Shown in pieces: positions 1-64,000 of a stretch of DNA of 64,000 nt. The stretch comes from Leptolyngbya sp. BL0902 (GTDB lineage Bacteria; Cyanobacteriota; Cyanobacteriia; Phormidesmidales; Phormidesmidaceae). The stretch lies in the NCBI RefSeq assembly GCF_016403105.1, contig NZ_CP046155.1:62001-126000 (forward strand), in the 5' to 3' direction. The stretch's first letter is position 1. Every line of letters begins with the position of its first letter. Made by a program: the position numbers and the translations under genes. The notes under the pieces were generated by a model. It did not search any database, was not told the origin of the DNA, and was given only the letters and a program-made list of their open reading frames with translations.

Positions 1-1029
1 GATCCCGTCGGCGGCCACAATGACGGGCAGCTTGGTCTTCGCCAAGGCAGACTCGATCATCTCGTCTAAATCTTTGTAGTCGTAGGGGGCCGCTTGGGCT
101 ACGATCCCCTGGTGGTTGGCCCCTTCCGTGATTTGGTTGAGGCGGCGAGTGTCTACCTCGTCAATGACAGCTCCGCTGGCCTTAGCCTCATCAATCAATG
201 ACAAAAAGCGGGGATCATAGCGCAGCTTGCTGTTCACCCAAACGCGATTCAACGGGCGCTGGTTTTCGAGGGCTGCCGCTACAGCATGGCGTCCATAGAT
301 CAGATCAGCGGGGCCGTCCTCCTGGGTTGCCTCAGAGTCTAGGGCACTAATTGCCCCAGATCGATCATGGTGGGGGGGACGTTCTTTAGAAAATTGCCCC
401 TGGCCTTGGCTTCGGTAGCCCCCTGAGCGATCCCCACCGTTGTCGCGATAGCCGCCGTCGCTTTTACCGCGATAGCCCCTTTCTCCACCCTGTTCCCGAT
501 CCCGGTCGCGATAGCCGCCATCACTTTTGCCGCGATAGCCGCCGTCGCTTTTACCGCGATAGCCCTTTTCTCCATCCTGTTCCCGATCTCGGTCGCGATA
601 GCCGCCACCGTCGCTTTTGCCGCGATAGCCGCCGCCGTCGCTTTTGCCGCGATAGCCGCCACCGTCACTCTTGCCACGATAGCCACCGCCGTCGCTTTTG
701 CCGCGATAGCCGCCACCGTCGCTCTTGCCACGATAGCCGCCACCGTCGCTCTTGCCACGATAGCCGCCGCCGTCGCTCTTGCCCCGATACCCTTCCCCTT
801 GGTCACGATACCCATCACCTTTGCCGCGATAGCCTCCTTCTTGGGGCGCATAACGGCCTTCGTCGCTGTAGCGCTTCCTGGCCCCCGCAGGCTTTCCTCC
901 GGCGGATTTGAGCACAGGTTTAGCCTGACCTGCGGAATCAGACCGGGGCTTGCTTCGGTGGGAACCCCCAGGGCGAGGAGCAGAACCTTTGGAGGGACGG
1001 GAATCGTGGGAAAAGTTATCGGACGGCAT
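1..1029 (-). CDS. rlmB: 23S rRNA 2'-O-methyltransferase RlmB (SpoU/TrmH family), C-terminus beyond window
   Basis: The minus strand is open from the ATG at 1029 to the left edge (343 codons, no stop). From about residue 240 it reads as the TrmH substrate-binding domain ([22 protein letters not shown]), as in the enzyme that methylates the ribose of 23S rRNA G2251 (E. coli numbering). The SPOUT catalytic domain with its knot would lie left of the window. Residues 1 to about 235 form an unusual low-complexity extension with about ten copies of a YRGKSDGG(G) unit plus YRDRDREQ blocks, rich in Arg, Gly and Tyr, resembling RGG RNA-binding tails. The upstream neighbour on the same strand is Mini-III; the Mini-III/RlmB pairing is also known from Firmicutes. 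The family assignment rests on the N-terminal domain alone. Confidence 0.85.
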
Positions 1030-1343
1030 GGTAACACCGAGGGGTTAAAAAGTCGGCACCGAGATTAAACGGGCGAAGAACTAGGCTAGCACGTCTACCT
1101 AGGCGATGGGTTGAGGAAATATAGCAACCTGGGGCTCCTGGCAAACCAGTCGAGCAGGCAAGGACGAGGGCGCGATCATGCTGGCTAGGGGACAGGGTCA
1201 GGGGTTCGCAGGCACAAGGCCATCCCCTAGGCATTGCTAGCCATTCACGGCAATATCGCCATTATGGTGGCAGGATCGTGGGCCTAGACAGATTATTCAC
1301 AAAAACTACAGAAAACCTTGGCCCATCCTCCCCCGACACCCGC
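1030..1343. other. intergenic gap between mrnC and rlmB
   Basis: These 314 bases hold no convincing gene. Short open frames here are not codon-coherent. The gap must contain the rlmB leader; no clear terminator hairpin with a T-tract was seen, so mrnC and rlmB may be co-transcribed. Confidence 0.4.
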
Positions 1344-1943
1344 CTAGGGGCCGATATTGAGATAGCTCAACAGTTGGGCGAGGCGCTCTGGATCTGTGAG
1401 GTAGAGATAGCCGATCAGCGTTTCTAGACCTGTCGCTTTTTGGTACACAGCACCATCAACGCGCTTTGGCCCCCGCGAAGAGGCGTTGCGCCCCCAACGA
1501 AAGACGTCCTGCTCCGTTACTGTGAGGTGGGGAGCGAGTTGTTCCGCCAATTCGGCCTGATGTTCGGCCTTGACCTGATCAACGACTGCATTGTGGTAGT
1601 CTTGGATGCGTTTGGGCGGCAGCAAAAACTGGCTGCGGACATACAGTTCGTAAACCGCATCACCCATATAGGCTAGGGCGATGGGCGACAATCCCCGCGC
1701 CTGGGCCGCAGGCAGTCGATTGTCTGGATTCCCTGGCTTGACCATGGAGTTGATCACCATTGATTGTGCAGCGATGGGATCGGCCAGCAGGTCATCCGTC
1801 ATGGCGAGGGTCGCCGCCGGGAGGCTATTGCCCAGCACCACCCCTCGAAAACGGAAGAGCCAGTCTACGCCGTTGGTTCCCCATAGCCAGGTTTCTAGCC
1901 ACTGGCCTAGGGTTTGGGTATCGGGCGGTTCGGCATCAGCCAA
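1344..1943 (-). CDS. mrnC: Mini-ribonuclease 3 (Mini-III)
   Basis: The C-terminal 130 residues match Mini-III, the RNase III catalytic domain without a dsRNA-binding domain, which matures the ends of 23S rRNA. Visible motifs are LSPIALAYMGDAVYELYVR (with the catalytic Asp), the Gln-Ala-Glu region, RWGRNA and a final YQKATGLETLIGYLYL block carrying the second acidic pair. The start is uncertain. A TTG at 1943 follows a GAGGGGG stretch. The frame stays open to a TTG at 2000, and an ATG at 1745 would give about 133 residues, the usual family length. The 65 or so residues before the catalytic domain are not recognisable. It lies upstream of rlmB on the same strand, consistent with joint 23S rRNA maturation. 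Confidence 0.8.
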   Translation of the reverse strand: MADAEPPDTQTLGQWLETWLWGTNGVDWLFRFRGVVLGNSLPAATLAMTDDLLADPIAAQSMVINSMVKPGNPDNRLPAAQARGLSPIALAYMGDAVYELYVRSQFLLPPKRIQDYHNAVVDQVKAEHQAELAEQLAPHLTVTEQDVFRWGRNASSRGPKRVDGAVYQKATGLETLIGYLYLTDPERLAQLLSYLNIGP

Positions 1944-2176
1944 TGTGTTTTCCCCCTCGGCCCAAGGCGGGGTCAGAGGCCATCTGCCCACCTTGGGCAA
2001 ACGCCGAATAGATGGGTGAGCCGTCTGGTCTGACGGCCCTGCTGGGGCAGAGATCCTGGTTTGGGCTTCCGCTCCAATCGGTGCGGTTGACCCTTGGCCC
2101 AGGCTTAACTGCCCTAGGCCAACGGGAGTAGGGCTTGAACTCTGCCCCCGTTGGCGTAAGGCTCCAGGGAATAGGG

Positions 2177-2554
2177 CTATTCACCAGCGGCAGCATTGAG
2201 GTTAGCAATGGCCTCGTCCACCGAGGTCTGGAGGGACAGGAACTTCTCGAGACGGACTAGTTTCACGGTTTGGGTAACACGGGGATTGGTGACGACCTGC
2301 ACCGTGCCTCCTTCTCCGGTTGCTTTTTTTACCAGTTGCACAAGGGCACCAAGGCCGGAACTGTCCACAAAGTCGATGGCTCCGAGGTCGAGGATGATGT
2401 TGGCAGGGCCAGCCTCGACATACTTGGTCAACACCTTGCGGAAGGCAGGTTCCGAGAAGGCGTCGAGCTGTCCGATGAGGCGAAAGAGTTGATAGGTTCC
2501 CCTGACATCGCGGGTGCCTCGTAAACTTACGGTCAGGGTTAGAGATTCAGCGAT
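2177..2554 (-). CDS. STAS-domain anti-sigma factor antagonist, apparent ATC start
   Basis: A single STAS domain protein of 125 residues, the SpoIIAA-like switch family that binds anti-sigma factors or serine kinases. The phospho-acceptor region is VDSSGLGALV, followed by the VTNPRVTQTVKLVRLEKFL block typical of the cyanobacterial group. The first domain strand (TLTVSLRGTRDVRGTYQLFRL) lies upstream of every ATG, GTG or TTG in frame that would give a full domain; the nearest is a GTG at 2434, which would remove about 40 residues. The only start with a good ribosome site is ATC at 2554, with AGGAGG six bases before it. An ATC start is therefore inferred. A sequencing error is the main alternative. 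Confidence 0.85.
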   Translation of the reverse strand: MAESLTLTVSLRGTRDVRGTYQLFRLIGQLDAFSEPAFRKVLTKYVEAGPANIILDLGAIDFVDSSGLGALVQLVKKATGEGGTVQVVTNPRVTQTVKLVRLEKFLSLQTSVDEAIANLNAAAGE

Positions 2555-2560
2555 GGGAAA

Positions 2561-2566
2561 CCTCCT
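2561..2566 (-). promoter_or_regulatory. strong ribosome binding site for the STAS gene
   Basis: On the minus strand AGGAGG is followed after six bases (TTTCCC) by ATC GCT GAA. It is the site that points to the ATC codon at 2554 as the true start of the STAS protein. Confidence 0.7.
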
Positions 2567-2616
2567 GGGGTGCTCCGATTCGACAGTTAAATATAGGCTA
2601 GGATAGCCCGCTCTGC

Positions 2617-2653
2617 AAGGGGCGGTTCCCCTCCCTTCTGGGGCCGCCCCCTT
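2617..2653. terminator. GC-rich hairpin downstream of carA
   Basis: AAGGGGCGG...CCCC pairs with GGGG...CCGCCCCCTT around the loop TCCCTTCT, with small bulges. It lies about 70 bases past the carA stop, between carA and the STAS gene. There is no T-tract, so it may be a weak terminator or an attenuating hairpin. Confidence 0.4.
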
Positions 2654-2721
2654 AGGGCGATCCCCGCACCTGGACAGGACGAGGGCAAAGGGGTAGAGGG
2701 GTAGAGGGAGCCTCAGCTAGC

Positions 2722-3888
2722 TTAGGCGGGCTGGTGCTGCTGGCGATAGTCCCGCATCGTTTGCACAAACTTCCCAAAGAGGTAGTCAGCATCGTGGGGG
2801 CCGGGGCTGGCTTCGGGGTGATACTGTACCGAGAAGATCGGCAGCGTTTTGTGGGCTAGTCCGGCTACGGTTTGGTCGTTTAGGTTGAGGTGGGTGACGG
2901 CAATCTGATCCTCGGCAATGGAGGCTGCATCGATGGCAAAACCATGATTTTGGCTGGTGATTTCCACCTGGCGATCTAGGCCACAGGGTTGATTCAGCCC
3001 CCGATGGCCAAATTTGAGCTTGAAGGTAGACGCACCCAGGGAAAGGCCCAGGATTTGGTGCCCCATGCAAATGCCGAAGGTGGGCAGTTGGTAGGCCAGC
3101 AGCGCCTGTACCAGTTCGGGGGCGTAGGTCACTGCCGCCGGGTCGCCGGGGCCATTCGACAGGAAAATGCCGTCGGGCTGGTAGCCGATGATTTGGTCGG
3201 GGGTGCTGGTGGCGGGGACGACAATCACGCGACAGCCGTAGCTGGCCAGCCGCCGCAGGATGTTGCGCTTCACCCCAAAGTCTACCGCCACCACGGTCAG
3301 GGGGGCTTGGTCGGCAATGACTTCGCCTTGGCTGTATTCCCAGGCGGTGGGGGTGCCCTCAGTCCATTCGTAGACTTCGCGGGTGGTCACATGATCCACC
3401 AGATTGAGCCCTGCCATGGAGGGAGCGTCCTGCAACTGGCGCAGCAGTTCTTCTGGATCCAAAATTTCGGTGGAAATTGCGCCATTCATCGCCCCTGTCG
3501 TTCGCAGGCGGCGGGTGAGGGCGCGGGTGTCGATGCCAAAAATGCCGGGAATCTGGTGGGCCTTGAGGTAGTCTGGCAGGGATTGGGTAGAGCGCCAGTT
3601 GCTAGGAATGTCGCAAATGTTGCGGGCAATGGCTCCCTTGATATAGGGTCGAGCCGATTCCTCATCTTCAGGGTTTACCCCGGTGTTGCCCAGTTCAGGG
3701 TAGGTGAAGGTGACGATCTGACCGCAGTAGCTGGGGTCGGTCATCACTTCTTGGTAGCCCGTCATGCCCGTGTTAAACACCACTTCCCCCATGACGGTGC
3801 CGCTGGCCCCAAAGGACCAGCCCCGAAAGACGGAGCCATCGGCTAAAACTAAAAGAGCAGGGGGAGCATCAAGAAAAACCATGGCCAT
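2722..3888 (-). CDS. carA: carbamoyl-phosphate synthase small (glutaminase) subunit
   Basis: Hydrolyses glutamine and channels ammonia to CarB to make carbamoyl phosphate for arginine and pyrimidines. The N-terminal domain ([22 protein letters not shown]) is followed by a class I amidotransferase domain with the nucleophile Cys in FGICMGHQ (about residue 270) and His-Glu in [11 protein letters not shown] near the end. The length of about 388 residues is typical. Relatives start just before LLVLADG, so the ATG at 3888 (or 3882) is preferred over the ATG at 3915. carB is not adjacent, which is usual in cyanobacteria. Confidence 0.95.
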
Positions 3889-4100
3889 TGGGGAAGGATC
3901 GCAGGGCGCTACCATCCTAAGGCCAAAACACAGGTTTTAGATCATTCGCACCTAAGGGAGTCTTGACACAGGCGACGGCATCCCAGGGCCAGCCAGTCCC
4001 AGACCCCATCGAGATGGGGGGCGGGGGGCAATGGGCCAAGGCCAGCGGCACCCTCAGCGGCACCATCGAAGGACAAAATAACAGAGGAGGATCGGACAGC

Positions 4101-4940
4101 ATGGGGCGACGGGGTACGGGAATACAGCGGATAAGGGTTATGGTCATCGCCAGTCTAGGCTGGCTGGTTCCCCTGATGGGCTGTCAGGGCCTAATCCACC
4201 AGGGAGACGGGGGTGAAACAGCGCCTCTATCCTCGGCCCCAGCGCCCGCCCCCATGGTCGAACCCAGCCCCGCGCCCGTCGATCCAACACCCGCAGCTTC
4301 GGCCACCGATTATTTTCGCGAGGGGATGAACCGGGCAACCAGCGCCGTCGTTCTGGGGCAATCGGCCCAGTCTCCAGCGGATTGGCAACTGGCGGCGAGC
4401 CGCTGGCAACAAGCCATTGATTTGATGCAGCAGGTGCCGCCCGACAGCCCCAACCATGCCCAAGCCCAAGCCAAGGCGCAGGAGTATCGGCGCAACCTCG
4501 CTGCGGCCCAACAGCGAGCCTCTGGCCAAGTCGCGGCCCCCGTCAGCGCCGAGCCCGTTGCGCCCCCCGATGGCTTAGTGGCCCAAATCCCCATTCTCGA
4601 GCGCCGAGGGGGTATTCCCATGGTTGAGGTTACGCTTCAGGGACAAAACGGGGTGCATCGCTTTCCCATGATGTTTGACACTGGAGCATCGGGCACCCTC
4701 ATTACCGCCGAAATGGCCCAGCAAATTGGCGTTGTGATCACGGGTAGCACCCAAGTCAAAATTGCCGACGGCAGTACCGTTAACCTTCCCATTGGCTATG
4801 TGGACTTCATTGAGGTGGGCGGGCTGCGCAAAACCTCCATGATCGTTGCAGTGGGCGGCAGCGTCGGCCTGCTAGGCCAAGACGTCTACGGCGAATTTGG
4901 CATTGCCCTGGGATCCCACATGATCAACCTCCATCAGTAG
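4101..4940 (+). CDS. retropepsin-like aspartic protease, probable lipoprotein
   Basis: Contains the aspartyl protease signature MMFDTGASGTLIT near residue 190, a second conserved block (VTLQGQNG, VKIADGSTVNLPIGY) and GLLGQDVYGEF at the end, as in the bacterial clan AA, TIGR02281-like family. The N-terminus has basic residues, a hydrophobic stretch and an LMGC lipobox, so the mature protein should be lipid-anchored outside the cytoplasmic membrane. The middle is Ala/Gln-rich and helical, perhaps TPR-like. The ATG at 4101 has GGAGG ten bases upstream. A longer frame from 3963 would bury the signal peptide. The substrate is unknown. Confidence 0.8.
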   Translation: MGRRGTGIQRIRVMVIASLGWLVPLMGCQGLIHQGDGGETAPLSSAPAPAPMVEPSPAPVDPTPAASATDYFREGMNRATSAVVLGQSAQSPADWQLAASRWQQAIDLMQQVPPDSPNHAQAQAKAQEYRRNLAAAQQRASGQVAAPVSAEPVAPPDGLVAQIPILERRGGIPMVEVTLQGQNGVHRFPMMFDTGASGTLITAEMAQQIGVVITGSTQVKIADGSTVNLPIGYVDFIEVGGLRKTSMIVAVGGSVGLLGQDVYGEFGIALGSHMINLHQ

Positions 4941-4986
4941 AGCGGGCTAGAATCAAACCAAGCCTTCTCCCAGGAGTAACGGTTCT

Positions 4987-5934
4987 ATGTCTCCTCGGCC
5001 CCTACCCTCAGTCCAAATTCCCCACAATCCCTACATCGTCCCGGCAGATGTGCCCCTGCCTCCCAGGGAAACCTGGCCCACGATGTATGATTTGCCCAGC
5101 GAAGACCCGGAGGAGCCTGGGTTGCCGGACGAATTTCATGACTTTCAGCCCCAGCTACTCAGCGCCACCTTTCGCCTTGTGGATGTGGCGGAAGATCGCA
5201 TCTTCACCGCCGCTGATCTAAATTTGTACTACGACATTACCCATCCCCGCTGGTACAAACGGCCCGACTGGTTTGCAGCGGTGGGCGTTCCCCGGTTCTA
5301 CCGCGACGATAATCTACGGCTCAGCTATGTGACCTGGCATGAGCAAGTTAACCCCTACCTTGTGGTAGAACTGCTCTCCCCCGGCACCGCTGAGGAAGAT
5401 TTGCGCCTTGTTCCGGCCACCGACCCCGACGCTCCACCGCCCAAATGGCAGGTCTACGAACAAATCCTTCGCATTCCCTACTACGTCGTCTTTGATCGCT
5501 ACACAGGCAATCTACAAGCCTTTCGTCTAACGCAGACGGGCTATAGGCCCATCCCCCTCCTCGATGGGCGATTTACCATTCCAGAACTCAACCTTGGTCT
5601 GGGGCTCTGGCGTGGCCGATTCCAGGGCCGGGTACGAGACTGGCTGCGCTTCTTTGACGCCGATGGCCAATGGATCTTAACCCCGGTAGAGCGGGAACGG
5701 GAACAGGTTCATCAAGAACGCCAACGGGCCGAACAGGAGCGACTCCGGGCCGAGCGGGAACGTCTTCAAGCCGAAGAAGAACGGCAACGGGCCGAGCAAG
5801 AACGCCAACGGGCTGAGCAAGAACGCCAACGGGCGGAATCCGCCGAGCAACAGGCGGAACAGGCGCGAAATCGGGCTGAGCGATTGGCTGCGCTTCTGAG
5901 AGCCCAGGGCATTGACCCCGATCAACTGGTGTAA
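4987..5934 (+). CDS. Uma2 family (DUF820) putative endonuclease with coiled-coil tail
   Basis: A 315-residue member of the very abundant cyanobacterial Uma2 family, which has a PD-(D/E)XK-like fold. Core blocks include YYDITHPRWYKRPDWFAAVGVP, VVELLSPGTAEEDL and WQVYEQILRIPYYVVFDRY. The last 80 residues are a heptad-like run of RAEQERQ units, a predicted coiled coil, closing with LRAQGIDPDQLV. A very similar closing motif occurs in the second Uma2 protein at 18142. It begins 46 bases after the retropepsin gene and could be co-transcribed. The biological role of the family is not established. Confidence 0.85.
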   Translation: MSPRPLPSVQIPHNPYIVPADVPLPPRETWPTMYDLPSEDPEEPGLPDEFHDFQPQLLSATFRLVDVAEDRIFTAADLNLYYDITHPRWYKRPDWFAAVGVPRFYRDDNLRLSYVTWHEQVNPYLVVELLSPGTAEEDLRLVPATDPDAPPPKWQVYEQILRIPYYVVFDRYTGNLQAFRLTQTGYRPIPLLDGRFTIPELNLGLGLWRGRFQGRVRDWLRFFDADGQWILTPVEREREQVHQERQRAEQERLRAERERLQAEEERQRAEQERQRAEQERQRAESAEQQAEQARNRAERLAALLRAQGIDPDQLV

Positions 5935-5995
5935 GCCGAGTCTTGTGGGCCGAGTCTATCGACGGGGGCACCGCTCATCCGGTTGATTACCCGGG

Positions 5996-7447
5996 CTAGA
6001 ACACCAACATCAGGTTAACCTGCCATTCCTGGCCTTGGCGGTGGATCTCAATGCGGCGGATAAATTCGCGAAAAAAGAAGCGGCGTTCGGCTTCGGAGAG
6101 ATCCAGCCAAAACTGGGGCAGGGCAACGGAGGGAGCCAGTTCCGCTAGGTTGACGGGGGGCAGTTGGGCGATTTGCTGTTCGATGTGGGTGATTTCGCCG
6201 CGCAGTTTGTAGCGGCGCAGGGCGGCGGTTTCAGCATCCAGCACCCCGGTTTCGACCAGGGCAGGGAGTTGGGCAAGGGCCGATTCTCGCTGTTGGCGTT
6301 GGGTTTGCAGTTGGGCGAAGGGATTGGGCGGTGGTGCTGAATTAGGATCGGCGCGGTGGGCCTGCCACTGGGCCACGGCCTGGGGTAGGGTGTGGCAAAT
6401 GTCGGCAATCACAGCCTGGAGGACCTGGTCGTAGGCAAGGGCGCGGCAGCGGGGTTGTTGGGGGCAGGCGGTGGGGCGCAGGTAGAGGTAGCTTTGGGCT
6501 TTGCCTCGGATGGTCGTCGTCGAAACCGTCATAGGACTGCCGCAGGTATGACACTGCACCAATCCAGCTAGGGAACGGGAGGCCCCAGCGGTGCGCGGAG
6601 GCAAAGGGCGATTACGGCGCAGCAGGCGATCAATTTGGGCGGCTTCGTCGCGGGAAATGATGGCGGCGTGGGTGTTGCGAATCACCTGACCGTCGCAGTA
6701 TTGCAGATCGCCCCGGTAGACGGGATGGCTGAGCCAGCGCTGCCCGGTAGAGACAGCAATCCGCTTGCCGAACCGTCTTTCCACAAAGCGCACCGCCCCC
6801 CGCAGGGAACCGTAGAGCAAAAATTCATTGACAAAGGCTGTAATCACCGGAGAGGCCGTGCGGTCGATTAAATACCGCTCCTGCCCCCGCCGATAGCCGT
6901 AGGGAGCCTTGCCCGGTGGCGGTAGCGCCTGGAGGCGATTCCGCGCATGGCCCGCCCGTTTTTGCCGTCGCTGCTGCTGATCCTGCATGGCGGCTATGGG
7001 GTCGAGGCCGTTGGCAAGGGCGGTTCCGGTGGCAAAAGCCATCGCGGGTTCCGCCCCGACTCGTACCGCAGTCCCGGCTTGAGCCAGGGCTTCTAGACAT
7101 TGCTGCACCGCTGCCGGACTATCGCCCAAGGCGGCCAAGGCATTGACCCACAGATAATCGGCGGGGGTGTGGTGATTGTCCGCCAAAAGCTGGGCTAGGT
7201 GGGGCCGATGGCTGGGGTTAGCGGCGATGGCCTGATCTTCGTAGACCTTCACCTCAATACTAGGGGTGTGGCCGTGACCACTGCCGTGACCGCTGCCATG
7301 AGGGGCGCTGTCATCGGCGTTGCCATCGGTGACACTGTCCAGGAGGTCAGCCTTCAGGCGTTCAACCACCTCAGCAGCGTCCAAGCGGCTGTCCGGTGAG
7401 CTGTCATCAGCTCCCGATTCACAATAGCGATAGACCACTAGACGCAC
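5996..7447 (-). CDS. large serine recombinase-like protein (XisF-like), divergent catalytic domain
   Basis: The middle matches the Recombinase domain (PYGYRRGQERYLID, VNEFLLYGSLRGAVRFVERRFGKR, WLSHPVYRGDLQY), followed by a zinc ribbon (CHTCGSPM at about residue 299, then CPQQPRC) and a coiled-coil C-terminus with FFFREFIRRIEI. This resembles cyanobacterial XisF-type site-specific recombinases. The N-terminal resolvase domain is hard to recognise: VRLVVYRYCESG stands where a YARVSS-type catalytic Ser motif is expected, and a His/Gly-rich insert follows. The GTG at 7447 places the first strand at the N-terminus and leaves four bases to the upstream gene; an ATG at 7507 would overlap it. No att sites or element boundaries were seen. 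Confidence 0.75.
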   Translation of the reverse strand: MRLVVYRYCESGADDSSPDSRLDAAEVVERLKADLLDSVTDGNADDSAPHGSGHGSGHGHTPSIEVKVYEDQAIAANPSHRPHLAQLLADNHHTPADYLWVNALAALGDSPAAVQQCLEALAQAGTAVRVGAEPAMAFATGTALANGLDPIAAMQDQQQRRQKRAGHARNRLQALPPPGKAPYGYRRGQERYLIDRTASPVITAFVNEFLLYGSLRGAVRFVERRFGKRIAVSTGQRWLSHPVYRGDLQYCDGQVIRNTHAAIISRDEAAQIDRLLRRNRPLPPRTAGASRSLAGLVQCHTCGSPMTVSTTTIRGKAQSYLYLRPTACPQQPRCRALAYDQVLQAVIADICHTLPQAVAQWQAHRADPNSAPPPNPFAQLQTQRQQRESALAQLPALVETGVLDAETAALRRYKLRGEITHIEQQIAQLPPVNLAELAPSVALPQFWLDLSEAERRFFFREFIRRIEIHRQGQEWQVNLMLVF

Positions 7448-7451
7448 AGAA

Positions 7452-7823
7452 CTAGAAAGCTTGCTTGAGGGCTTCCCGCAGGGCGAGCGCCTGATTGTTA
7501 TCGGCACTGGCTACAATCACCATCACCGTGGTGTAGTCTGCCCCATCAGGAGCTTCTATGCACACAAATACGGCGGTGGAATCATCGGACTGCCCCGCAA
7601 TGCTGATGGCATCCGTCTGTACCGGGTTCAAATCCTGGGACTCTAGGGCATTTTCTGCCTGACCAATGCACTGGTTCACATCGGTGGTCATGGCCTGCCA
7701 GGAGTAATAAATCCCCGGTGGGTCGGCCTGGGCAGCGGCAGCAGAGGCCAGCATCATGCCACCCGTAAGGCAGGCAGACAGAGGCTTCCAGAGCCAGGTT
7801 TTGATCCAACGTCCTTGATTCAT
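7452..7823 (-). CDS. small secreted protein of unknown function
   Basis: 123 residues with a clear Sec signal peptide (basic N-terminus, hydrophobic LSACLTGGMMLASAAAAQA, cleavage near AQA-DP). The mature part has two Cys (VNQCIGQ and VFVCIEA) that could form a disulfide, and a mixed alpha/beta composition. AGGAGG stands nine bases before the ATG. The gene lies immediately upstream of the recombinase-like gene and may share its transcript. It looks like a conserved cyanobacterial periplasmic protein, but no named family was recognised. Confidence 0.65.
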   Translation of the reverse strand: MNQGRWIKTWLWKPLSACLTGGMMLASAAAAQADPPGIYYSWQAMTTDVNQCIGQAENALESQDLNPVQTDAISIAGQSDDSTAVFVCIEAPDGADYTTVMVIVASADNNQALALREALKQAF

Positions 7824-8027
7824 GGTTCGTATCCTCCTAGGTCAATCGGCGGTCTGCACAGGTTTATGATAGTCCGTCCTCGGAAGTTCCCTGGGCAGGG
7901 GCAGACGGGAACCCCCAGGGATGGTCTCCGACCGTGGGCTGAGTGGGGTAATGCACCGGAGCACCCGTCCGGGAGGGATGGGGTTGTGACAAGATAGGAA
8001 AGTATTTGTCGATGGTATAGAAGACCT

Positions 8028-8990
8028 GTGCAAATTACGTTTTTGGGGACAAGTTCTGGGGTGCCCACCCGATCCCGCAATGTGTCGAGTGTGGCGCTGC
8101 GATTGCCCCAGCGGGCAGAGGTATGGCTGTTTGACTGTGGCGAGGGCACCCAGCACCAGTTTTTGCGGAGTGAGTTCAAATCTAGCCAAATTCGCCGTAT
8201 TTTCATCACCCACATGCACGGCGACCACATTTTTGGTCTCATGGGCCTGTTGGCCAGTTGTGGGCTAGCGGGTAATCGGCAGCAGCGCATTGATATCTAT
8301 GGCCCCAAGCCGCTGAACGACTACCTGCAAGCCTGTCGCCGCTATTCCCAAACCCACTTTACTCTGCCCATTAAAATCCATGCCGTGGAACCGGGGCTAG
8401 TCTTTGAAGACGAGGAGTTTCGGGTGGTGTGTGACCGCCTGGAACACCGAGTGCCTGCCTACGGCTATCGGGTGGAGGAGCGGGATCGTCCGGGGCGGTT
8501 CGATGTGGGGCGTGCCCAGGCCCTAGGGATTCCCTCTGGGCCGCTCTATGGGCAGCTCAAGCAGGGCAAGCGAGTCACCCTCGATGATGGTCGTGTCATC
8601 AACGGGGCTGACCTCTGTGGCCCCGACTTGGTGGGGCGCAAACTGGTCTACTGCACCGACACCATTTACTGTGACCAAGCGGTGAGCCTAGCCCAAGGGG
8701 CCGATGTGCTGATTCACGAAGCCACCTTTGCCCACCAGGATGCAGACTTGGCCTACCAGCGGCTCCACTCCACCTCTACCATGGCGGCCCAGGTGGCCCT
8801 AGGTGCCCAGGTGCAGCAGTTGATCATGACCCACTTCAGCCCCCGCTATGCTCCGGGCAACAGCATCCAGCTTGGGGATTTGCTGGCCGAGGCTAGGGCC
8901 ATTTTCCCCAATACCCTCATGGCCCACGACTTTTTGGTTCACGACATTTTGCGCCAAGAGGAAAAAACGCTGGTGTCCTCTGCGCTGTAG
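8028..8990 (+). CDS. rnz: ribonuclease Z
   Basis: tRNA 3'-end endonuclease of the metallo-beta-lactamase fold. It starts with the typical [12 protein letters not shown], has DCGEGTQHQ, the zinc motif THMHGDH (HxHxDH) near residue 64, VYCTDT with the bridging Asp, the exosite-type segment before it, and [10 protein letters not shown] with the last His. The length of 320 matches the family. The start is the GTG at 8028, directly before the first beta strand; no upstream in-frame alternative exists because of a TAG just before. The 3' end overlaps the convergent gene ending at 8939. Confidence 0.95.
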
Positions 8991-9433
8991 GGACAACGGG
9001 GAGGCAAGGGCGGTGGGTCGGAAACCTGTTCTAGGCGTTCCTGAATCTTGCTGAGGCGCTGTTCCTCATCCACCGCAGGGCGTGGGGTCGGTACTTCGGT
9101 GTTGGGCCAGGTGTGGAGGTCGTGGCAGGGGCAGGGGCAGGTATTGAGGCCCAAAATGGGGATGGCCACGGGCATCTCGCAGCGGGCACAGGCGGTAATG
9201 TCCCAGGCAGGAGTGAGCATCGTCGCAACGCTTTGGGTGGTGCCTTCGAGGTAGCAGCCCTGGCCACTTGTTACCATGATGTGGTGCCAACAATCTTCAA
9301 AGGCTTGGCTGTAGCGACCTTTGTAAAAAATCGGCGACGGCAAACAGGTGCCCCGATTCTCCGCCAGCACCACGGGCTTGCCCAACTGAAACCAGTGGGC
9401 CAAAAATTCCCTTACTTGTTCCTGGGTGGCCAT
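8939..9433 (-). CDS. conserved protein with Cys-rich, probably zinc-binding motif
   Basis: 164 residues. The N-terminal half ([34 protein letters not shown]) looks globular. A cluster ACARCEM...CPCPCHDLH suggests a metal site. The C-terminus is Pro/Glu-rich and likely disordered. AGGAGG lies just before the ATG at 9433. The last 52 bases run antisense into the 3' end of rnz; the disordered tail fits such an overlap. It has no recognised family name and is probably a cyanobacteria-specific protein. Confidence 0.6.
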
Positions 9434-9613
9434 TGTCCTCCTATGCAGTGCTACCCCAGGTCACACGGCTAGACACTACGGCTGCACTGTGATCCTAGCT
9501 GTTTTATCCCTGACCCCACCGAAGAACGGGCGATTCTTTGGAAAGTTTGCAGATTTACCCCAGCGATCCCCCGGTCGCTGGGTTCTATTCCACACGGGCC
9601 ACCCTAAAACTGG

Positions 9614-10159
9614 CTATGGAGGGCCATCCACCGCCACCCCCACCTGGCGTAAATCCACGGCATAGCCTGCCACCACCAAGTAGACCGCATCCGCCACCGC
9701 ACCCAGTTGCCGCGTCAGATGACCCAGCCGATCTCGAAATTGCCGCCCCGCCGGATAGGCTGGCACCACGCCCCACCCGGTTTCCTCCGCCACAAAAATC
9801 ACCGTTGCCGCCGTTTGCTCCACGCTGGCAATCAAATCCGCCACGGTTTCCTGCCACTGGGGGTCGTCTTGGTCTAGCCCATGGGCCAGCCAGGTACCGA
9901 GGGAATCGACCAGCAAACAGTCCGTGGCTTGGCCTGCCAAAATCGCCGCCGACAGGCCCACGGGCACCTCCCACAGCCGCCAATCCACCGGACGCCGCTG
10001 GCGATGTCGCTCCAGCCGCGCCTGCCACTCCTGATCCTCCGGGTTCACCGCTGAGGTGGCCACATATACCACAGCCTGCCCCGACCGCTGGGCCAAGGTC
10101 TCCGCCCACTCGCTCTTGCCCGACCGGGTTGGCCCGGTGACGACGATAACTTGCTTCAC
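9614..10159 (-). CDS. cobU: adenosylcobinamide kinase / adenosylcobinamide-phosphate guanylyltransferase
   Basis: Bifunctional cobalamin (or pseudocobalamin) assembly enzyme that phosphorylates adenosylcobinamide and attaches GMP. It has the P-loop GPTRSGKSEWAE at the N-terminus, YVATS with the family's nucleotide site, RLERHRQRRP containing the His that accepts GMP, LLVDSLGTWL (Walker B) and FVAEETGWGVVPAYPAGRQFRD. From the GTG at 10159 it is 181 residues, the normal length, with a GAGG site about eight bases upstream. Longer in-frame starts at 10183 and 10219 exist but add unrelated residues. No other cobalamin gene is adjacent, except the CobA domain at 48.7 kb. Confidence 0.9.
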   Translation of the reverse strand: MKQVIVVTGPTRSGKSEWAETLAQRSGQAVVYVATSAVNPEDQEWQARLERHRQRRPVDWRLWEVPVGLSAAILAGQATDCLLVDSLGTWLAHGLDQDDPQWQETVADLIASVEQTAATVIFVAEETGWGVVPAYPAGRQFRDRLGHLTRQLGAVADAVYLVVAGYAVDLRQVGVAVDGPP

Positions 10160-10393
10160 CCGGTTTTCCTCACCTCTTTTCATACACCTAAGTAGATCAC
10201 AACCGCGCTCCCATGCCATGCCCCAGCCCTTCCCAATTCCCAGGGAGAGGCATCGAGATCTCGCTTAACTCGCACTCCCATAGACAGCGGGGCGAGGTCG
10301 CTAGGGGCAGCGGGCCGAGTACGGTCTTCCCTGGGTTGGCAAAGACACAGTCACACGGGACAATGGGATCATTGTATTTTTTGACATTCGGCT

Positions 10394-11143
10394 GTGAATA
10401 ACGCACCTGTACGCACGGTTTCTGACGCCAAGCGGGACTTCTATGCTCACCACACCCGCCCCATCAACTCCATTTACCGTCGTGTGGTGGACGAGCTTTT
10501 GGTAGAAATGCATCTGCTCTCGGTCAACGCCGATTTTACCTACGATCCCCTCTATGCCCTGGGCATCGTCACCACCTTCGACCGCTTTATGCAGGGCTAC
10601 GAACCCGAAAGCGACAAAGCCTCCATTTTCAATGCCCTTTGCCAATCGGTGCAAAGCTCTCCCGAACAGTACCGGGGCGACGCCGAAGCCATGCAAGCCG
10701 CCGTAGCGGGGCAATCCCTCGACGACCTCAAAGCCCAGTTTGAAAACCTAGCAGAAGCGGCCCACAGTGGCGGCCTGCGCGGCACCCTCGGCACCGTCGC
10801 CACCAAGGAAGCCTTCAAATATAGCCGCCCCTTCGGCATCGGCCTCTATACCCTGATCGAAGCCGTCGCCGGAGAAGACCTCCTCAAAAACAAAGACTCC
10901 TTTGAAGCCCTGCTGAAGGATCTAACGGGCAAGCTCAACTTCCCGGCAGATAAGCTTTCCAAGGATTTAGAACTCTACCGCAGCAACATCGAGAAGTTCG
11001 CCCAGGCCCAGGAAGTCATGAAAGACATGCTGGCCGCCGAACGCAAAAAACGCGAAGACCGCCAAAAAGCCGCCGAAGCTACAGCCGCCGAAGTGGTGGA
11101 ATCTGTCCCCACCCCCGCCGAAGGCAGCGAAAACGCAGGTTAG
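10394..11143 (+). CDS. thf1: Psb29/THF1 thylakoid formation protein
   Basis: Matches the Psb29 (THF1) family: VSDAKRDFYAHHTRPINSIYRRVVDELLVEMHLL, FTYDPLYALGIVTTFDRFMQGY and FKYSRPFGIGLYTLIE are family hallmarks. In cyanobacteria the protein co-purifies with photosystem II and the FtsH protease and affects PSII repair and high-light tolerance. The C-terminal 70 residues form a Lys/Ala/Glu-rich coiled coil, usual for the family. The start is the GTG at 10394, placing a short MNNAPVRT before the conserved block. It stands alone on the plus strand between cobU and a dispersed repeat. Confidence 0.95.
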   Translation: MNNAPVRTVSDAKRDFYAHHTRPINSIYRRVVDELLVEMHLLSVNADFTYDPLYALGIVTTFDRFMQGYEPESDKASIFNALCQSVQSSPEQYRGDAEAMQAAVAGQSLDDLKAQFENLAEAAHSGGLRGTLGTVATKEAFKYSRPFGIGLYTLIEAVAGEDLLKNKDSFEALLKDLTGKLNFPADKLSKDLELYRSNIEKFAQAQEVMKDMLAAERKKREDRQKAAEATAAEVVESVPTPAEGSENAG

Positions 11144-11160
11144 TGAGTTGCCTCGTCTTG

Positions 11161-11254
11161 CCCTCACCCCCAGCCCCTCTCCCAGGAAGGAGAGGGGAGG
11201 CAGAAGGAACTTTCAAAGCACCTCTCCAAGCTTGGAAGAGGGATTTTGGGGTAA
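11161..11254. repeat. dispersed palindromic intergenic repeat, copy 1
   Basis: A run starting CCCTCACCCCCAGCCCCTC, containing CTCTCCCAGGAAGGAGAGG and CTCTCCAAGCTTGGAAGAG hairpins, and ending GATTTTGGGGTAAG. The element at 48512 has the same CCCTCACCC opening, paired CTCTCCC hairpins and an ACTTT spacer. It sits just after the psb29 stop and could also serve as a terminator. Confidence 0.6.
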
Positions 11255-11270
11255 GAGCCCATTGAAGCAT

Positions 11271-12848
11271 CTAAATATAAATCGGATCCAGAGCGTAGTC
11301 CTTCCAATCACGGTGGAAGCGCTCAGACACATGGGGGGTGAGGACAAATTTGGGTTCCTGGCCCCCTTTGACATCGACCCGCAAAAACGAGTAGGGGCGG
11401 CGATAGTCGGGCTTTTTGCCTATGCGACCGATAAAGAGCTGGGATTCCGCCACCGGACGCAGTTCATCGGATGCCTCGCCCGTCAGGTCAGAGACAGGTT
11501 CGCAGAGGGTGTTTCCGCCAGACCGCTGACGCCGCAAGCTGAGGCCGCTGCCGCCGCAGACAATCCAGTCTAAGTGACCATCGGCGTGGCCTGTGTCTAG
11601 GGTTTTCAGGTGTTCAAAGCAGTGGGCGTGGCCGTTGATGACCAGATTCACCGGGGGCGTTCCGTCTGCCAGGTTAGGCACCGCCGCCGCTACCTGATCC
11701 AGCACCCAGCGCAGATGGTGACGCACCGCCAGGGTTTGGCCCTGGTTCCACTTGGTGGATTCGGTGACGTAGGGGGGATGGTGGAAGAACACGATCCGCC
11801 CCCGCGCCGCTGGGTCTTGCCAGGAGGCGATCAGCTTATCTCGCAGCCACAGCAGTTGTTCGGTGTCGATTTGGGCGGTGGGGTTGGCGTTGAGTTGCTT
11901 GTCGATGTCGAGCAGCATTTCGTCGTACTGCTCTACCTTGGCCTGCCAGTCGTCCAAATCCTCCTGAGCATGGGTATCTTTGGGATTGCGGTGCAGCGCA
12001 GCCTCCTCCACTAACCGTCGATCCTCTAGTACCTGCTGCCGCTGCCCCTGAAGCCACTGGCGACGATCTAGCCCTCCCTGGTGAGCCAGCAATGACGGAT
12101 CGTTGAAGGTGCTGGAATCTAGCGCAAAAAAATCAATGCCGCCATAGCGAAAGGTGTAGTAGCGATTGGGCAGGCGAGTGTACACCCCTGGTCGATAGCG
12201 CAAGCCCTGGGTGTCGCCATTCCAAGCACCGTAGTGCGTCCGCAGGTGATCCACCAGTTGGTCGGCAGGGATGCCCTGCAAATAGTCTAAAAAGGCGCGA
12301 GCGTAGGCATCTCCCACCCCCGACCCATGCCAGCCCACATTAGGGTTGAGGTCGATGCCCAGCAGCTTTCGCAGGGGTTTGCTAAGCTGCACCAGCACGC
12401 TATACAGGCGCGGCAGGTTGTAGTAATCGTGGTTTCCGGGCACCGCCAAAAACGGAAACCGAAACAGCATTTGGTCGTAGGCAATCTTATCGGGCTGATC
12501 GCCCCCCACCAGCCACTCTCGATAGGGCTTGATGAAATTGTCGGGATACTGCTCGCGGGAACCCACCTGATACACCACGTCCCCGGTGTGCAGCAAAAAC
12601 CGACAGTCCTGCAAATGGGGCACCATCTGCTCGGCCAGCCGCCGCTGGGGGTGGTGATCCGGGTGGGGGCCAGATCCGCTGTCGCCAATTACCAAAAAGG
12701 AAAACTCCTCGGTTTCGGCGTGGCCATCTTCTACCATCAGCCTGGTTTGATCAATGTGGCGGGCCACCAGGGTCGGATGCTGCCAGCGCACCCGCGCCTT
12801 CATTTTGGCAACCTTGGCAGGAATCGGCGGATCGAGAATCGAAGACAT
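11271..12848 (-). CDS. calcineurin-like metallophosphoesterase
   Basis: 525 residues with the five metallophosphoesterase blocks in order: VIGDSGSG (about residue 53), HTGDVVYQ, PGNHDYYN, FFHHPPY and INGHAHCFEH. It has no signal peptide or membrane segment, so it should be cytoplasmic. A Gln/Asp-rich helical insertion lies between the GNHD and HHPP motifs. The substrate cannot be read from sequence; phosphodiesterase or phosphomonoesterase activity is inferred from the fold. It stands alone on the minus strand, with a dispersed repeat downstream. Confidence 0.85.
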   Translation of the reverse strand: MSSILDPPIPAKVAKMKARVRWQHPTLVARHIDQTRLMVEDGHAETEEFSFLVIGDSGSGPHPDHHPQRRLAEQMVPHLQDCRFLLHTGDVVYQVGSREQYPDNFIKPYREWLVGGDQPDKIAYDQMLFRFPFLAVPGNHDYYNLPRLYSVLVQLSKPLRKLLGIDLNPNVGWHGSGVGDAYARAFLDYLQGIPADQLVDHLRTHYGAWNGDTQGLRYRPGVYTRLPNRYYTFRYGGIDFFALDSSTFNDPSLLAHQGGLDRRQWLQGQRQQVLEDRRLVEEAALHRNPKDTHAQEDLDDWQAKVEQYDEMLLDIDKQLNANPTAQIDTEQLLWLRDKLIASWQDPAARGRIVFFHHPPYVTESTKWNQGQTLAVRHHLRWVLDQVAAAVPNLADGTPPVNLVINGHAHCFEHLKTLDTGHADGHLDWIVCGGSGLSLRRQRSGGNTLCEPVSDLTGEASDELRPVAESQLFIGRIGKKPDYRRPYSFLRVDVKGGQEPKFVLTPHVSERFHRDWKDYALDPIYI

Positions 12849-13021
12849 GGGCGGTCGGCGGCGGGGCGGTAGGCTAACAGTAATAGGCTAGCAGTCCTCC
12901 GGCGGGAAACCCAGGTTTTCCATGGGGTGAGGTCTGATGGAGCCCAACCTGTTCATGCCCCGTAACATCTGTGGAACCCAAAGAGGCATAGTGCGTCCAC
13001 AGAGGGAGAGTACGCCACCGC

Positions 13022-13414
13022 CTAGGGCTCTGACCGTACCCCAAACACCTGTTGCACCACCGCCCAACGGGAACAGTCCCAATAGTCCACATGGGCGCAA
13101 ATTTTGCCGCTATCGTTGAGGGTCAGCTCGCTGCGGCCAGGGATGCTCATCGCGGGCTTCCAGGGCAAAGGGGCTACCCAATTCAGCGTCCAGCGGGTGT
13201 GAATTTGGCTGGGGCTAACGTATTCAATGGCGTGCAGATCTAGATCAATGGCCTGAAACCAGCGGGTGATAAAGCCAATCATGTTCTGGTAGCGTGACAG
13301 GCCGCGAAACTCGTTCAGGGGGTCTTTGAAATAGACGTCCTCTGCATAGAGGTGATAGCTCTGCTGGTGGGGAAAGCGCTGATAGTCCTGGCGCAGTTGT
13401 TCCAAAACGTCCAT
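13022..13414 (-). CDS. DUF2358 (SnoaL/NTF2-like) protein
   Basis: 130 residues from the ATG at 13414: VLEQLRQDYQRFP, YAEDVYFKDPLNEFRGLSRYQNMI, RWTLNWVAPLPWKPAMSIPGRSELTL and VDYWDCSRW follow the DUF2358 pattern, a small cone-like NTF2 fold found in cyanobacteria and plastids. Function unknown. A longer frame from 13486 would overlap the divergent lipoprotein gene, so the shorter start, matching the family's MDxxxxL opening, is used. It reads divergently from that gene. Confidence 0.8.
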   Translation of the reverse strand: MDVLEQLRQDYQRFPHQQSYHLYAEDVYFKDPLNEFRGLSRYQNMIGFITRWFQAIDLDLHAIEYVSPSQIHTRWTLNWVAPLPWKPAMSIPGRSELTLNDSGKICAHVDYWDCSRWAVVQQVFGVRSEP

Positions 13415-13456
13415 GGTGTCTAAATATCCATACCGACATTGAGGTTGAGGTTTGTG

Positions 13457-13933
13457 ATGATGCCCAAGTTTAACCTTCCCAAACAACCGCTACGGCCCTG
13501 GGGAATGGCGGCCCTCATGCTAGGATTAGCCGCCTGTTCGGCCCCGACTAGCCCCATCGCCCAGGTCGAGCCGTTGGCCTTGTTGCCGCCCTATCTGCCG
13601 GGATGGGAAGCCTATGAAGCCATAGATAACGATGGCGTTGCCTTACCCTCCGGCGAACTGACCCCCTTCAGTTTGGCCCAATCCCTGCTGACCGAACCGG
13701 AAACGCTGGAATGCTTCAGAACCGCTCAAGTCCGCATCGAGGCTTTGGACAATGGCGATATGGCCATCCTATCTACCCGCGTGGGGCTGTGTGATGACTC
13801 GGTGGCGGCTATCGAACAACGCCTTGACCTCACCCCCACCTCCATGGGTTGGGCCTTAAATCAGAGCGGTCAACGCTTTGGCTGCGGACGTCCAGAGTTC
13901 GCCTGGGCCGCACCAGGAACCCTGTGCCCCTAG
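13457..13933 (+). CDS. predicted lipoprotein of unknown function
   Basis: About 158 residues with a lipoprotein signal: basic start, hydrophobic GMAALMLGLAACS with a lipobox ending at Cys (LAAC). The mature part has three more Cys (LECF, GLCDD, FGCG) plus one near the end (TLCP), consistent with disulfides outside the cytoplasm. GAGG lies upstream of three consecutive in-frame start options (GTG 13454, ATG 13457, ATG 13460). No family recognised. Confidence 0.65.
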   Translation: MMPKFNLPKQPLRPWGMAALMLGLAACSAPTSPIAQVEPLALLPPYLPGWEAYEAIDNDGVALPSGELTPFSLAQSLLTEPETLECFRTAQVRIEALDNGDMAILSTRVGLCDDSVAAIEQRLDLTPTSMGWALNQSGQRFGCGRPEFAWAAPGTLCP

Positions 13934-14017
13934 GATGTCGGTTGAGGCCAAAATCCAGCGTCTTACGCCCTAGGTCACAGAGGCAGAGCCCTAAGCTTGG
14001 GGCTAGGTTCCCGATGC

Positions 14018-14920
14018 CTAGGCCCAGGGTTTGAAGACCATCTTGGCTTTAAGAATGGGCTCCCCTTCTCGGTACTCTACTTGGCCAATGCCGAGGAATT
14101 CGTTGTCGGCGGCGGACACAATGCGATAGGGCTGATCGGGGTCTAGGGCGATGGGCGGCGCAAACTTTTGGCCCTGCTGCCAGCGACGGGCGAGATCCGG
14201 ATCGAGGGCCAGGGCAGGCAGGTGGGCAAGGGCCGCTTCTGGAGCCTGGAGTTGAAAGCCCTCGGTCTCGACGCGCTGTTTCACCTGATCCAAGGTGAGG
14301 CTGGTGTCGAGGGTAAAGCCATTGCTGCGGGTGCGGGTGAGGTGGGCCAAGGTTGCGCCTGTGCCCACCTGCTGCCCCAAGTCGCGGGCCAGGGCGCGGA
14401 TGTAGGTACCGGGGCCACAGTCCACATCCACGGTGAGTTCGGGATGATCGCCCCCCTGCCAGCCCTGCACCGTCAGGCCATGGATCACCACCGTGCGAGG
14501 GGGCGGCGTCACCACTTGGCCGCGTCGAGCGAGGTCGTACAGGCGCTTGCCCTCCACTTGAATAGCGCTAAAGGCCGGGGGAATTTGCGCCAGGGTACCC
14601 AAAAATTCGGGTAGAGCCGCCTGCACAGCCTCCAAGGTGAGATCCGTTGCGAGACAATGGCTCACCACCTCGCCCTCCAGGTCGTCGGTGGTGGTGGTCA
14701 GGCCAAAGCGAATCACCGCCCGGTAGGCTTTATCCGCCGCCAGGTAGGGTAGCAGCCGCGTCGCCCGTCCCACCGCCAAGGGCAACACCCCCTCCGCCAG
14801 CGGATCCAGCGTGCCCCCGTGGCCCACCTTGCGGGTGCCCAACAGCCGCCGCACCGCCGCGACACAGTCATGGGAGGTGACTTGGCTAAGCTTATTGAGG
14901 TTCAAAAATCCGTCCGCCAC
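14018..14920 (-). CDS. truB: tRNA pseudouridine(55) synthase
   Basis: Makes pseudouridine-55 in the T-loop of tRNAs. Motifs: GFLNLNKLSQVTSHDCV, RKVGHGGTLDPLAEGVLPLAVG with the catalytic Asp, KAYRAVIRFGLTTTTDDLEGE, FSAIQVEGKRLYDLARRG and DCGPGTYIRALARDLG. It ends with a short PUA-like part. The GTG at 14920 gives 300 residues, the standard size; the frame is open to 15022, but those extra residues do not resemble the family. Single gene, convergent with the lipoprotein gene. Confidence 0.93.
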   Translation of the reverse strand: MADGFLNLNKLSQVTSHDCVAAVRRLLGTRKVGHGGTLDPLAEGVLPLAVGRATRLLPYLAADKAYRAVIRFGLTTTTDDLEGEVVSHCLATDLTLEAVQAALPEFLGTLAQIPPAFSAIQVEGKRLYDLARRGQVVTPPPRTVVIHGLTVQGWQGGDHPELTVDVDCGPGTYIRALARDLGQQVGTGATLAHLTRTRSNGFTLDTSLTLDQVKQRVETEGFQLQAPEAALAHLPALALDPDLARRWQQGQKFAPPIALDPDQPYRIVSAADNEFLGIGQVEYREGEPILKAKMVFKPWA

Positions 14921-15138
14921 GCCGCTCACTGGACAGCTTCTCGCTCTGTCCTTTCCCGCTTCATCCACAACCGCACTCACCCCGCCCATATCCTTTTCCG
15001 GCCATCCCTCGGCAACGGCCACCCTTCGGCAATGGCCACCAACCCCGATATTAGCGCGATTGCGACCCCTGACCTAGGCCCCTATCACTGGATGCGGGGT
15101 ACAATAAGCAAATCTTTTCTGCACAATCAGCACTCCCT

Positions 15139-15699
15139 ATGCCCCTTGGACAAGAACCGCCCCAACTGTTAAAACAGCGCTTATTCTACGAAGGCCGCAA
15201 ATTTAACTTTGAGGTGAACCGTCTGCGTCTGCCCAATAAGGCCGTGGGCGAGTGGGAATGCGTGCGCCATCCCGGCGGGGCCTTGGCCGTGCCCCTTACC
15301 GATGATGGTCGGCTGGTTTTGCTGCGGCAGTATCGGTTTGCGGTGCTGGGACGGTTGCTGGAGTTTCCGGCGGGCACCATCGAACCCAACGAAGCCCCGG
15401 CAGAGACCATTCGCCGCGAAATTCAGGAGGAAACGGGCTATGCGGCAACCACTTGGCTTCCCATCGGCACGTTTCCCTTGGCCCCGGGCTACTCCGATGA
15501 ACTGATCTACGCCTTCCTCGCCACAGATTTAGAGCCCGTAGAGGCTCCAGCGGGCGACGAAGATGAAGACATGGAGGTCGTGTTGATGACGCCCGATCAA
15601 CTGGAGAAGGCTATTCTCGCTGGAGAGGCCGTGGATGCCAAAACCATCGCCAGCTTCTTTTTGGCCAAACCCTTCATTGCCAAACTAATCGACTGTTAG
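15139..15699 (+). CDS. NUDIX hydrolase, ADP-ribose pyrophosphatase type
   Basis: 186 residues with a complete NUDIX box, GTIEPNEAPAETIRREIQEETGY (Gx5Ex7REx2EExGx), preceded by VLLRQYRFAVLGRLLEFPAG and followed by PLAPGYSDELIYAFLATDL, a pattern typical of ADP-sugar pyrophosphatases. Likely hydrolyses ADP-ribose or related nucleotide sugars in the cytoplasm; the exact substrate is not set by the sequence. It starts at the ATG at 15139 and reads divergently from truB. Confidence 0.88.
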   Translation: MPLGQEPPQLLKQRLFYEGRKFNFEVNRLRLPNKAVGEWECVRHPGGALAVPLTDDGRLVLLRQYRFAVLGRLLEFPAGTIEPNEAPAETIRREIQEETGYAATTWLPIGTFPLAPGYSDELIYAFLATDLEPVEAPAGDEDEDMEVVLMTPDQLEKAILAGEAVDAKTIASFFLAKPFIAKLIDC

Positions 15700-15898
15700 G
15701 GAGACTCCCAACGTCGCGGCCCCGCCGTCCTAGGATTTTTTCAGCCTCAATTCCCCAAGCGGCTCCTGAGTCAAAGCCAAGACAACGGTTGATCTACGGC
15801 AATAGGCTGAATGGCGGTGACGGTGACAACAAGAACCCACCCCTAGGGCAACCTTAGGCAAGTTTCAGCACTATTACATTTGCCTTGGGGGTGTCGCG

Positions 15899-16804
15899 GT
15901 GTTCAAGTCCGTTGGTCAGCGGGTATGTGCGTTTGATTTGGAATGGGTGCCCGATGCGCCTTCCGGGCGGCGGGTCTATCGGCTACCCGCCACATTGTCT
16001 GATGAGGACGTCTTTCAGGTGATGTGGGAGCACGGAGGAGCCACGGAGGACAAGCCTCGGCCCTACCTCAAAACGGCGCTTTGTCGGGTGGTATCGGTGG
16101 CGGCGGTGATTCGGGAGCAGCGGCGCAATGGCGAAGTGGTGCTGCGGCTGACGGCCCTCCCCAAACAGGCCGACCAACCCATGGCGGAGGGGGATCTCAT
16201 CCACACCTTTCTGAGCTATGTGGGCCAGCAAAAGCCCCAGTTGGTGGGGTTTAATTCCCAAACCTCGGATCTGCCGATTTTGTTGCAGCGGGGCATGGCC
16301 ATGGGCATTTCGGCCAAAGCCTTTTGCCAACGCCCCGACAAACCCTGGGAAGGCGTAGACTATTTCGCCCGCCACACCGAAGCCCACATTGACCTAAAAA
16401 ATTTGGTCAGCGGTTGGGGGATTGGCACGCCCTCCCTGCACGAACTGGCGGCGGCAATGGGCATTCCGGGCAAGATGGGCACCGACGGCAGCAGTGTGGT
16501 GGATCTGTGGGTGGAGGGCAACCTGCGGGCCATTGTGGAATACAACCACTTTGATGCCCTCACTACCTACCTGGTGTGGCTGCGAACGGCTTTGTTTGCA
16601 GGCTTTTTCAGCCCTGAACAGCACCAAATCGAGGAAGATCGCGTGCGATCCCTGCTGCATGATCACATTGCGGCGGGAGACGAGCACCTGGTTGACTATT
16701 TGGAGCAGTGGAACCGCTTCCAGCCCCAATCCGCCGATACCGTTGCGATGGATCTGTCTCCCCTGCCCGAGGTGACGGCATCCCCCACAGACGTCGCGGC
16801 CTAG
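15899..16804 (+). CDS. 3'-5' exonuclease, PolB-like DEDDy family
   Basis: 301 residues in the DnaQ-like fold. Exo I is VCAFDLEWVPD (Asp-x-Glu near the N-terminus), Exo II is QLVGFNSQTSDLPILLQR, Exo III is IVEYNHFDALTTYLVWL with Tyr and Asp. This matches the predicted exonucleases related to the PolB proofreading domain (PF10108). The start is the GTG at 15899. It likely acts alone in DNA repair; no polymerase gene is adjacent. Confidence 0.8.
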   Translation: MFKSVGQRVCAFDLEWVPDAPSGRRVYRLPATLSDEDVFQVMWEHGGATEDKPRPYLKTALCRVVSVAAVIREQRRNGEVVLRLTALPKQADQPMAEGDLIHTFLSYVGQQKPQLVGFNSQTSDLPILLQRGMAMGISAKAFCQRPDKPWEGVDYFARHTEAHIDLKNLVSGWGIGTPSLHELAAAMGIPGKMGTDGSSVVDLWVEGNLRAIVEYNHFDALTTYLVWLRTALFAGFFSPEQHQIEEDRVRSLLHDHIAAGDEHLVDYLEQWNRFQPQSADTVAMDLSPLPEVTASPTDVAA

Positions 16805-16925
16805 GAGGGTAGACCGTCCCTCTGTGCCCTCTGTGCAGTCGGCGGTGCCCCTCAGCCTAATGCAAGCCATCGTCAATAAAGGGTAGGATACTGGGCAGGG
16901 AGATCCTTGTCTTCCCCATTTTGTC

Positions 16926-18029
16926 ATGGTTGCCACTGCAATGCCCTCACCCGATATCCTGTATCTTGATGCAATTACGAAGCGATATACCTCCGCCCTG
17001 CCCCCGGCGGTGGATGGGGTTAGCCTCAGCCTGCGTCAGGGCGAGATTTTGGCGTTGTTGGGGCCGTCTGGCTGTGGCAAAACAACCCTGCTGCGGCTGA
17101 TTGCGGGCTTTGAGCAACCCGACCAGGGCGCGATTTATCTCGGACAGCAGCCCGTCTGCGGCCCCTGTTGGCTGCCCCCAGAGCGGCGGGATGTGGGCAT
17201 TGTGTTCCAAGACTACGCCCTGTTTCCCCATCTAACGGTGGAGAAAAATGTGGCCTTTGGGCTTCAGTCCTTGGTGCGCCTGGGTAGCTTAGATCCCAAA
17301 CAGGTGCAGGCCCAAACCCAAGAGGCCATTGCTCTGGTGGGGCTCACGGGGTTTGAACGCCGCTTCCCCCACGAGCTTTCCGGGGGGCAACAGCAGCGGG
17401 TGGCCCTGGCCCGTGCCCTCGCCCCTCGGCCCACGCTGATTTTGCTGGATGAACCCTTCAGCAATCTGGATGTGCAGGTGCGGCTGCATCTGCGCCAGGA
17501 GGTACGCGACGTGCTGAAGCAGGTGAATGCCTCCGGGGTGTTTGTCACCCACGACCAGGAGGAAGCCCTCGCCATTGCCGATCAGGTGGCGGTGATGCGC
17601 CAGGGACGGCTAGAGCAGTGGGGCAGTCCCGAAACGGTCTACACCGCTCCGGCCTCTCGCTTCATTGCCAGCTTTGTTACCCAGGCTAACTTTCTCCCGG
17701 CTCGCCGCACCCCCCAGGGCTGGGAGACGGAGTTGGGCACCCTCACCCAGGTGATTCAGCCCGACGGAGCGGCCCCCGATGCCACGGTGGCCCAGGGCGA
17801 GATTATGATTCGTCAAGAAGACCTAGCGTTGCAAGTGGTGGAGACAGGGCTGTTGCGCGTCCAGAGCCGCCAGTTTTTGGGCCGAGAGTACAAGTACAGC
17901 CTCTCTACGCCCTCTGGGCACCTGCTTCATGCTCGCCTCCCCGCCAGTCAGGCGCTGCCCGTAGGCAGTTGGGTGAACCCGGTGATGCCGCCCCATCCAC
18001 TGCGGCTATACCCAACCGGGAATCGCTAG
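16926..18029 (+). CDS. ABC transporter ATP-binding protein, iron(III)/spermidine type (FutC/FbpC-like)
   Basis: 367 residues. ATPase domain: Walker A GPSGCGKTTLLRLIAGFEQP, Q-loop VFQDYALFPHLTVEKNV, signature LSGGQQQRVALARALAP, Walker B LILLDEPFSNLD, switch VTHDQEEAL. The C-terminal 120 residues form a TOBE-like regulatory domain (EIMIRQEDLAL, RVQSRQFLGREYKYSLSTPSG). The arrangement fits the FbpC/FutC iron transport ATPase group. The matching permease and binding-protein genes are not in the window, as is common for scattered fut genes. The substrate assignment is tentative. Confidence 0.8.
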   Translation: MVATAMPSPDILYLDAITKRYTSALPPAVDGVSLSLRQGEILALLGPSGCGKTTLLRLIAGFEQPDQGAIYLGQQPVCGPCWLPPERRDVGIVFQDYALFPHLTVEKNVAFGLQSLVRLGSLDPKQVQAQTQEAIALVGLTGFERRFPHELSGGQQQRVALARALAPRPTLILLDEPFSNLDVQVRLHLRQEVRDVLKQVNASGVFVTHDQEEALAIADQVAVMRQGRLEQWGSPETVYTAPASRFIASFVTQANFLPARRTPQGWETELGTLTQVIQPDGAAPDATVAQGEIMIRQEDLALQVVETGLLRVQSRQFLGREYKYSLSTPSGHLLHARLPASQALPVGSWVNPVMPPHPLRLYPTGNR

Positions 18030-18141
18030 GCGATTGTCACCGCCGAATTGGCGTGACTTGGTCTCCAGGGCTCGGTGGCCGCTGGACGAAAGGGGCAATG
18101 GCATAATAGAAACCATGTCAAGCCGCCAAGGATATCGCCCC

Positions 18142-18900
18142 ATGTCCGAGATGACCGGACTGACCGCTGCCCCGATTATCTATCCCGATACGGATGGACA
18201 ACCGATGACCGAAAGCGACGCCACTCGCGATTATCTGTTGTATTGCGTTGAAGTGCTGCAACTCTATTTCAAAGGGCGGCCCAATGTTTATGTGTCGGGT
18301 AACTTGTTTATCTACTATGAAGAGGATAATCCCAAGGCATCCATCTCGCCGGATGTGTTTGTCGTTTTTGGCGTCAGTAACCGAAAACGCCGCAGCTATA
18401 AAACCTGGCAAGAAGGCGGCAAGCTGCCTAATTTTGTCCTAGAAATCACCTCCCGCAGCACCAAACACCAAGACTCCGAGGACAAACCCCGCCTCTACGC
18501 CAGCCTGGGGGTTGAAGAATACTTTCAGTATGACCCCACCGCCGACTACCTCAAGCCTCAACTGCGGGGAGCCAAGCTGGTGGAGGGCCGTTATCAACCT
18601 CTGTCCCTAACCTCCACGCCCACGGGCCTGCCCTCTATCCACAGCACCGTGTTAGGGCTAGATTTACAACTGCATCCTACCTACCCAGAACTGGGGCTGG
18701 CTCCGGTAGCCCAAGCCTTACGCTTCTACGACCCACAATCGGGGGCAAAACTGCTGAGTCGCTATGAACTAGAGCTTGTACGAGAGGCGCTCCAAGAGGA
18801 AAACGAAAATATTCAGCAAGAGCGAGACGCTGCCCAGCAACGTGCGGAGAAACTTGCCGCCCGCCTGCGGGCCTTGGGGATTGATCCCGATGAAGTCTAG
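18142..18900 (+). CDS. Uma2 family (DUF820) putative endonuclease with coiled-coil tail
   Basis: About 252 residues: YPDTDGQPMTESDATRDYLLY, VSGNLFIYYEEDNPKASISPDVFVVFGV, FVLEITSRSTKHQDSEDKPRLYASLGVEEYFQYDP are Uma2 blocks, with the Asp and Glu-Ile-Thr of the PD-(D/E)XK-like site. It ends with a Glu/Gln/Arg-rich coiled coil and LRALGIDPDEV, the same tail style as the gene at 4987. The ATG at 18142 has AAGGA upstream; alternatives are 18115 and a GTG-region start at 18034. Confidence 0.85.
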   Translation: MSEMTGLTAAPIIYPDTDGQPMTESDATRDYLLYCVEVLQLYFKGRPNVYVSGNLFIYYEEDNPKASISPDVFVVFGVSNRKRRSYKTWQEGGKLPNFVLEITSRSTKHQDSEDKPRLYASLGVEEYFQYDPTADYLKPQLRGAKLVEGRYQPLSLTSTPTGLPSIHSTVLGLDLQLHPTYPELGLAPVAQALRFYDPQSGAKLLSRYELELVREALQEENENIQQERDAAQQRAEKLAARLRALGIDPDEV

Positions 18901-18994
18901 GGTGCTGCCCTTAGAGCGCCCCGCCATCGGCAAAACTGACCATCGTGACTGCCTAGATTTCCTAGAAAAAGCTAGCAATCTAGCCTAGCGCCAC

Positions 18995-19025
18995 AAAAAA
19001 CTGGGCCTCTGCAACAGAAGCCCAG
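18995..19025 (-). terminator. Rho-independent terminator of groES-groEL
   Basis: On the minus strand CTGGGCTTCTG-TTG-CAGAGGCCCAG is followed by six T residues, 60 bases past the groEL stop. Confidence 0.8.
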
Positions 19026-19084
19026 CTTTGAATGAGATGCCCCGATTGTAGTTCAACCGGAGGCATCGTTCGGTCGGTTAGACC

Positions 19085-20719
<1,635 letters not shown>

Positions 20720-20902
20720 CTAATGTCTCCGAAAATTAAGTAGGAGGAAACGAAACAAGAATCCGTGATGACTTCAGACGAGAATTTGCAGGCTGGGTAC
20801 AGCGAAGTGAAGCCCAACACCCCCATTCTCAAGTCCTTAGAAAAACCTATCGGTTAGGTTGTCGGGTGCATTTACGAAGCAATGCACCGAACCCAACAGG
20901 AT

Positions 20903-21214
20903 TTAGCCCAAAACGGCCAGGATATCTTTCTCAGACAGCAGCACATACTCTTCGCCGCCCAGTTTGATGTCGGTTCCGGCATACTTGGAGTACAGCACTT
21001 TGTCGCCAATGTTCACATCGAGGGCTTGGCGGTTGCCTTTGTCATCGGTTTTGCCGGGGCCAACGGCGGTAATTTCGCCAACCTGGGGCTTTTCTTTGGC
21101 AGTGTCGGGCAGCAGAATGCCGCCAGCGGTGGTTTCTTCAGAAGCGCTGACTTTGATCAGAACTCGATCCGCCAGGGGCTTAACGCTGGATGCGGCTAGG
21201 GTGATAGCAGCCAT
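20903..21214 (-). CDS. groES: co-chaperonin GroES (Hsp10)
   Basis: 103 residues with the GroES signature [36 protein letters not shown], the mobile loop ([10 protein letters not shown]), [16 protein letters not shown] and the C-terminal [10 protein letters not shown]. It caps the GroEL ring. First gene of the groESL operon, about 80 bases downstream of a perfect CIRCE element. Start at the ATG at 21214 with an upstream GGAG site. Confidence 0.98.
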
Positions 21215-21291
21215 ACAAACAATCTCCGGGATTTAGCGACGTACAACGAACGCCTGAGCGAATCTCTCGCCTGCTCAGACCAAACGGGAAC

Positions 21292-21318
21292 TTAGCACTC
21301 TCAAGCTCCGAGTGCTAA
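21292..21318 (-). promoter_or_regulatory. CIRCE operator (HrcA binding site) for groESL
   Basis: TTAGCACTC, nine bases, GAGTGCTAA: an exact match to the CIRCE consensus, centred about 90 bases upstream of the groES start. HrcA binding here represses groESL until heat shock. Confidence 0.95.
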
Positions 21319-21385
21319 TTTACGTTACTTAAGGGAGCAATAGCAATGAACCAAGCTGTACGGGTTCCCGAACTGAAGCGACACA

Positions 21386-21952
21386 TCAATAGGGTTTTCG
21401 TCGCCAGCCGCGCCGCCGGAAGATGAGAAAGAACAGGACAATCACCACCAGTAACACCAGGATGGGCGTGGCGATGGCCAAGATTGACAGCACCGTGGAA
21501 CTGGCCAATTCGGTGCCGGAAACCGCCACATTTCCCACTGGCCCTGCCGCTGCGGTGGAGGCGAGTCGCGCCAGCCCGGTAAAGGCTTGGGTGCCGCTGG
21601 CCACGGTACCCCCGGCAATAAGGGCCAAGCTCCACTGCAAAAAGGGGCTCATGTCTCCCCCGACCACGGCGGCGGTGAGCACGGTTCCGGCGATGGCGGC
21701 GGCAGGGAGTTCTACAACGTCCATCAGGTTGTCTACCACGGGCACCAGGTAAATCAGCACTTCAATCACCGTGGCGACCGCAAAGGCGATGATGGCTGGA
21801 GTGGTGGCCATCCAGCTCATCCCTGGTGACAGGGTAAGGTAGCCCTGCTGGGCGGCAATGCCTGTCATCAAAAACGGCACCAAAATCCGAAACCCCGCCG
21901 CCGCACTGAGGCCAATGCCAATGGCAATGTGCAAAAGAATATCCAGTTCCAT
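21386..21952 (-). CDS. DUF4126 family membrane protein
   Basis: 188 residues with several transmembrane segments: IAIGIGLSAAAGFRILVPFLMTG, ATTPAIIAFAVATVIEVLIYLVPVVDNLMD, a Gly/Ala-rich middle, and STVLSILAIATPILVLLVVIVLFFLIF, then a basic end (RRRGWRRKPY). The pattern fits DUF4126. The ATG at 21952 follows GAGG at five bases; the frame is open to 22171 but the extra residues are unrelated and would overlap the divergent gene. Function unknown. Confidence 0.8.
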   Translation of the reverse strand: MELDILLHIAIGIGLSAAAGFRILVPFLMTGIAAQQGYLTLSPGMSWMATTPAIIAFAVATVIEVLIYLVPVVDNLMDVVELPAAAIAGTVLTAAVVGGDMSPFLQWSLALIAGGTVASGTQAFTGLARLASTAAAGPVGNVAVSGTELASSTVLSILAIATPILVLLVVIVLFFLIFRRRGWRRKPY

Positions 21953-22079
21953 GGCGACCTCGCGGAAGTAATGGGCGATGGGTTTGGGCCAATCATAAAC
22001 CCTGTCTGCGGTCAGGGGTGGAACGGCTGTGGGAACATAGGGATTAATAACCACACAACGGCCCCCTGGAGAACGGTTT

Positions 22080-22490
22080 ATGAGCAAAGCAGAACAGCTC
22101 ATTCGCATGGCGGAAGACGAGCTAACGGAGTACAGCACCGATGCCCGCAAAATTGAAAAACTGCGGCGCAAGTTTAGCTTTGCCGTGCCCTATCCTGAAC
22201 AAAAGGCCGTGCGGGCTGAGGTAGAAGCCAGTTTGCCCAAGAACTTCTTAGCCGAGCTGGTGGAAGAAAACCGCCAAACGGTGGCCCTTCCTTTTTGGGG
22301 CATCGGCGGATTGGGCCTGCTGCTGGGCATTTCAGGCAAGCAACCGCTGGATTTAATTGCCACGGGGATCGGCTTCTATGTCGCCTTTCAAGTGCAAAAA
22401 TGGGGCTGGGAACTTCAGGCGAAGCGCTTGGTGCTCAACACGTTGGACGCCATTGAAGCCAGCGTTCAGGAATCCGCCACCCAGCCGTAG
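22080..22490 (+). CDS. small membrane-associated protein of unknown function
   Basis: 136 residues: a charged helical N-terminal half (MAEDELTEYSTDARKIEKLRRKF), then two hydrophobic segments (LPFWGIGGLGLLLGI and LIATGIGFYVAFQV), then an amphipathic end. GGAG lies before the ATG. Divergent from the DUF4126 gene, with 127 bases between the starts. No named family recognised. Confidence 0.65.
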   Translation: MSKAEQLIRMAEDELTEYSTDARKIEKLRRKFSFAVPYPEQKAVRAEVEASLPKNFLAELVEENRQTVALPFWGIGGLGLLLGISGKQPLDLIATGIGFYVAFQVQKWGWELQAKRLVLNTLDAIEASVQESATQP

Positions 22491-22494
22491 CGCC

Positions 22495-23448
22495 CTACCG
22501 CAGAGCCATGGCCGGGACGAGATCATGGGGATTTTGCGCCACCCAGCCCAGGGCTGAATTGAGCCGCACTTCAAAGAAGAGGTAGGACTCTGGGCGCTCG
22601 TCTTGAGGGGCCACTTGCCCTAACCTGGCCCCCTGGGCCACCGTTTGGCCGACGGCGACCGTCATAGCTGTGAGGTTCGCGTAGCGGGTTTGCAGGCCAT
22701 CGGCATGGTTCACCACAATGAGGTTGCCGTAGACCGGATCCGTTCCCACAAAGGCCACCGTCCCTGACCCCACAGCTAGCACGGGAGTCTCTGCCGTTGC
22801 CGCCAACGCAACCCCCGTGTTAAACACCACCTCATCGCGATCTGGGGCGGGCTGCCAGCCAAAGTTCATGACCACCTCGGCCCGCTCCGGCAGGGGATAG
22901 CCTTGGAGGGGGCTAGGGCGGGATTGAGGCGCATTATTGGTGCTGGCTGCGGTGCTGACACCGGGAAACCAGTTAATGCCCGGAATAAAGATTTCGGTGG
23001 GTACGGTGCCGACGCAGCCATTGATCTCAAACAAAAGGTCGGCCTGACGGTCGTAGGCTTGGGCCACCTGTGCCCAGGTTTGGCCGGGGCTCACCCGCAC
23101 CCGAATGCCGTTGTAGGGGGGAATCACCAACTCCTGCCCAACGCTGACCCGTCCCCCTTGCACCGCCGGGTTGAAGCCCATGATGGTGGTGCTCAGCAAT
23201 CCGTAACGTTGGGCAATGGTTTCCAGCGTTTCCCCAGCCGCCACCCGATGACGCCCCAGCCGCGATAGGGCCGGAGCCGGACAAAGGGAATCCGCAGACG
23301 AGGACGCCTGGGCGATCCAGGACAGTTCTGCCGCAGGGCCGGGGCTCCCCCAGAGGCCAACACTCAACCCGGCGATGACCCCTACCCCCCAGCGGCCCAG
23401 GGGAGCTAGACGGACGGGCATCTTTGGCTGAAATAGGGCAGATCGCAT
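22495..23448 (-). CDS. LysM/LytM (M23-like) envelope protein, probably non-catalytic
   Basis: About 317 residues: N-terminal signal or anchor (VGVIAGLSVGLWG), two LysM peptidoglycan-binding domains (HRVAAGETLETIAQRYGL and RVRVSPGQTWAQVAQAYD), a linker, and a C-terminal LytM/M23 fold. The zinc ligands of active M23 enzymes are missing: HxGxD reads NTGVA, the YAHL His reads YANL, and HLHFEV reads YLFFEV. It therefore resembles EnvC/NlpD-type activators of amidases more than an endopeptidase. The next gene upstream on the same strand is an AmiC-type amidase, which such a factor could control. The ATG at 23448 is preferred; a GTG at 23460 is possible. Confidence 0.8.
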   Translation of the reverse strand: MRSALFQPKMPVRLAPLGRWGVGVIAGLSVGLWGSPGPAAELSWIAQASSSADSLCPAPALSRLGRHRVAAGETLETIAQRYGLLSTTIMGFNPAVQGGRVSVGQELVIPPYNGIRVRVSPGQTWAQVAQAYDRQADLLFEINGCVGTVPTEIFIPGINWFPGVSTAASTNNAPQSRPSPLQGYPLPERAEVVMNFGWQPAPDRDEVVFNTGVALAATAETPVLAVGSGTVAFVGTDPVYGNLIVVNHADGLQTRYANLTAMTVAVGQTVAQGARLGQVAPQDERPESYLFFEVRLNSALGWVAQNPHDLVPAMALR

Positions 23449-23612
23449 AAACCGTGACACAGCGCGACGAAAAAGGACATTGGGCCATGGCTCATGCGCC
23501 CTAACCCAAAACTTTTCCCATCATAGACAATCCCCCCAGGTCTGGCGGGGGGCAGATTGGTCATGCGACCTTCCCCCGACGGAGATAGCGAATGGCTGTA
23601 TCGCGTTTGGCC

Positions 23613-25175
23613 CTAAAGCCCCTGCTGGATGTACTGCAAAATGCCACGGGCGATGGCCTGGGCAGCGGTTTCGCGCCAAGCGGGATCGGCTAATCGGGGG
23701 GCATCCTGGGCACCCGTGACAAAACCTACTTCCACCAACGCAGCGGGCATATTCGTATGGCGAATGACAAAGAATCGGGCCTGCTTTACCCCTCGATCTC
23801 GCATTCCCGTGGCCGCCAGCATATTCGATTGAATCGCCGCCGCCAGCCGTCGCCCACTTTCTGAGGCAAAGTAGGTTTCTACCCCGTTCACATCCGGGCG
23901 GCTCATGCTGATGGCGTTGGCGTGGATGCTGACAAAAATGTTGCCCCTGGCCCGATTGGCAATGTCCACGCGGCTTTGCAGATCGAGGGTGATGTCTTCG
24001 CGGCGGGTCATCACCACCACCACCCCTTGCTGCTCCAGCAGTTCGGCCACCCGCAGGGAAATCGGGAAGATCACCTGTTTTTCCTGGAGTCCGCCAATGC
24101 CGACAGCCCCCGGATCCCGTCCACCATGACCGGGATCGATCACCACCACCACCCGCTGACTGGGGATGCTAGGCATAGCAGGGGGGGCCGTGGGCTGGGT
24201 GGGCGGCACCGTCACTTGGGATGGGGGCGTCGTGGGCCGAATGGGTGGCGTTGCAGGCCGACCGGGAGGCAATACAGGAACCGTTGGTCGCACCTCACTG
24301 ACCGGGGGAACTGGGGTGGGCGGCGGCGGTTCATCGGGCACAGAGCTAATGGGGACGCCGCTGGGGGGCAACAGCACCACGCCACTGGAGTTACTCAACG
24401 CTCGCCATTGCGGACTACCGGGAGCCAGACGCAGGGTAATGCGGGTGCTGGGGGGATTGGTCTCCTGCTGCACCACCTCCCAGGTACGGATGCTGTATCG
24501 AAAGTTGGGCAGGTCGCTAGGGCGCAGGGTGGTGGCAACGGCGGTGTTGGGCAGGTCAAGCACCGCTACTTGATCATCGGGGCCATTTCCAGAAAAGCGG
24601 ATGGTGGGCCGGGGCGCAGTGCCGCTCATGTGCAGCAAAAATCCGTCCCCAGTGGTGGTGACGCGGTTCAGGGTGGCCGCTGCTCCGGTGCCTGTATTGC
24701 CCTGCACCTGATTGCCGCTGGGGGTAATGGTTGCTGGAGTGGCCTCCCCCGTGGGCGGGGCGGCATTGCCAGGGGCGTTAGTCGTGGATCCTGGTAGCTG
24801 CACCACCCACTGGTTAGGGCGCACCCCCTGCACCCGCACTGCCTGGGGATCAAGGCTATAACCTGGGGCAAATTCAATCACCAAGCGCGTGGTTTGGGCA
24901 TCGAACTGGCCAGCCCGTACCTCGCGCACATTGCCGCCCACCGACTGCCGACGAGTGCTGCCCCCCAATTGGGTATTGGGAAGGTCAACAACAACGCGGG
25001 TGGGGTTGGCAAGCATCTGGGCAGTGGGCTGGACGCTGCCATCCGTGGTGAAGATCAGCTGATTGCTTTGGGCATCAAACCACCAGTATTGCAGCGTTGC
25101 CGCCTGGGCCGGAGCCACCACCACCAGGGCAGCCACCGCTCCCAGGGTTCCTGAAACAAGCCAGCGCGACACCAT
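23613..25175 (-). CDS. amiC: N-acetylmuramoyl-L-alanine amidase with AMIN domains
   Basis: About 520 residues: signal peptide (VAALVVVAPAQAA), a first AMIN domain (LQYWWFDAQSNQLIFTTDG, VREVRAGQFD), a second AMIN-like domain (FLLHMSGTAPRPTIRF, FRYSIRTWEV), a long Pro-rich linker, then Amidase_3 with zinc motifs VVIDPGHGGRDPGAVG, the Glu after LQEK, IFVSIHANA and ALVEVGFVTGAQD. It cleaves the amide between muramic acid and the stem peptide; in cyanobacteria AmiC enzymes split septa and drill septal nanopores. AAGG lies before the ATG at 25175. Downstream on the same strand is the LysM/LytM protein. Confidence 0.93.
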   Translation of the reverse strand: MVSRWLVSGTLGAVAALVVVAPAQAATLQYWWFDAQSNQLIFTTDGSVQPTAQMLANPTRVVVDLPNTQLGGSTRRQSVGGNVREVRAGQFDAQTTRLVIEFAPGYSLDPQAVRVQGVRPNQWVVQLPGSTTNAPGNAAPPTGEATPATITPSGNQVQGNTGTGAAATLNRVTTTGDGFLLHMSGTAPRPTIRFSGNGPDDQVAVLDLPNTAVATTLRPSDLPNFRYSIRTWEVVQQETNPPSTRITLRLAPGSPQWRALSNSSGVVLLPPSGVPISSVPDEPPPPTPVPPVSEVRPTVPVLPPGRPATPPIRPTTPPSQVTVPPTQPTAPPAMPSIPSQRVVVVIDPGHGGRDPGAVGIGGLQEKQVIFPISLRVAELLEQQGVVVVMTRREDITLDLQSRVDIANRARGNIFVSIHANAISMSRPDVNGVETYFASESGRRLAAAIQSNMLAATGMRDRGVKQARFFVIRHTNMPAALVEVGFVTGAQDAPRLADPAWRETAAQAIARGILQYIQQGL

Positions 25176-25350
25176 ACACACAACCTTGAGATGAGCCAAT
25201 CGCCAGTATAGCCACGCCAGGCCCGGATCGGTAAGCGGGGGCGGGGGACGCGATCCCCATGAACGGGCGAGGCAAAACGGGGGAAAGGCAGCGCTAGCGG
25301 CAGGCAGGCTAGAATAAGAGACTATTCCTTACCCAGTCCGTTGCCGTTTC

Positions 25351-25764
25351 ATGTCTAGCCCTAACGCCGTTCCCGCCACCTCCGTTGACGCTGTCGCCCT
25401 TCAGGCCCTCAACGACCAACTCTCCAAACGCTACATTGAGCTGGATCCCCAGGGGTACTTCTTGATTTATCTTGACCTAGACCAGGGGCTGATCTGCGCC
25501 AAGCACTTTACCAACACCATCAACGACAAAGGGCTTGCTTGCGATCCAGAGACCGGAAAACCCCTGCCCGTGCGCGGCCCCGTAGAGCGTGTCCCCACCC
25601 AGGTCTACACAGGACGCACCGCCAAAGAGATCTGTATCGCCATTTTTGAAAACCCTAACCAGCCTTGTCCCCTAAGCTATCTGGATCACGCAGCCTACCT
25701 AGGGCGCGAGTTCATGCGGGCAGAACAGGCGTTGGTGTCCGGCCATCCCTACATTCAAGATTAG
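25351..25764 (+). CDS. DUF4346 domain protein
   Basis: 137 residues: LSKRYIELDPQGYFLIYLD, ICAKHFTNTINDKGLACDPETGKPL, YTGRTAKEICIAIFE, LSYLDHAAYLGREFMRAEQAL. This is the DUF4346 fold, elsewhere found fused to tetrahydromethanopterin-type enzymes; its role in cyanobacteria is unknown. Single gene with its own terminator at 25821. Confidence 0.8.
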   Translation: MSSPNAVPATSVDAVALQALNDQLSKRYIELDPQGYFLIYLDLDQGLICAKHFTNTINDKGLACDPETGKPLPVRGPVERVPTQVYTGRTAKEICIAIFENPNQPCPLSYLDHAAYLGREFMRAEQALVSGHPYIQD

Positions 25765-25820
25765 CCGCCAGGCCCAGCAGATCCCCAGGCTGCCGCAGCC
25801 CACCCTTCGGAAACCAAGCT

Positions 25821-25858
25821 ACGTCCCTAGCTCCTCACCAACGGGAGGGGCGTTTTTT
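25821..25858 (+). terminator. terminator of the DUF4346 gene
   Basis: ACGtCCC...CTCC pairs with GGGAG...GGGcGT over the loop TCACCAAC, followed by six T residues, about 60 bases after the stop. Confidence 0.6.
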
Positions 25859-25865
25859 GCTCATC

Positions 25866-28367
25866 CTAGTCTGCTGCGTCACTCGATCCACCGCCGCTGG
25901 GGCTGAGGGGAGGCGGTGGGGCCGCCGGAGCCGGGGCCGGAGCAACTGGGGCGGGGGGTGGAGCCGGGGGTGGGGCGGGAGCCGGAGCCGGAGCCGCTAC
26001 TGGAGCAGGGGGAGCCGGAGCGGGAGCGGGCGCTGGGGCGGGAGCCGGAGCCGGAGCAACGGATTCTGCGGGAGCCGGAGCCGCCACAGGGGCCGGAGCA
26101 GCAGCGGGGGCAGGAGCCGGGGATTGGCCGCTGGGGGCTGGATCGGAACGGCGGTTAGAAGCGGGGCTAGGGGCCGGAGCCGGAGTGTTATTCCCCTCAC
26201 TGCGGGAGCGACTGGGGGCAGCACTATCGGCCTCTTCGCGATTGGACTCCGACCGGGCCGCAGGCTGAGCGCGACGGTTGGAGGGGGCGGGCTGATCTTC
26301 ATTGGATGAGCCACCCCCAGAAGGACTGCGATCTGCAATCACTCGACCTGGCTTCACAGGCTGTAGCTCGACGGTAGCTTCTCGGCCCCCCAGGCGCGGC
26401 AACTGCGGGAATTGCTCCACCGGAATATCTTCAGTAATCTGCGACATAAACATCCGCCAAATCGCCGCTGAGGTGGTGCTGGCCCCACGGCTAGGGCTGT
26501 CGTCGTCGTTGCCCATCCACACCCCAGTGGCGAGCTGAGGAATGTAGCCAATAAACCAGAGATCTCGGTTGCGCTCGGAGGTACCCGTCTTTCCGGCAAC
26601 GGGGCGACCAATATTGGCATTGCTGCCCGTGCCTCCCTCCACCACACTGCGCAGCATCCAGGTCATGATGGCGGCGGTATCGGCATCCACGGCCTGGGCG
26701 GCTCGTTGGGCTGCATCGGTAGCATAGAGCACTTCACCCTGGCTATTCAGTACCCGCCGAATGCCGTGGGCTGGCACATGGCGACCTTTATTCGCCAAGG
26801 TGCCATAGGCGCTGGTCAGTTCCAGCAGGTTCACCTCCGACGCCCCAAGGGCCAAGGAGTACGTACCCAACAGGGGCGACTCAATGCCCATCCGCTGGGC
26901 CATCTGGATCACCGGGTCAAAGCCCACATCCACTAGCAGTTTTACAGCCACGATGTTGATGGAGTTGCGCAGCGCCCTCAGCAGGTCAACGTCGCCGCTG
27001 AAGGTGCCGCCGTAGTTTTTGGGCTCGTAGCCATCCACCACGTAGCGGGCGTCGGTATAGGTCTTGTAGGGAGACATGCCCCCCGCAATGGCCGTGGCAT
27101 AGACAAAGGTTTTGAAGGTGGAACCGGGCTGGCGCTGGGCCTGGGTAACGCGGTTAAACTGGCTTTCGTTAAAGTCGTTGCCGCCCACCATGGCCTTGAT
27201 TTCGCCATTGCGGGGGTCTACGGCCACTAGGGCGACCTGCTCGATGCCTTGCCAACTGCTGTAGCGCTCGATAGCCTGCTCAACGGTGGCTTCAGCCTTG
27301 CGCTGCCAACTCACGTTGAGGGTAGTTTCCACCGTCAGCCCCCCCGCCGCCAGTTGTTCGGGGGTGAGCAGTTGCTCTAATTGCTTCTCGATGTAAATCG
27401 TGAAGTAGGGAAACTCGCTGAAGAGAAATTTAGGCTGATTGGGCGTGACCGCAATGTCGTCGGCAAGGGCCGTTTCGGCCTCGGTGGGGGTGATCGCCCC
27501 GGTGGCTAACATGCGTCGAATCACCCGATCCCGCTGGGCCTGGGCCGCCGCCGGATTGACCCCGGGGGAAAAGCGGCTGGGCGCGGGGGCCATCCCAGCA
27601 ATCATAGCGGCCTCGGCTACAGTCAACTGCTCTAGGGGTTTGCCAAAGTAGATCCAGGCGGCGTCGGCCACCCCATAGGCCCCAGAACCCAGGTACACCA
27701 AGTTCAGGTAGCGCTCCATGATCTGGGCTTTGGTGAGATCTTGCTCTAGCTTGTGGGCCATCAAGATTTCGCGGGCCTTGCGCTGCACACTGCGCTCTTG
27801 GCTGAGGTAGACGATACGAGCCAACTGTTGCGTAATGGTGCTAGCTCCCTCGACCACATTGCCCCGCCGCAGGTTGGCCCAGGCGGCGCGGGTAATGCCC
27901 AGGTAATCAACCCCGCGATGGTCGTAGAAGCGCTGATCCTCTGAGGCCACGAAGGCCGCGATCACATGCTCCGGGATCGCCTCGTAGCTACTGGTTTCGC
28001 GGGAGGCGGGGCCAAGCTTTTGCAGAATCACACCATCCGCCGAGATCATGGTGATGGTACCGTCTCGCTGGTAGGTCAGCGCCTCCTCCGAGTTCGGTAG
28101 GTTATCCCAGGTCGTCTGCACTAGGCGATAGGTGCGGGTTGCACCGCCCACCGTCACCGCCACTACCACCATGATGACGGGCAGGGTCAGATCTCGCAGC
28201 CGAGGCCGCCGAAAGCGCGGTGGGGGATCGGGATCGGGGGTTGCGGGCTCCGTGGCGCTGGGCCTCGGACGCGGCTGGGGCGGCAGCGTTTGGGCATAGT
28301 GGGGGGATGCCTCCTGGGGAACTTGGCCCTGGTGGGAAAACAGCCGATTCAACCAAGATTGCGTCAT
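25866..28367 (-). CDS. class A penicillin-binding protein (PBP1A type) with Pro/Ala-rich tail
   Basis: About 833 residues. Short cytoplasmic part, one membrane anchor (DLTLPVIMVVVAVTVGG), glycosyltransferase 51 domain (FVASEDQRFYDHRGVDYLG, GASTITQQLARIVYL, GSGAYGVADAAWIYFGK), then transpeptidase with RQPGSTFKTFVY (SxxK), SINIVA (SxN) and VAGKTGTSE (KTG). It polymerises and cross-links peptidoglycan. From about residue 640 the tail is low-complexity: Ser/Arg/Asn-rich, then a long Pro-Ala run ending SGGGSSDAAD, probably periplasmic and disordered. The ATG at 28367 is preferred over the GTG at 28388. Confidence 0.93.
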   Translation of the reverse strand: MTQSWLNRLFSHQGQVPQEASPHYAQTLPPQPRPRPSATEPATPDPDPPPRFRRPRLRDLTLPVIMVVVAVTVGGATRTYRLVQTTWDNLPNSEEALTYQRDGTITMISADGVILQKLGPASRETSSYEAIPEHVIAAFVASEDQRFYDHRGVDYLGITRAAWANLRRGNVVEGASTITQQLARIVYLSQERSVQRKAREILMAHKLEQDLTKAQIMERYLNLVYLGSGAYGVADAAWIYFGKPLEQLTVAEAAMIAGMAPAPSRFSPGVNPAAAQAQRDRVIRRMLATGAITPTEAETALADDIAVTPNQPKFLFSEFPYFTIYIEKQLEQLLTPEQLAAGGLTVETTLNVSWQRKAEATVEQAIERYSSWQGIEQVALVAVDPRNGEIKAMVGGNDFNESQFNRVTQAQRQPGSTFKTFVYATAIAGGMSPYKTYTDARYVVDGYEPKNYGGTFSGDVDLLRALRNSINIVAVKLLVDVGFDPVIQMAQRMGIESPLLGTYSLALGASEVNLLELTSAYGTLANKGRHVPAHGIRRVLNSQGEVLYATDAAQRAAQAVDADTAAIMTWMLRSVVEGGTGSNANIGRPVAGKTGTSERNRDLWFIGYIPQLATGVWMGNDDDSPSRGASTTSAAIWRMFMSQITEDIPVEQFPQLPRLGGREATVELQPVKPGRVIADRSPSGGGSSNEDQPAPSNRRAQPAARSESNREEADSAAPSRSRSEGNNTPAPAPSPASNRRSDPAPSGQSPAPAPAAAPAPVAAPAPAESVAPAPAPAPAPAPAPAPPAPVAAPAPAPAPPPAPPPAPVAPAPAPAAPPPPLSPSGGGSSDAAD

Positions 28368-28652
28368 TGTCCTGCGGCCCTCTACCACGTCAACACCGAA
28401 CCCAGCCTCATACCCAGACCACCCAAGCCTTTAATCTGGTGTATTTCCGGCATTCTATACCATAGCTTTCTGGTCGTGGGCTGCCCTAACCCACCCACAG
28501 CGGACAAAACTAACAAGCACTTTAGGGGGTTTCTGGCATTTCTTCAAGGGCGGGGGGAGGAAGGTGAGGATCCGACGGTCGGCGGAACCCCCAGGAAATC
28601 TTGACCCTGGGTTAGCCCTCACCCCACCCCCGCAAGGATGTCCTAGGACGGT

Positions 28653-29675
28653 TTAGATCCCAGCGTGGCCTAGGGCCAGCCCTGTAACCAACATCCCCAA
28701 CACCAAAAAGGGCTGGGCGCTGGCCTGGTATTTCACGTCGTTTTTGAGGGGATCCCGCAGGAAATACATATCCTGGAAGGTGATTTGGGGAATGATCAGC
28801 AGGATCAGCAAAACGGCGTAGAGATTTTGGTGAATGGCCATCAGGTAGGCCGCTACTCCCCCCTGGAAAATGTCGATCATCAGCACGCAAATCCAGGCGG
28901 CGGTGCTGACCCCAAACATCACAGGCAGGGATTTTAGGCCCATCTGGCGATCCCCTTCCACGCTTTTGAAGTCGTTAACCACGGCAATGCCCAGCCCCGC
29001 CAAACTGTAGAACAGGGTCAGCACCACAATCTTCCAGGTCAGCGCCCCAAACAACGCATGGCCCGCCCACCAGGGCAGCGCGATGTAGCTGGCCCCTAGG
29101 GCATAGTTGCCCAGCCAGCCGTTTTGCTTCAGCTTTAGCGGCGGCGCAGAATAAATATAGGACACAAAGGATCCGCCAATAGCCAGGGCAGTGATGGTGG
29201 GGAAATCGTGTCCTGCCCAGCGATCTAGCCCAAAGGCCACGCCAATTCCGGCCAGCAGCAGCACCACAATTTGGGTCGCCACCTGGGGCACCGAAATGGC
29301 CCCGGAGGGAATGGGACGATAGGGCTCGTTGATGGCATCAATTTCGCGGTCGTAGAAGTCGTTGAGGGTTTGGGTATAGCCCGTCAGCAGCGGCCCCGAC
29401 ATCAGCATACAGGCCGCCGCAATCAGCACGCATTCCAGGGTCCAGCGATACTCACCGCCAGAGGCTGCGCCACATACCACGCCCCAAATCAGCGGAATCC
29501 AGGTAATCGGCTTCATCAGTTGCAGCCGAATCTTCCAAATCGACGTCTCGCCCGACTTCGCCCCCTTCATACCCAACAATTGACGGGCGGTGCTGCCTTC
29601 CGCTGGGTCGGCGGCTGGGGTCGGAGTGTCCGCTAACTTGTCCTCTGGGGGCAACGGAGATGATGAATCTGCCAT
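28653..29675 (-). CDS. chlG: chlorophyll synthase
   Basis: UbiA-family prenyltransferase that esterifies chlorophyllide a with geranylgeranyl or phytyl diphosphate. It has LMKPITWIPLIWGVVCGAASGG, the Asp-rich motif NDFYDREIDAINEPYRPIPSG, a second one VVNDFKSVEGDRQMGLKSLPV, and about eight membrane segments. The 340 residues include a hydrophilic N-terminus of about 45, typical for ChlG. It stands alone on the minus strand. Confidence 0.97.
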   Translation of the reverse strand: MADSSSPLPPEDKLADTPTPAADPAEGSTARQLLGMKGAKSGETSIWKIRLQLMKPITWIPLIWGVVCGAASGGEYRWTLECVLIAAACMLMSGPLLTGYTQTLNDFYDREIDAINEPYRPIPSGAISVPQVATQIVVLLLAGIGVAFGLDRWAGHDFPTITALAIGGSFVSYIYSAPPLKLKQNGWLGNYALGASYIALPWWAGHALFGALTWKIVVLTLFYSLAGLGIAVVNDFKSVEGDRQMGLKSLPVMFGVSTAAWICVLMIDIFQGGVAAYLMAIHQNLYAVLLILLIIPQITFQDMYFLRDPLKNDVKYQASAQPFLVLGMLVTGLALGHAGI

Positions 29676-29850
29676 GGTGGGAGTACCTACTCGATAGACC
29701 TACTACAACTGCGACGGAAAACTCTGTTTATTATGCCGAGCCAGCACCCCTAGAGTAACCCTTCAGGCCGCTACGCTAGGATCAATCGGCCTCACCAATC
29801 GCTGAACCGTTGCCGAAAGCGGCCTACTCTCCTTGCCTACCTGCGTTGCT

Positions 29851-30246
29851 ATGTCCTCAGAACGTCTCTTTTTTGCCCTTGCCGCCCTATTAGGGGGCAC
29901 CGCCGTCGCTGCCGGAGCCTTTGCTACCCATGCCCTGCGACCCCAGCTTACCCCCCGCCTGCTGGAGGTCTTTGAAACCGGAGTGCGCTACCAGATGTAC
30001 CATGCCCTTGCCCTGGGGATCGTGGCCCTAGCCCTCACAACCTCCCTGGGCCAAGCAACCTGGCTAACGGCAGGCGGTTGGGCCTTGGTGATCGGCACCG
30101 TCATTTTTTCCGGCAGTCTCTATGCCCTCAGCCTTTCAGGAATCGGCATTCTAGGAGCCGTCGCCCCCCTGGGTGGCCTAGCGTTGATGGTGGGGTGGGG
30201 CTGTTTGGCCATAGCCGCCTATTTAGGATCCTCGGCCTTGTCCTAG
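29851..30246 (+). CDS. DUF423 family membrane protein
   Basis: 131 residues with four hydrophobic segments: LFFALAALLGGTAVAAGAFATHALR, YQMYHALALGIVALAL, WALVIGTVIFSGSLYALSLSG and PLGGLALMVGWGCLAIAA. The GAFATHAL and YHALAL motifs are DUF423 hallmarks. Function unknown. ATG at 29851 used; an in-frame ATG at 29833 adds six residues. Confidence 0.9.
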   Translation: MSSERLFFALAALLGGTAVAAGAFATHALRPQLTPRLLEVFETGVRYQMYHALALGIVALALTTSLGQATWLTAGGWALVIGTVIFSGSLYALSLSGIGILGAVAPLGGLALMVGWGCLAIAAYLGSSALS

Positions 30247-30456
30247 GCGCAAACCCTCAATGGTTCAACCCAAATAGACATCCCTAGCGCAATTAGGTCA
30301 GCCAACAAGAAGCCGCCGCATCCAGCAGGGGCCACCAGTCGGCGAGGAAGGCCAAGACCGTGCTCTACCGCTTCAGCCGCCCAAAGGGGTTTCTGATGCT
30401 CAGGCTATGATACCCCCAGGGCTATTTGGCCCCCGCCACCCCACCCCCTTGCCGCG

Positions 30457-30678
30457 ATGTTCTTTGAATACCTTCGCCCCCGATCCCTAGAGCCATCCCA
30501 GGAGGTCACGGAGTATTTGATCCTTCACCAAGCCGCCCAAGACTTTCGGCTAGAGGTGGAATATCGACAGCAGTTTGAAGCCTACTGCCAGTGGTACTAC
30601 CAAACCGCCGCCGAAAACCAAGCCAGCCTTGACCAAATGCAGGGCGAAATCAACCTCCGAAGCTGGTTTAGCAGATGA
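30457..30678 (+). CDS. small hypothetical protein
   Basis: 73 residues, charged and aromatic, largely helical (VTEYLILHQAAQDFRLEVEYRQQFEAYCQWYYQTA). No signal or membrane segment. The codon pattern matches the neighbours. It resembles short conserved cyanobacterial proteins, but no family name can be given. Confidence 0.55.
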   Translation: MFFEYLRPRSLEPSQEVTEYLILHQAAQDFRLEVEYRQQFEAYCQWYYQTAAENQASLDQMQGEINLRSWFSR

Positions 30679-31213
30679 TATCCACCCTCGGCGGTGGCGG
30701 CAGGAGATACCTTAGGCCTACTTGAGGCTGTGCATGGGAGCAGGGTATCGCCCTCCGGCATTAGAGAGGTGGCTCGTGCCAGCCCAGACATCCACACTCA
30801 GATTCGGTAATCTTTGTAACGATTTTGCCCTGCCGACGACTAGCGGGGAATGATAGACTATAAGCCTAGGTAAATGGTTCGCCATTCGCCAAGTTTTCCC
30901 GTGTTGCACGATGGTGATTCTGCATGGTCTCCCTCAGCGGATGCCGCAAGGCATTCTCCGAGATGGTCGGTGATGGATCGTCAGCGTAAGGCCGCGTTAG
31001 ATGGGTACCCATCAGCATGACCATGGCGTGTCAGCAATTCATAGCTAACGTTGGCGGCTTTGTGACCTGGGGAACTGTTTATTGTGGTGTGATGTCTAAG
31101 ATGGTCTGATAGAAGGTTTTGCGGCGAGATAACGGATGGGCTGACGGGTTTTCCCGTTGCGTGACCCCCTCGGTCAACCAAGCCCGCTTTGCTGATTTCA
31201 GTCCTAAAATTGC
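30679..31213. other. 535-bp region without a confident gene
   Basis: A TATAAG -10-like element in GACTATAAGCC at about 30857 precedes a 48-codon open frame on the plus strand (ATG 30874, stop TGA about 31020) with only a TAGG upstream. A structured small RNA or long leader for the 61-residue gene at 31214 is possible. No tRNA, riboswitch core or known RNA was recognised. Confidence 0.3.
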
Positions 31214-31399
31214 ATGGATTCTGCCAGTCAACCTGACACCCCTCCGGGGGAACCTCCTAGTATTTTCTCCAATCTGCTCGGCATCGTCATTGCCTTGATG
31301 ACTTTGACCCTGCCGATGGCGGCGATAGCTCACTTTTCGTCGTCCCAGGGGCTTCCGCCTCCGGGTTCCGCGCCGCCATCCTCAGGGCTGGGCCGCTGA
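31214..31399 (+). CDS. small single-pass membrane protein
   Basis: 61 residues: Pro-rich start (SQPDTPPGEPPS), one transmembrane helix (LLGIVIALMTLTLPMAAIAHF) and a Pro/Ser/Gly tail. Small proteins of this layout are frequent in cyanobacteria; no function assigned. It ends four bases before the convergent esterase gene. Confidence 0.55.
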   Translation: MDSASQPDTPPGEPPSIFSNLLGIVIALMTLTLPMAAIAHFSSSQGLPPPGSAPPSSGLGR

Positions 31400-31402
31400 G
31401 GG

Positions 31403-32059
31403 CTAGCGCCCGGAAGTGAGCCCTAGAAAGTGGCTCATAGCCTGCCATATGTCGTCCTCCACGTTGCCGAGGGTGTGGTCGCTGGCGAATTCCAGCAGGG
31501 TTCCCCAGGGGCGTTGGGCAACATAGGCATGGCTAGCGTCGATGGAAATCACCTCATCGGCTAGACCGTGACAGATCAGCGTGGGGATTTGGGCCTGGAG
31601 CGTGGCCTCGTCGTAGCGCTGAAGATCCGCCACGAAGTTGTAGTTCAAGGGGCGATCCTCCTGGTCGGCATAGTGATAGACCGACCACACCCCCTGCTGC
31701 TGCCATTCCGCTAGGGCCGTTGCTCCCAGCCGAGGCAACCACTGCGCGGCAAACTGAAAAGCCGGGGCCAGCAAGACGAGCTTGTCGATGCGGGGTTGAA
31801 GGTCGGGTTGATCGGCCAACCAAGCCGCCGTCAGTCCACCAAAACTGGAGCCGATAATCACCGTAGGTTGAGCCTGGGCCAGGATAAGCTCACGGGCTTG
31901 CTGGATTTGGCGGCTGAGGGTGAGGTTAGCAAAGCCCCCCTGATTCAGGTCGGGGATGGTGAGGGACAGGCCCAACGCCTCAAATCGCGCCCTAAAGACT
32001 TGGGCTTTGTAGGACTGGGGGCCGGAGGCGAAGCCGTGGAGGTAAAGGTAGTGAACCAT
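31403..32059 (-). CDS. YqiA/YcfP-like alpha/beta-fold esterase
   Basis: 218 residues from the ATG at 32059: YLYLHGFASGPQSYKAQVF oxyanion region, IIGSSFGGLTAAWLA with nucleophile Ser, LICHGLADEVI with the acid, and ASDHTLGNVED with the His. This follows the UPF0227/YqiA esterase family. An upstream in-frame extension to 32197 overlaps the nei start region and lacks similarity. Cytoplasmic; substrate unknown. Confidence 0.85.
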   Translation of the reverse strand: MVHYLYLHGFASGPQSYKAQVFRARFEALGLSLTIPDLNQGGFANLTLSRQIQQARELILAQAQPTVIIGSSFGGLTAAWLADQPDLQPRIDKLVLLAPAFQFAAQWLPRLGATALAEWQQQGVWSVYHYADQEDRPLNYNFVADLQRYDEATLQAQIPTLICHGLADEVISIDASHAYVAQRPWGTLLEFASDHTLGNVEDDIWQAMSHFLGLTSGR

Positions 32060-32144
32060 CGTGTTAAGGCCAAACAGGGGTAGCGCACCATAGCAGCATG
32101 GACAATACTGTACTGATTGTTTGACTTCGATGGGAAGGACAGTC

Positions 32145-32966
32145 ATGCCCGAAGGCCCCGAAATTCGCCGCGCCGCCGACAAAATCCACCGCGCCATCGC
32201 TGGAAACCGTGCCCAGGATGTGTTCTTTGCCTTCGATCACCTCAAACCCTACGAAGATCAACTCATTGGCGGCACCATCACCCAGGTTACGCCCTATGGT
32301 AAGGCGCTGATTACGGCCTTCGACAACGGATTCGGCGTCTACAGCCACAACCAGCTCTATGGAAAATGGGTGATCTGCAAACCCAACGCCGCACCGCCCA
32401 CGGGTCGCCAGTTGCGGTTTGCCATCCACACCGAACTAAAATGGGCCTTGCTCTACAGCGCCTCAGATATTGAGGTGCTGCCCCTCGACCAAGTGCCCCA
32501 CCATCCCTACATCGCCAAGCTTGGCCCCGACACCCTAGACACGACCATTACCCCGGATCAGATTGCGGCCCGCGCTCTGGATGTGGCCTTTCGTCGCCGT
32601 CGCTTTGCAGGGTTGCTGCTGGATCAGGGATTTCTCGGCGGCATTGGCAACTATCTGCGGAGCGAAATTCTCTATGTAGCGGGCATCCACCCCAACCAGC
32701 GCCCCATGGATTGTAGCCCCGCACAAATCGACGCCTTTGCCACAGCGGCCCTCGCCCTGCCCCAGCAATCCTACCGCCATCGCGGCATTACCAACGACCT
32801 CGCCCTCGCCGAGCAACTGAAGGCCCAAGGCCAGCGACGACGCGACTATCGCCATTGGGTCTTTGGTCGCCAAAGCAAACCTTGCCATCGCTGCGGCACC
32901 TCCATCGAAAAGCTGATGCTCAGCGGGCGACGGTGCTATGTCTGTTCTAGATGCCAGGAGCCATAG
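32145..32966 (+). CDS. nei: endonuclease VIII (Nei), DNA glycosylase/AP lyase
   Basis: The ATG at 32145 gives the mandatory MPEGPEIRRAADKIHRAIAG, with Pro2 as the catalytic amine and Glu3. The H2TH helix region contains LLLDQGFLGGIGNYLRSEILYVAGIHP, and the protein ends in a zinc finger CHRCG...CYVCSRCQ with the antiparallel hairpin residues before it. It removes oxidised pyrimidines and nicks the strand. Start codons further upstream (32121) would bury Pro2 and cannot be right. GAAGGA precedes the start. Confidence 0.95.
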   Translation: MPEGPEIRRAADKIHRAIAGNRAQDVFFAFDHLKPYEDQLIGGTITQVTPYGKALITAFDNGFGVYSHNQLYGKWVICKPNAAPPTGRQLRFAIHTELKWALLYSASDIEVLPLDQVPHHPYIAKLGPDTLDTTITPDQIAARALDVAFRRRRFAGLLLDQGFLGGIGNYLRSEILYVAGIHPNQRPMDCSPAQIDAFATAALALPQQSYRHRGITNDLALAEQLKAQGQRRRDYRHWVFGRQSKPCHRCGTSIEKLMLSGRRCYVCSRCQEP

Positions 32967-33048
32967 CGATTATGCCGCGCCACCACAGCAGTGGCATAGT
33001 GAAAAACATCCACTGAAAGACCCCTACGAGTTGCCTCAAATCACGCCC

Positions 33049-33978
33049 ATGCACCGCCATCTTTTAACGCGCACTCCCGCAGCTTTGTCCTACCTAGAGT
33101 GGGGGAGTGGCGAATCCGTGCTGATGCTTCACGGCTTGGCGGATCATGGCCTGGTGTGGCAGAGTTTGGCGGAACGTTTGGCCCCCACATACCGCTGTTT
33201 GGCCCCCGACCTGCGCGGCCACGGCGACAGCGGCAAACCTAACGATCCCGCCGCCTACGATGCCCTGGAATTCGTGAGGGATTTGGAAGCCTTTGCCGAT
33301 GCGCTGCTAACGGAACCCGTTACGGTGATCGCCCACTCCTGGGCGGCGAAACTGGCGCTGCTGTGGGCCAAGCAGTCTCCCCATCGGGTAAAGCAGTTGA
33401 TTTTGGTGGATCCCTTCTTTGTGAACACCCTGCCGAAGTTGTTTCGGCCCACCCTGCCCATTTTCTACCGCACCCTGCCCTTCCTCAAGGTGATGGGGCC
33501 ATTTCCGAACCGAGCATCCGCCGCCGCCCTGGCCCAAACCCTAAAGCAATACCGAGGCTGGAGCCCCCTACAACAGGCCGTTTTTGATGCCGCCATGGAA
33601 GAAAAGCCCGATGGTACCTGGGGCAGCAAGTTTGCCCTCGCCGCCCGCAACGGTGTCTTTGAAGACATCCTCAACCGCGCCGGACTGACCGAATCCCTAG
33701 CCGTTCCCACCCATTTGCTGCTGCCCCAGGGCGGATTGAACCGCATGGCGTGGCAAACTCGGCCCTACTATCGCTATTTGACGAATTTGCAGACCCAGAC
33801 CCTTCCCGGCAACCACTGGCCCCACCTGGTAGAACCGGAGGCGTTTAATGGGGAAATTGCCGCCATTCTGGGACATCCTAGTCAAGAGTTACCTCAGGAG
33901 AAGAACCAACAGACGAAAATAGTCAGTAGAAATCACTCTACTGACTACTTTCGTTTTGATGATTACCCAATTCGCTAA
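33049..33978 (+). CDS. alpha/beta hydrolase with a replaced C-terminus
   Basis: About 309 residues: LMLHGLADHGLVWQSLAERL, LAPDLRGHGDSGKP, VIAHSWAAKLALLWA (nucleophile Ser), LILVDPFF, and NHWPHLVEPEAFN with the final His. Family function unspecified. After AAILG (about 33871) the frame continues 35 residues (HPSQELPQEKNQQTKIV...) that include an inverted-repeat hairpin and do not look native. A second copy of the last 254 bases lies at 36698, where the reading ends naturally as AAILAHC. The present C-terminus was probably created by the insertion of 33872-36697. Confidence 0.8.
   Translation: MHRHLLTRTPAALSYLEWGSGESVLMLHGLADHGLVWQSLAERLAPTYRCLAPDLRGHGDSGKPNDPAAYDALEFVRDLEAFADALLTEPVTVIAHSWAAKLALLWAKQSPHRVKQLILVDPFFVNTLPKLFRPTLPIFYRTLPFLKVMGPFPNRASAAALAQTLKQYRGWSPLQQAVFDAAMEEKPDGTWGSKFALAARNGVFEDILNRAGLTESLAVPTHLLLPQGGLNRMAWQTRPYYRYLTNLQTQTLPGNHWPHLVEPEAFNGEIAAILGHPSQELPQEKNQQTKIVSRNHSTDYFRFDDYPIR
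33618..33871 (+). repeat. direct repeat, copy 1 (hydrolase 3' end)
   Basis: 254 bases inside the hydrolase gene, starting CTGGGGCAGCAA and ending GCCGCCATTCTGG. About seven mismatches to copy 2 at 36698-36951 were counted by eye (about 97% identity). The offset is exactly 3080 with no gap. Confidence 0.9.
33913..33954. terminator. long inverted repeat, probable bidirectional terminator
   Basis: ACGAAAATAGTCAGTAG pairs with CTACTGACTACTTTCGT (one mismatch in 17 pairs) around an 8-base loop, followed by TTTTGAT. It lies between the hydrolase body and the convergent Calx-beta/PPC gene, inside the hydrolase's non-native tail. Confidence 0.65.
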
Positions 33979-34030
33979 AACCAGGCCTTTGCGACTGAAG
34001 CTTGACGTTCGCTAACTCACACAACTCGTT

Positions 34031-36318
34031 CTAAGCAACCAACCTACTAAATGACAAGGTGTAGTTCGTATTGATATTCGTGTAAGGACTTCTCACCCGA
34101 ACAAAATAGGTACCCGTTCCCAAGGCCGTATTAATCACCCCGTTGTAAGAGGTATAGGCCGTATCAGAGTAAAGGCGTTCGTTAGAGTCGTAGATCCCAT
34201 TGCCATTGATATCTCGAATCAAGTCTAGGTAGACACCTCCCTGACTCAAACCACTCAAGGTGAGGTTAACGTTGCTGTTACTGCCTAAAGTGAATCGATA
34301 GAAGTCGTCGGAATCGACAACACCAACAAAATCCCGGAAACTACGAGATGTCGTCAGTGTCCCAATGTTTAGTGCTGTTCCTAGAGTGCTACCAGGATCT
34401 CTAGGTGTTGTAGGGGGCGTTGCCGTTGCCGCCAGAGACAAGGTGTAGTTCGTATTGATATTCGTGTAAGGACTTCTCACCCGAACAAAATAGGTACCCG
34501 TTCCCAAGGCCGTATTAATCACCCCGTTGTAAGAGGTATAGGCCGTATCAGAGTAAAGGCGTTCGTTAGAGTCGTAGATCCCATTGCCATTGATATCTCG
34601 AATCAAGTCTAGGTAGACACCTCCCTGACTCAAACCACTCAAGGTGAGGTTAACGTTGCTGTTACTGCCTAAAGTGAATCGATAGAAGTCGTCGGAATCG
34701 ACAACACCAACAAAATCCCGGAAACTACGAGATGTCGTTAGTGTCCCAATGTTTAGTGCTGTTCCTAGAGTGCTACCAGGATCTCTAGGCGTTGTAGGGG
34801 GCGTTGCCGTTGCCGCCAGAGACAAGGTGTAGTTCGTATTGATATTCGTGTAAGGACTTCTCACCCGAACAAAATAGGTACCCGTTCCCAAGGCCGTATT
34901 AATCACCCCGTTGTAAGAGGTATAGGCCGTATCAGAGTAAAGGCGTTCGTTAGAGTCGTAGATCCCATTGCCATTGATATCTCGAATCAAGTCTAGGTAG
35001 ACACCTCCCTGACTCAAACCACTCAAGGTGAGGTTAATGTTGCTGTTACTACCTAAAGTGAATCGATAGAAGTCGTCGGAGTCTCCAGCACCAACAAAGC
35101 CTTGACCACTAATACCTGGGATATTACGTTGCCACGCACCAATAAAAAAGGCTGTAGACAGGTTGTTGTTGCTATCTCGATCTCGAATTCTCGGAGCAGG
35201 ATCGTTATCCGCTATTGTGACTCTGCCTATGCTACTAGCGCCAAGAGTGTAGGCCGAATTCTGCTTTAGCGAAATTCTGACGGTTTCTGCAACTTCGTAA
35301 AAATTGTCATTGGTGACAGTAATTGGAATAGCGACGGAAGACGCTCCAATGGGGATCACCACCCGCCCTGACAACCTATTGTAATCTGCACCATTCGTGG
35401 CCGTTCCACCAATATTGTAATTAACGGTTAGAGCGGTAGCTGTACTGCCTGTCCGGCTTACTCTAAAGGAGCCAGGATTACGGGTTTGCCCAGTATTCAC
35501 TTCAGCAGCGTTGGCATCGGGCACGCTCAAGGTCACGGTTGGTAAAGACTGTTCAACCAGCACCATTTGGCCGTTATATTCAAGCCAAGCTTGATCGTCT
35601 TCTTGTTTCAACCAAGCTAACTCATCGCTGGAGAGAGCCTTACCTTGCACAAGTGCTGAGAAAATATATCCTTCATCTCCAGGAGAATCTACAGAGTTAA
35701 TTCTGTTATCAATAGCATGGCCAATCTCCTCCAAGATGACCGCTGCAATGGCCTGAATATCGCCACTTGAAACTAACTGGTCAGACAAAAAGATGCTGTC
35801 ATCTTGGGCCACATAGACTCCCTCAGCACCATTTAAGGCGCTTGATGAAGCGATGCTAACTAGTGGAAGACTGCCAAAGTCTTCTCGAGAGAAATCTTGA
35901 TAAATAAAATCTGCAGCCTGTTGATTATAGTTACTTCTAAAGGCTACCCCAAAAATTCTATCAAATTCATCATTTGAAGTTATTCCTGTAAGATAGTCGC
36001 GAACTACCACGGATGCCTGAGATAAGCTTCTTTGAAATGCATAATCTAAGTCAATATTGCTTTCCTCAAGTGCTGCATTGATAAGATTATGAAGTGTAAT
36101 ATAGCTAGTCGATGTGCTAGATAAAAATACAGAGGAATTACTCAAAGACACCGATGCGAATTCACTATCTAATAAGCCGCTAGAAGATTTCAAGAGAGAG
36201 GTATTAAAATGTGAATTGGAATGCAAATCCAATCCTTCATACAAGGTTGAACCGTCTCCAACAGAGAAAGAGTTTGTCGAAAAGGTAGACTGGCTTTCAG
36301 CAAGCGGATCCAAATACA
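34031..36318 (-). CDS. large repeat protein with metalloprotease-like, Calx-beta and PPC-type domains
   Basis: 762 residues, AT-richer than its neighbours. Order: a Ser/Asn-rich start; a domain with VILEEIGHAIDNRINSVD and a DEGYIFSALVQGKALSSDELAWLK segment, seen in cyanobacterial hemolysin-like proteins; a Calx-beta domain (PTVTLSVPDANAAEV, GTATNGADYNRLSG, VTNDNFYEVAETVRISL, VTIADNDPAP); then three PPC-like beta domains (DSDDFYRFTLGSNSN, SQGGVYLDLIRDINGNGIYD with Ca-binding-like Asp/Asn, GTYFVRVRSPYTN). No signal peptide; export by type I or another route is inferred. Start ATG at 36318 with GGAG seven bases upstream. The gene fills an acquired segment between the two hydrolase repeats. Confidence 0.8.
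34053..35085 (-). repeat. tandem 384-bp coding repeats (PPC-like domains)
   Basis: Copies 34053-34436 and 34437-34820 and a partial copy 34821 to about 35085 have an exact period of 384 bases (128 residues). Copies 1 and 2 differ at only a few positions; copy 3 diverges after GSNSN. This indicates recent unequal duplication or gene conversion. Confidence 0.9.
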
Positions 36319-36697
36319 TGATCAATCTCCAGGTAAATACGTGCTAGTCAACAGGCAAATAGCACTCAGGTAAAGGACGCTTCTAAATACATGGTGATAA
36401 GCTAATCTAATGCCTAGATACAGCGAGGCTTGCAGTCATCTCAGAGGACTAGAAGCATATATTCCTGCACGGCTTTAAATGTAAATTCAAGAAAAGTTAA
36501 AAAAGTTTTCAATCTCAACGTTTATCAAGGAAAAATGCTCTGCGTAAAGCAAGGATCTTTTACTGATTGGTAATTTTTACGCAAGCTATAACCCAAGATG
36601 ACAGGAATAATGCTTGGGCTACATCAGTGTTTGTACTGAAGATTTCAATGTTCACATGAATTGCTAGATTAAAGCGAAATATCAATACAAAAAATAT
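36319..36697. other. AT-rich upstream region of the repeat-protein gene
   Basis: No gene seen. Base composition is clearly more AT-rich than the flanking core genes. It must hold the promoter of the minus-strand repeat-protein gene and forms the right end of the inserted segment, joining hydrolase sequence at 36698. Confidence 0.5.
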
Positions 36698-36963
36698 CTG
36701 GGGCAGCAAATTTGCCCTCGCCGCCCGCAACGGCGTCTTTGAAGACATCCTCAACCGCGCCGGACTGACCGAATCCCTACCCGTACCCACCCATTTGCTG
36801 CTGCCCCAGGGCGGACTGAACCGCATGGCGTGGCAAACGCGGCCCTACTATCGCTATTTGACAAATTTGCAGACCCAGACCCTTCCCGGCAACCACTGGC
36901 CCCACCTGGTAGAACCGGAGGCGTTTAATGGGGAAATTGCCGCCATTCTGGCCCATTGTTAGC
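36698..36963 (+). pseudogene. orphaned 3' end of the alpha/beta hydrolase gene (direct repeat copy 2)
   Basis: Encodes in frame WGSKFALAARNGVFEDILN...GEIAAILAHC then TAG, about 97% identical in DNA to 33618-33871 but with no start or N-terminal part. The natural-looking stop and its position before the dnaE promoter suggest that this is the original end of the gene, displaced by about 2.8 kb of inserted DNA. Confidence 0.85.
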
Positions 36964-37157
36964 GAGTATTGGGCAAAATCCTAAAATCCGGTGGACGCTG
37001 TATCTAGAGTAAGCCGATTCTAGAGTTATGGATTATTCGCTAGATGTAGCCCTCTAAATCCGCTACCCTTAGGGGCAGTGAGACTGCTTTGGGATATCTC
37101 TGATTTAGGGATCAGGACGGCAAAGCAGTAAAATAGTACTAACTAATTAATCCTGCC

Positions 37158-39758
37158 ATGTCCTTCGTCGGTCTCCACATCCATAGTGCCTACAGCCTGC
37201 TCGACGGGGCCAGCCAGTTACCGCAACTGGTGGAGCGGGCCAAGGAATTGGGGATGCCCGCCATCGCCCTCACCGACCACGGGGTGATGTATGGCGCAAT
37301 TGAGCTAATCAAGGTCTGCAAGGGCTCGGACGTGAAGCCGATCATCGGCAACGAGATGTACATCATCAACGGCGACATCACCCAACAGCAGCGTCGCCCT
37401 CGCTATCACCAGGTGGTGTTGGCCAAAAATACCCAGGGCTATAAGAATCTCGTCAAGCTGACGACGATCTCCCACCTCCAGGGCGTTCAGGGCAAGGGGA
37501 TTTTTTCGCGGCCTTGCATTAATAAGGAACTGCTGGAGCAGTATCGCGAGGGGCTGATTGTCACCAGCGCTTGTTTAGGTGGAGAAGTGCCCCAGGCGAT
37601 TTTGCAAAAGCGGCCCGATGTGGCGCGGCGGGTGGCCCAGTGGTACAAGGATTTGTTTGGCGAAGATTATTACCTGGAACTTCAGGATCACGGCTCCCCT
37701 GAAGACCGGGTGGTGAACGTGGAAATCCTGAACATTGCGCGGGAGTTGGACATCAAAATTATCTGCACCAACGACTCCCACTATATTTCTTGCAATGATG
37801 TGGAGGCCCACGACGCGCTGCTCTGCATCCAAACGGGCAAGCTGCTGACGGAGGACAAGCGCCTGCGCTACAGCGGCACGGAATACCTCAAATCCGCCGA
37901 CGAAATGCGCCTGCTGTTCCGCGACCACCTAGAGCCGGAGGTGATCGAAGAGGCCATCGCCACCACCCTCGAAGTGGCGGACAAGGTGGAGGAATACACC
38001 GGAATCCTCGGCCAGCCCCGCATCCCCGACTTCCCCATTCCGCCCGAATTTAACGAGGATGCCGGAGCCTACATGGCCCATGTGGCGCGGGAAGGGTTGG
38101 TGAAGCGCATGAAAGCCACCAGCTACGACGCCATTTCCCAGGACTACAAGGATCGCCTCGAATACGAAATCGAGATGATGATCCAGATGGGCTTCCCCAC
38201 CTACTTCCTGGTGGTGTGGGACTACATCCGCTTTGCCCGCGACAACAACATCCCCGTTGGCCCAGGGCGCGGTTCGGCGGCGGGTTCCCTAGTGGCCTAC
38301 GCCATGGGCATCACCAACATCGACCCCATCCACCACGGCCTGCTGTTCGAGCGATTTTTGAACCCCGAACGTAAGTCGATGCCGGATATTGACACCGACT
38401 TTTGTATCGACCGCCGGGAAGAAGTGATCCAGTACGTCACCCGCCGCTATGGCGAAGACCGGGTGGCGCAAATCATCACCTTCAACCGCATGACCTCCAA
38501 GGCGGTGCTAAAGGACGTGGCGCGGGTGCTGGATATTCCCTACGCCGAATCCGACCGGATGGCGAAGCTGATCCCCGTGGCACGGGGCAAGCCCACCAAA
38601 CTGAAGGTGATGATCTCCGACGACACCCCCGCCCCGGAGTTCAAGGAAAAATACGACAAAGATCCCCAAACCCGCCGCTGGATTGATATGGCCCTGCGCA
38701 TCGAAGGCACCAACAAAACCTTCGGAATGCACGCCGCTGGGGTGGTGATTTCCAAAGATCCCCTGGACGAAATTGTGCCCCTGCAACGCAACAACGACGG
38801 CCAGGTGATCACCCAATACTACATGGAAGATGTGGAAGCCCTGGGCCTCCTAAAAATGGACTTTTTGGGCCTCAGAAACCTCACCATGATCCAAAAAACC
38901 CTGGATCTAATTGAGTCTACCCACGGCATCAAAATCGATCCCGACGACCTGCCGATGGACGATCCCGCTACCTTTAAGCTATTAGAAAAGGGCGACCTCG
39001 GCGGTGTCTTCCAACTCGAATCTTCCGGGATGCGCCAGATCGTTCGCGACCTCAAACCCTCCGGTCTAGAAGACATTTCCTCCGTCCTCGCCCTCTACCG
39101 ACCGGGGCCACTGGATGCCGGACTAATTCCTAAATTTATCGACCGCAAACACGGGCGCGAAAAAATCGACTTCGCTGATGAAATTCTCAAACCCATCCTC
39201 AGCGAAACCTACGGCATCATGGTCTACCAAGAACAGATCATGAAAATCGCCCAAGACATGGGCGGCTACTCCCTCGGCCAAGCCGACCTGCTGCGGCGGG
39301 CCATGGGTAAAAAGAAAATGTCCGAAATGTTGAAGCACCAGGAAAACTTTGTCGGCGGTGCGGTAGAACGCGGCGTGGCCAAGAAAACCGCCGAAGAACT
39401 CTGGGATCAAATGGTGAAGTTCGCAGAATATTGCCTCAGCGCCGACACCGAACTGCTCACCGTCGAATACGGCCCCCTCACCATCGGCGAAATTGTGGAA
39501 AAACGCATCCCCTGCAACGTCTTCAGCGTCGATGATCACGGCTTTGTCTATACCCAACCCATCGCCCAATGGCACCCTCGCGGCCAGCAAGAAGTGTTTG
39601 AATACCACCTCGACGACGGCACCACCCTCCGCGCCACCGCCGACCACCAATTTATGACCACCACCGGGGAAATGCTGCCCATCGACGAAATCTTTCAGCG
39701 TGGGCTAGAGTTGAAGCAGGTGGACGCCCCCTGGCCCAAGGTGCTACGGTGCGCGTGA
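37158..39758 (+). CDS. dnaE: DNA polymerase III alpha subunit, N-terminal part fused to N-half of the split DnaE intein
   Basis: 866 residues. Residues 1-758 are the DnaE N-extein: PHP domain ([27 protein letters not shown]) and polymerase palm ([58 protein letters not shown]), ending VKFAEY. Cys759 (codon at 39432) begins the intein: [40 protein letters not shown], block B RATADHQF, then [14 protein letters not shown]. It must trans-splice with a separately encoded Int-C/DnaE-C product, which is not in this window, to form active replicase. The 108-residue Int-N carries an end ([14 protein letters not shown]) longer than the well-studied Npu version. Confidence 0.97.
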
Positions 39759-39853
39759 GGCCATGTGATTTCCAACCCTCGCCAGCAGACTTAGAAAGAG
39801 CGTTCTGATTGGCGGGATGTATCAGTGGTTGAATTGATCGCTACAAGTTGAGT

Positions 39854-40120
39854 TCAGTACACTTCATCATGGCTACCGATATCGACAAAAATAGCTTTAT
39901 TGTCTTCTGTAAAGTAGAAGAGTACTCGTGCGTCGTAGTCTACGCTAAAGCTCCAAAATTCCTTCAGTTTGCCCGACAACTTGTGTGTTTTTAAGCTCGG
40001 ATCATAGGGATCTACTGTAAACTGCTCTAGTTTTTGCCAGAACTTGGCTTCTAGCTCTACATTTCCTTTGATGCGTTTTTTGAAGGCGCGTTTGAAGGAA
40101 GAACTAAAGCTGACTTCCAC
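39854..40120 (-). CDS. RelE/YafQ-type toxin (mRNA interferase)
   Basis: 88 residues: FSSSFKRAFKKRIKGNVELEAKFWQKLEQFTVDPYDPSLKTHKLSGKLKEFWSFSVDYDARVLFYF...DIGSHDEVY. The basic helix, the HKLSGKLKEFWSFSV strand pair and the closing IGSHDEVY are hallmarks of the RelE/ParE superfamily, YafQ branch, which cut mRNA on the ribosome. The partner antitoxin gene ends three bases upstream. The module lies in an AT-richer segment between dnaE-N and a second copy of its 3' end. Confidence 0.85.
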   Translation of the reverse strand: MEVSFSSSFKRAFKKRIKGNVELEAKFWQKLEQFTVDPYDPSLKTHKLSGKLKEFWSFSVDYDARVLFYFTEDNKAIFVDIGSHDEVY

Positions 40121-40123
40121 AGA

Positions 40124-40330
40124 TTAGTCCTCAATTAACTGTCTTAATGCATTGATGTCAGAGGAAAAGGTTAGTTCACCACTTTGCTGCTCTGCTTGGG
40201 CACTCTCGAAGTTGGCCAGCATTTCATCACGGTGCTCTTCGCGGAGGTATTGTTGCAGCAATAGCTGAAGTTCAAGCTTTTCATCGGTGGAGAGACTTTT
40301 AATCACTTCAACCACATCACTAAAAACCAT
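40124..40330 (-). CDS. antitoxin of the RelE/YafQ-type module
   Basis: 68 residues, acidic: VVEVIKSLSTDEKLELQLLLQQYLREEHRDEMLANFESAQAEQQSGELTFSSDINALRQLIED. The layout (N-terminal helical part, C-terminal segment for toxin neutralisation) fits cyanobacterial antitoxins paired with RelE-like toxins. It is placed directly before the toxin, as in type II operons, where the complex represses its own promoter. Confidence 0.75.
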   Translation of the reverse strand: MVFSDVVEVIKSLSTDEKLELQLLLQQYLREEHRDEMLANFESAQAEQQSGELTFSSDINALRQLIED

Positions 40331-40423
40331 CTAGTGCCAGCCTTTATTTTGATTTCCTGGTTAATTCTAGCATTTGCCGTCAAATGGGTGCAGTGCAGGC
40401 ATTGACCAAGCAGTACTTACCCT

Positions 40424-40525
40424 ATGATGACTGGGGAAAGACTCCCCATCGACAAAACCTTTCAGCGTGGGTTAGACTTGAAGCAGGTTCAAGTCCCTTG
40501 GCCCAAGGTGTTGCGGTGCGCGTAG
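40424..40525 (+). pseudogene. remnant of a second dnaE-N 3' end (split intein tail)
   Basis: Reads in frame MTGERLPIDKTFQRGLDLKQ..., with stop TAG. 24 of the last 30 residues match the dnaE-N tail at 39667-39758 (about 83% DNA identity over 93 bases). Upstream to about 40400 a frame-broken similarity (ALTKQY against RATADHQF) may continue. The fragment has no start. It is a diverged allele end, not a simple recent copy of the adjacent gene. Confidence 0.85.
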
Positions 40526-40610
40526 AATGCCCATCGATAAGATATCGGGCTATTGCCCATCTCTAAGGCAACTCCCAGAAACTAGCTGAAACAGAAATTT
40601 ATTTGAGTCC

Positions 40611-42422
40611 ATGAATAAACTACCAGATTTCTTAGAGAATTACATAGATTTTAAGCAACATATTGATCAAACTTACAAAGATTTTAGCAATGTCGAGAAA
40701 GGCAAGCATTTTGCTGAGTTAGCCAAAGATACGTTAAATTCTCATGATGATTTTATTGGTTTGGAGTCTTATCTGAATCCGAAATCTAGTCACGACAATG
40801 GAGTAGACATCTTCTGGAAATCTCCCGACAGCAATCAATATGAATTCTTTTGTCAATCTAAATATCAGATCAGAGGCAAGGATGAATTAGATAGTGTGAT
40901 TTCAAAATTCAAGGATTTCGATGAGAAGTTGAATTCTCACAACAGCACAGAATTAGGACAACAACTAGAGTTAATCAATAAAAAGGAGATTGAAGATGAA
41001 AGAAAAAATCCTGAAGGCGATTACAACAAACTTCAAACAGTAAAATACGTAATCGTCACGCTATGGAAGCTAGATAGAATAATTGATCTATACGAGAAGA
41101 CGAATAGGCCATCACTGCAATTTTACAAAAAGCTAGTCAACGAAGGTCGTCTTGAGATAATAGACGGCATAAAATTTTACGAGTATTTTCTAAAAGCCTA
41201 CCAAAAGGAATACGCGATTCCTCAAGAGGTGCGATTTAGAGTTGTTGACAAGTTAGCCAATAAGCATAACGTCTATGTTGGTATCATGAATTCCAAAGAT
41301 TTAATCGAGATATATAAAACGAGTGGGAATGGGATATTTTTTGAAAACGTACGAGACTTTCTTGGCATAGGTAGCAAAAAAGACTCCTCGTTTGATATAA
41401 ATAGTGAAATTTATAAAACAGCTCATGATGATCCATCAAAAATGATTGAGAGAAATAATGGTATCACCTTTAAGGCTAATGCATTAACTTATGAAGGTGG
41501 TGAGGTTGTACTCCGAAATGCCGGAATTATTAATGGCTGCCAAACAACTATATGCATAGCCAAAGCGCAACCAGATGAGGATTGTTATGTCCCCGTGAAA
41601 ATCGTCATTACTTCTGATGAACAGACATCATCAGACATCGCAAGAACAGCCAACACTCAAAATCGAATTGATAAGATCAATTTAGAGTTATCTGACTTCA
41701 TCAGACCCCAGCTTATAAAGTCAAGCTTAGCTGAAATTGGTGTGAGACTAGAAGATGATGAGGCATCTCAAACTGCTCCTCGCGTTGCTGCATTCATTTC
41801 AAATCAGAGAATTTTCAAGTCAGACTTGAGATATTTATTTATAGGTCTCTTCAGTACCACGCCTCGAAACATCTTTGCTTCTGACTATGCAAGCATTAGG
41901 TTTGACGATATTAGACTTGAATTCTCATCTATTGAAAGTAAGAAGGAGTTGAACTCCTTACTGGCACGACTCATAATTTGCTCAAATAATGCCTTTGAAA
42001 AACTGAGACAGAAATATCCTTCAGAAGATAAGGACGGAGCGTCAGGATCACCAGAGAAAAAAGTTGGCAAGGTATTTAATCGATTTTATGTCGATCAGAA
42101 AGGCTACAAAGCTTACTTGACCGTCTTATCTGTTTATTTTCTGCTTGAGCTTTACGATGAAGTAGAAATTAAGAACTTACCTGTAACTCAGCTAACTCAA
42201 TCTATCAGTAGTGTCGTTGACCAACGAAGAGAGGATTTGGAGAATTCCTTGTGTAAAATCTTCAAGGCTGTCGCTATGGTCGTGATCAATCACTTCTCTG
42301 AAAAGAATAAAGATCTTGAAAGTAAAGACTTAGAATCTGAAGTTAGCCAGTATCTGTCCAAATATATTGCGCGGACTAAAATGTCCGCTTACTGCGTCAT
42401 GTATGGAATGCTTGAAACTTGA
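40611..42422 (+). CDS. AIPR family (abortive infection phage resistance) protein
   Basis: 603 residues, strongly AT-rich coding sequence with many AAA/GAT/ATT codons, unlike the GC-rich neighbours. The central block IERNNGITFKAN (about residues 279-290) followed by VVLRNAGIINGCQTTICIAKA (about 299-319) is the AIPR signature, as are DIARTANTQNRID and RNIFASDYASI. The N-terminus has a possible PD-(D/E)XK nuclease core: D65 in NGVDIFW and Q81-x-K83 in FFCQSKY. AIPR genes are linked to abortive infection and often lie beside methylases or restriction genes; this one stands alone between a dnaE remnant and an antitoxin gene. Defence function is inferred. Confidence 0.85.
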   Translation: MNKLPDFLENYIDFKQHIDQTYKDFSNVEKGKHFAELAKDTLNSHDDFIGLESYLNPKSSHDNGVDIFWKSPDSNQYEFFCQSKYQIRGKDELDSVISKFKDFDEKLNSHNSTELGQQLELINKKEIEDERKNPEGDYNKLQTVKYVIVTLWKLDRIIDLYEKTNRPSLQFYKKLVNEGRLEIIDGIKFYEYFLKAYQKEYAIPQEVRFRVVDKLANKHNVYVGIMNSKDLIEIYKTSGNGIFFENVRDFLGIGSKKDSSFDINSEIYKTAHDDPSKMIERNNGITFKANALTYEGGEVVLRNAGIINGCQTTICIAKAQPDEDCYVPVKIVITSDEQTSSDIARTANTQNRIDKINLELSDFIRPQLIKSSLAEIGVRLEDDEASQTAPRVAAFISNQRIFKSDLRYLFIGLFSTTPRNIFASDYASIRFDDIRLEFSSIESKKELNSLLARLIICSNNAFEKLRQKYPSEDKDGASGSPEKKVGKVFNRFYVDQKGYKAYLTVLSVYFLLELYDEVEIKNLPVTQLTQSISSVVDQRREDLENSLCKIFKAVAMVVINHFSEKNKDLESKDLESEVSQYLSKYIARTKMSAYCVMYGMLET

Positions 42423-42627
42423 CAACAGTAGAACTGACACAATTTCAGCTACCACAGGCTATACAAGATCCCTTGCAATTGCCTCTAGATCGTCAGGATC
42501 AAAGACATGAGCTTTCTATGCCTGAACAACAAGAAGCTGAAGGATTGGTTGAGTTAGCAGAGTTCTTGTCTTTACTTTGTTTTCGGTCAAGATAAGTAAT
42601 GAAATCAATGTAAGGAGTATAGATATA

Positions 42628-42882
42628 ATGCTTCAAGCTATTGAAGGAATTTATCGCAACGGCAAAATAGAACTTCTTGAGCAGCCAGTAGCTTCTGAAG
42701 GGATGCGCGTAATTGTGACATTTTTGGATGGCATTGCAGAGTCAGTCGCTGCCTCTAGCTCACCAGTTGACTTGGAAGAACAAGGAATTGGCCTGGAACA
42801 GGCCGCAGATTTACGATCTCGCCTAAAAACCTTTGCCGAAGACTGGGACAGCCCTGAAATGGATATTTACGATGAGCTATAG
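42628..42882 (+). CDS. antitoxin-like protein paired with a PemK-type toxin
   Basis: 84 residues: MLQAIEGIYRNGKIELLEQPVASEGMRVIVTFL matches a common cyanobacterial antitoxin-like opening (IxGxYxNGxIxLLExP). The C-terminal part is acidic (LEEQGIGLEQAADLRSRLKTFAEDWDSPEMDIYDEL). AAGGAG lies upstream. It overlaps the next gene by 11 bases, typical of translational coupling in toxin-antitoxin pairs. AT-rich like the AIPR gene. The 200 bases before it hold a frame (TVELTQFQLPQAIQDPL...) with no start that may be another antitoxin remnant. Confidence 0.75.
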   Translation: MLQAIEGIYRNGKIELLEQPVASEGMRVIVTFLDGIAESVAASSSPVDLEEQGIGLEQAADLRSRLKTFAEDWDSPEMDIYDEL

Positions 42883-43063
42883 CCGTGGTGAAATCGTTCT
42901 TGTCTTATTTCCTAACTCTGATTTAAAGACTGTAAAACATAGACCCGTTCTAGTCGTTCAAGCGATGAATTTAAACACAGGACTCTCCCATCAAATTATG
43001 GTTAGCTTTGACGCTATGAGCTGTCTAAGGGATGTATTGAAACGGCAAAATATAACTGTATAA
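42872..43063 (+). pseudogene. truncated PemK/MazF-family toxin
   Basis: MSYSRGEIVLVLFPNSDLKTVKHRPVLVVQAMNLNTGLSHQIMV is the first half of a PemK/MazF endoribonuclease (RGEIVLVLFPNSD, RPVLVVQA). Relatives continue for another 60 or more residues with the ITS, RV and TDSV-like blocks; here 19 unrelated residues (SFDAMSCLRDVLKRQNITV) precede a stop. A deletion that fused a foreign end is the likely cause. With half the fold gone, the toxin is probably inactive. Confidence 0.75.
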
Positions 43064-43168
43064 ACAGCCATGAATCTGTTAGCTGGAAGTCGTGAGAGCG
43101 CTGGTGGCAAACCTCCGCTAGTCCTATGGCTTTCATCATTGGGTAGAGGGGGTGAGAGTTAGTCTTGC

Positions 43169-44614
43169 CTATCCGTGCCAGGTGCCGTGGAAGCTGTGGG
43201 GAATGACCACTGGTAGGGCGAATTGAACAATGGGGGCCGTGCCAAAGGCGTTGCCGTCGTAGATCCAGACTTCGCTGCGGTGATCGTGGCTGTTGTAAAC
43301 CACGGTAATCACCCAGTGCTGGCTGGGGTTGTGGCTGTCTTGCACCGGAATCGCCTCGGAGGGATAGTAGCCAGGGCCGGGATTCGCCAGGGTCAGGGTT
43401 TCGGTGTGAGGGTTGAACTGGGCGACGGCGTCGAAAAATTCCCCCAGAGGCGTGGGCGTGGTGCGATGGACGTTGAGGTAGGTGAGGGCGGGCTCGTTGT
43501 TGGGGCAGCCCTGGGGAGCGTAGGCCACGGGAAACTCACAGTGACGATCTACAGCGCAGTGTTCCTCCAGAATTTTGCCGCTGTGGGGGTCGATGTGGTA
43601 GTGCCAGAGCTGGGCTTCGGCGGGGGTGGAGATTTGGCCTGTGGCAACTTCTTTGAGCTGTTGGTTGGTGGCAAAGTCGGCGTAGCGCACCAGGTCTAGG
43701 CCAATGGTGTCGTTGGCATGGAGGACGCTGTGGCCAAAGTGCCACTGATACCAGGGTTCCGCCTGTTCCCAGGCCAGCACCTCTAGGCTGTCGGCCTCGA
43801 CGACGATGATTTGGGTGCCCCATTTGGGTTGCCATTGCAGGGCTTCGCTGAAGGTTTGCAGACCAAACACCGCTGGTAACGGGTTCAACCGCACCGGAGA
43901 GACACAGAAGACGAGGTAGCGGTCGGCCAAGGCAAAGTCGTGGATCAGCGGAATGCCGTTGAGGTCGATGCGTTTGGTGTCTTTGACATGGCCGTTCGGA
44001 TCGCAGCGGTAGATTTGCAGAACGGGTCGCCCACCTGCGATGACGCCAACGTTGAAAATCTCCCCGGTGCGGGGGTGGCGCTTGGGGTGGGCGGAAAAGG
44101 CGTCATTGGGGCGCAGGGTGCCCAGGGTGTCGATGCCGTAGGTCTCCAGGGTTTCCAGATTCAGCCCGTGGGGTAGCCCTCCTTCCCACAGCGCCAGCAG
44201 CCGATCCGGCAGGGCCAGCACCGAGGTATTGGCGGCATTTTTAACCTGGCTTTGCCACCGTTGCCACAGGGAACCGGGCGCAAAGCTGCCATAGCCGCGA
44301 TAGAGGTACTGGTCGGCAGCCTCTTCGTCTTGGAACCCGGCGGACTGCACATAGCGATAGGTAGCCAGCGCCTCGCCCTCGGCAAACTGCACCCGCAAAA
44401 TGGCCCCATCACCATCAAACCAGTGACCTACGGGCCATCCGCCCCGTTCCAGCCGGGCGGGGCCATTGCGGTAGAGCGTTCCCCGCAGTCCATCCGGGAT
44501 CTCGCCTGCCAACCGGGTGAGGGGAGTCTGCGCAAATTCTGTGGCCGGATGAGCCAGTGCCTTCGCCCAGGCAAAGGAGGGGACAACGGGGGAGGGCGGC
44601 GCAGATAAAGACAT
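43169..44614 (-). CDS. carotenoid oxygenase (RPE65 family)
   Basis: 481 residues: LRGTLYRNGPARLERGGWPVGHWFDGDGAILRV is the family opening, and the four iron-binding His lie in NDAFSAHPKRHP, IPLIHDFALAD, WHFGHSVLHAN and the terminal HSFHGTWH. It cleaves or modifies carotenoids or apocarotenoids with O2, giving products such as retinal or other apocarotenals; the exact substrate cannot be told. No membrane segment except the usual hydrophobic patch. First native-looking gene right of the accessory segment. Confidence 0.92.
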   Translation of the reverse strand: MSLSAPPSPVVPSFAWAKALAHPATEFAQTPLTRLAGEIPDGLRGTLYRNGPARLERGGWPVGHWFDGDGAILRVQFAEGEALATYRYVQSAGFQDEEAADQYLYRGYGSFAPGSLWQRWQSQVKNAANTSVLALPDRLLALWEGGLPHGLNLETLETYGIDTLGTLRPNDAFSAHPKRHPRTGEIFNVGVIAGGRPVLQIYRCDPNGHVKDTKRIDLNGIPLIHDFALADRYLVFCVSPVRLNPLPAVFGLQTFSEALQWQPKWGTQIIVVEADSLEVLAWEQAEPWYQWHFGHSVLHANDTIGLDLVRYADFATNQQLKEVATGQISTPAEAQLWHYHIDPHSGKILEEHCAVDRHCEFPVAYAPQGCPNNEPALTYLNVHRTTPTPLGEFFDAVAQFNPHTETLTLANPGPGYYPSEAIPVQDSHNPSQHWVITVVYNSHDHRSEVWIYDGNAFGTAPIVQFALPVVIPHSFHGTWHG

Positions 44615-44743
44615 GGCAATCCGGGTCAGTAGGGACGTTTGAAGCGAGGTCTGGGAAAAGTCCCTTTTATCTTATCGCCGTTGGGAAGGGGGCCGTTTGG
44701 CGGATCTTTGGGACGGATGGCATGGGCCGGGGGTAAGCGGGGG

Positions 44744-46201
44744 ATGGCTAAGCACAGACGTGTTCAATTTATCCCCGTGCATCGACTCAAATCTTCTCGC
44801 TGGCGCTGGGGCCTGTTTGGCCTAGGACTGTTGCTGTTTGTGGGTATCAGCAGCCAATTTCGCAGCGATGCTAAGCTACCCACCCTTGCGCCCCTGCCCC
44901 AGGATCCCTACATCCAGGCGTACTTTAACCAAAGTCAGGCGTCAGTCTATGCCGACCCCTACCGCCGCATCACCCGCTACGGCGACGACTTAGAACAGGT
45001 GATGATCGACGCCATCCACCATGCCCAAACCTCCATTGACGTTGCCGTCCAGGAATTTACCCTGCCCAACCTAGCCGCCGCCCTGGCCCAACGCCAAGCC
45101 CAGGGAGTGCAGGTGCGGGTCATTCTCGAAAATAACTACAGCACCCCCATGGCCCAGCGCCGCCCCAACGATTTTTCCTTCTTAGACGAGCACGACCGCA
45201 ACAAGGCCAACGAGCAGTATCGCTTTGTGGATCTCAACCAGGACGGCACCCTCAGCGCTGACGAAATCGCCCAGCGAGACGCCCTCACCATCCTTGACCA
45301 GGCCCAGGTGCCCCGATTGGACGACACGGCTGACGACAGTAAGGGCAGCGGCCTAATGCACCACAAATTTATGGTGATCGACGGACGACGCGTTATCACC
45401 GGATCCGCCAACTGGACGATGAGCGATATCCACGGCGATCTAGGGACAGAGGCCAGTCGGGGCAACGCCAACGCCCTGTTGGTAATCGAAAGCCCCAACC
45501 TCGCCCAAACCTTTGGCGCAGAATTTGCCTTGATGTGGGGCGATGGCCCCGGTGGCCAGCCCGACAGCCAGTTTGGGCTGCAAAAGCCACCCCGTCCGGC
45601 CCGCCTTGCCTCGGTACCCGGTTCTGTGGTGGAAGTGCAGTTTTCGCCCCTGTCGCCCACCCAGCCCTGGGCCAAAAGCGTGAACGGCCTGATTGCCAAA
45701 ACCCTGAGCCAAGCCACCCAGCAGGTTAACCTGGCGCTGTTTGTCTTTTCCGAGCAGCCCATCAGCAACCAGCTCTGGACGGTCTCCCAGCGGGGGGTGC
45801 CCATCCGCACCCTGATTGACCCCGGCTTTGCCTACCGCAGCTACAGCGAAGGGCTGGATATGATGGGCCTCACCCTGCCCGATCATCGCTGCAAACTAGA
45901 CAGCAAAAACAAACCGTGGCCTACTCCCATCACCAGCGTCGGCATTCCTACCTTGGCCGAAGGCGACAAGCTGCACCATAAATTTGCGGTTTTAGATAAC
46001 CAAGTGGTGATGGTAGGTTCTCACAACTGGAGCCACGCTGCCAACACGACCAACGACGAAAACCTGTTGGTAATCCGCAATACCACCGTTGCCGCCCACT
46101 TCCAGCGAGAATTTGAGCGGCTCTACAGCACGGCCCAGCTTGGCCTAACACCTCAACTTCAGCGGGCGATAGATAAACAGCGAACCCAATGCGGCCTGTA
46201 A
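44744..46201 (+). CDS. phospholipase D-like nuclease/phosphatidyltransferase with two HKD motifs
   Basis: About 485 residues. One N-terminal membrane anchor or signal (WGLFGLGLLLFVGISS) after a basic stretch. HKD 1 is MHHKFMVIDGRRVITGSANWT (about residue 206), HKD 2 LHHKFAVLDNQVVMVGSHNWS (about 411), so the active site is complete in one chain. Between the first strand region and HKD 1 lies an EF-hand-like loop, DLNQDGTLSADE (163-174). The protein is probably exported; it could be a DNA nuclease or phospholipase. Start uncertain: ATG at 44744 (before the basic stretch), 44717 or 44639. Confidence 0.85.
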   Translation: MAKHRRVQFIPVHRLKSSRWRWGLFGLGLLLFVGISSQFRSDAKLPTLAPLPQDPYIQAYFNQSQASVYADPYRRITRYGDDLEQVMIDAIHHAQTSIDVAVQEFTLPNLAAALAQRQAQGVQVRVILENNYSTPMAQRRPNDFSFLDEHDRNKANEQYRFVDLNQDGTLSADEIAQRDALTILDQAQVPRLDDTADDSKGSGLMHHKFMVIDGRRVITGSANWTMSDIHGDLGTEASRGNANALLVIESPNLAQTFGAEFALMWGDGPGGQPDSQFGLQKPPRPARLASVPGSVVEVQFSPLSPTQPWAKSVNGLIAKTLSQATQQVNLALFVFSEQPISNQLWTVSQRGVPIRTLIDPGFAYRSYSEGLDMMGLTLPDHRCKLDSKNKPWPTPITSVGIPTLAEGDKLHHKFAVLDNQVVMVGSHNWSHAANTTNDENLLVIRNTTVAAHFQREFERLYSTAQLGLTPQLQRAIDKQRTQCGL

Positions 46202-46826
46202 TCTGAAACGACCACCCCAGCCGGGAGGAGGAAATCACCTAGAAATTATCTCGTTTCCTATCGACATGACACGGATTGTGAAAGACCATTAAGAACCGTA
46301 AATGACCTGATTTTTAAGCTTTGGCCATGCTAGATTAAACCTATCGAAAGACAACTGAATATTCATACAAGTCTCGCTCTTTTTCTAGGGATTTGCCAAA
46401 GAAAAAGCAGGCTGGTGATAGGTTCAGCAAACTCCCTACATTAATCTTGTTTTGTTCCCCCAGAGATACTAGCTCAAGCTTCGGCTAAGTTATATGTCTC
46501 GCCCTTAATGTCGGTCAAGACATCGAACAACCAAGGTTAGCTTATCCTCTACGTTTGTCATCTCTCAGATTGGTTCGGTATTGCTTGTTTTTCGGAATTT
46601 CGAGATAAGTAAATCAAGCCAAAACACGGACAAACTAAGCCGTTGTTTTTCGCAAAGTTAACCTCTTAACGAAGAGTGGCCATGACGGTCACTCTTTAGT
46701 TGTTTTGGGGTCGAAGAGAACGCCACCGACTGGCACATCATCCTAGCGCCAGCAACCTGGAGTGATGGGCGCGTAGCCAGTGGTGGAACTGGTTCGCTGG
46801 CTGCATCGCTGCGTCCTAGGGCAGGT
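46202..46826. other. 625-bp intergenic region, possible small RNA
   Basis: No credible protein gene on either strand, and the composition is AT-richer than the neighbouring coding sequence. It contains a terminator-like hairpin at 46672-46706 and an inverted repeat GCCAG...CTGGC at about 46774. An untranslated RNA of roughly 200-300 bases ending at the hairpin is possible but unproven. Confidence 0.4.
46672..46706 (+). terminator. terminator-like hairpin in the intergenic region
   Basis: AAGAGTGGCC and GGTCACTCTT pair (one mismatch in ten) around ATGAC, followed by TAGTTGTTTT. No coding gene ends nearby (the phospholipase D-like gene stops 470 bases earlier). Confidence 0.5.
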
Positions 46827-47537
46827 ATGCTGAATCGGGTAACGTGTGTCGTCTGTGGGTGTGCATCTATGGGTTCTGCGCCGGGTTCTGCGCCGCTTTG
46901 GGTGGCTTTGTGTTTTTGGCCAGCAGGGCTAGGCTTATTAAGCCAAGGACTTCAGCCCGTCCCATTACCCCAGCGGCTTTTGGCCCTGGCCCTAGGGCTC
47001 ATGCTGATGGAGCAGTCTCACATGGCGCGGGTGGATGTGCAGCAGGCATTGGCAGCGTGGAAATTTGCCCCAACACCTCAGTTAACCCGGTTTATGACGG
47101 TTTTAGCCGTCACTATCCTCGGTGAACTGATGGGATTTTACCTAGCGGCTGGGGGCTGGTTGGGGCTGGGGATGATTACCATTTTGCTCAGTCTTTTGGG
47201 TTTTAACCTATTCGCCAATGGCCGCTTTGAGGGCTACATGTTCCAGCCCGCTGGCCCCCGTAGCCGCCTAGGTGTCATTGCTATTGACCTCGTAGCCCTG
47301 GGGTTGGCGCTGCTGTGGGTGGTGGGTTGGGGGCGGTTGGCGGTGGCTGGTGTGCTGCTGACCGTCAGCCTAGCCTACGGGGTAGCTAAAGCCTATGCCT
47401 ACGCCACCGGGCGGTCTAGCTTGGCTCAACCGACCAGCCCAGCCCCAGCAGCCTATGCCTCTAGGGGTGAAGCCCTAGCGATTCATATCCCGAACGCCGC
47501 TCAGCAACATCCACAGCCCGCCCAGCAAAATCGCTAG
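46827..47537 (+). CDS. multi-pass membrane protein of unknown function
   Basis: 236 residues with five or six hydrophobic stretches: APLWVALCFWPAGLGLLSQG, LLALALGLMLMEQS, FMTVLAVTILGELMGFYLAAGGWLGLGMITILLSLLGFNLFANG, LGVIAIDLVALGLALLWVVGWG and LAVAGVLLTVSLAYGVA. The tail is Pro/Ala/Gln-rich and soluble. The first residues contain Cys and may not be translated; an in-frame ATG at 46869 is an alternative start. No family recognised. Confidence 0.6.
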   Translation: MLNRVTCVVCGCASMGSAPGSAPLWVALCFWPAGLGLLSQGLQPVPLPQRLLALALGLMLMEQSHMARVDVQQALAAWKFAPTPQLTRFMTVLAVTILGELMGFYLAAGGWLGLGMITILLSLLGFNLFANGRFEGYMFQPAGPRSRLGVIAIDLVALGLALLWVVGWGRLAVAGVLLTVSLAYGVAKAYAYATGRSSLAQPTSPAPAAYASRGEALAIHIPNAAQQHPQPAQQNR

Positions 47538-47582
47538 GGCTAAGCCACCCAGAAGGGCATCCATCGACAGGGCTGATTCCAT
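47475..47582 (-). CDS. candidate 35-residue hydrophobic small protein
   Basis: MESALSMDALLGGLALAILL followed by GGLWMLLSGVRDMNR forms one clear membrane helix with a basic end, the size of a photosynthetic small subunit, though it matches none that I know. It overlaps antisense the last 63 bases of the upstream gene, whose Pro/Ala-rich tail could generate such a frame by chance. No strong ribosome site. Confidence 0.3.
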   Translation of the reverse strand: MESALSMDALLGGLALAILLGGLWMLLSGVRDMNR

Positions 47583-47667
47583 GGTTCACCAATACCGTAG
47601 CGTTTCCCATTGTGGAGTCCATGGTAACGCTCATCTCGCAGGACGCACAGCATTAACAGGGTGAGCA

Positions 47668-48324
47668 TCAGCCCTTGGCCATGCGGGCTTTCATGCGTTC
47701 GCGGAAGGCGGCCACCATTTCTTCGGTGGGTTGGGTGGCTTGCCATGCGGGACGGGCCACGAGGCGGGCTGTCCAGGCTTGCAGGGTGGGGTAGTTGGCC
47801 ATGGAGATGCCCAGTTTTTCAAACCAGGGGGAGAAGGTGCCCGCCACGATGTCCGCTAGGGTGAGTTGGTCGCCGCCAAAGAAGTCGCCCTCGCCCAGTT
47901 TGTCGGCGTAGAACTTGAGGACGCCGTCGATTTTTTGCTTGGCCTGCTCCACCGCTTCGGGCGATTCGGCCCCAAAGCCCATCATTTCCTTGAACAGGGG
48001 CGTCATGGCGGGGTTGAGTTCGTTCAGCGTCACCATTTCCACCATGCGGACATTGGCTAGGGCGATGGGGTCGCTGGGCAGCAGGGCCGGAGTGGGATAC
48101 TTGGCCTCTAGGTAGTCCAAAATGGCGAAGGATTCAATCACCGAAAAGCCGTCATCCGCCAGCACGGGGATGTGGTGAAAGGGGTTCATCGCCAAAAATT
48201 CTGGCTTAAATTGGTCGCCGCCGAGATTCATCTCCACGACCTCAAAGGTCAAGCCCTTTTCGAGCAGGGCCACCCAAACCCGACGGGAATTGACAGACAG
48301 CGGTGTGTGGTAGAAGGTCAGCAT
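47668..48324 (-). CDS. glutathione S-transferase family protein
   Basis: 218 residues: thioredoxin-like N-domain LTFYHTPLSVNSRRVWVALLEKGLTFEV with Ser in the active-site position, NPFHHIPVLADDGFSVIESFAILDYLE (cis-Pro and ESxAI motif), then the helical C-domain with FFGGDQLTLADIVAGTF. Conjugates glutathione or acts as a peroxidase or isomerase; substrate unknown. Start at the ATG at 48324, with a GTG at 48336 as an alternative. Confidence 0.9.
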   Translation of the reverse strand: MLTFYHTPLSVNSRRVWVALLEKGLTFEVVEMNLGGDQFKPEFLAMNPFHHIPVLADDGFSVIESFAILDYLEAKYPTPALLPSDPIALANVRMVEMVTLNELNPAMTPLFKEMMGFGAESPEAVEQAKQKIDGVLKFYADKLGEGDFFGGDQLTLADIVAGTFSPWFEKLGISMANYPTLQAWTARLVARPAWQATQPTEEMVAAFRERMKARMAKG

Positions 48325-48511
48325 GGTTGGAGACACTCGTAAGAGGGGACGGGGGAGATGTGGAGATAGGGGGATGAGGGACGATCAGGGTCGGGTGAAC
48401 GGTTGGGATCAGGTAACGGTTAGGCCATCTGCCGAGTAACCGGAACGTTCCTCGGTAGGATGGGCTAAGGTGGCTGGACACGGTGGGCGAATCGCTCTTG
48501 TGCCTGGGTTG

Positions 48512-48608
48512 GCCCTCACCCTAAATCCCTCTCCCAAGCTGGGAGAGGGACTTTGAAGGGATTGCTCCCCTTCTCCCAACTTGGGAGAAGGGGCTGGGGG
48601 ATGAGGGC
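48512..48608. repeat. dispersed palindromic intergenic repeat, copy 2 (complete form)
   Basis: Begins CCCTCACCCTAAATCCC and ends GGCTGGGGGATGAGGG, so its ends are inverted repeats. Inside are two perfect hairpins, CTCTCCCAAGCTGGGAGAG and CTTCTCCCAACTTGGGAGAAG, separated by ACTTTGAAGGGATTG. The organisation matches the element at 11161 and resembles a short non-coding mobile (MITE-like) or REP-type unit. Confidence 0.7.
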
Positions 48609-48681
48609 CAAGCTAAGCCCAGGAGTATTTTGCCCGCCCTATGGGTCAGCCCTAGCCCATCCTACGATGAATATTTGACCG

Positions 48682-50253
48682 ATGACCCAGCCGGGAACCG
48701 TTTACCTTGTGGGCGCTGGCCCAGGCCGCATGGATTACCTCACCCTGCGGGGGCACAACCTGTTGCAGCGGGCGGATTGCCTGGTGCACGATGCCCTGGT
48801 GGATACCGACCTGTTGACCCTGCTGCCTGCCCATTGCGAAGTGTTTGATGTGGGCAAGCGGGGTGGCCAACCCAGCACTCCCCAGGCGGAAATTGACGCG
48901 CTGTTGGTGCGGCTCAGCCAATCCGGTCGGCAGGTGGTGCGCTTGAAGAGTGGCGATCCGTTTATTTTTGGGCGAACGACCTCAGAAATTCAGGCGCTGC
49001 GGCAGGCGGGGTGTCCCTTCGAGGTGGTTCCCGGCATTTCCTCGGCCCTGGCGGCTCCCCTGCTGGCGGGGATTCCGTTGACGGATCCGGTGTGGAGTCA
49101 CGGGTTTGGCGTCGTCACCGCCCACGATCCCGACCTGCTGGATTGGCCCGCCCTCGCCGCCCTGCATACCCTGGTGGTGTTGATGGGCAGTCGGCACCTC
49201 GACGAAATTATCCACCGTCTGCAAAACAACGGTTGCCGAGGCGATATGCCCGTGGCCATCATTCGCTGGGGCGGCCACGAACAGCAGCAGATTTGGGAAG
49301 GCACCCTGCTCAGCATTCGCCAAATCGTCAAAGGCCAAACCCTCTCCCCCTGCGTGATGGTCTTCGGCGAAGTGGTCAAACTCCGCCCCTACCTCACCTC
49401 TCCCGTTCCCCCCTCGCCCAGTCTCCCCATCTCCGTGTCCTCCCAAGCTCCCCTCCACCTAAAGACCGTCCTCATCACTCGCGCCGCTGGCCAAAACAGC
49501 CAGTTCGCCGATCTCCTCACCGCTCAAGGTGCCCAGGTGATTGAGCTACCCGCCCTAGAAATTCGTCCTCCCCAAAGCTGGGACGGGATGGATCGGGCCA
49601 TCGCACAGGTGGATTCTTTCCACTGGCTGATTCTGACTTCGGCCAATGCGGTCAACTTTTTCCTGGATCGACTGCTGGAACAAGGGCGGGATTTGCGGTC
49701 GCTGAATGCCTTAAAAATCGCCGTGGTGGGTACTAAAACCGCCGCCGTCCTCAAACAGCGAGGACTCTTGCCCGACTTCGTTCCGCCGGATTTTGTGGCG
49801 GATTCCCTAGTTCGCGATTTTCCTGAAAACGTGGCCGGACAGCGCATCCTCTTCCCACGGGTGGAGAGCGGTGGGCGCGAGATTTTGGTGAAGGAATTTT
49901 CCGCCGCTGGGGCCGAGGTCGTGGAGGTGGCGGCCTACGAATCGGGTTGTCCCCTGGTGCCGGATGCGGCGGCCATTCAGGCGATCCGACAGCGTCAGAT
50001 TGATGTGATCACCTTCGCCAGTTCCAAAACCGTGGTGCATACGGCCCAGCTTTTGGCGCAGGGGCTTGGCCCCGATTGGCGGCAATACCTCGATGGCGTG
50101 GCGGTGGCCTCCATTGGCCCCAAAACCTCGGATACTTGCCGAGACCACCTAGGCCGCGTGGACATTGAACCCGCCGAATACACCCTAGACGCCCTCACGG
50201 AGGCGATTGTGGCATGGGTCAACACAACATCAGCCCGCGCATCATCGGACTAA
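48682..50253 (+). CDS. fused uroporphyrinogen-III C-methyltransferase (CobA) and uroporphyrinogen-III synthase (HemD)
   Basis: 523 residues. Residues 1-240 form the SAM-dependent CobA/SUMT: VYLVGAGPGRMDYLTLRGHNLLQRADCLVHDALV, VRLKSGDPFIFGR, VVPGISSALAAPLLAGIPLT, LMGSRHLDEI. After a Pro/Ser linker, residues 265 onward form HemD: VLITRAAGQNSQFADLL, LILTSANAVNFFLDRL, VDVITFASSKTVVH-like ITFASSKTVV and ASIGPKTSDTC. The protein makes uroporphyrinogen III and diverts part to precorrin-2 for sirohaem and cobalamin. The 3' end overlaps coaE by 40 bases, implying translational coupling. Confidence 0.93.
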   Translation: MTQPGTVYLVGAGPGRMDYLTLRGHNLLQRADCLVHDALVDTDLLTLLPAHCEVFDVGKRGGQPSTPQAEIDALLVRLSQSGRQVVRLKSGDPFIFGRTTSEIQALRQAGCPFEVVPGISSALAAPLLAGIPLTDPVWSHGFGVVTAHDPDLLDWPALAALHTLVVLMGSRHLDEIIHRLQNNGCRGDMPVAIIRWGGHEQQQIWEGTLLSIRQIVKGQTLSPCVMVFGEVVKLRPYLTSPVPPSPSLPISVSSQAPLHLKTVLITRAAGQNSQFADLLTAQGAQVIELPALEIRPPQSWDGMDRAIAQVDSFHWLILTSANAVNFFLDRLLEQGRDLRSLNALKIAVVGTKTAAVLKQRGLLPDFVPPDFVADSLVRDFPENVAGQRILFPRVESGGREILVKEFSAAGAEVVEVAAYESGCPLVPDAAAIQAIRQRQIDVITFASSKTVVHTAQLLAQGLGPDWRQYLDGVAVASIGPKTSDTCRDHLGRVDIEPAEYTLDALTEAIVAWVNTTSARASSD

Positions 50254-50822
50254 CCGGGGGCATCGCCACGGGCAAATCTACGGTGTCCCAATATCTCCAG
50301 GACACTCATCAAATCCCGGTGCTGGATGCGGATGTGTATGCGCGGCAGGCGGTAAATGTGGGTTCCCCAGTGTTGGCGGCGATTGTGGATCGCTACGGTG
50401 CTGCCATGCTCAACCCGGATGGTTCGCTAAATCGTGGCCAGTTGGGGGAGGTGGTGTTTCACGATGCCCAGGAAAAAGCGTGGCTAGAGCAGCAGATTCA
50501 TCCCGTGGTGCGCCAGTGTTTTCAAGCGGCAATGGCAGACTTGGCCGATGCGCCCATCGTTGTCCAGGCCATTCCCCTGCTGTTTGAGGCGGGGTTGACG
50601 GATCAAGTAACGGAAATTTGGGTGGTGGCTTGCACGCTGGATCAACAACGGCAGCGCTTGATGGAGCGCAATGGGTTAAGCCTAGAGCAAGCCGAGGCCC
50701 GCATCGCTAGCCAGATGCCGCTTTCGGAAAAAATCGCCCTGGCCGATGTGGTGCTGGATAATTCCGGGACTGTGGATGCCCTATTCCGCCAGGTGGATCA
50801 GGCGTTGCATCAGGGTGGCTAA
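50214..50822 (+). CDS. coaE: dephospho-CoA kinase
   Basis: Last step of coenzyme A synthesis. P-loop IIGLTGGIATGKSTVSQYL at the N-terminus, LDADVYARQAV (catalytic Asp), AWLEQQIHPVVR, QAIPLLFEAGLTDQVTEIWVV and RNGLSLEQAEARIASQMPLSEK, the LID-type Arg block. 202 residues, typical. Start at the ATG at 50214 inside the end of the CobA-HemD gene. Its 3' end overlaps the convergent gene by 42 bases. Confidence 0.95.
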   Translation: MGQHNISPRIIGLTGGIATGKSTVSQYLQDTHQIPVLDADVYARQAVNVGSPVLAAIVDRYGAAMLNPDGSLNRGQLGEVVFHDAQEKAWLEQQIHPVVRQCFQAAMADLADAPIVVQAIPLLFEAGLTDQVTEIWVVACTLDQQRQRLMERNGLSLEQAEARIASQMPLSEKIALADVVLDNSGTVDALFRQVDQALHQGG

Positions 50823-53309
50823 GCCATCGAGGGTGGGGGCTTTGGCGCGGGTATAGGCACTGTAGGGAGATCCTTGGGTGCGGCCCTGTTTCTTCAGCCA
50901 CAGCAGGCTGAGGGTGGTGCGGGGGGGCAGGTCGGGCCAGAGGTGATGGTGGTTAGAGAAATCTACCACGCCGCCTAGGGTGGTTTCGGCCTCTAGCCAG
51001 TAGCGCAGGGGGGCGCTGTTGCCCATGGCCCAAAAAGGATCCATCACCACCGCGCAACGACCGCCAGGGCGCAGGAGATGGAAACTGCGCTCCAAAAACA
51101 GGCGTGACCAGTACAGACGCGCTTGGGTTTGACCCGGTGCGGGTTGGCTGCTGTGGGGATAGTGGCCAGAGCGGCGAAAGTATTGGCTGGGTACAGCAAA
51201 CTGGCCGCGATAGGTGGCCCATGCCTGGGTGAGATCGGGGTCTATGGTGAGCACCTGTCTATGGTTGTTCAAAAAGGTTGAGGGAGCCACCCCCTTAGCG
51301 TCAAATAGATCGGCATGGGCGGCCAAAAATCCGGCTTCGGTGGGCTGCACCGATCCCCCTGGGAAATGACTCACAATTATGTCAAAGCCACCCCGCTCCT
51401 GAAGCAGTCGATCAAAGGAAAAGCCCCAGTGAAAGGGAGCCATCGCCACCACTTCGGATCGAGTGAGGGGGCGGCTCTGGCGACGCCCCTCACTGTTGCA
51501 ATGGAGACTGCGAATCCCCAATTTCTGGCTCAACTCGACCCAGAAAAGTTCGGTGAGTTTGGCTTGGGCAGCTTGGGTCAGCGCCTCTAGGCGATCCCGC
51601 AAAAAGTCGGATTGGGCGTAGGCAGGCACTCGGCCACTTTCTCCCAGTAGTTCGGTCTGGCTGCGGTAGTGCTCCACGCGCACCTGGCGTTCGGCCAAAA
51701 TAGCCTGGTAGGTGTTGGCCATGAGCGATTGCAGCAGGTTGCCCTGGAGCGGAATAGCATCGTCTCCAGATAGATCGCCTGCGCCCCCCCGTCGCCCGGT
51801 CATCACCGCTTGGTCAAAGCCGTCGGCATCTACTGTCACCAAGCCCATCAGGGCATTGCCGGGGCAGAGGGTGAGGCTGAGATCGGGCAGACTGGCGAGT
51901 TCCTGGATAGTTTGGGTTTGCTGAACACCCACAAGCAAAATCTGGAGGCGGGCCATGGCCACGGCCTCTGGCCAGCAATCGACGCCGTAGAGACCGTGGC
52001 TGGCGAAACGACGGTAAAGGTTCAGGCCGAGGCGATCCGGGGTTCTAGATCCCAAGGCCGCCACCCAGGGAGGCAAGGAGGTGCGCATATCCAGGCTAGC
52101 GATGGCGGCTAAGCTCTGGGCCAAATACAGCCAGTCCTGCAAGGCCGCTCGCACATAGCGCCCTGATCCGCAGGCCGGATCCAAAAGGCTGACCTGCCCT
52201 AAGTAGTCTAGGAGATCGCTGGCCACAGATGGAGTCAGGGCCAACAGGAGGTGCTCCACCGAGGCATAGGCTCGCCCGCTCATCCGTAGGGCCTGCTCTA
52301 GAACTAGGGGGTAGAGGGTACAACGGCCCAGGCTCCACCGCATGGGCTCCGGTGTGGTCAGAGCTGCGCCGCCCTGGGCATTGACCCAGCGCTCTAAAAT
52401 ATCTGGTAGCCAGTCCTCTAGGCGTGTGGCCGGGGCTGAGAGGACATCGCCCAGCCAATCTAGGGCAGGGGCAAAGGCGTCGTCGGGCAAGCTCCGATAG
52501 CCCCAGCGGTAGTCGAGGTCGGTTGCGCCAAAGGGTTCCCTCGGAATAAAGGGCAGAGGGCCAAGGCGATCCCGAAGATCGAGCGGACAGTCCTCGGCGG
52601 GCAGCACGAGCCCCTGGATGGTAAGGGGCTGAAAGACGTCCAAAAAGAAGCGGTCTACCCCCCGCTGCTGACTCTGGCCAAACTGGTTGTGCAAGTACCA
52701 CTCGTCGCCGCCGAGGTAGCCCCGCTGCTGGAGCGCAGCCACGGCCACGAGTCGCAGCATTAAAGTTAGGGCAAACCGCTGTCGCTCCACCCCAGTCCCA
52801 AGCCCTACCAGAGCCTTGGTGAGGCTGTGAACGCCCTGCTGAAAGCCTTGGTTGCGGTCGGCCATCGCCGGGAGATCGGCGCTATTGAGGGCGGATCCTA
52901 GGCAGGGAAACTCAGCCTGATGGGTCTGGTGTAGCCGCCAGAGCCGCTTGGCCCAATCCCGATCCCCCTGGCCTCGAATGACCACCCGAAACCGCCAGGT
53001 AGCTTCTGGGCTGGCATGGGTACGCCACCCCCAAAGACTGCGCTGGCCATCGGTGCTGAGGGCAATAACCAGGGGGTCGGTGGCCGTGGCGGCTAGGGCT
53101 GTCCACCGTTGCTCCAGCCCCGCAGAATCCTCGGCGGCACCTCGGTCTAGTCGGTCTGATGCCAGGATGACGGTGGCACTACCGCGCTGGGCTAGGGGTC
53201 GGCCCACGGTGCTGCCCGGCGGGGAGGAAGGGATGATGTCCCAGCCTAAACTTCCCACGAAGAGGGCTTCTAGGGCGAGATGATCGAGGCTTTGCTGGAG
53301 CGAATCCAT
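50781..53309 (-). CDS. Eco57I/PglX-like adenine methyltransferase-related protein lacking the NPPY motif
   Basis: 842 residues. The centre holds the SAM-binding motif SLLDPACGSGRYVRAAL, GVDCWPEAVAMARLQILLVG (acidic ligand region) and LCPGNALMG; later come LLRPGGRCAVVMDPFWAMGNSAPLRYWL as in Eco57I-type methylases. Where N6-adenine methylases have GNPPY, the sequence reads FDIIVSHFPGGS, so the catalytic motif appears lost. The N-terminal 300 residues are unfamiliar (possibly recognition or nuclease-derived). No restriction partner is adjacent. It may be a degenerate methylase or a repurposed SAM-fold protein. Confidence 0.7.
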   Translation of the reverse strand: MDSLQQSLDHLALEALFVGSLGWDIIPSSPPGSTVGRPLAQRGSATVILASDRLDRGAAEDSAGLEQRWTALAATATDPLVIALSTDGQRSLWGWRTHASPEATWRFRVVIRGQGDRDWAKRLWRLHQTHQAEFPCLGSALNSADLPAMADRNQGFQQGVHSLTKALVGLGTGVERQRFALTLMLRLVAVAALQQRGYLGGDEWYLHNQFGQSQQRGVDRFFLDVFQPLTIQGLVLPAEDCPLDLRDRLGPLPFIPREPFGATDLDYRWGYRSLPDDAFAPALDWLGDVLSAPATRLEDWLPDILERWVNAQGGAALTTPEPMRWSLGRCTLYPLVLEQALRMSGRAYASVEHLLLALTPSVASDLLDYLGQVSLLDPACGSGRYVRAALQDWLYLAQSLAAIASLDMRTSLPPWVAALGSRTPDRLGLNLYRRFASHGLYGVDCWPEAVAMARLQILLVGVQQTQTIQELASLPDLSLTLCPGNALMGLVTVDADGFDQAVMTGRRGGAGDLSGDDAIPLQGNLLQSLMANTYQAILAERQVRVEHYRSQTELLGESGRVPAYAQSDFLRDRLEALTQAAQAKLTELFWVELSQKLGIRSLHCNSEGRRQSRPLTRSEVVAMAPFHWGFSFDRLLQERGGFDIIVSHFPGGSVQPTEAGFLAAHADLFDAKGVAPSTFLNNHRQVLTIDPDLTQAWATYRGQFAVPSQYFRRSGHYPHSSQPAPGQTQARLYWSRLFLERSFHLLRPGGRCAVVMDPFWAMGNSAPLRYWLEAETTLGGVVDFSNHHHLWPDLPPRTTLSLLWLKKQGRTQGSPYSAYTRAKAPTLDGLATLMQRLIHLAE

Positions 53310-53324
53310 CACCTCTACCCATTC

Positions 53325-53777
53325 CTAGACCGCAGGGGGCTGATGGTGCGTCTGAGCGTAGTCCCGAAACCGATTTAGGTCAGACTGGAGGGTCGCTTCT
53401 ACTAAACGGCCCAAAAACAGTCCGTCCATCCATTTGATGATGGCTGGAATGGCGTAGGAGACCGTCAGCTTGACGCTAGATTGCCCCTCCTTGCGGTCGT
53501 AGAACCGAATGGCACCTTTGTTGGGCAAGCCGTCGATGGCTTCCCACTGAATAATTTGGTATTCCACCAGGTTGGTAATTTTGGAGCGCCAGGTAAACTC
53601 TAGCCCCCGCGAAGCCAACTTCCATTCCGACAGGTCTGGGGTTTCGGGCGGAATGCGGACAGAATCGATCCACTTCATCCATTTCGGCATTTGTTCGAGA
53701 TCGCACCAGAGATTCCAGGAGGTCTCTACTGGAACATTCACATCGACGATTACGCTGTGGTCAAGCCATTCACTCAT
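53325..53777 (-). CDS. SRPBCC/polyketide cyclase-like protein
   Basis: 150 residues: IVDVNVPVETSWNLWCDLEQMPKWMKWIDSVRI, FTWRSKITNLVEYQIIQWEAIDGLPNKGAIRFYD and a final LVEATLQSDLNRFRDYA helix fit the START-like SRPBCC fold, a lipid or hydrophobic-ligand pocket. In several cyanobacteria a close relative sits next to zeta-carotene desaturase; no carotenoid desaturase is adjacent here. The ligand is unknown. Confidence 0.8.
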   Translation of the reverse strand: MSEWLDHSVIVDVNVPVETSWNLWCDLEQMPKWMKWIDSVRIPPETPDLSEWKLASRGLEFTWRSKITNLVEYQIIQWEAIDGLPNKGAIRFYDRKEGQSSVKLTVSYAIPAIIKWMDGLFLGRLVEATLQSDLNRFRDYAQTHHQPPAV

Positions 53778-53872
53778 GGGGGCTACCTGCCATCAATCCG
53801 CTATTACCAGAATACAGGGGTTCCCCAAGTTTGCACGGACGGGCTGTTCTGTGGACTACGGGAAATATTGGG

Positions 53873-53886
53873 GTAATGGGATATAC
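53873..53886 (+). promoter_or_regulatory. NtcA-type box upstream of amt
   Basis: GTA-N8-TAC (GTAATGGGATATAC) matches the NtcA consensus, 69 bases before the amt start. A TATAGT -10-like box follows at 53914-53919, 27 bases downstream; the usual gap is about 22, so the spacing is slightly long. Confidence 0.55.
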
Positions 53887-53954
53887 CGCTACTTCAGAAT
53901 TTCCCGCAGTTGGTATAGTCCTGAAGGATTAGGCATTGGAGAACAAAAAATCCC

Positions 53955-55442
53955 ATGGTACAGCAGCGTAGTGGTGTGTCGAGTCCTCCCATCGTCAGGG
54001 GTCGCCCCGTCAGGATCCAAAAACGGTGGGGAATGGCCCTTCCGTGGGCTCTGGGGTTAGGCGTTGGCGGTGCCTTGGCCTTCAGTCCCTCAGTGTTTGC
54101 CCAGGCGGAGGCTCCAGGGATGGTCATGGCCCTCAGTCCTGAATCGCTTCAGGTAGCGGTAGATACCCTTTGGGTGCTGGTTGCAGGGTTTCTGGTGTTT
54201 TTTATGAATGCCGGATTCTGCATGTTAGAAACCGGATTCTGCCGCAGTAAAAATGCCGTTAACCTGCTAGCCAAAAACCTGATTGTCTTTGGCCTCTCCA
54301 CCCTGGCCTTTTGGGTGCTCGGTTTTGGGATAATGTTTGGTGACGGCAACGGACTTTTCGGCTATTCCGGCTTCTTCCTCAGCGGAGCCGACAACAGCCC
54401 CGCCACCGGAGCGGATTATCAAGGCGTTTACGACTCCCTCAGTTGGGCTGGGGTGCCGCTGAAGGCCAAGTTCTTTTTCCAACTGGCCTTTGCGGGCACT
54501 GCGGCCACCATTGTTTCTGGGGCCGTAGCCGAGCGGATTAAGTTCCTCGCCTTCTTTGTCTTTAGCCTGCTGCTAGTGGGCATCTCCTACCCAATCACAG
54601 GCCACTGGGTTTGGGGTGATGGCTTCCTATCTGCCTTGGGATTTTACGACTTCGCGGGCTCCACCGTGGTACATTCCGTCGGCGGCTGGGCCGCATTGAT
54701 TGGGGCCATTCTGCTGGGCCCTCGCCTAGGCCGTTATCAGCAGCGTCCGGTGGCGATGCCGGGGCACAACCTCAGTATTTCTGCCCTGGGCTGTTTGATT
54801 TTGTGGCTGGGATGGTTTGGCTTTAACCCCGGTTCCACCATGGCTGCCGACCCCTTTGCCATTAGCCACATCGTTGTCACCACTAACCTGGCCGCTGCCA
54901 TGGGAGCCCTCGCGGCCACCGTCACCTCCTGGGTCTACCTCACCAAGCCCGACCTGTCGATGATTATCAACGGCGTGCTGGCAGGGCTGGTGGCCATCAC
55001 CGCCCCCTGTGCCTACGTCAACCTGGGTAGCGCCGCCTTGATTGGTCTGCTAGCCGGGGTACTGGTGGTGTTTTCAGTGACGTTTGTGGATCGCCTCAAA
55101 ATTGATGACCCCGTCGGAGCCATTTCCGTCCACCTGGTTTGCGGCGTGTGGGGCACTCTCGCCGTAGGGCTATTTAGCGTTGGCCCCGGTATCTATCCCT
55201 GGTATGGCCCCGGCGATGGCCCGCTAGCGGGCCTGTTCCTGGGAGGTGGGCTAGTGCAACTTCTCGTTCAACTGCTGGGGATCGTGGCCGTCGCGGCGTT
55301 TACGGTACTGTTCAGCTTGACGAGCTGGCTGATTATCAAAGCCTCCATTGGTATCCGGGTTTCTGCCAACGAAGAGCACAACGGCCTAGACCTCGGTGAG
55401 CACGCCATGGAAGCCTACCCCGAGTTTGACATCACCCACTAG
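53955..55442 (+). CDS. amt: ammonium transporter (Amt family)
   Basis: 495 residues with a signal-like N-terminus ([20 protein letters not shown]) and eleven membrane spans. Hallmarks are [27 protein letters not shown], the pore segment [52 protein letters not shown] with the first pore His, GWFGFNPGS and [18 protein letters not shown] with the second. It carries ammonium across the cytoplasmic membrane. The NtcA-like box upstream suggests induction under nitrogen limitation. Start at the ATG at 53955, with GGAG 11 bases before. Confidence 0.95.
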
Positions 55443-55449
55443 CAAGCCT

Positions 55450-55488
55450 AGAACCCCGGTTTCTCGAAGTCGAAGAAGTCGGGGTTCT
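55450..55488. terminator. bidirectional terminator between amt and the Uma2 gene
   Basis: AGAACCCC pairs with GGGGTTCT around a loop containing GGTTTCTCGAAGTCGAAGAAGTC, eight bases after the amt stop and eight before the convergent Uma2 stop. Similar AGAACCCCGGTTTCT units are dispersed in many cyanobacteria. Confidence 0.6.
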
Positions 55489-55495
55489 GTTGGAA

Positions 55496-56083
55496 TTAAC
55501 CCGCAGATTCAGGAACTTCAGGCTCAGGCAAAGTCACCTCTTCATAGAGATCCGCCATATCGCCCTCCCAATTCACGCTGGTTAGGACAACCCGATCCCC
55601 CTCAGCGTAGGGATGCAGCACCCACAGCCCCTCCTCATTGCGGCGAAACACCTCCACCTGCTGGCGAGTTTGGGAAATCAGCGCGTACTCTTCCAGGCTG
55701 TCTAAGTGGCGGTAATCGGCAAACTTATTGCCCCGGTCAAAGGCTTCGGTACTTTCAGACAGCACCTTCACAATCAGGCAAGGGTTCTGTTTGTAGGTGC
55801 TGAGAGCCGTATCCCGTTCGTCGCACGTCACCATCACATCGGGGTAGTAAAAGCGATTGAGGGCTTCAATCCGAGCTTTCATGTCGAGGGCATAGGCCCG
55901 ACAGCCTTGATCGCGCAAGTGCCCCCGCAGCAAGGCCCACAGGTTGAGCGCTAGGGTGATATGGGCATCGGTGCCGCCTGCCATGGCGTAGATTTCCCCA
56001 TCGCGATACTCGTGCTTGATGGGGCTGTCGGCTTCGGCAGCGAGGTAGTGTTCTGGGGAAATGTAGTTAAAGGCGGCAACCAT
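55496..56083 (-). CDS. Uma2 family (DUF820) putative endonuclease
   Basis: 195 residues: YISPEHYLAAEADSPIKHEYRDGEIYAMAGGTDAHI, YYPDVMVTCDERD with the active-site Asp, LIVKVLSESTEAFDRGNKFADYRHLDSLEEYALIS with the E-x-K-like block (here VKVLS). This is the short Uma2 type without a coiled-coil tail, unlike the two others in the window. Convergent with amt. Role unknown. Confidence 0.87.
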   Translation of the reverse strand: MVAAFNYISPEHYLAAEADSPIKHEYRDGEIYAMAGGTDAHITLALNLWALLRGHLRDQGCRAYALDMKARIEALNRFYYPDVMVTCDERDTALSTYKQNPCLIVKVLSESTEAFDRGNKFADYRHLDSLEEYALISQTRQQVEVFRRNEEGLWVLHPYAEGDRVVLTSVNWEGDMADLYEEVTLPEPEVPESAG

Positions 56084-56202
56084 AGCGGCACCGGATTCCT
56101 GACGATGGATTTTTGGTTCGTCAACGCCAAACCAAAAATTCTGGTGGATGACCTCTGGTTGGGAAGGGCGAGGAGACCTCGCCCCTACGGTGATCGATCT
56201 GT

Positions 56203-57216
56203 CTAGCGGAACATGCTGCTGACGGAGCTTTCTTCGTGGATGCGCCAGATGGCTTCTCCGAGGAGGTTGGCCATGGAGAGGACGGTGAGTTGCTCAAACT
56301 GGCGGGCGGTGGTCATGGGGATGGTGTTGGTGACAATCACTTCCTCAAAAATGCCGCTGGAGAGCCGCTCAATCGCTGGGGGGGAGAAGACCGGGTGGGT
56401 CGCACAGGCATAGACCTGGCGGGCTCCCTCTTTCTTTAGCAGTCTAGCCCCCTCGCAGATGGTGCCTGCGGTGTCGATCATGTCATCCACTAAGACCGCC
56501 GTTTTGCCGCGCACATCGCCGATGACGTTCATCACCTCAGCGACGTTGTGGGCTTGGCGGCGCTTGTCAATAATGGCCAGGGGCGCATCGTTCAGCTTTT
56601 TGGCAAAGGCCCGGGCGCGGGCCACGCCACCTGTGTCGGGGGACACCACCACCAAATCTTCCAGCTTTTTGCTGGCGATGTAGTCGATGAGCACTGGAGT
56701 GCCGTAGACATGGTCGCAGGGGATGTCAAAATAGCCCTGAATTTGGGCCGAGTGGAGGTCAATGGCGAGGACACGGCTGGCCCCCGCCTTGGCCATTAAG
56801 TTGGCGACTAGTTTGGCGGTGATGGATTCCCGTCCAGCGGTTTTGCGGTCGGCCCTGGCATAGCCGTAGTAGGGCACCACCGCCGTAATTTGCCGCGCCG
56901 ACGCCCGCCGACAGGCATCGATCATAATGAGCAACTCCATCAGGTGATCGTTCACCGGATGGCAGGTGGGCTGGATGAGGTACACATCACAGCCCCGGAT
57001 GGACTCTTGAATCTGGATGTACAGTTCACCATCGGCGAACCGTTTGCGAACCATGGGCCCCAGATCGATACCGAGATACCGGGCTACCTCACGGGCGAGT
57101 TCAACATTGGCGGAACCGGAAAAGAGCTTTAGACGATTGTTATCGCTAAAGGCGGGAAGCGACGGCATCTGAACCGGCAAGGTGGCAGAACGAATCACAG
57201 CAGGCCCTCTGAGCAT
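56203..57216 (-). CDS. prs: ribose-phosphate pyrophosphokinase (PRPP synthase)
   Basis: Makes PRPP from ribose-5-phosphate and ATP for nucleotide, His and Trp synthesis. 337 residues: LKLFSGSANVELAREVARYLG, RKRFADGELYIQIQESIRGCDVYLIQPT, YGYARADRKTAGRESITAKLVANL, VVSPDTGGVARARAFAKKL, VLVDDMIDTAGTI (PRPP-binding loop), and a typical SSVSSMFR end. The ATG at 57216 with an AGG site six bases before is preferred to the GTG at 57222. Confidence 0.96.
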   Translation of the reverse strand: MLRGPAVIRSATLPVQMPSLPAFSDNNRLKLFSGSANVELAREVARYLGIDLGPMVRKRFADGELYIQIQESIRGCDVYLIQPTCHPVNDHLMELLIMIDACRRASARQITAVVPYYGYARADRKTAGRESITAKLVANLMAKAGASRVLAIDLHSAQIQGYFDIPCDHVYGTPVLIDYIASKKLEDLVVVSPDTGGVARARAFAKKLNDAPLAIIDKRRQAHNVAEVMNVIGDVRGKTAVLVDDMIDTAGTICEGARLLKKEGARQVYACATHPVFSPPAIERLSSGIFEEVIVTNTIPMTTARQFEQLTVLSMANLLGEAIWRIHEESSVSSMFR

Positions 57217-57635
57217 GTTCACCTAGGAAATCCTAACATTCCTAAATCAAAACCTTCTGAGCATTTCTCCTTATTTGGCAGCAGAAATCTCACCAAGAAT
57301 TGCCCCCAGGGGCTCGTCCAGCGGGAACTAACCCCCACTGGCATTCCAGAAGTCTTGACGGACGGACAGAAAAATCGCTTGTTAACCCACAGCCATGACC
57401 GCTAAACGTGTTATCGTCCGCTGACAGAAACGCCTCACCCCAAATTACTGGGGCCAATACTCCATGAAAAAGCTACAAAAACGGCCTACGCCAGCGCTAT
57501 AAAAAAGAAGTTCATTAGGGAAATATTAGCCAACATTACCAAGCTTTGTCTGCCCTGTCGCCGAACTAGCCCGGTTTCCCGCCCCGGATTGGCACCTCCG
57601 ATTGACCGTGGCGAGGTAGGTGGGCTCAGGGCGGC
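57217..57635. other. intergenic region upstream of prs
   Basis: About 420 bases with no gene. It includes the prs leader and the downstream side of the DUF3067 gene. No recognisable RNA, repeat or terminator with a T-tract was found. Confidence 0.4.
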
Positions 57636-57953
57636 TTAAAACTCGTCAGCTAGCCACTCTAACGCGCGGTCGCCTAGGTCGAGGGGGATGCTCACGGCCT
57701 TACCCAAGCGAGGTTTCTCACGGGTTTCGGCGATCCAGGCTTGGATATGGGCGCTTTGCCCCCACTCGTTGAGGTACAAAGCCACCTGGTTGAGGTGGGT
57801 TAGGTAGTCAGCCTCGCTGAGGGGAAAGGACGCCTGCTCTAGGTAGCGCCACATCACCTGAAGGAAGATTTTGCCCTGGGTGCGACGCAACTGAAGGTCG
57901 TAGGAATAACCCCACTTATCCTGCAACAGGGCTTGTAAGTCTTGGCCTGTCAT
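57636..57953 (-). CDS. DUF3067 family protein
   Basis: 105 residues from the ATG at 57953, which directly follows a GGAGGGGGG site: TGQDLQALLQDKWGYSYDLQLRRTQGKIFLQVMWRYLEQASFPLSEADYLTHL and RPRLGKAVSIPLDLGDRALEWL-like PRLGKAVSIPLDLGDRA are DUF3067 hallmarks, a family of cyanobacteria and plastids with unknown function. It reads divergently from petC, an arrangement seen in other cyanobacteria. The frame extends to 57992 but lacks a ribosome site there. Confidence 0.85.
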   Translation of the reverse strand: MTGQDLQALLQDKWGYSYDLQLRRTQGKIFLQVMWRYLEQASFPLSEADYLTHLNQVALYLNEWGQSAHIQAWIAETREKPRLGKAVSIPLDLGDRALEWLADEF

Positions 57954-58430
57954 CCCCCCTCCTTCGGCGGTGCTCCGCCCTGCTTGATACATTTCTTTAC
58001 GATACGGCCTACCCTTCAGATTCGATCCCAGAGCCTATAAATTGGCCTTAAGCCCTCAAAAAAACATCTTTTGGGGGTTAATACCTGGTTTTGGGCCACC
58101 CTATCTCGCCAGAAGCGCGTTTTAAGCCCTGATAAATGGCATAATCCAATTTTCTTCCCCCAAGGCGACAGGCCATCCCCAGCCGTTGAACCGCCATCGT
58201 GGACGGCTACGAATCTGAGAACATCATGGTGCAATAATACGATTGGTTAAGTTCTAGGCTTCCGTAGGAGGGGGAAATTCCTCCGTCGGCCCCTTGAGGC
58301 GATGCCCTTTAAGGCGATGCCCCGTCAGGCGAAGGTCTGGCCATGGGCGCGGTTGTTGCTGACAGCGGTATGGCCAGGGGAGCGTGGATAGTCGCTGATA
58401 ATACATTTGAACGGGTACACCAGCTAAATT
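57954..58430. other. petC upstream region with short tandem repeats
   Basis: 477 bases without a gene. Three imperfect tandem units related to AGGCGATGCCC lie at about 58298-58332, and a TGATAATAC promoter-like box at about 58393-58401 precedes petC by some 30 bases. Control signals for petC and the divergent DUF3067 gene must lie here. Confidence 0.4.
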
Positions 58431-58973
58431 ATGACTCAAGTTTCTGGAACCTCCGATGTCCCCGATTTGGGGCGTCGCCAATTTATGAACCTACTGACCT
58501 TCGGAGCAGCTACGGGCACCGTCCTGGGGATGCTCTACCCGGTGGTCAAATATTTTGTGCCGCCCTCCAGCGGTGGCGGTGGCGGTGGCGTAACCGCTAA
58601 GAACGAACTGGGCAACGATGTGGTGGTTAGCTCGTTCCTGGCCGCCCACAACTCCGGTGATCGCGTTCTGGTGCAAGGTCTGAAGGGTGATCCCACCTAC
58701 CTCGTGGTGAAGGACAACGGCACCCTGGAAAGCTACGGCATCAACTCTATCTGCACCCACCTGGGCTGCGTGGTGCCCTGGAACGCCAGCGAAAATAAAT
58801 TTATGTGCCCCTGCCACGGCTCCCAGTACGATGCTACGGGCAAGGTGGTGCGTGGCCCTGCACCCCTGTCTTTGGCCTTGGCCCACGCCGATGTCACCGA
58901 AGACGACAAGGTTTCCCTCAGCCCCTGGACGGAAACCGACTTCCGCACGGGCGAAAGCCCCTGGTGGGCCTAG
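58431..58973 (+). CDS. petC: cytochrome b6f Rieske iron-sulfur protein
   Basis: 180 residues: twin-arginine-like RRQFMNLL followed by a membrane anchor ([21 protein letters not shown]), a Gly-rich hinge (SSGGGGGG), then the soluble domain with the 2Fe-2S ligands in CTHLGC and CPCHGS, ending SPWWA. It passes electrons from plastoquinol to cytochrome f on the lumen side of the thylakoid. First gene of petC-petA. Confidence 0.98.
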
Positions 58974-58996
58974 GGCAACTGCCCTCCCCGGTCTCA

Positions 58997-59995
58997 ATGA
59001 CACACTCCATCGCTATGACATCTATACCCATGACTGCATTCCTTTCATCGGTGCGTCGTTGGCGGCCAGTTGCCGTTGCCTTTGCCACCGTTCTTCTCGT
59101 CCTTGGCGGGGTGCTGGTTCAGCCCCAACCCGCCGCCGCCTATCCCTTCTGGGCCCAGGAAAACTATCCCGTCCCCCGCGAAGCCACGGGCCGGATTGTC
59201 TGTGCTAACTGCCACTTGGCCGCTAAGCCCACCAAGGTCGAAGTGCCCCAGGCCGTTTTGCCCGACACGGTTTTTCCCCTGAAAGTCGAAATTCCCTACG
59301 ACCTAAATACTCAGCAAGTGCTGGGTGACGGTAGCAAGGGCGGCCTCAACGTTGGTGCCGTGGTGGTTCTGCCCGAAGGCTTCAAGCTAGCCCCCGCAGA
59401 TCGGATCCCTGAAGATCTAGCGGAAGAAGTGGGCGGCACCTACTTCATGCCCTACAGCGACACCCAGGAAAATATCCTCATCGTTGGCCCCCTGCCCGGT
59501 GAACAGTATCAGGAGATCGTCTTCCCGATTCTGTCTCCCGATCCTACGACCAACAAAGCCGTTTCCTTTGGTAAGTACTCAATCCACGTCGGCGGCAACC
59601 GTGGCCGTGGCCAGGTGTACCCCACCGGGCAAAACAGCAACAACTATGCGGTTAACGCCTCTGTCTCCGGCACCGTGGCCGACATCGAAGCCCAGGCTGG
59701 TGGTGGCTACGCCGTATCCATCCTGACTGAGGGTGGCGAAACCGTGGTAGACAGCATCCCCGCTGGCCCTGAGCTGATTGTTTCCGCAGGCGACGCCGTG
59801 GAAGCCGGGAAGCCCCTGACCACTAACCCCAACGTGGGCGGTTTTGGCCAGATCGACACCGAAATCGTGCTGCAAAGCCCCAACCGGATTAAGGGTCTGA
59901 TCGCCTTCGTGGCGGCGGTTATGCTGACCCAAATCATGCTGGTGCTGAAGAAGAAGCAAGTCGAGCGCGTCCAAGCCGCCGAAATGAGCTTCTAA
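58997..59995 (+). CDS. petA: apocytochrome f
   Basis: 332 residues: signal peptide ([24 protein letters not shown]) cleaved before YPFWAQ, whose Tyr is the axial haem ligand, haem motif CANCH, basic patch, and C-terminal membrane anchor [24 protein letters not shown]. 23 bases after petC, so co-transcribed. Start at the ATG at 58997; in-frame ATGs at 59015 and 59030 are alternatives. A strong terminator follows at 60031. Confidence 0.98.
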
Positions 59996-60030
59996 GGCCC
60001 AGACCTAACGGTTTACTAACCATGAATCAC

Positions 60031-60056
60031 GGGGGTACTTCGGTACCCCCTTTTTT
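60031..60056 (+). terminator. Rho-independent terminator of petC-petA
   Basis: GGGGGTAC-TTCG-GTACCCCC, an eight-pair perfect stem with a TTCG tetraloop, then TTTTTT, 35 bases after the petA stop. Confidence 0.95.
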
Positions 60057-60085
60057 ATTGATCGTTGGCCCACCCTTGCGGCTAC

Positions 60086-60172
60086 CCCCTGAATTCCTCT
60101 CTCGACGAAAAAGAGACTTTGAAAAATCGGTGAGATTTTCGATTCCTGTGGGAGCGGGACTGGGGTGAGGGT
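60086..60172. repeat. degenerate relative of the dispersed palindromic repeat
   Basis: CCCCTGAATTCCTCTCTCGAC, then AAGAGACTTTGAAAAATCGG and an ending GGGACTGGGGTGAGGGTG. Edges and the ACTTTGAA core recall the element at 48512, but the inner hairpins have decayed. Confidence 0.4.
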
Positions 60173-60371
60173 GCAGGACATTTGGCCATGCATCCAGCCT
60201 ATTTATCCGCGTTTGTTGATAGAAATCGTGACGGGTCTCTGTGCATTACGCTACAATTGTTAAGACTTTTTGCATATTCGGAACTTATCTTGAGCTTCTG
60301 GCTGGCGGGTGCTTGGGCTGAGTTTCGTAGCCCGTTTGTACTGCCGACGCTTTACCCTTTACCTTTCATTT

Positions 60372-62162
60372 ATGACTCTTCCTATCCGCAACGTCGCGAT
60401 CATTGCCCACGTTGACCACGGTAAAACCACCCTGGTTGATGCGCTGCTCAAGCAATCTGGTATTTTCCGCGAGGGGGAAGAGGTTCCAGACTGCGTCATG
60501 GACTCCAACGATCTGGAACGGGAGCGCGGCATCACGATTCTGTCCAAAAACACCGCCGTTCGCTACCAAGACACGCTGATTAACATCGTAGACACCCCTG
60601 GCCACGCCGACTTTGGCGGCGAGGTAGAGCGCGTTTTGGGGATGGTAGACGGCTGCATCCTGATTGTGGACGCCAACGAAGGCCCCATGCCCCAAACCCG
60701 CTTTGTGCTGAAAAAAGCGCTAGAAAAGGGTCTGCGTCCCATCGTCGTGATCAACAAAATTGACCGGGGTCAGGCTGAGCCCCACGGCGCGGTAGACAAG
60801 GTGCTGGATCTGTTCCTCGAGCTAGGGGCCGACGACGACCAGTGCGAGTTTCCCTACCTCTTTGCCTCCGGCATGGCAGGGTTTGCCAAGCTGAAGCTGG
60901 AGGACGAAAACGTCGATATGAAGCCCCTGTTCGAGTCCATCCTCGACCATGTGCCGCCCCCGGTGGGCGATGTGAACAAGCCCCTCCAGCTTCAAGTCAC
61001 CACGCTCGACTACTCCGAATACCTGGGCCGGATTGTGATTGGCAAACTCCACAACGGCACCATCAACGCCGGACAGCAGGCCGCCCTGATGAAGGAAGAC
61101 GGCTCCATGGTGAAATCCAAAATCACCAAGCTGCTGGGTTTTGAGGGTCTGCGCCGGATTGAAATCGAGCAGGCCACCGCTGGCCAAATCGTGGCCGTGG
61201 CGGGCTTTGCCGATGCCAACATTGGCGAAACCATCACCTGCCCCAACAATCCCCAAGCCCTGCCGCTAATCAAGGTAGACGAACCCACCCTGCAAATGAC
61301 CTTCGTGGTCAATGATTCTCCCTTCGCCGGACAGGAGGGCAGCTTCGTCACCTCTCGGCAACTGCGGGATCGGCTGATGCGGGAACTGGAAACCAACGTG
61401 GCCCTGCGGGTGGAACCCACCGATTCCCCAGATCGCTTTGCGGTCTCCGGTCGGGGTGAACTGCACCTGGGCATTTTGATCGAAACCATGCGCCGGGAAG
61501 GCTACGAGTTCCAGGTGTCTCAGCCCCAGGTAATCTACCGGGAAGTGAACGGCCAACCCTGCGAACCCTACGAACTGCTGATTCTGGATGTGCCCGAAGA
61601 CGGTGTCGGCGGCTGTATGGAGCGTCTGGGCCAGCGTCGGGCCGAAATGCAGGACATGCGGGTAATGGGCGATGGCCGCGCCACCCTGGAATTTATCATC
61701 CCCGCCCGTGGTCTGATTGGCTTCCGGGGTGAGTTCATGCGCCTCACCCGTGGGGAAGGGATCATGAACCACAGCTTTTTGGACTATCGGCCCCTCTGCG
61801 GTGACATTGAGACCCGCCGTAACGGGGTGCTGATCGCCTTTGAGGAAGGGGTGGCCACGTTCTACGCCATGAAGAATGCCGAAGATCGCGGCACGTTCTT
61901 CATCACCCCCGGCACCCGCGTCTACAAGGGCATGATCGTGGGCGAACACAACCGCAACCAGGATCTCGACCTGAACGTTTGTAAGACCAAGCAGTTGACC
62001 AACCACCGGGCCTCTGGGGGTGACGAACTGGTGCAGCTTCAGACTCCGGTGGATATGAGCCTAGAGCGGGCGCTAGAATACATCGGCCCCGATGAGCTGG
62101 TGGAAATCACCCCTGAGTCCATTCGTCTGCGGAAACTGTCGAAGAAGCTGGTGAAGCGTTAA
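60372..62162 (+). CDS. typA: ribosome-associated GTPase TypA/BipA
   Basis: 596 residues of the translational GTPase family: G1 [16 protein letters not shown]2 ERERGITI, G3 [16 protein letters not shown]4 NKIDR, then domains II, III and V and the BipA-specific C-terminus ([34 protein letters not shown]). It acts in 50S assembly and stress adaptation. The ATG at 60372 begins [16 protein letters not shown] as in relatives; the frame extends to 60309 without similarity. Confidence 0.97.
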
Positions 62163-62405
62163 GGAAAGGCGGTTCCTGTTCCTAGAACCGCTCTCCCAAC
62201 AGCCCTGACCCTGACTCCAGCCTGACCGGGATGCTGCGGCTCCCGCACCTAGGCTGATCCAGGGTTGGGGCTGTTTCTGCATGGGTGGCCCGTGCGACTA
62301 GCCGCCCCCCGTTCCGCCACGACTCGTCACACCCAGGATTCCCAATAGCGCCTGAGGCAGAGCCCGCCCCTGCCCTGGCGAGTCTTCGCTTACTTCCCCA
62401 GGGGA

Positions 62406-64000
62406 TCAAACCTGCTCTAGCAAGGTCTCCTCGTTATCCGTTGACGAGGCCGCATCCAACAGCGTCAGCAAGGGGCCAACCTGTTCCTGACCGCTGACCG
62501 CCAGATCGCTGTGACACAGGAAAACACGCTCGGTTGCACGACCCAGTAGATCGTGGAGGGTGCGCTCTAGACGAGCTTGGTGCAGGGCTTCGAGGTCGTC
62601 GCTGCGCCAGGGTCGTCCGGCGTAGGAGGACAGAAAAATCGGAAAGCCAAACAGACTATCGGCGGACAGCCAGCGGGGGGAGCCCACATCCAGCCAAAAG
62701 TGCCAGCGGTGGCGCATCCGTTGTAGGCGGTATTGGAACACGGTGGCGAGGACGACCCCCTGCTGAGCCGGGTCGAGGGGCTGGGCTGGATAGGGGTTGG
62801 CGGCGACGGTGCCTTGACGCAGCAGGGTGATAAACCGTTCTGTGGCGCTGGTTTCAGGGATTAGGGCAGCGGCAGGATCGGGTAGCAGGGACGAAGACAA
62901 TCCCGCGTGAAACCCATCGCCGCCGGGGGCTAGATTGAGCCTGTCTACCCGTCTGGAGAACTGGCCACGGGGGGATGAGGGCTGGCGCTGGCGTAGCTGT
63001 TCGTCCACCGTCCAGTATTGCTGGGCCGTTTCCACCAGTTCCCGTAGGGCGGTGAGCTGATCGGATGGGAGGTGATGGCCTCCGCCATAGAAGGTTTGAA
63101 TGGCCCGATCTAAAAAGCCCACCACGCCAGGGATAAACCGCTGCTGGCGCTGTTCCTGCTGCTGGGCAATCCACTGGCGCAGGTGGTTGTAGCACTGGGT
63201 GGCCCTATAACCAAGGCGATACCAACGCTCGAAGCGCTCCACGGGCAGCAGTTGGGGGCGATCTAGCTGGGGCGCAAAGCAATGATCCACGAGCAGTTCT
63301 GCCCGCACCGGATCAATCTGCACCGTATCAAACCAGGGAGCCACATCGGGGGGCTGGGGACGTTGGCTCAGTACCACCAGCATTTCCGCCACCGAGTCGG
63401 CATCGGCTAGGTGGCCCAGGTTGGGATAGACAAAGGTGATCAGCGTGAGTAAAGCCCGCACTAGGGGGGAGTGGATGAGGGGGCGCTGATCATTAAGGGA
63501 AGCGGCGGGAATGCCGTGGCTAAGCAGAATTTCCGCTAGGGTATAGCGGGCAATGGCGTCTAGCCCCGGCCCCAGGATGGCAATTTCTCCAGGCGTGACC
63601 TGCTTTGCAGCGACGGCTTGGGCAATCACCTCCCCCACCTGCCGCAACAGCGCCCCCCGCGAGACCGTTTGCAGGCTGTGAAAGGGCTCTAGGGGAGTGG
63701 GCATAGCTAGGGGATCGGCGACCCAATCCACCATGAGATCGGCCCAGGGGTTAGCTAGGTTGCCCAAGGGCGCAGGCAAGGTTTCTACCACAGCACAAGA
63801 TTCCCGCAATCCTTCCAGGCGGTCTGGGTCAGCTCGTACCCCCAGGCGCACCTTACCCTGGGGGTTCCAGGTTAGGGCTACGGGGCGGTGGTGGGCCATG
63901 AAAATCCGCAGCCATTCGGCAGTCACGGCGGGATATTCGTCTAGATCATCCACCCAAACGCCCCCATAGCGGGCGAGCAGCTTCTCTTGGTAGAGGGGAT
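62406..64000 (-). CDS. UvrD/RecB-like helicase-related protein, N-terminus beyond window
   Basis: Open on the minus strand from the right edge to the stop at 62406 (about 531 codons visible). The edge reads YQEKLLARYGGVWVDDLDEYPAVTAEW, where VWVDDLDEYP resembles the Walker B/DExx block of superfamily 1 helicases. Later AILGPGLDAIARYTLAEILLSHGIP and QQGVVLATVFQYRLQRM echo helicase motifs IV and V/VI in a degenerate form. The P-loop should lie right of the window. Similar large cyanobacterial proteins are annotated as recombinase or helicase family. Convergent with typA. Confidence 0.6.
   Translation of the reverse strand, partial: PLYQEKLLARYGGVWVDDLDEYPAVTAEWLRIFMAHHRPVALTWNPQGKVRLGVRADPDRLEGLRESCAVVETLPAPLGNLANPWADLMVDWVADPLAMPTPLEPFHSLQTVSRGALLRQVGEVIAQAVAAKQVTPGEIAILGPGLDAIARYTLAEILLSHGIPAASLNDQRPLIHSPLVRALLTLITFVYPNLGHLADADSVAEMLVVLSQRPQPPDVAPWFDTVQIDPVRAELLVDHCFAPQLDRPQLLPVERFERWYRLGYRATQCYNHLRQWIAQQQEQRQQRFIPGVVGFLDRAIQTFYGGGHHLPSDQLTALRELVETAQQYWTVDEQLRQRQPSSPRGQFSRRVDRLNLAPGGDGFHAGLSSSLLPDPAAALIPETSATERFITLLRQGTVAANPYPAQPLDPAQQGVVLATVFQYRLQRMRHRWHFWLDVGSPRWLSADSLFGFPIFLSSYAGRPWRSDDLEALHQARLERTLHDLLGRATERVFLCHSDLAVSGQEQVGPLLTLLDAASSTDNEETLLEQV

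Follow-up and report, generated by a model that had tools for sequence, protein, structure and literature searches.

Gene Layout of the Locus

The window is the entire 64,000-nucleotide stretch of Leptolyngbya sp. BL0902 that was analyzed (contig NZ_CP046155.1, positions 62,001 to 126,000), and coordinates refer to it unless a contig is named. On its minus strand, carA (3915-2722; Pfam CPSase_sm_chain and GATase domains) is followed by a gene for a STAS-domain protein (2177..2554; 125 codons plus stop; Pfam STAS and TIGR00377), a probable ortholog of ssr1600, and then by a gene for a ribonuclease III-domain protein that is mini-III-like (2000-1344; Pfam PF00636, 6.4e-26). Of 80 named STAS loci, 68 have carA upstream in the same orientation (not found in 12), and 67 have the RNase III gene downstream, likewise in the same orientation (not found in 13). 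The minus strand of the window also carries an ORF with Ala/Val-rich repeats that is possibly spurious (339-1037), and an ORF (5996-7507) that, from its sequence features, we take to resemble a large serine recombinase.

The STAS gene ends in a TAG codon (ending at 2177) and lacks an ordinary start near its 5' end. The upstream in-frame stop is codon -55, and the 54 codons between this stop and an ATC at 2552..2554 (codon 0 in the numbering used here) include no ATG, GTG or TTG. The first usual in-frame start is a GTG at 2434, which is codon 40 and lies within the domain. A Shine-Dalgarno (SD) sequence, AGGAGG (2561..2566), precedes the ATC by 6 nt (tttccc), and in the window the ATC is the sole in-frame start of the STAS frame to have a strong SD. 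The initial annotation, which had singled out the ATC at 2554 on account of this AGGAGG, is accurate in these coordinates. Farther upstream are a probable -10 element, TATATT (2590..2595), which stands 35 nt before the ATC and is assigned from the enrichment of TATANT in orthologs, and a tentative and weak -35-like TTGCAG (2613..2618), which is read from the sequence alone and stands 17 nt before the -10.

The STAS Protein and Its Relation to Ssr1600

The window protein matches Pfam STAS (PF01740, E 1.9e-17) and TIGR00377 (ant_ant_sig; 62.2 bits, over the cut-off of 53.45), as well as the profiles of TM1442 (6.5e-13) and the SpoIIAA-type antagonists (3.2e-12). An AlphaFold model (mean pLDDT 83.9, 31 rows) includes a short strand at residues 2-4, strands at 10-17 and 20-29 and a helix at 34-47, numbered from the residue after the start. 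Initiation at the GTG of 2434 would cost the modeled protein 40 residues, including the second and third of these strands and part of the helix, which bears out the earlier statement that the domain needs residues encoded upstream of this codon. The further statement, which places the start of the domain two or three residues after the ATC, is correct for the conservation of the family, which starts at codons 1-2, and for strand 2-4, whereas the Pfam match begins only at residue 23. Since the first six residues hold only the short strand, a start at codon 6 is predicted to leave the main fold in place.

The Ser pair of the DSSGLG motif (positions 64/65) is invariant and position 29 nearly invariant in a 12-row alignment (A1), and the window protein has Gly at position 48. 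Residues L24, G43, S59 and S60 of the published Synechocystis Ssr1600 correspond to family positions 29, 48, 64 and 65 by one constant offset. Based on this published residue numbering, rather than on the Synechocystis sequence itself, the window protein is very probably an ortholog of Ssr1600, the anti-SigC antagonist, and a member of its family. The kinases associated with Ssr1600 are Slr1861 and PmgA; Ssr1600 binds the anti-sigma kinase Slr1861, so SigC is freed, and the Slr1861/Ssr1600 ratio is described as critical (PMC12329169). In suppressor lines with mere traces of Ssr1600, an rpoZ deletion strain grows again in high CO2, and overexpression of Ssr1600 slows growth in high CO2; thus, the dosage of the antagonist matters (PMC12329169). 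In the genome of the window organism, the RsbW-like ATPase family (PF13581) has 11 matches, five over the cut-off and three at or below 4.5e-15.

The start of Ssr1600 is taken as TTG in the 2025 paper, and the overexpression construct has an ATG placed at this supposed start (PMC12329169). The constant residue offset places the published TTG at codon 6, six codons downstream of the codon aligned with the ATC; an AUH start (AUU, AUC or AUA) goes unmentioned in the available portions of that paper (PMC12329169). Of five loci in genus g46 (3.7-4.0 Mb), three have TTG as codon 6, and all five have an ATT six codons upstream of codon 6, preceded by GGAGG or GGGG in an SD-like stretch.

Codon 0 in Related Genomes and Across the Class

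A search of 96 related genomes finds a STAS match in every one, of which one is weak (G031, 1.5e-4). The first-round set, from which the weak match is left out and to which G047 contributes two loci, comprises 96 loci from 95 genomes, and the aligned codon is ATH in all 96 (ATC 52, ATT 34 and ATA 10). The genus group of the window has ATC at codon 0 in 26/26 genomes. The two STAS gene copies of G047 (L028 and L033) each have an ATC start.

At the level of the phylum, an ortholog match of 1e-12 or better is present in 185 of 386 genomes. Among the matches listed, all genomes with the ortholog are of the Cyanobacteriia; the genomes listed without a match are of other classes except for one, and 181 further genomes are unmatched besides. 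The exception, G190 (f29 g65, Cyanobacteriia, 99% complete), has no STAS ortholog at 1e-12. The full ortholog set, which combines the first round with named genomes and further loci, includes 271 loci, of which 215 are distinct. Codon 0 is ATH in 211 of these 215 (ATT 130, ATC 68 and ATA 13), ATG in three and CTG in one; GTG and TTG are found in none of the 215. The proposal of ATC as the initiation codon is thereby supported, and the suggested check of relatives for ATG at the aligned codon yields only the three cases.

A degenerate DNA pattern, which is free of alignment, gives a similar picture in 388 Cyanobacteriia genomes: its ATH version is found in 273 and its NTG version in two, with no hit to a reversed-pattern control among the matches listed. 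The 113 remaining genomes fit neither version, and in those inspected the downstream part of the gene deviates from the pattern. Loci fetched singly from the pattern-unmatched groups are ATH, namely 8/8 in genus g194, two in f23 and 14/14 sampled in family f2, a family in which part of the genomes do fit the pattern.

Sequence Signals of a Start at Codon 0

A contiguous complement to the anti-SD of at least 6 nt is present upstream of codon 0 in 186/215 loci, mostly at a spacing of 5-6 nt, compared to 2/214 in a control region that lies about 100 nt farther up. The SD is weaker in genomes of the marine Synechococcus/Prochlorococcus type. In a set of 40 long ORFs from the window, the first ATG has an SD of at least 6 nt in one, and eight have such an SD at some usual start within the initial 40% of the frame, a comparison that is rough since the true starts of these ORFs are unassigned.

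Usable ordinary starts are lacking in many species. In 164/215 loci, the frame runs from the upstream in-frame stop to codon 0 without ATG, GTG or TTG. In 90 of these 164 loci, the first such codon comes at codon 20 or later, and in five only at codons 79-92. An in-frame stop lies within six codons upstream of codon 0 in 79/215 loci, and codon -4 is a TAG that overlaps the SD in 69/215. Upstream of the SD, no conserved codons are detected in the 215 loci, and downstream codon 2 specifies Glu or Asp in nearly all. A TTG or GTG is present at codons 4, 6, 8 or 10 in many loci.

A TATANT box is present between -85 and -25 in 156/215 loci, mostly 30-48 nt before codon 0, compared to a mean of 24 and a maximum of 36 in 200 mononucleotide shuffles, the significance of which is overstated as related rows are taken as independent. 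This -10-like box was located through its conservation; a sigma-70 consensus promoter scan of positions 2000-2900 of the window returns no site. Since the box is mostly 30-48 nt upstream, little transcript is left for an upstream start, and the leader that follows the box, in the 156 loci where it is present, would be roughly 25-40 nt. Single folds of three leader stretches give no signal of RNA structure (z 0.35, 0.01 and -1.60).

Evolution of Codon 0

Substitutions were counted on a quick FastTree tree of 194 in-register rows. At codon 0, the first position changes once, the second position not at all and the third base 17 times, compared to 47 third-base changes at codon 59, an internal Ile that is invariant. 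In the region ahead of the SD, each position of codons -8 to -5 undergoes 52-69 changes. Synonymous change is slow at other codons near the start as well as at codon 0. By parsimony, codon 0 has changed at least 20 times, with 17 changes within ATH and three to NTG (two to ATG and one to CTG); in one reconstruction, two of 19 third-base changes are to G and one further change leads to CTG. The NTG codons are confined to clades of one or two tips. Judged by this tree, ATG does arise at codon 0 but has not lasted, and the rarity of AUG at this position throughout the class suggests that weak initiation has been selected for.

The exceptions differ in the signals that accompany them. L118 and L119, from genomes of 2.7 and 2.9 Mb (L118 is named Chamaesiphon), have ATG without an SD and one gene copy each at 1e-8. 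L259 has ATG and retains a GGGAGG SD, and L219 has CTG behind AAGGAGG. The L259 case indicates that a weak codon is not indispensable everywhere. The notion that ATG occurs only where the SD is lost, as in L118 and L119, also fails at L259.

The third-base usage of codon 0 was considered as a means to discriminate a start from an internal Ile and fails in this role. Internal Ile codons of the same genes are ATT, ATC and ATA in 594, 329 and 78 instances, compared to 130, 68 and 13 at codon 0; the two resemble each other, and thus usage alone cannot tell a start from an internal Ile.

Alternative Readings of the Start

Translation of the STAS gene is, on these sequence features, very likely to begin at the ATH of codon 0, and the ATC at 2554 would be decoded by the initiator fMet-tRNA. 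A base error that turned ATG into ATC, which the initial annotation had named as a possible refutation, is refuted and has a negligible probability, as ATC is uniform in the genus group, ATH is class-wide and the genomes are many and separately sequenced. It is also improbable, although less extremely so, that an ordinary TTG or GTG at codons 4-10 is the true start, as was taken for Ssr1600, and that the ATH is untranslated. Such codons are indeed present in many loci and the fold model without its first six residues retains the main strands; however, the candidates lie about 17 nt or more past the SD, occupy conserved Leu/Val positions that are often not TTG or GTG, and are missing along with every other ATG, GTG or TTG from the upstream stop to codon 20 in 90/215 loci. 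An untranslated leader would also not be expected to keep Glu or Asp at codon 2 nearly throughout, nor to have changed just once, on the tree, at positions one and two of codon 0. Still less probable is a longer protein that begins upstream, at another unusual codon or by way of a frameshift, and in which the ATH encodes an internal Ile. The Ile reading at codon 0 applies to 98% of loci and its codon usage is like that of internal Ile, but the close in-frame stops (TAG at codon -4 among them), the unconserved codons upstream of the SD and the slow third base of codon 0 relative to Ile59 speak against this reading, and the -10-like box, where present, would permit only the short leader estimated above.

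A different question is whether the ATH start, once accepted, is regulatory. It may instead be an ancestral accident that became frozen, or a fixed low level of synthesis that is unresponsive to IF3, a reading that is less likely than not and yet retains a substantial share of the likelihood. Changes of codon 0 on the tree are few, as this reading would have it, and the AUU start of S. aureus cvfC1 provides a precedent in which output is low and the medium is without effect (PMC13009471). On the other side, ATG is one base away and would specify the same fMet, yet only three of the 215 loci have it, each time within a clade of no more than two tips. This rarity is more simply read as selection for a weak start than as a frozen accident, although IF3 level as a signal is not thereby established. 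Low translation is probably the selected effect, and the level of IF3 as its physiological input is a conjecture that falls somewhat short of an even chance.

IF3 Genes of the Window Organism and Its Relatives

A divergent type of IF3 is the sole IF3 found in the genome of the window organism, and its gene (L298; G000:C1:194807-196086) is intact, with an apparent ATT start behind GGAGG. An SD followed by ATT, ATC or ATA is seen in 20/20 sampled divergent infC loci (L298-L317), which serve as a positive control; the reading is by eye, and some loci have either an ATT-ATC pair that leaves the start ambiguous or a TTG that is in frame and overlaps the SD. The comparison with infC that had been made for the STAS gene is therefore apt, and extends to the organism's own IF3 gene. 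Divergent IF3 proteins score 132-161 bits against TIGR00168 in full-length matches, compared to 225-249 bits for the standard type. In the genus group of the window (26 genomes), the divergent type alone is found; the standard type is the only type found in many of the genomes searched. The 30 best-scoring standard infC loci (L268-L297) have no SD+ATH start and have ATG, GTG or TTG in frame nearby, mostly without an SD. Thus, IF3 autoregulation by such a start is not general in the class, and AUU autoregulation seems, from the sequences, to be absent in standard cyanobacterial infC. Control of the antagonist by IF3 generally, with autoregulation of IF3 in some lineages only, is plausible from the distribution of these starts.

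The motif GTCGA is found in 53/215 STAS leaders, compared to a mononucleotide-shuffle mean of 13.4, again with related rows taken as independent and the significance overstated. GTCGA(AT) is common to the STAS leader of the window (2540-2620) and the divergent-IF3 leaders of L298, L309, L310, L314 and L317. Its occurrence in both is unexplained and may mark a regulatory element that the two genes share or some feature of the transcription start.

Proposed Mechanism and Relation to Known Systems

In the mechanism proposed, AUU, AUC or AUA would be retained as a weak start against which IF3 discriminates, with the result that translation is throttled, and the strong SD would offset the weak codon enough for low synthesis. 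Low synthesis would hold an Ssr1600-type antagonist below its anti-sigma kinase (Slr1861 type) and thereby keep SigC from being released, leaving growth unrestricted by default. At IF3 levels that are low compared with ribosomes, more antagonist would be made, which would shift the balance toward the growth-limiting SigC state. As a whole, the combination of an ATC start, weak-start throttling of the antagonist and a link to IF3 is a likely explanation and the best one at hand.

The closest parallel is sigR of Streptomyces, which has a GTC start behind AGGAGGTG, is repressed by IF3 and through this start fixes the stoichiometry of a sigma/anti-sigma switch (Feeney et al. 2017, PMC5472188). The two genes share an unusual codon, a strong SD, a place in a sigma/anti-sigma switch and misannotation in genomes, and the infC of Streptomyces starts with ATC (PMC5472188). 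They differ in that sigR encodes the sigma factor itself and the STAS gene an anti-sigma antagonist (PMC5472188). Across 34 Streptomyces genomes the sigR start is GTC, or GTT in two of them, and the available portions of that paper give no evidence for it in other actinobacterial genera (PMC5472188), whereas ATH is class-wide here. In addition, repression by IF3 is demonstrated for sigR (PMC5472188), to which the STAS gene is likened from sequence.

The infC start is ATT in E. coli, ATC in Streptomyces (PMC5472188) and AUA in S. aureus (PMC13009471), and AUH codons are disfavored by IF3, as known from E. coli infC (PMC5472188). The STAS gene resembles infC in its codon class, SD and conservation, features that in E. 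coli form the basis of IF3 autoregulation (PMC5472188). Unlike infC, the STAS gene does not encode a translation factor, and thus direct self-feedback is not expected. An AUH start with an extended SD is likewise found in genes held low, such as ccpN (AUA) and cvfC1 (AUU) of S. aureus (PMC13009471) and pcnB (AUU) of E. coli, the latter known here from a reference title in the same paper (PMC13009471). In S. aureus reporters, ccpN and cvfC1 reach about 10% of AUG output in poor medium; ccpN rises to as much as about 30% in rich medium, and cvfC1 is unresponsive (PMC13009471). These genes are of other families and phyla, with a known conservation that spans the Staphylococci (cvfC1) or S. aureus and B. 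subtilis (ccpN) in the portions of the paper available (PMC13009471).

Reports of non-canonical starts in cyanobacteria include the proteogenomics of Nostoc 7120, in which eight revised genes have ATA or ATT starts (PMC8557916). The STAS gene may be present, unrecognized, in the supplementary list of that study (PMC8557916). The genes named in the available part of a comment on a Synechocystis deep-proteogenomics paper are others (PMC13339759), and genes that prefer non-AUG starts are treated in arXiv 2008.10758, as cited in PMC9845219. Among the open-licence PMC papers listed, none was found that reports ssr1600 or a relative of it to start with AUH. A non-canonical start under IF3 is of a known kind; what appears to be new is the gene in question and how deeply the start is conserved.

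A more speculative and rather unlikely extension is a small cyanobacterial AUH-start regulon that predates the radiation of the Cyanobacteriia, in which the availability of IF3 relative to ribosomes doses the Ssr1600-type antagonist and, in lineages such as that of the window organism, divergent IF3 as well. If this were true, translation-initiation status would feed directly into the SigC growth/carbon switch. More generally, an AUH start suggests a post-transcriptional input into that switch. A start at codon 0 would correct the N-terminus of Ssr1600, for which the published start implies a protein that is six residues short, and the overexpression construct with ATG at the TTG would bypass the natural start. 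Start predictors restricted to ATG, GTG and TTG likely misplace the start of the STAS gene in most cyanobacterial genomes.
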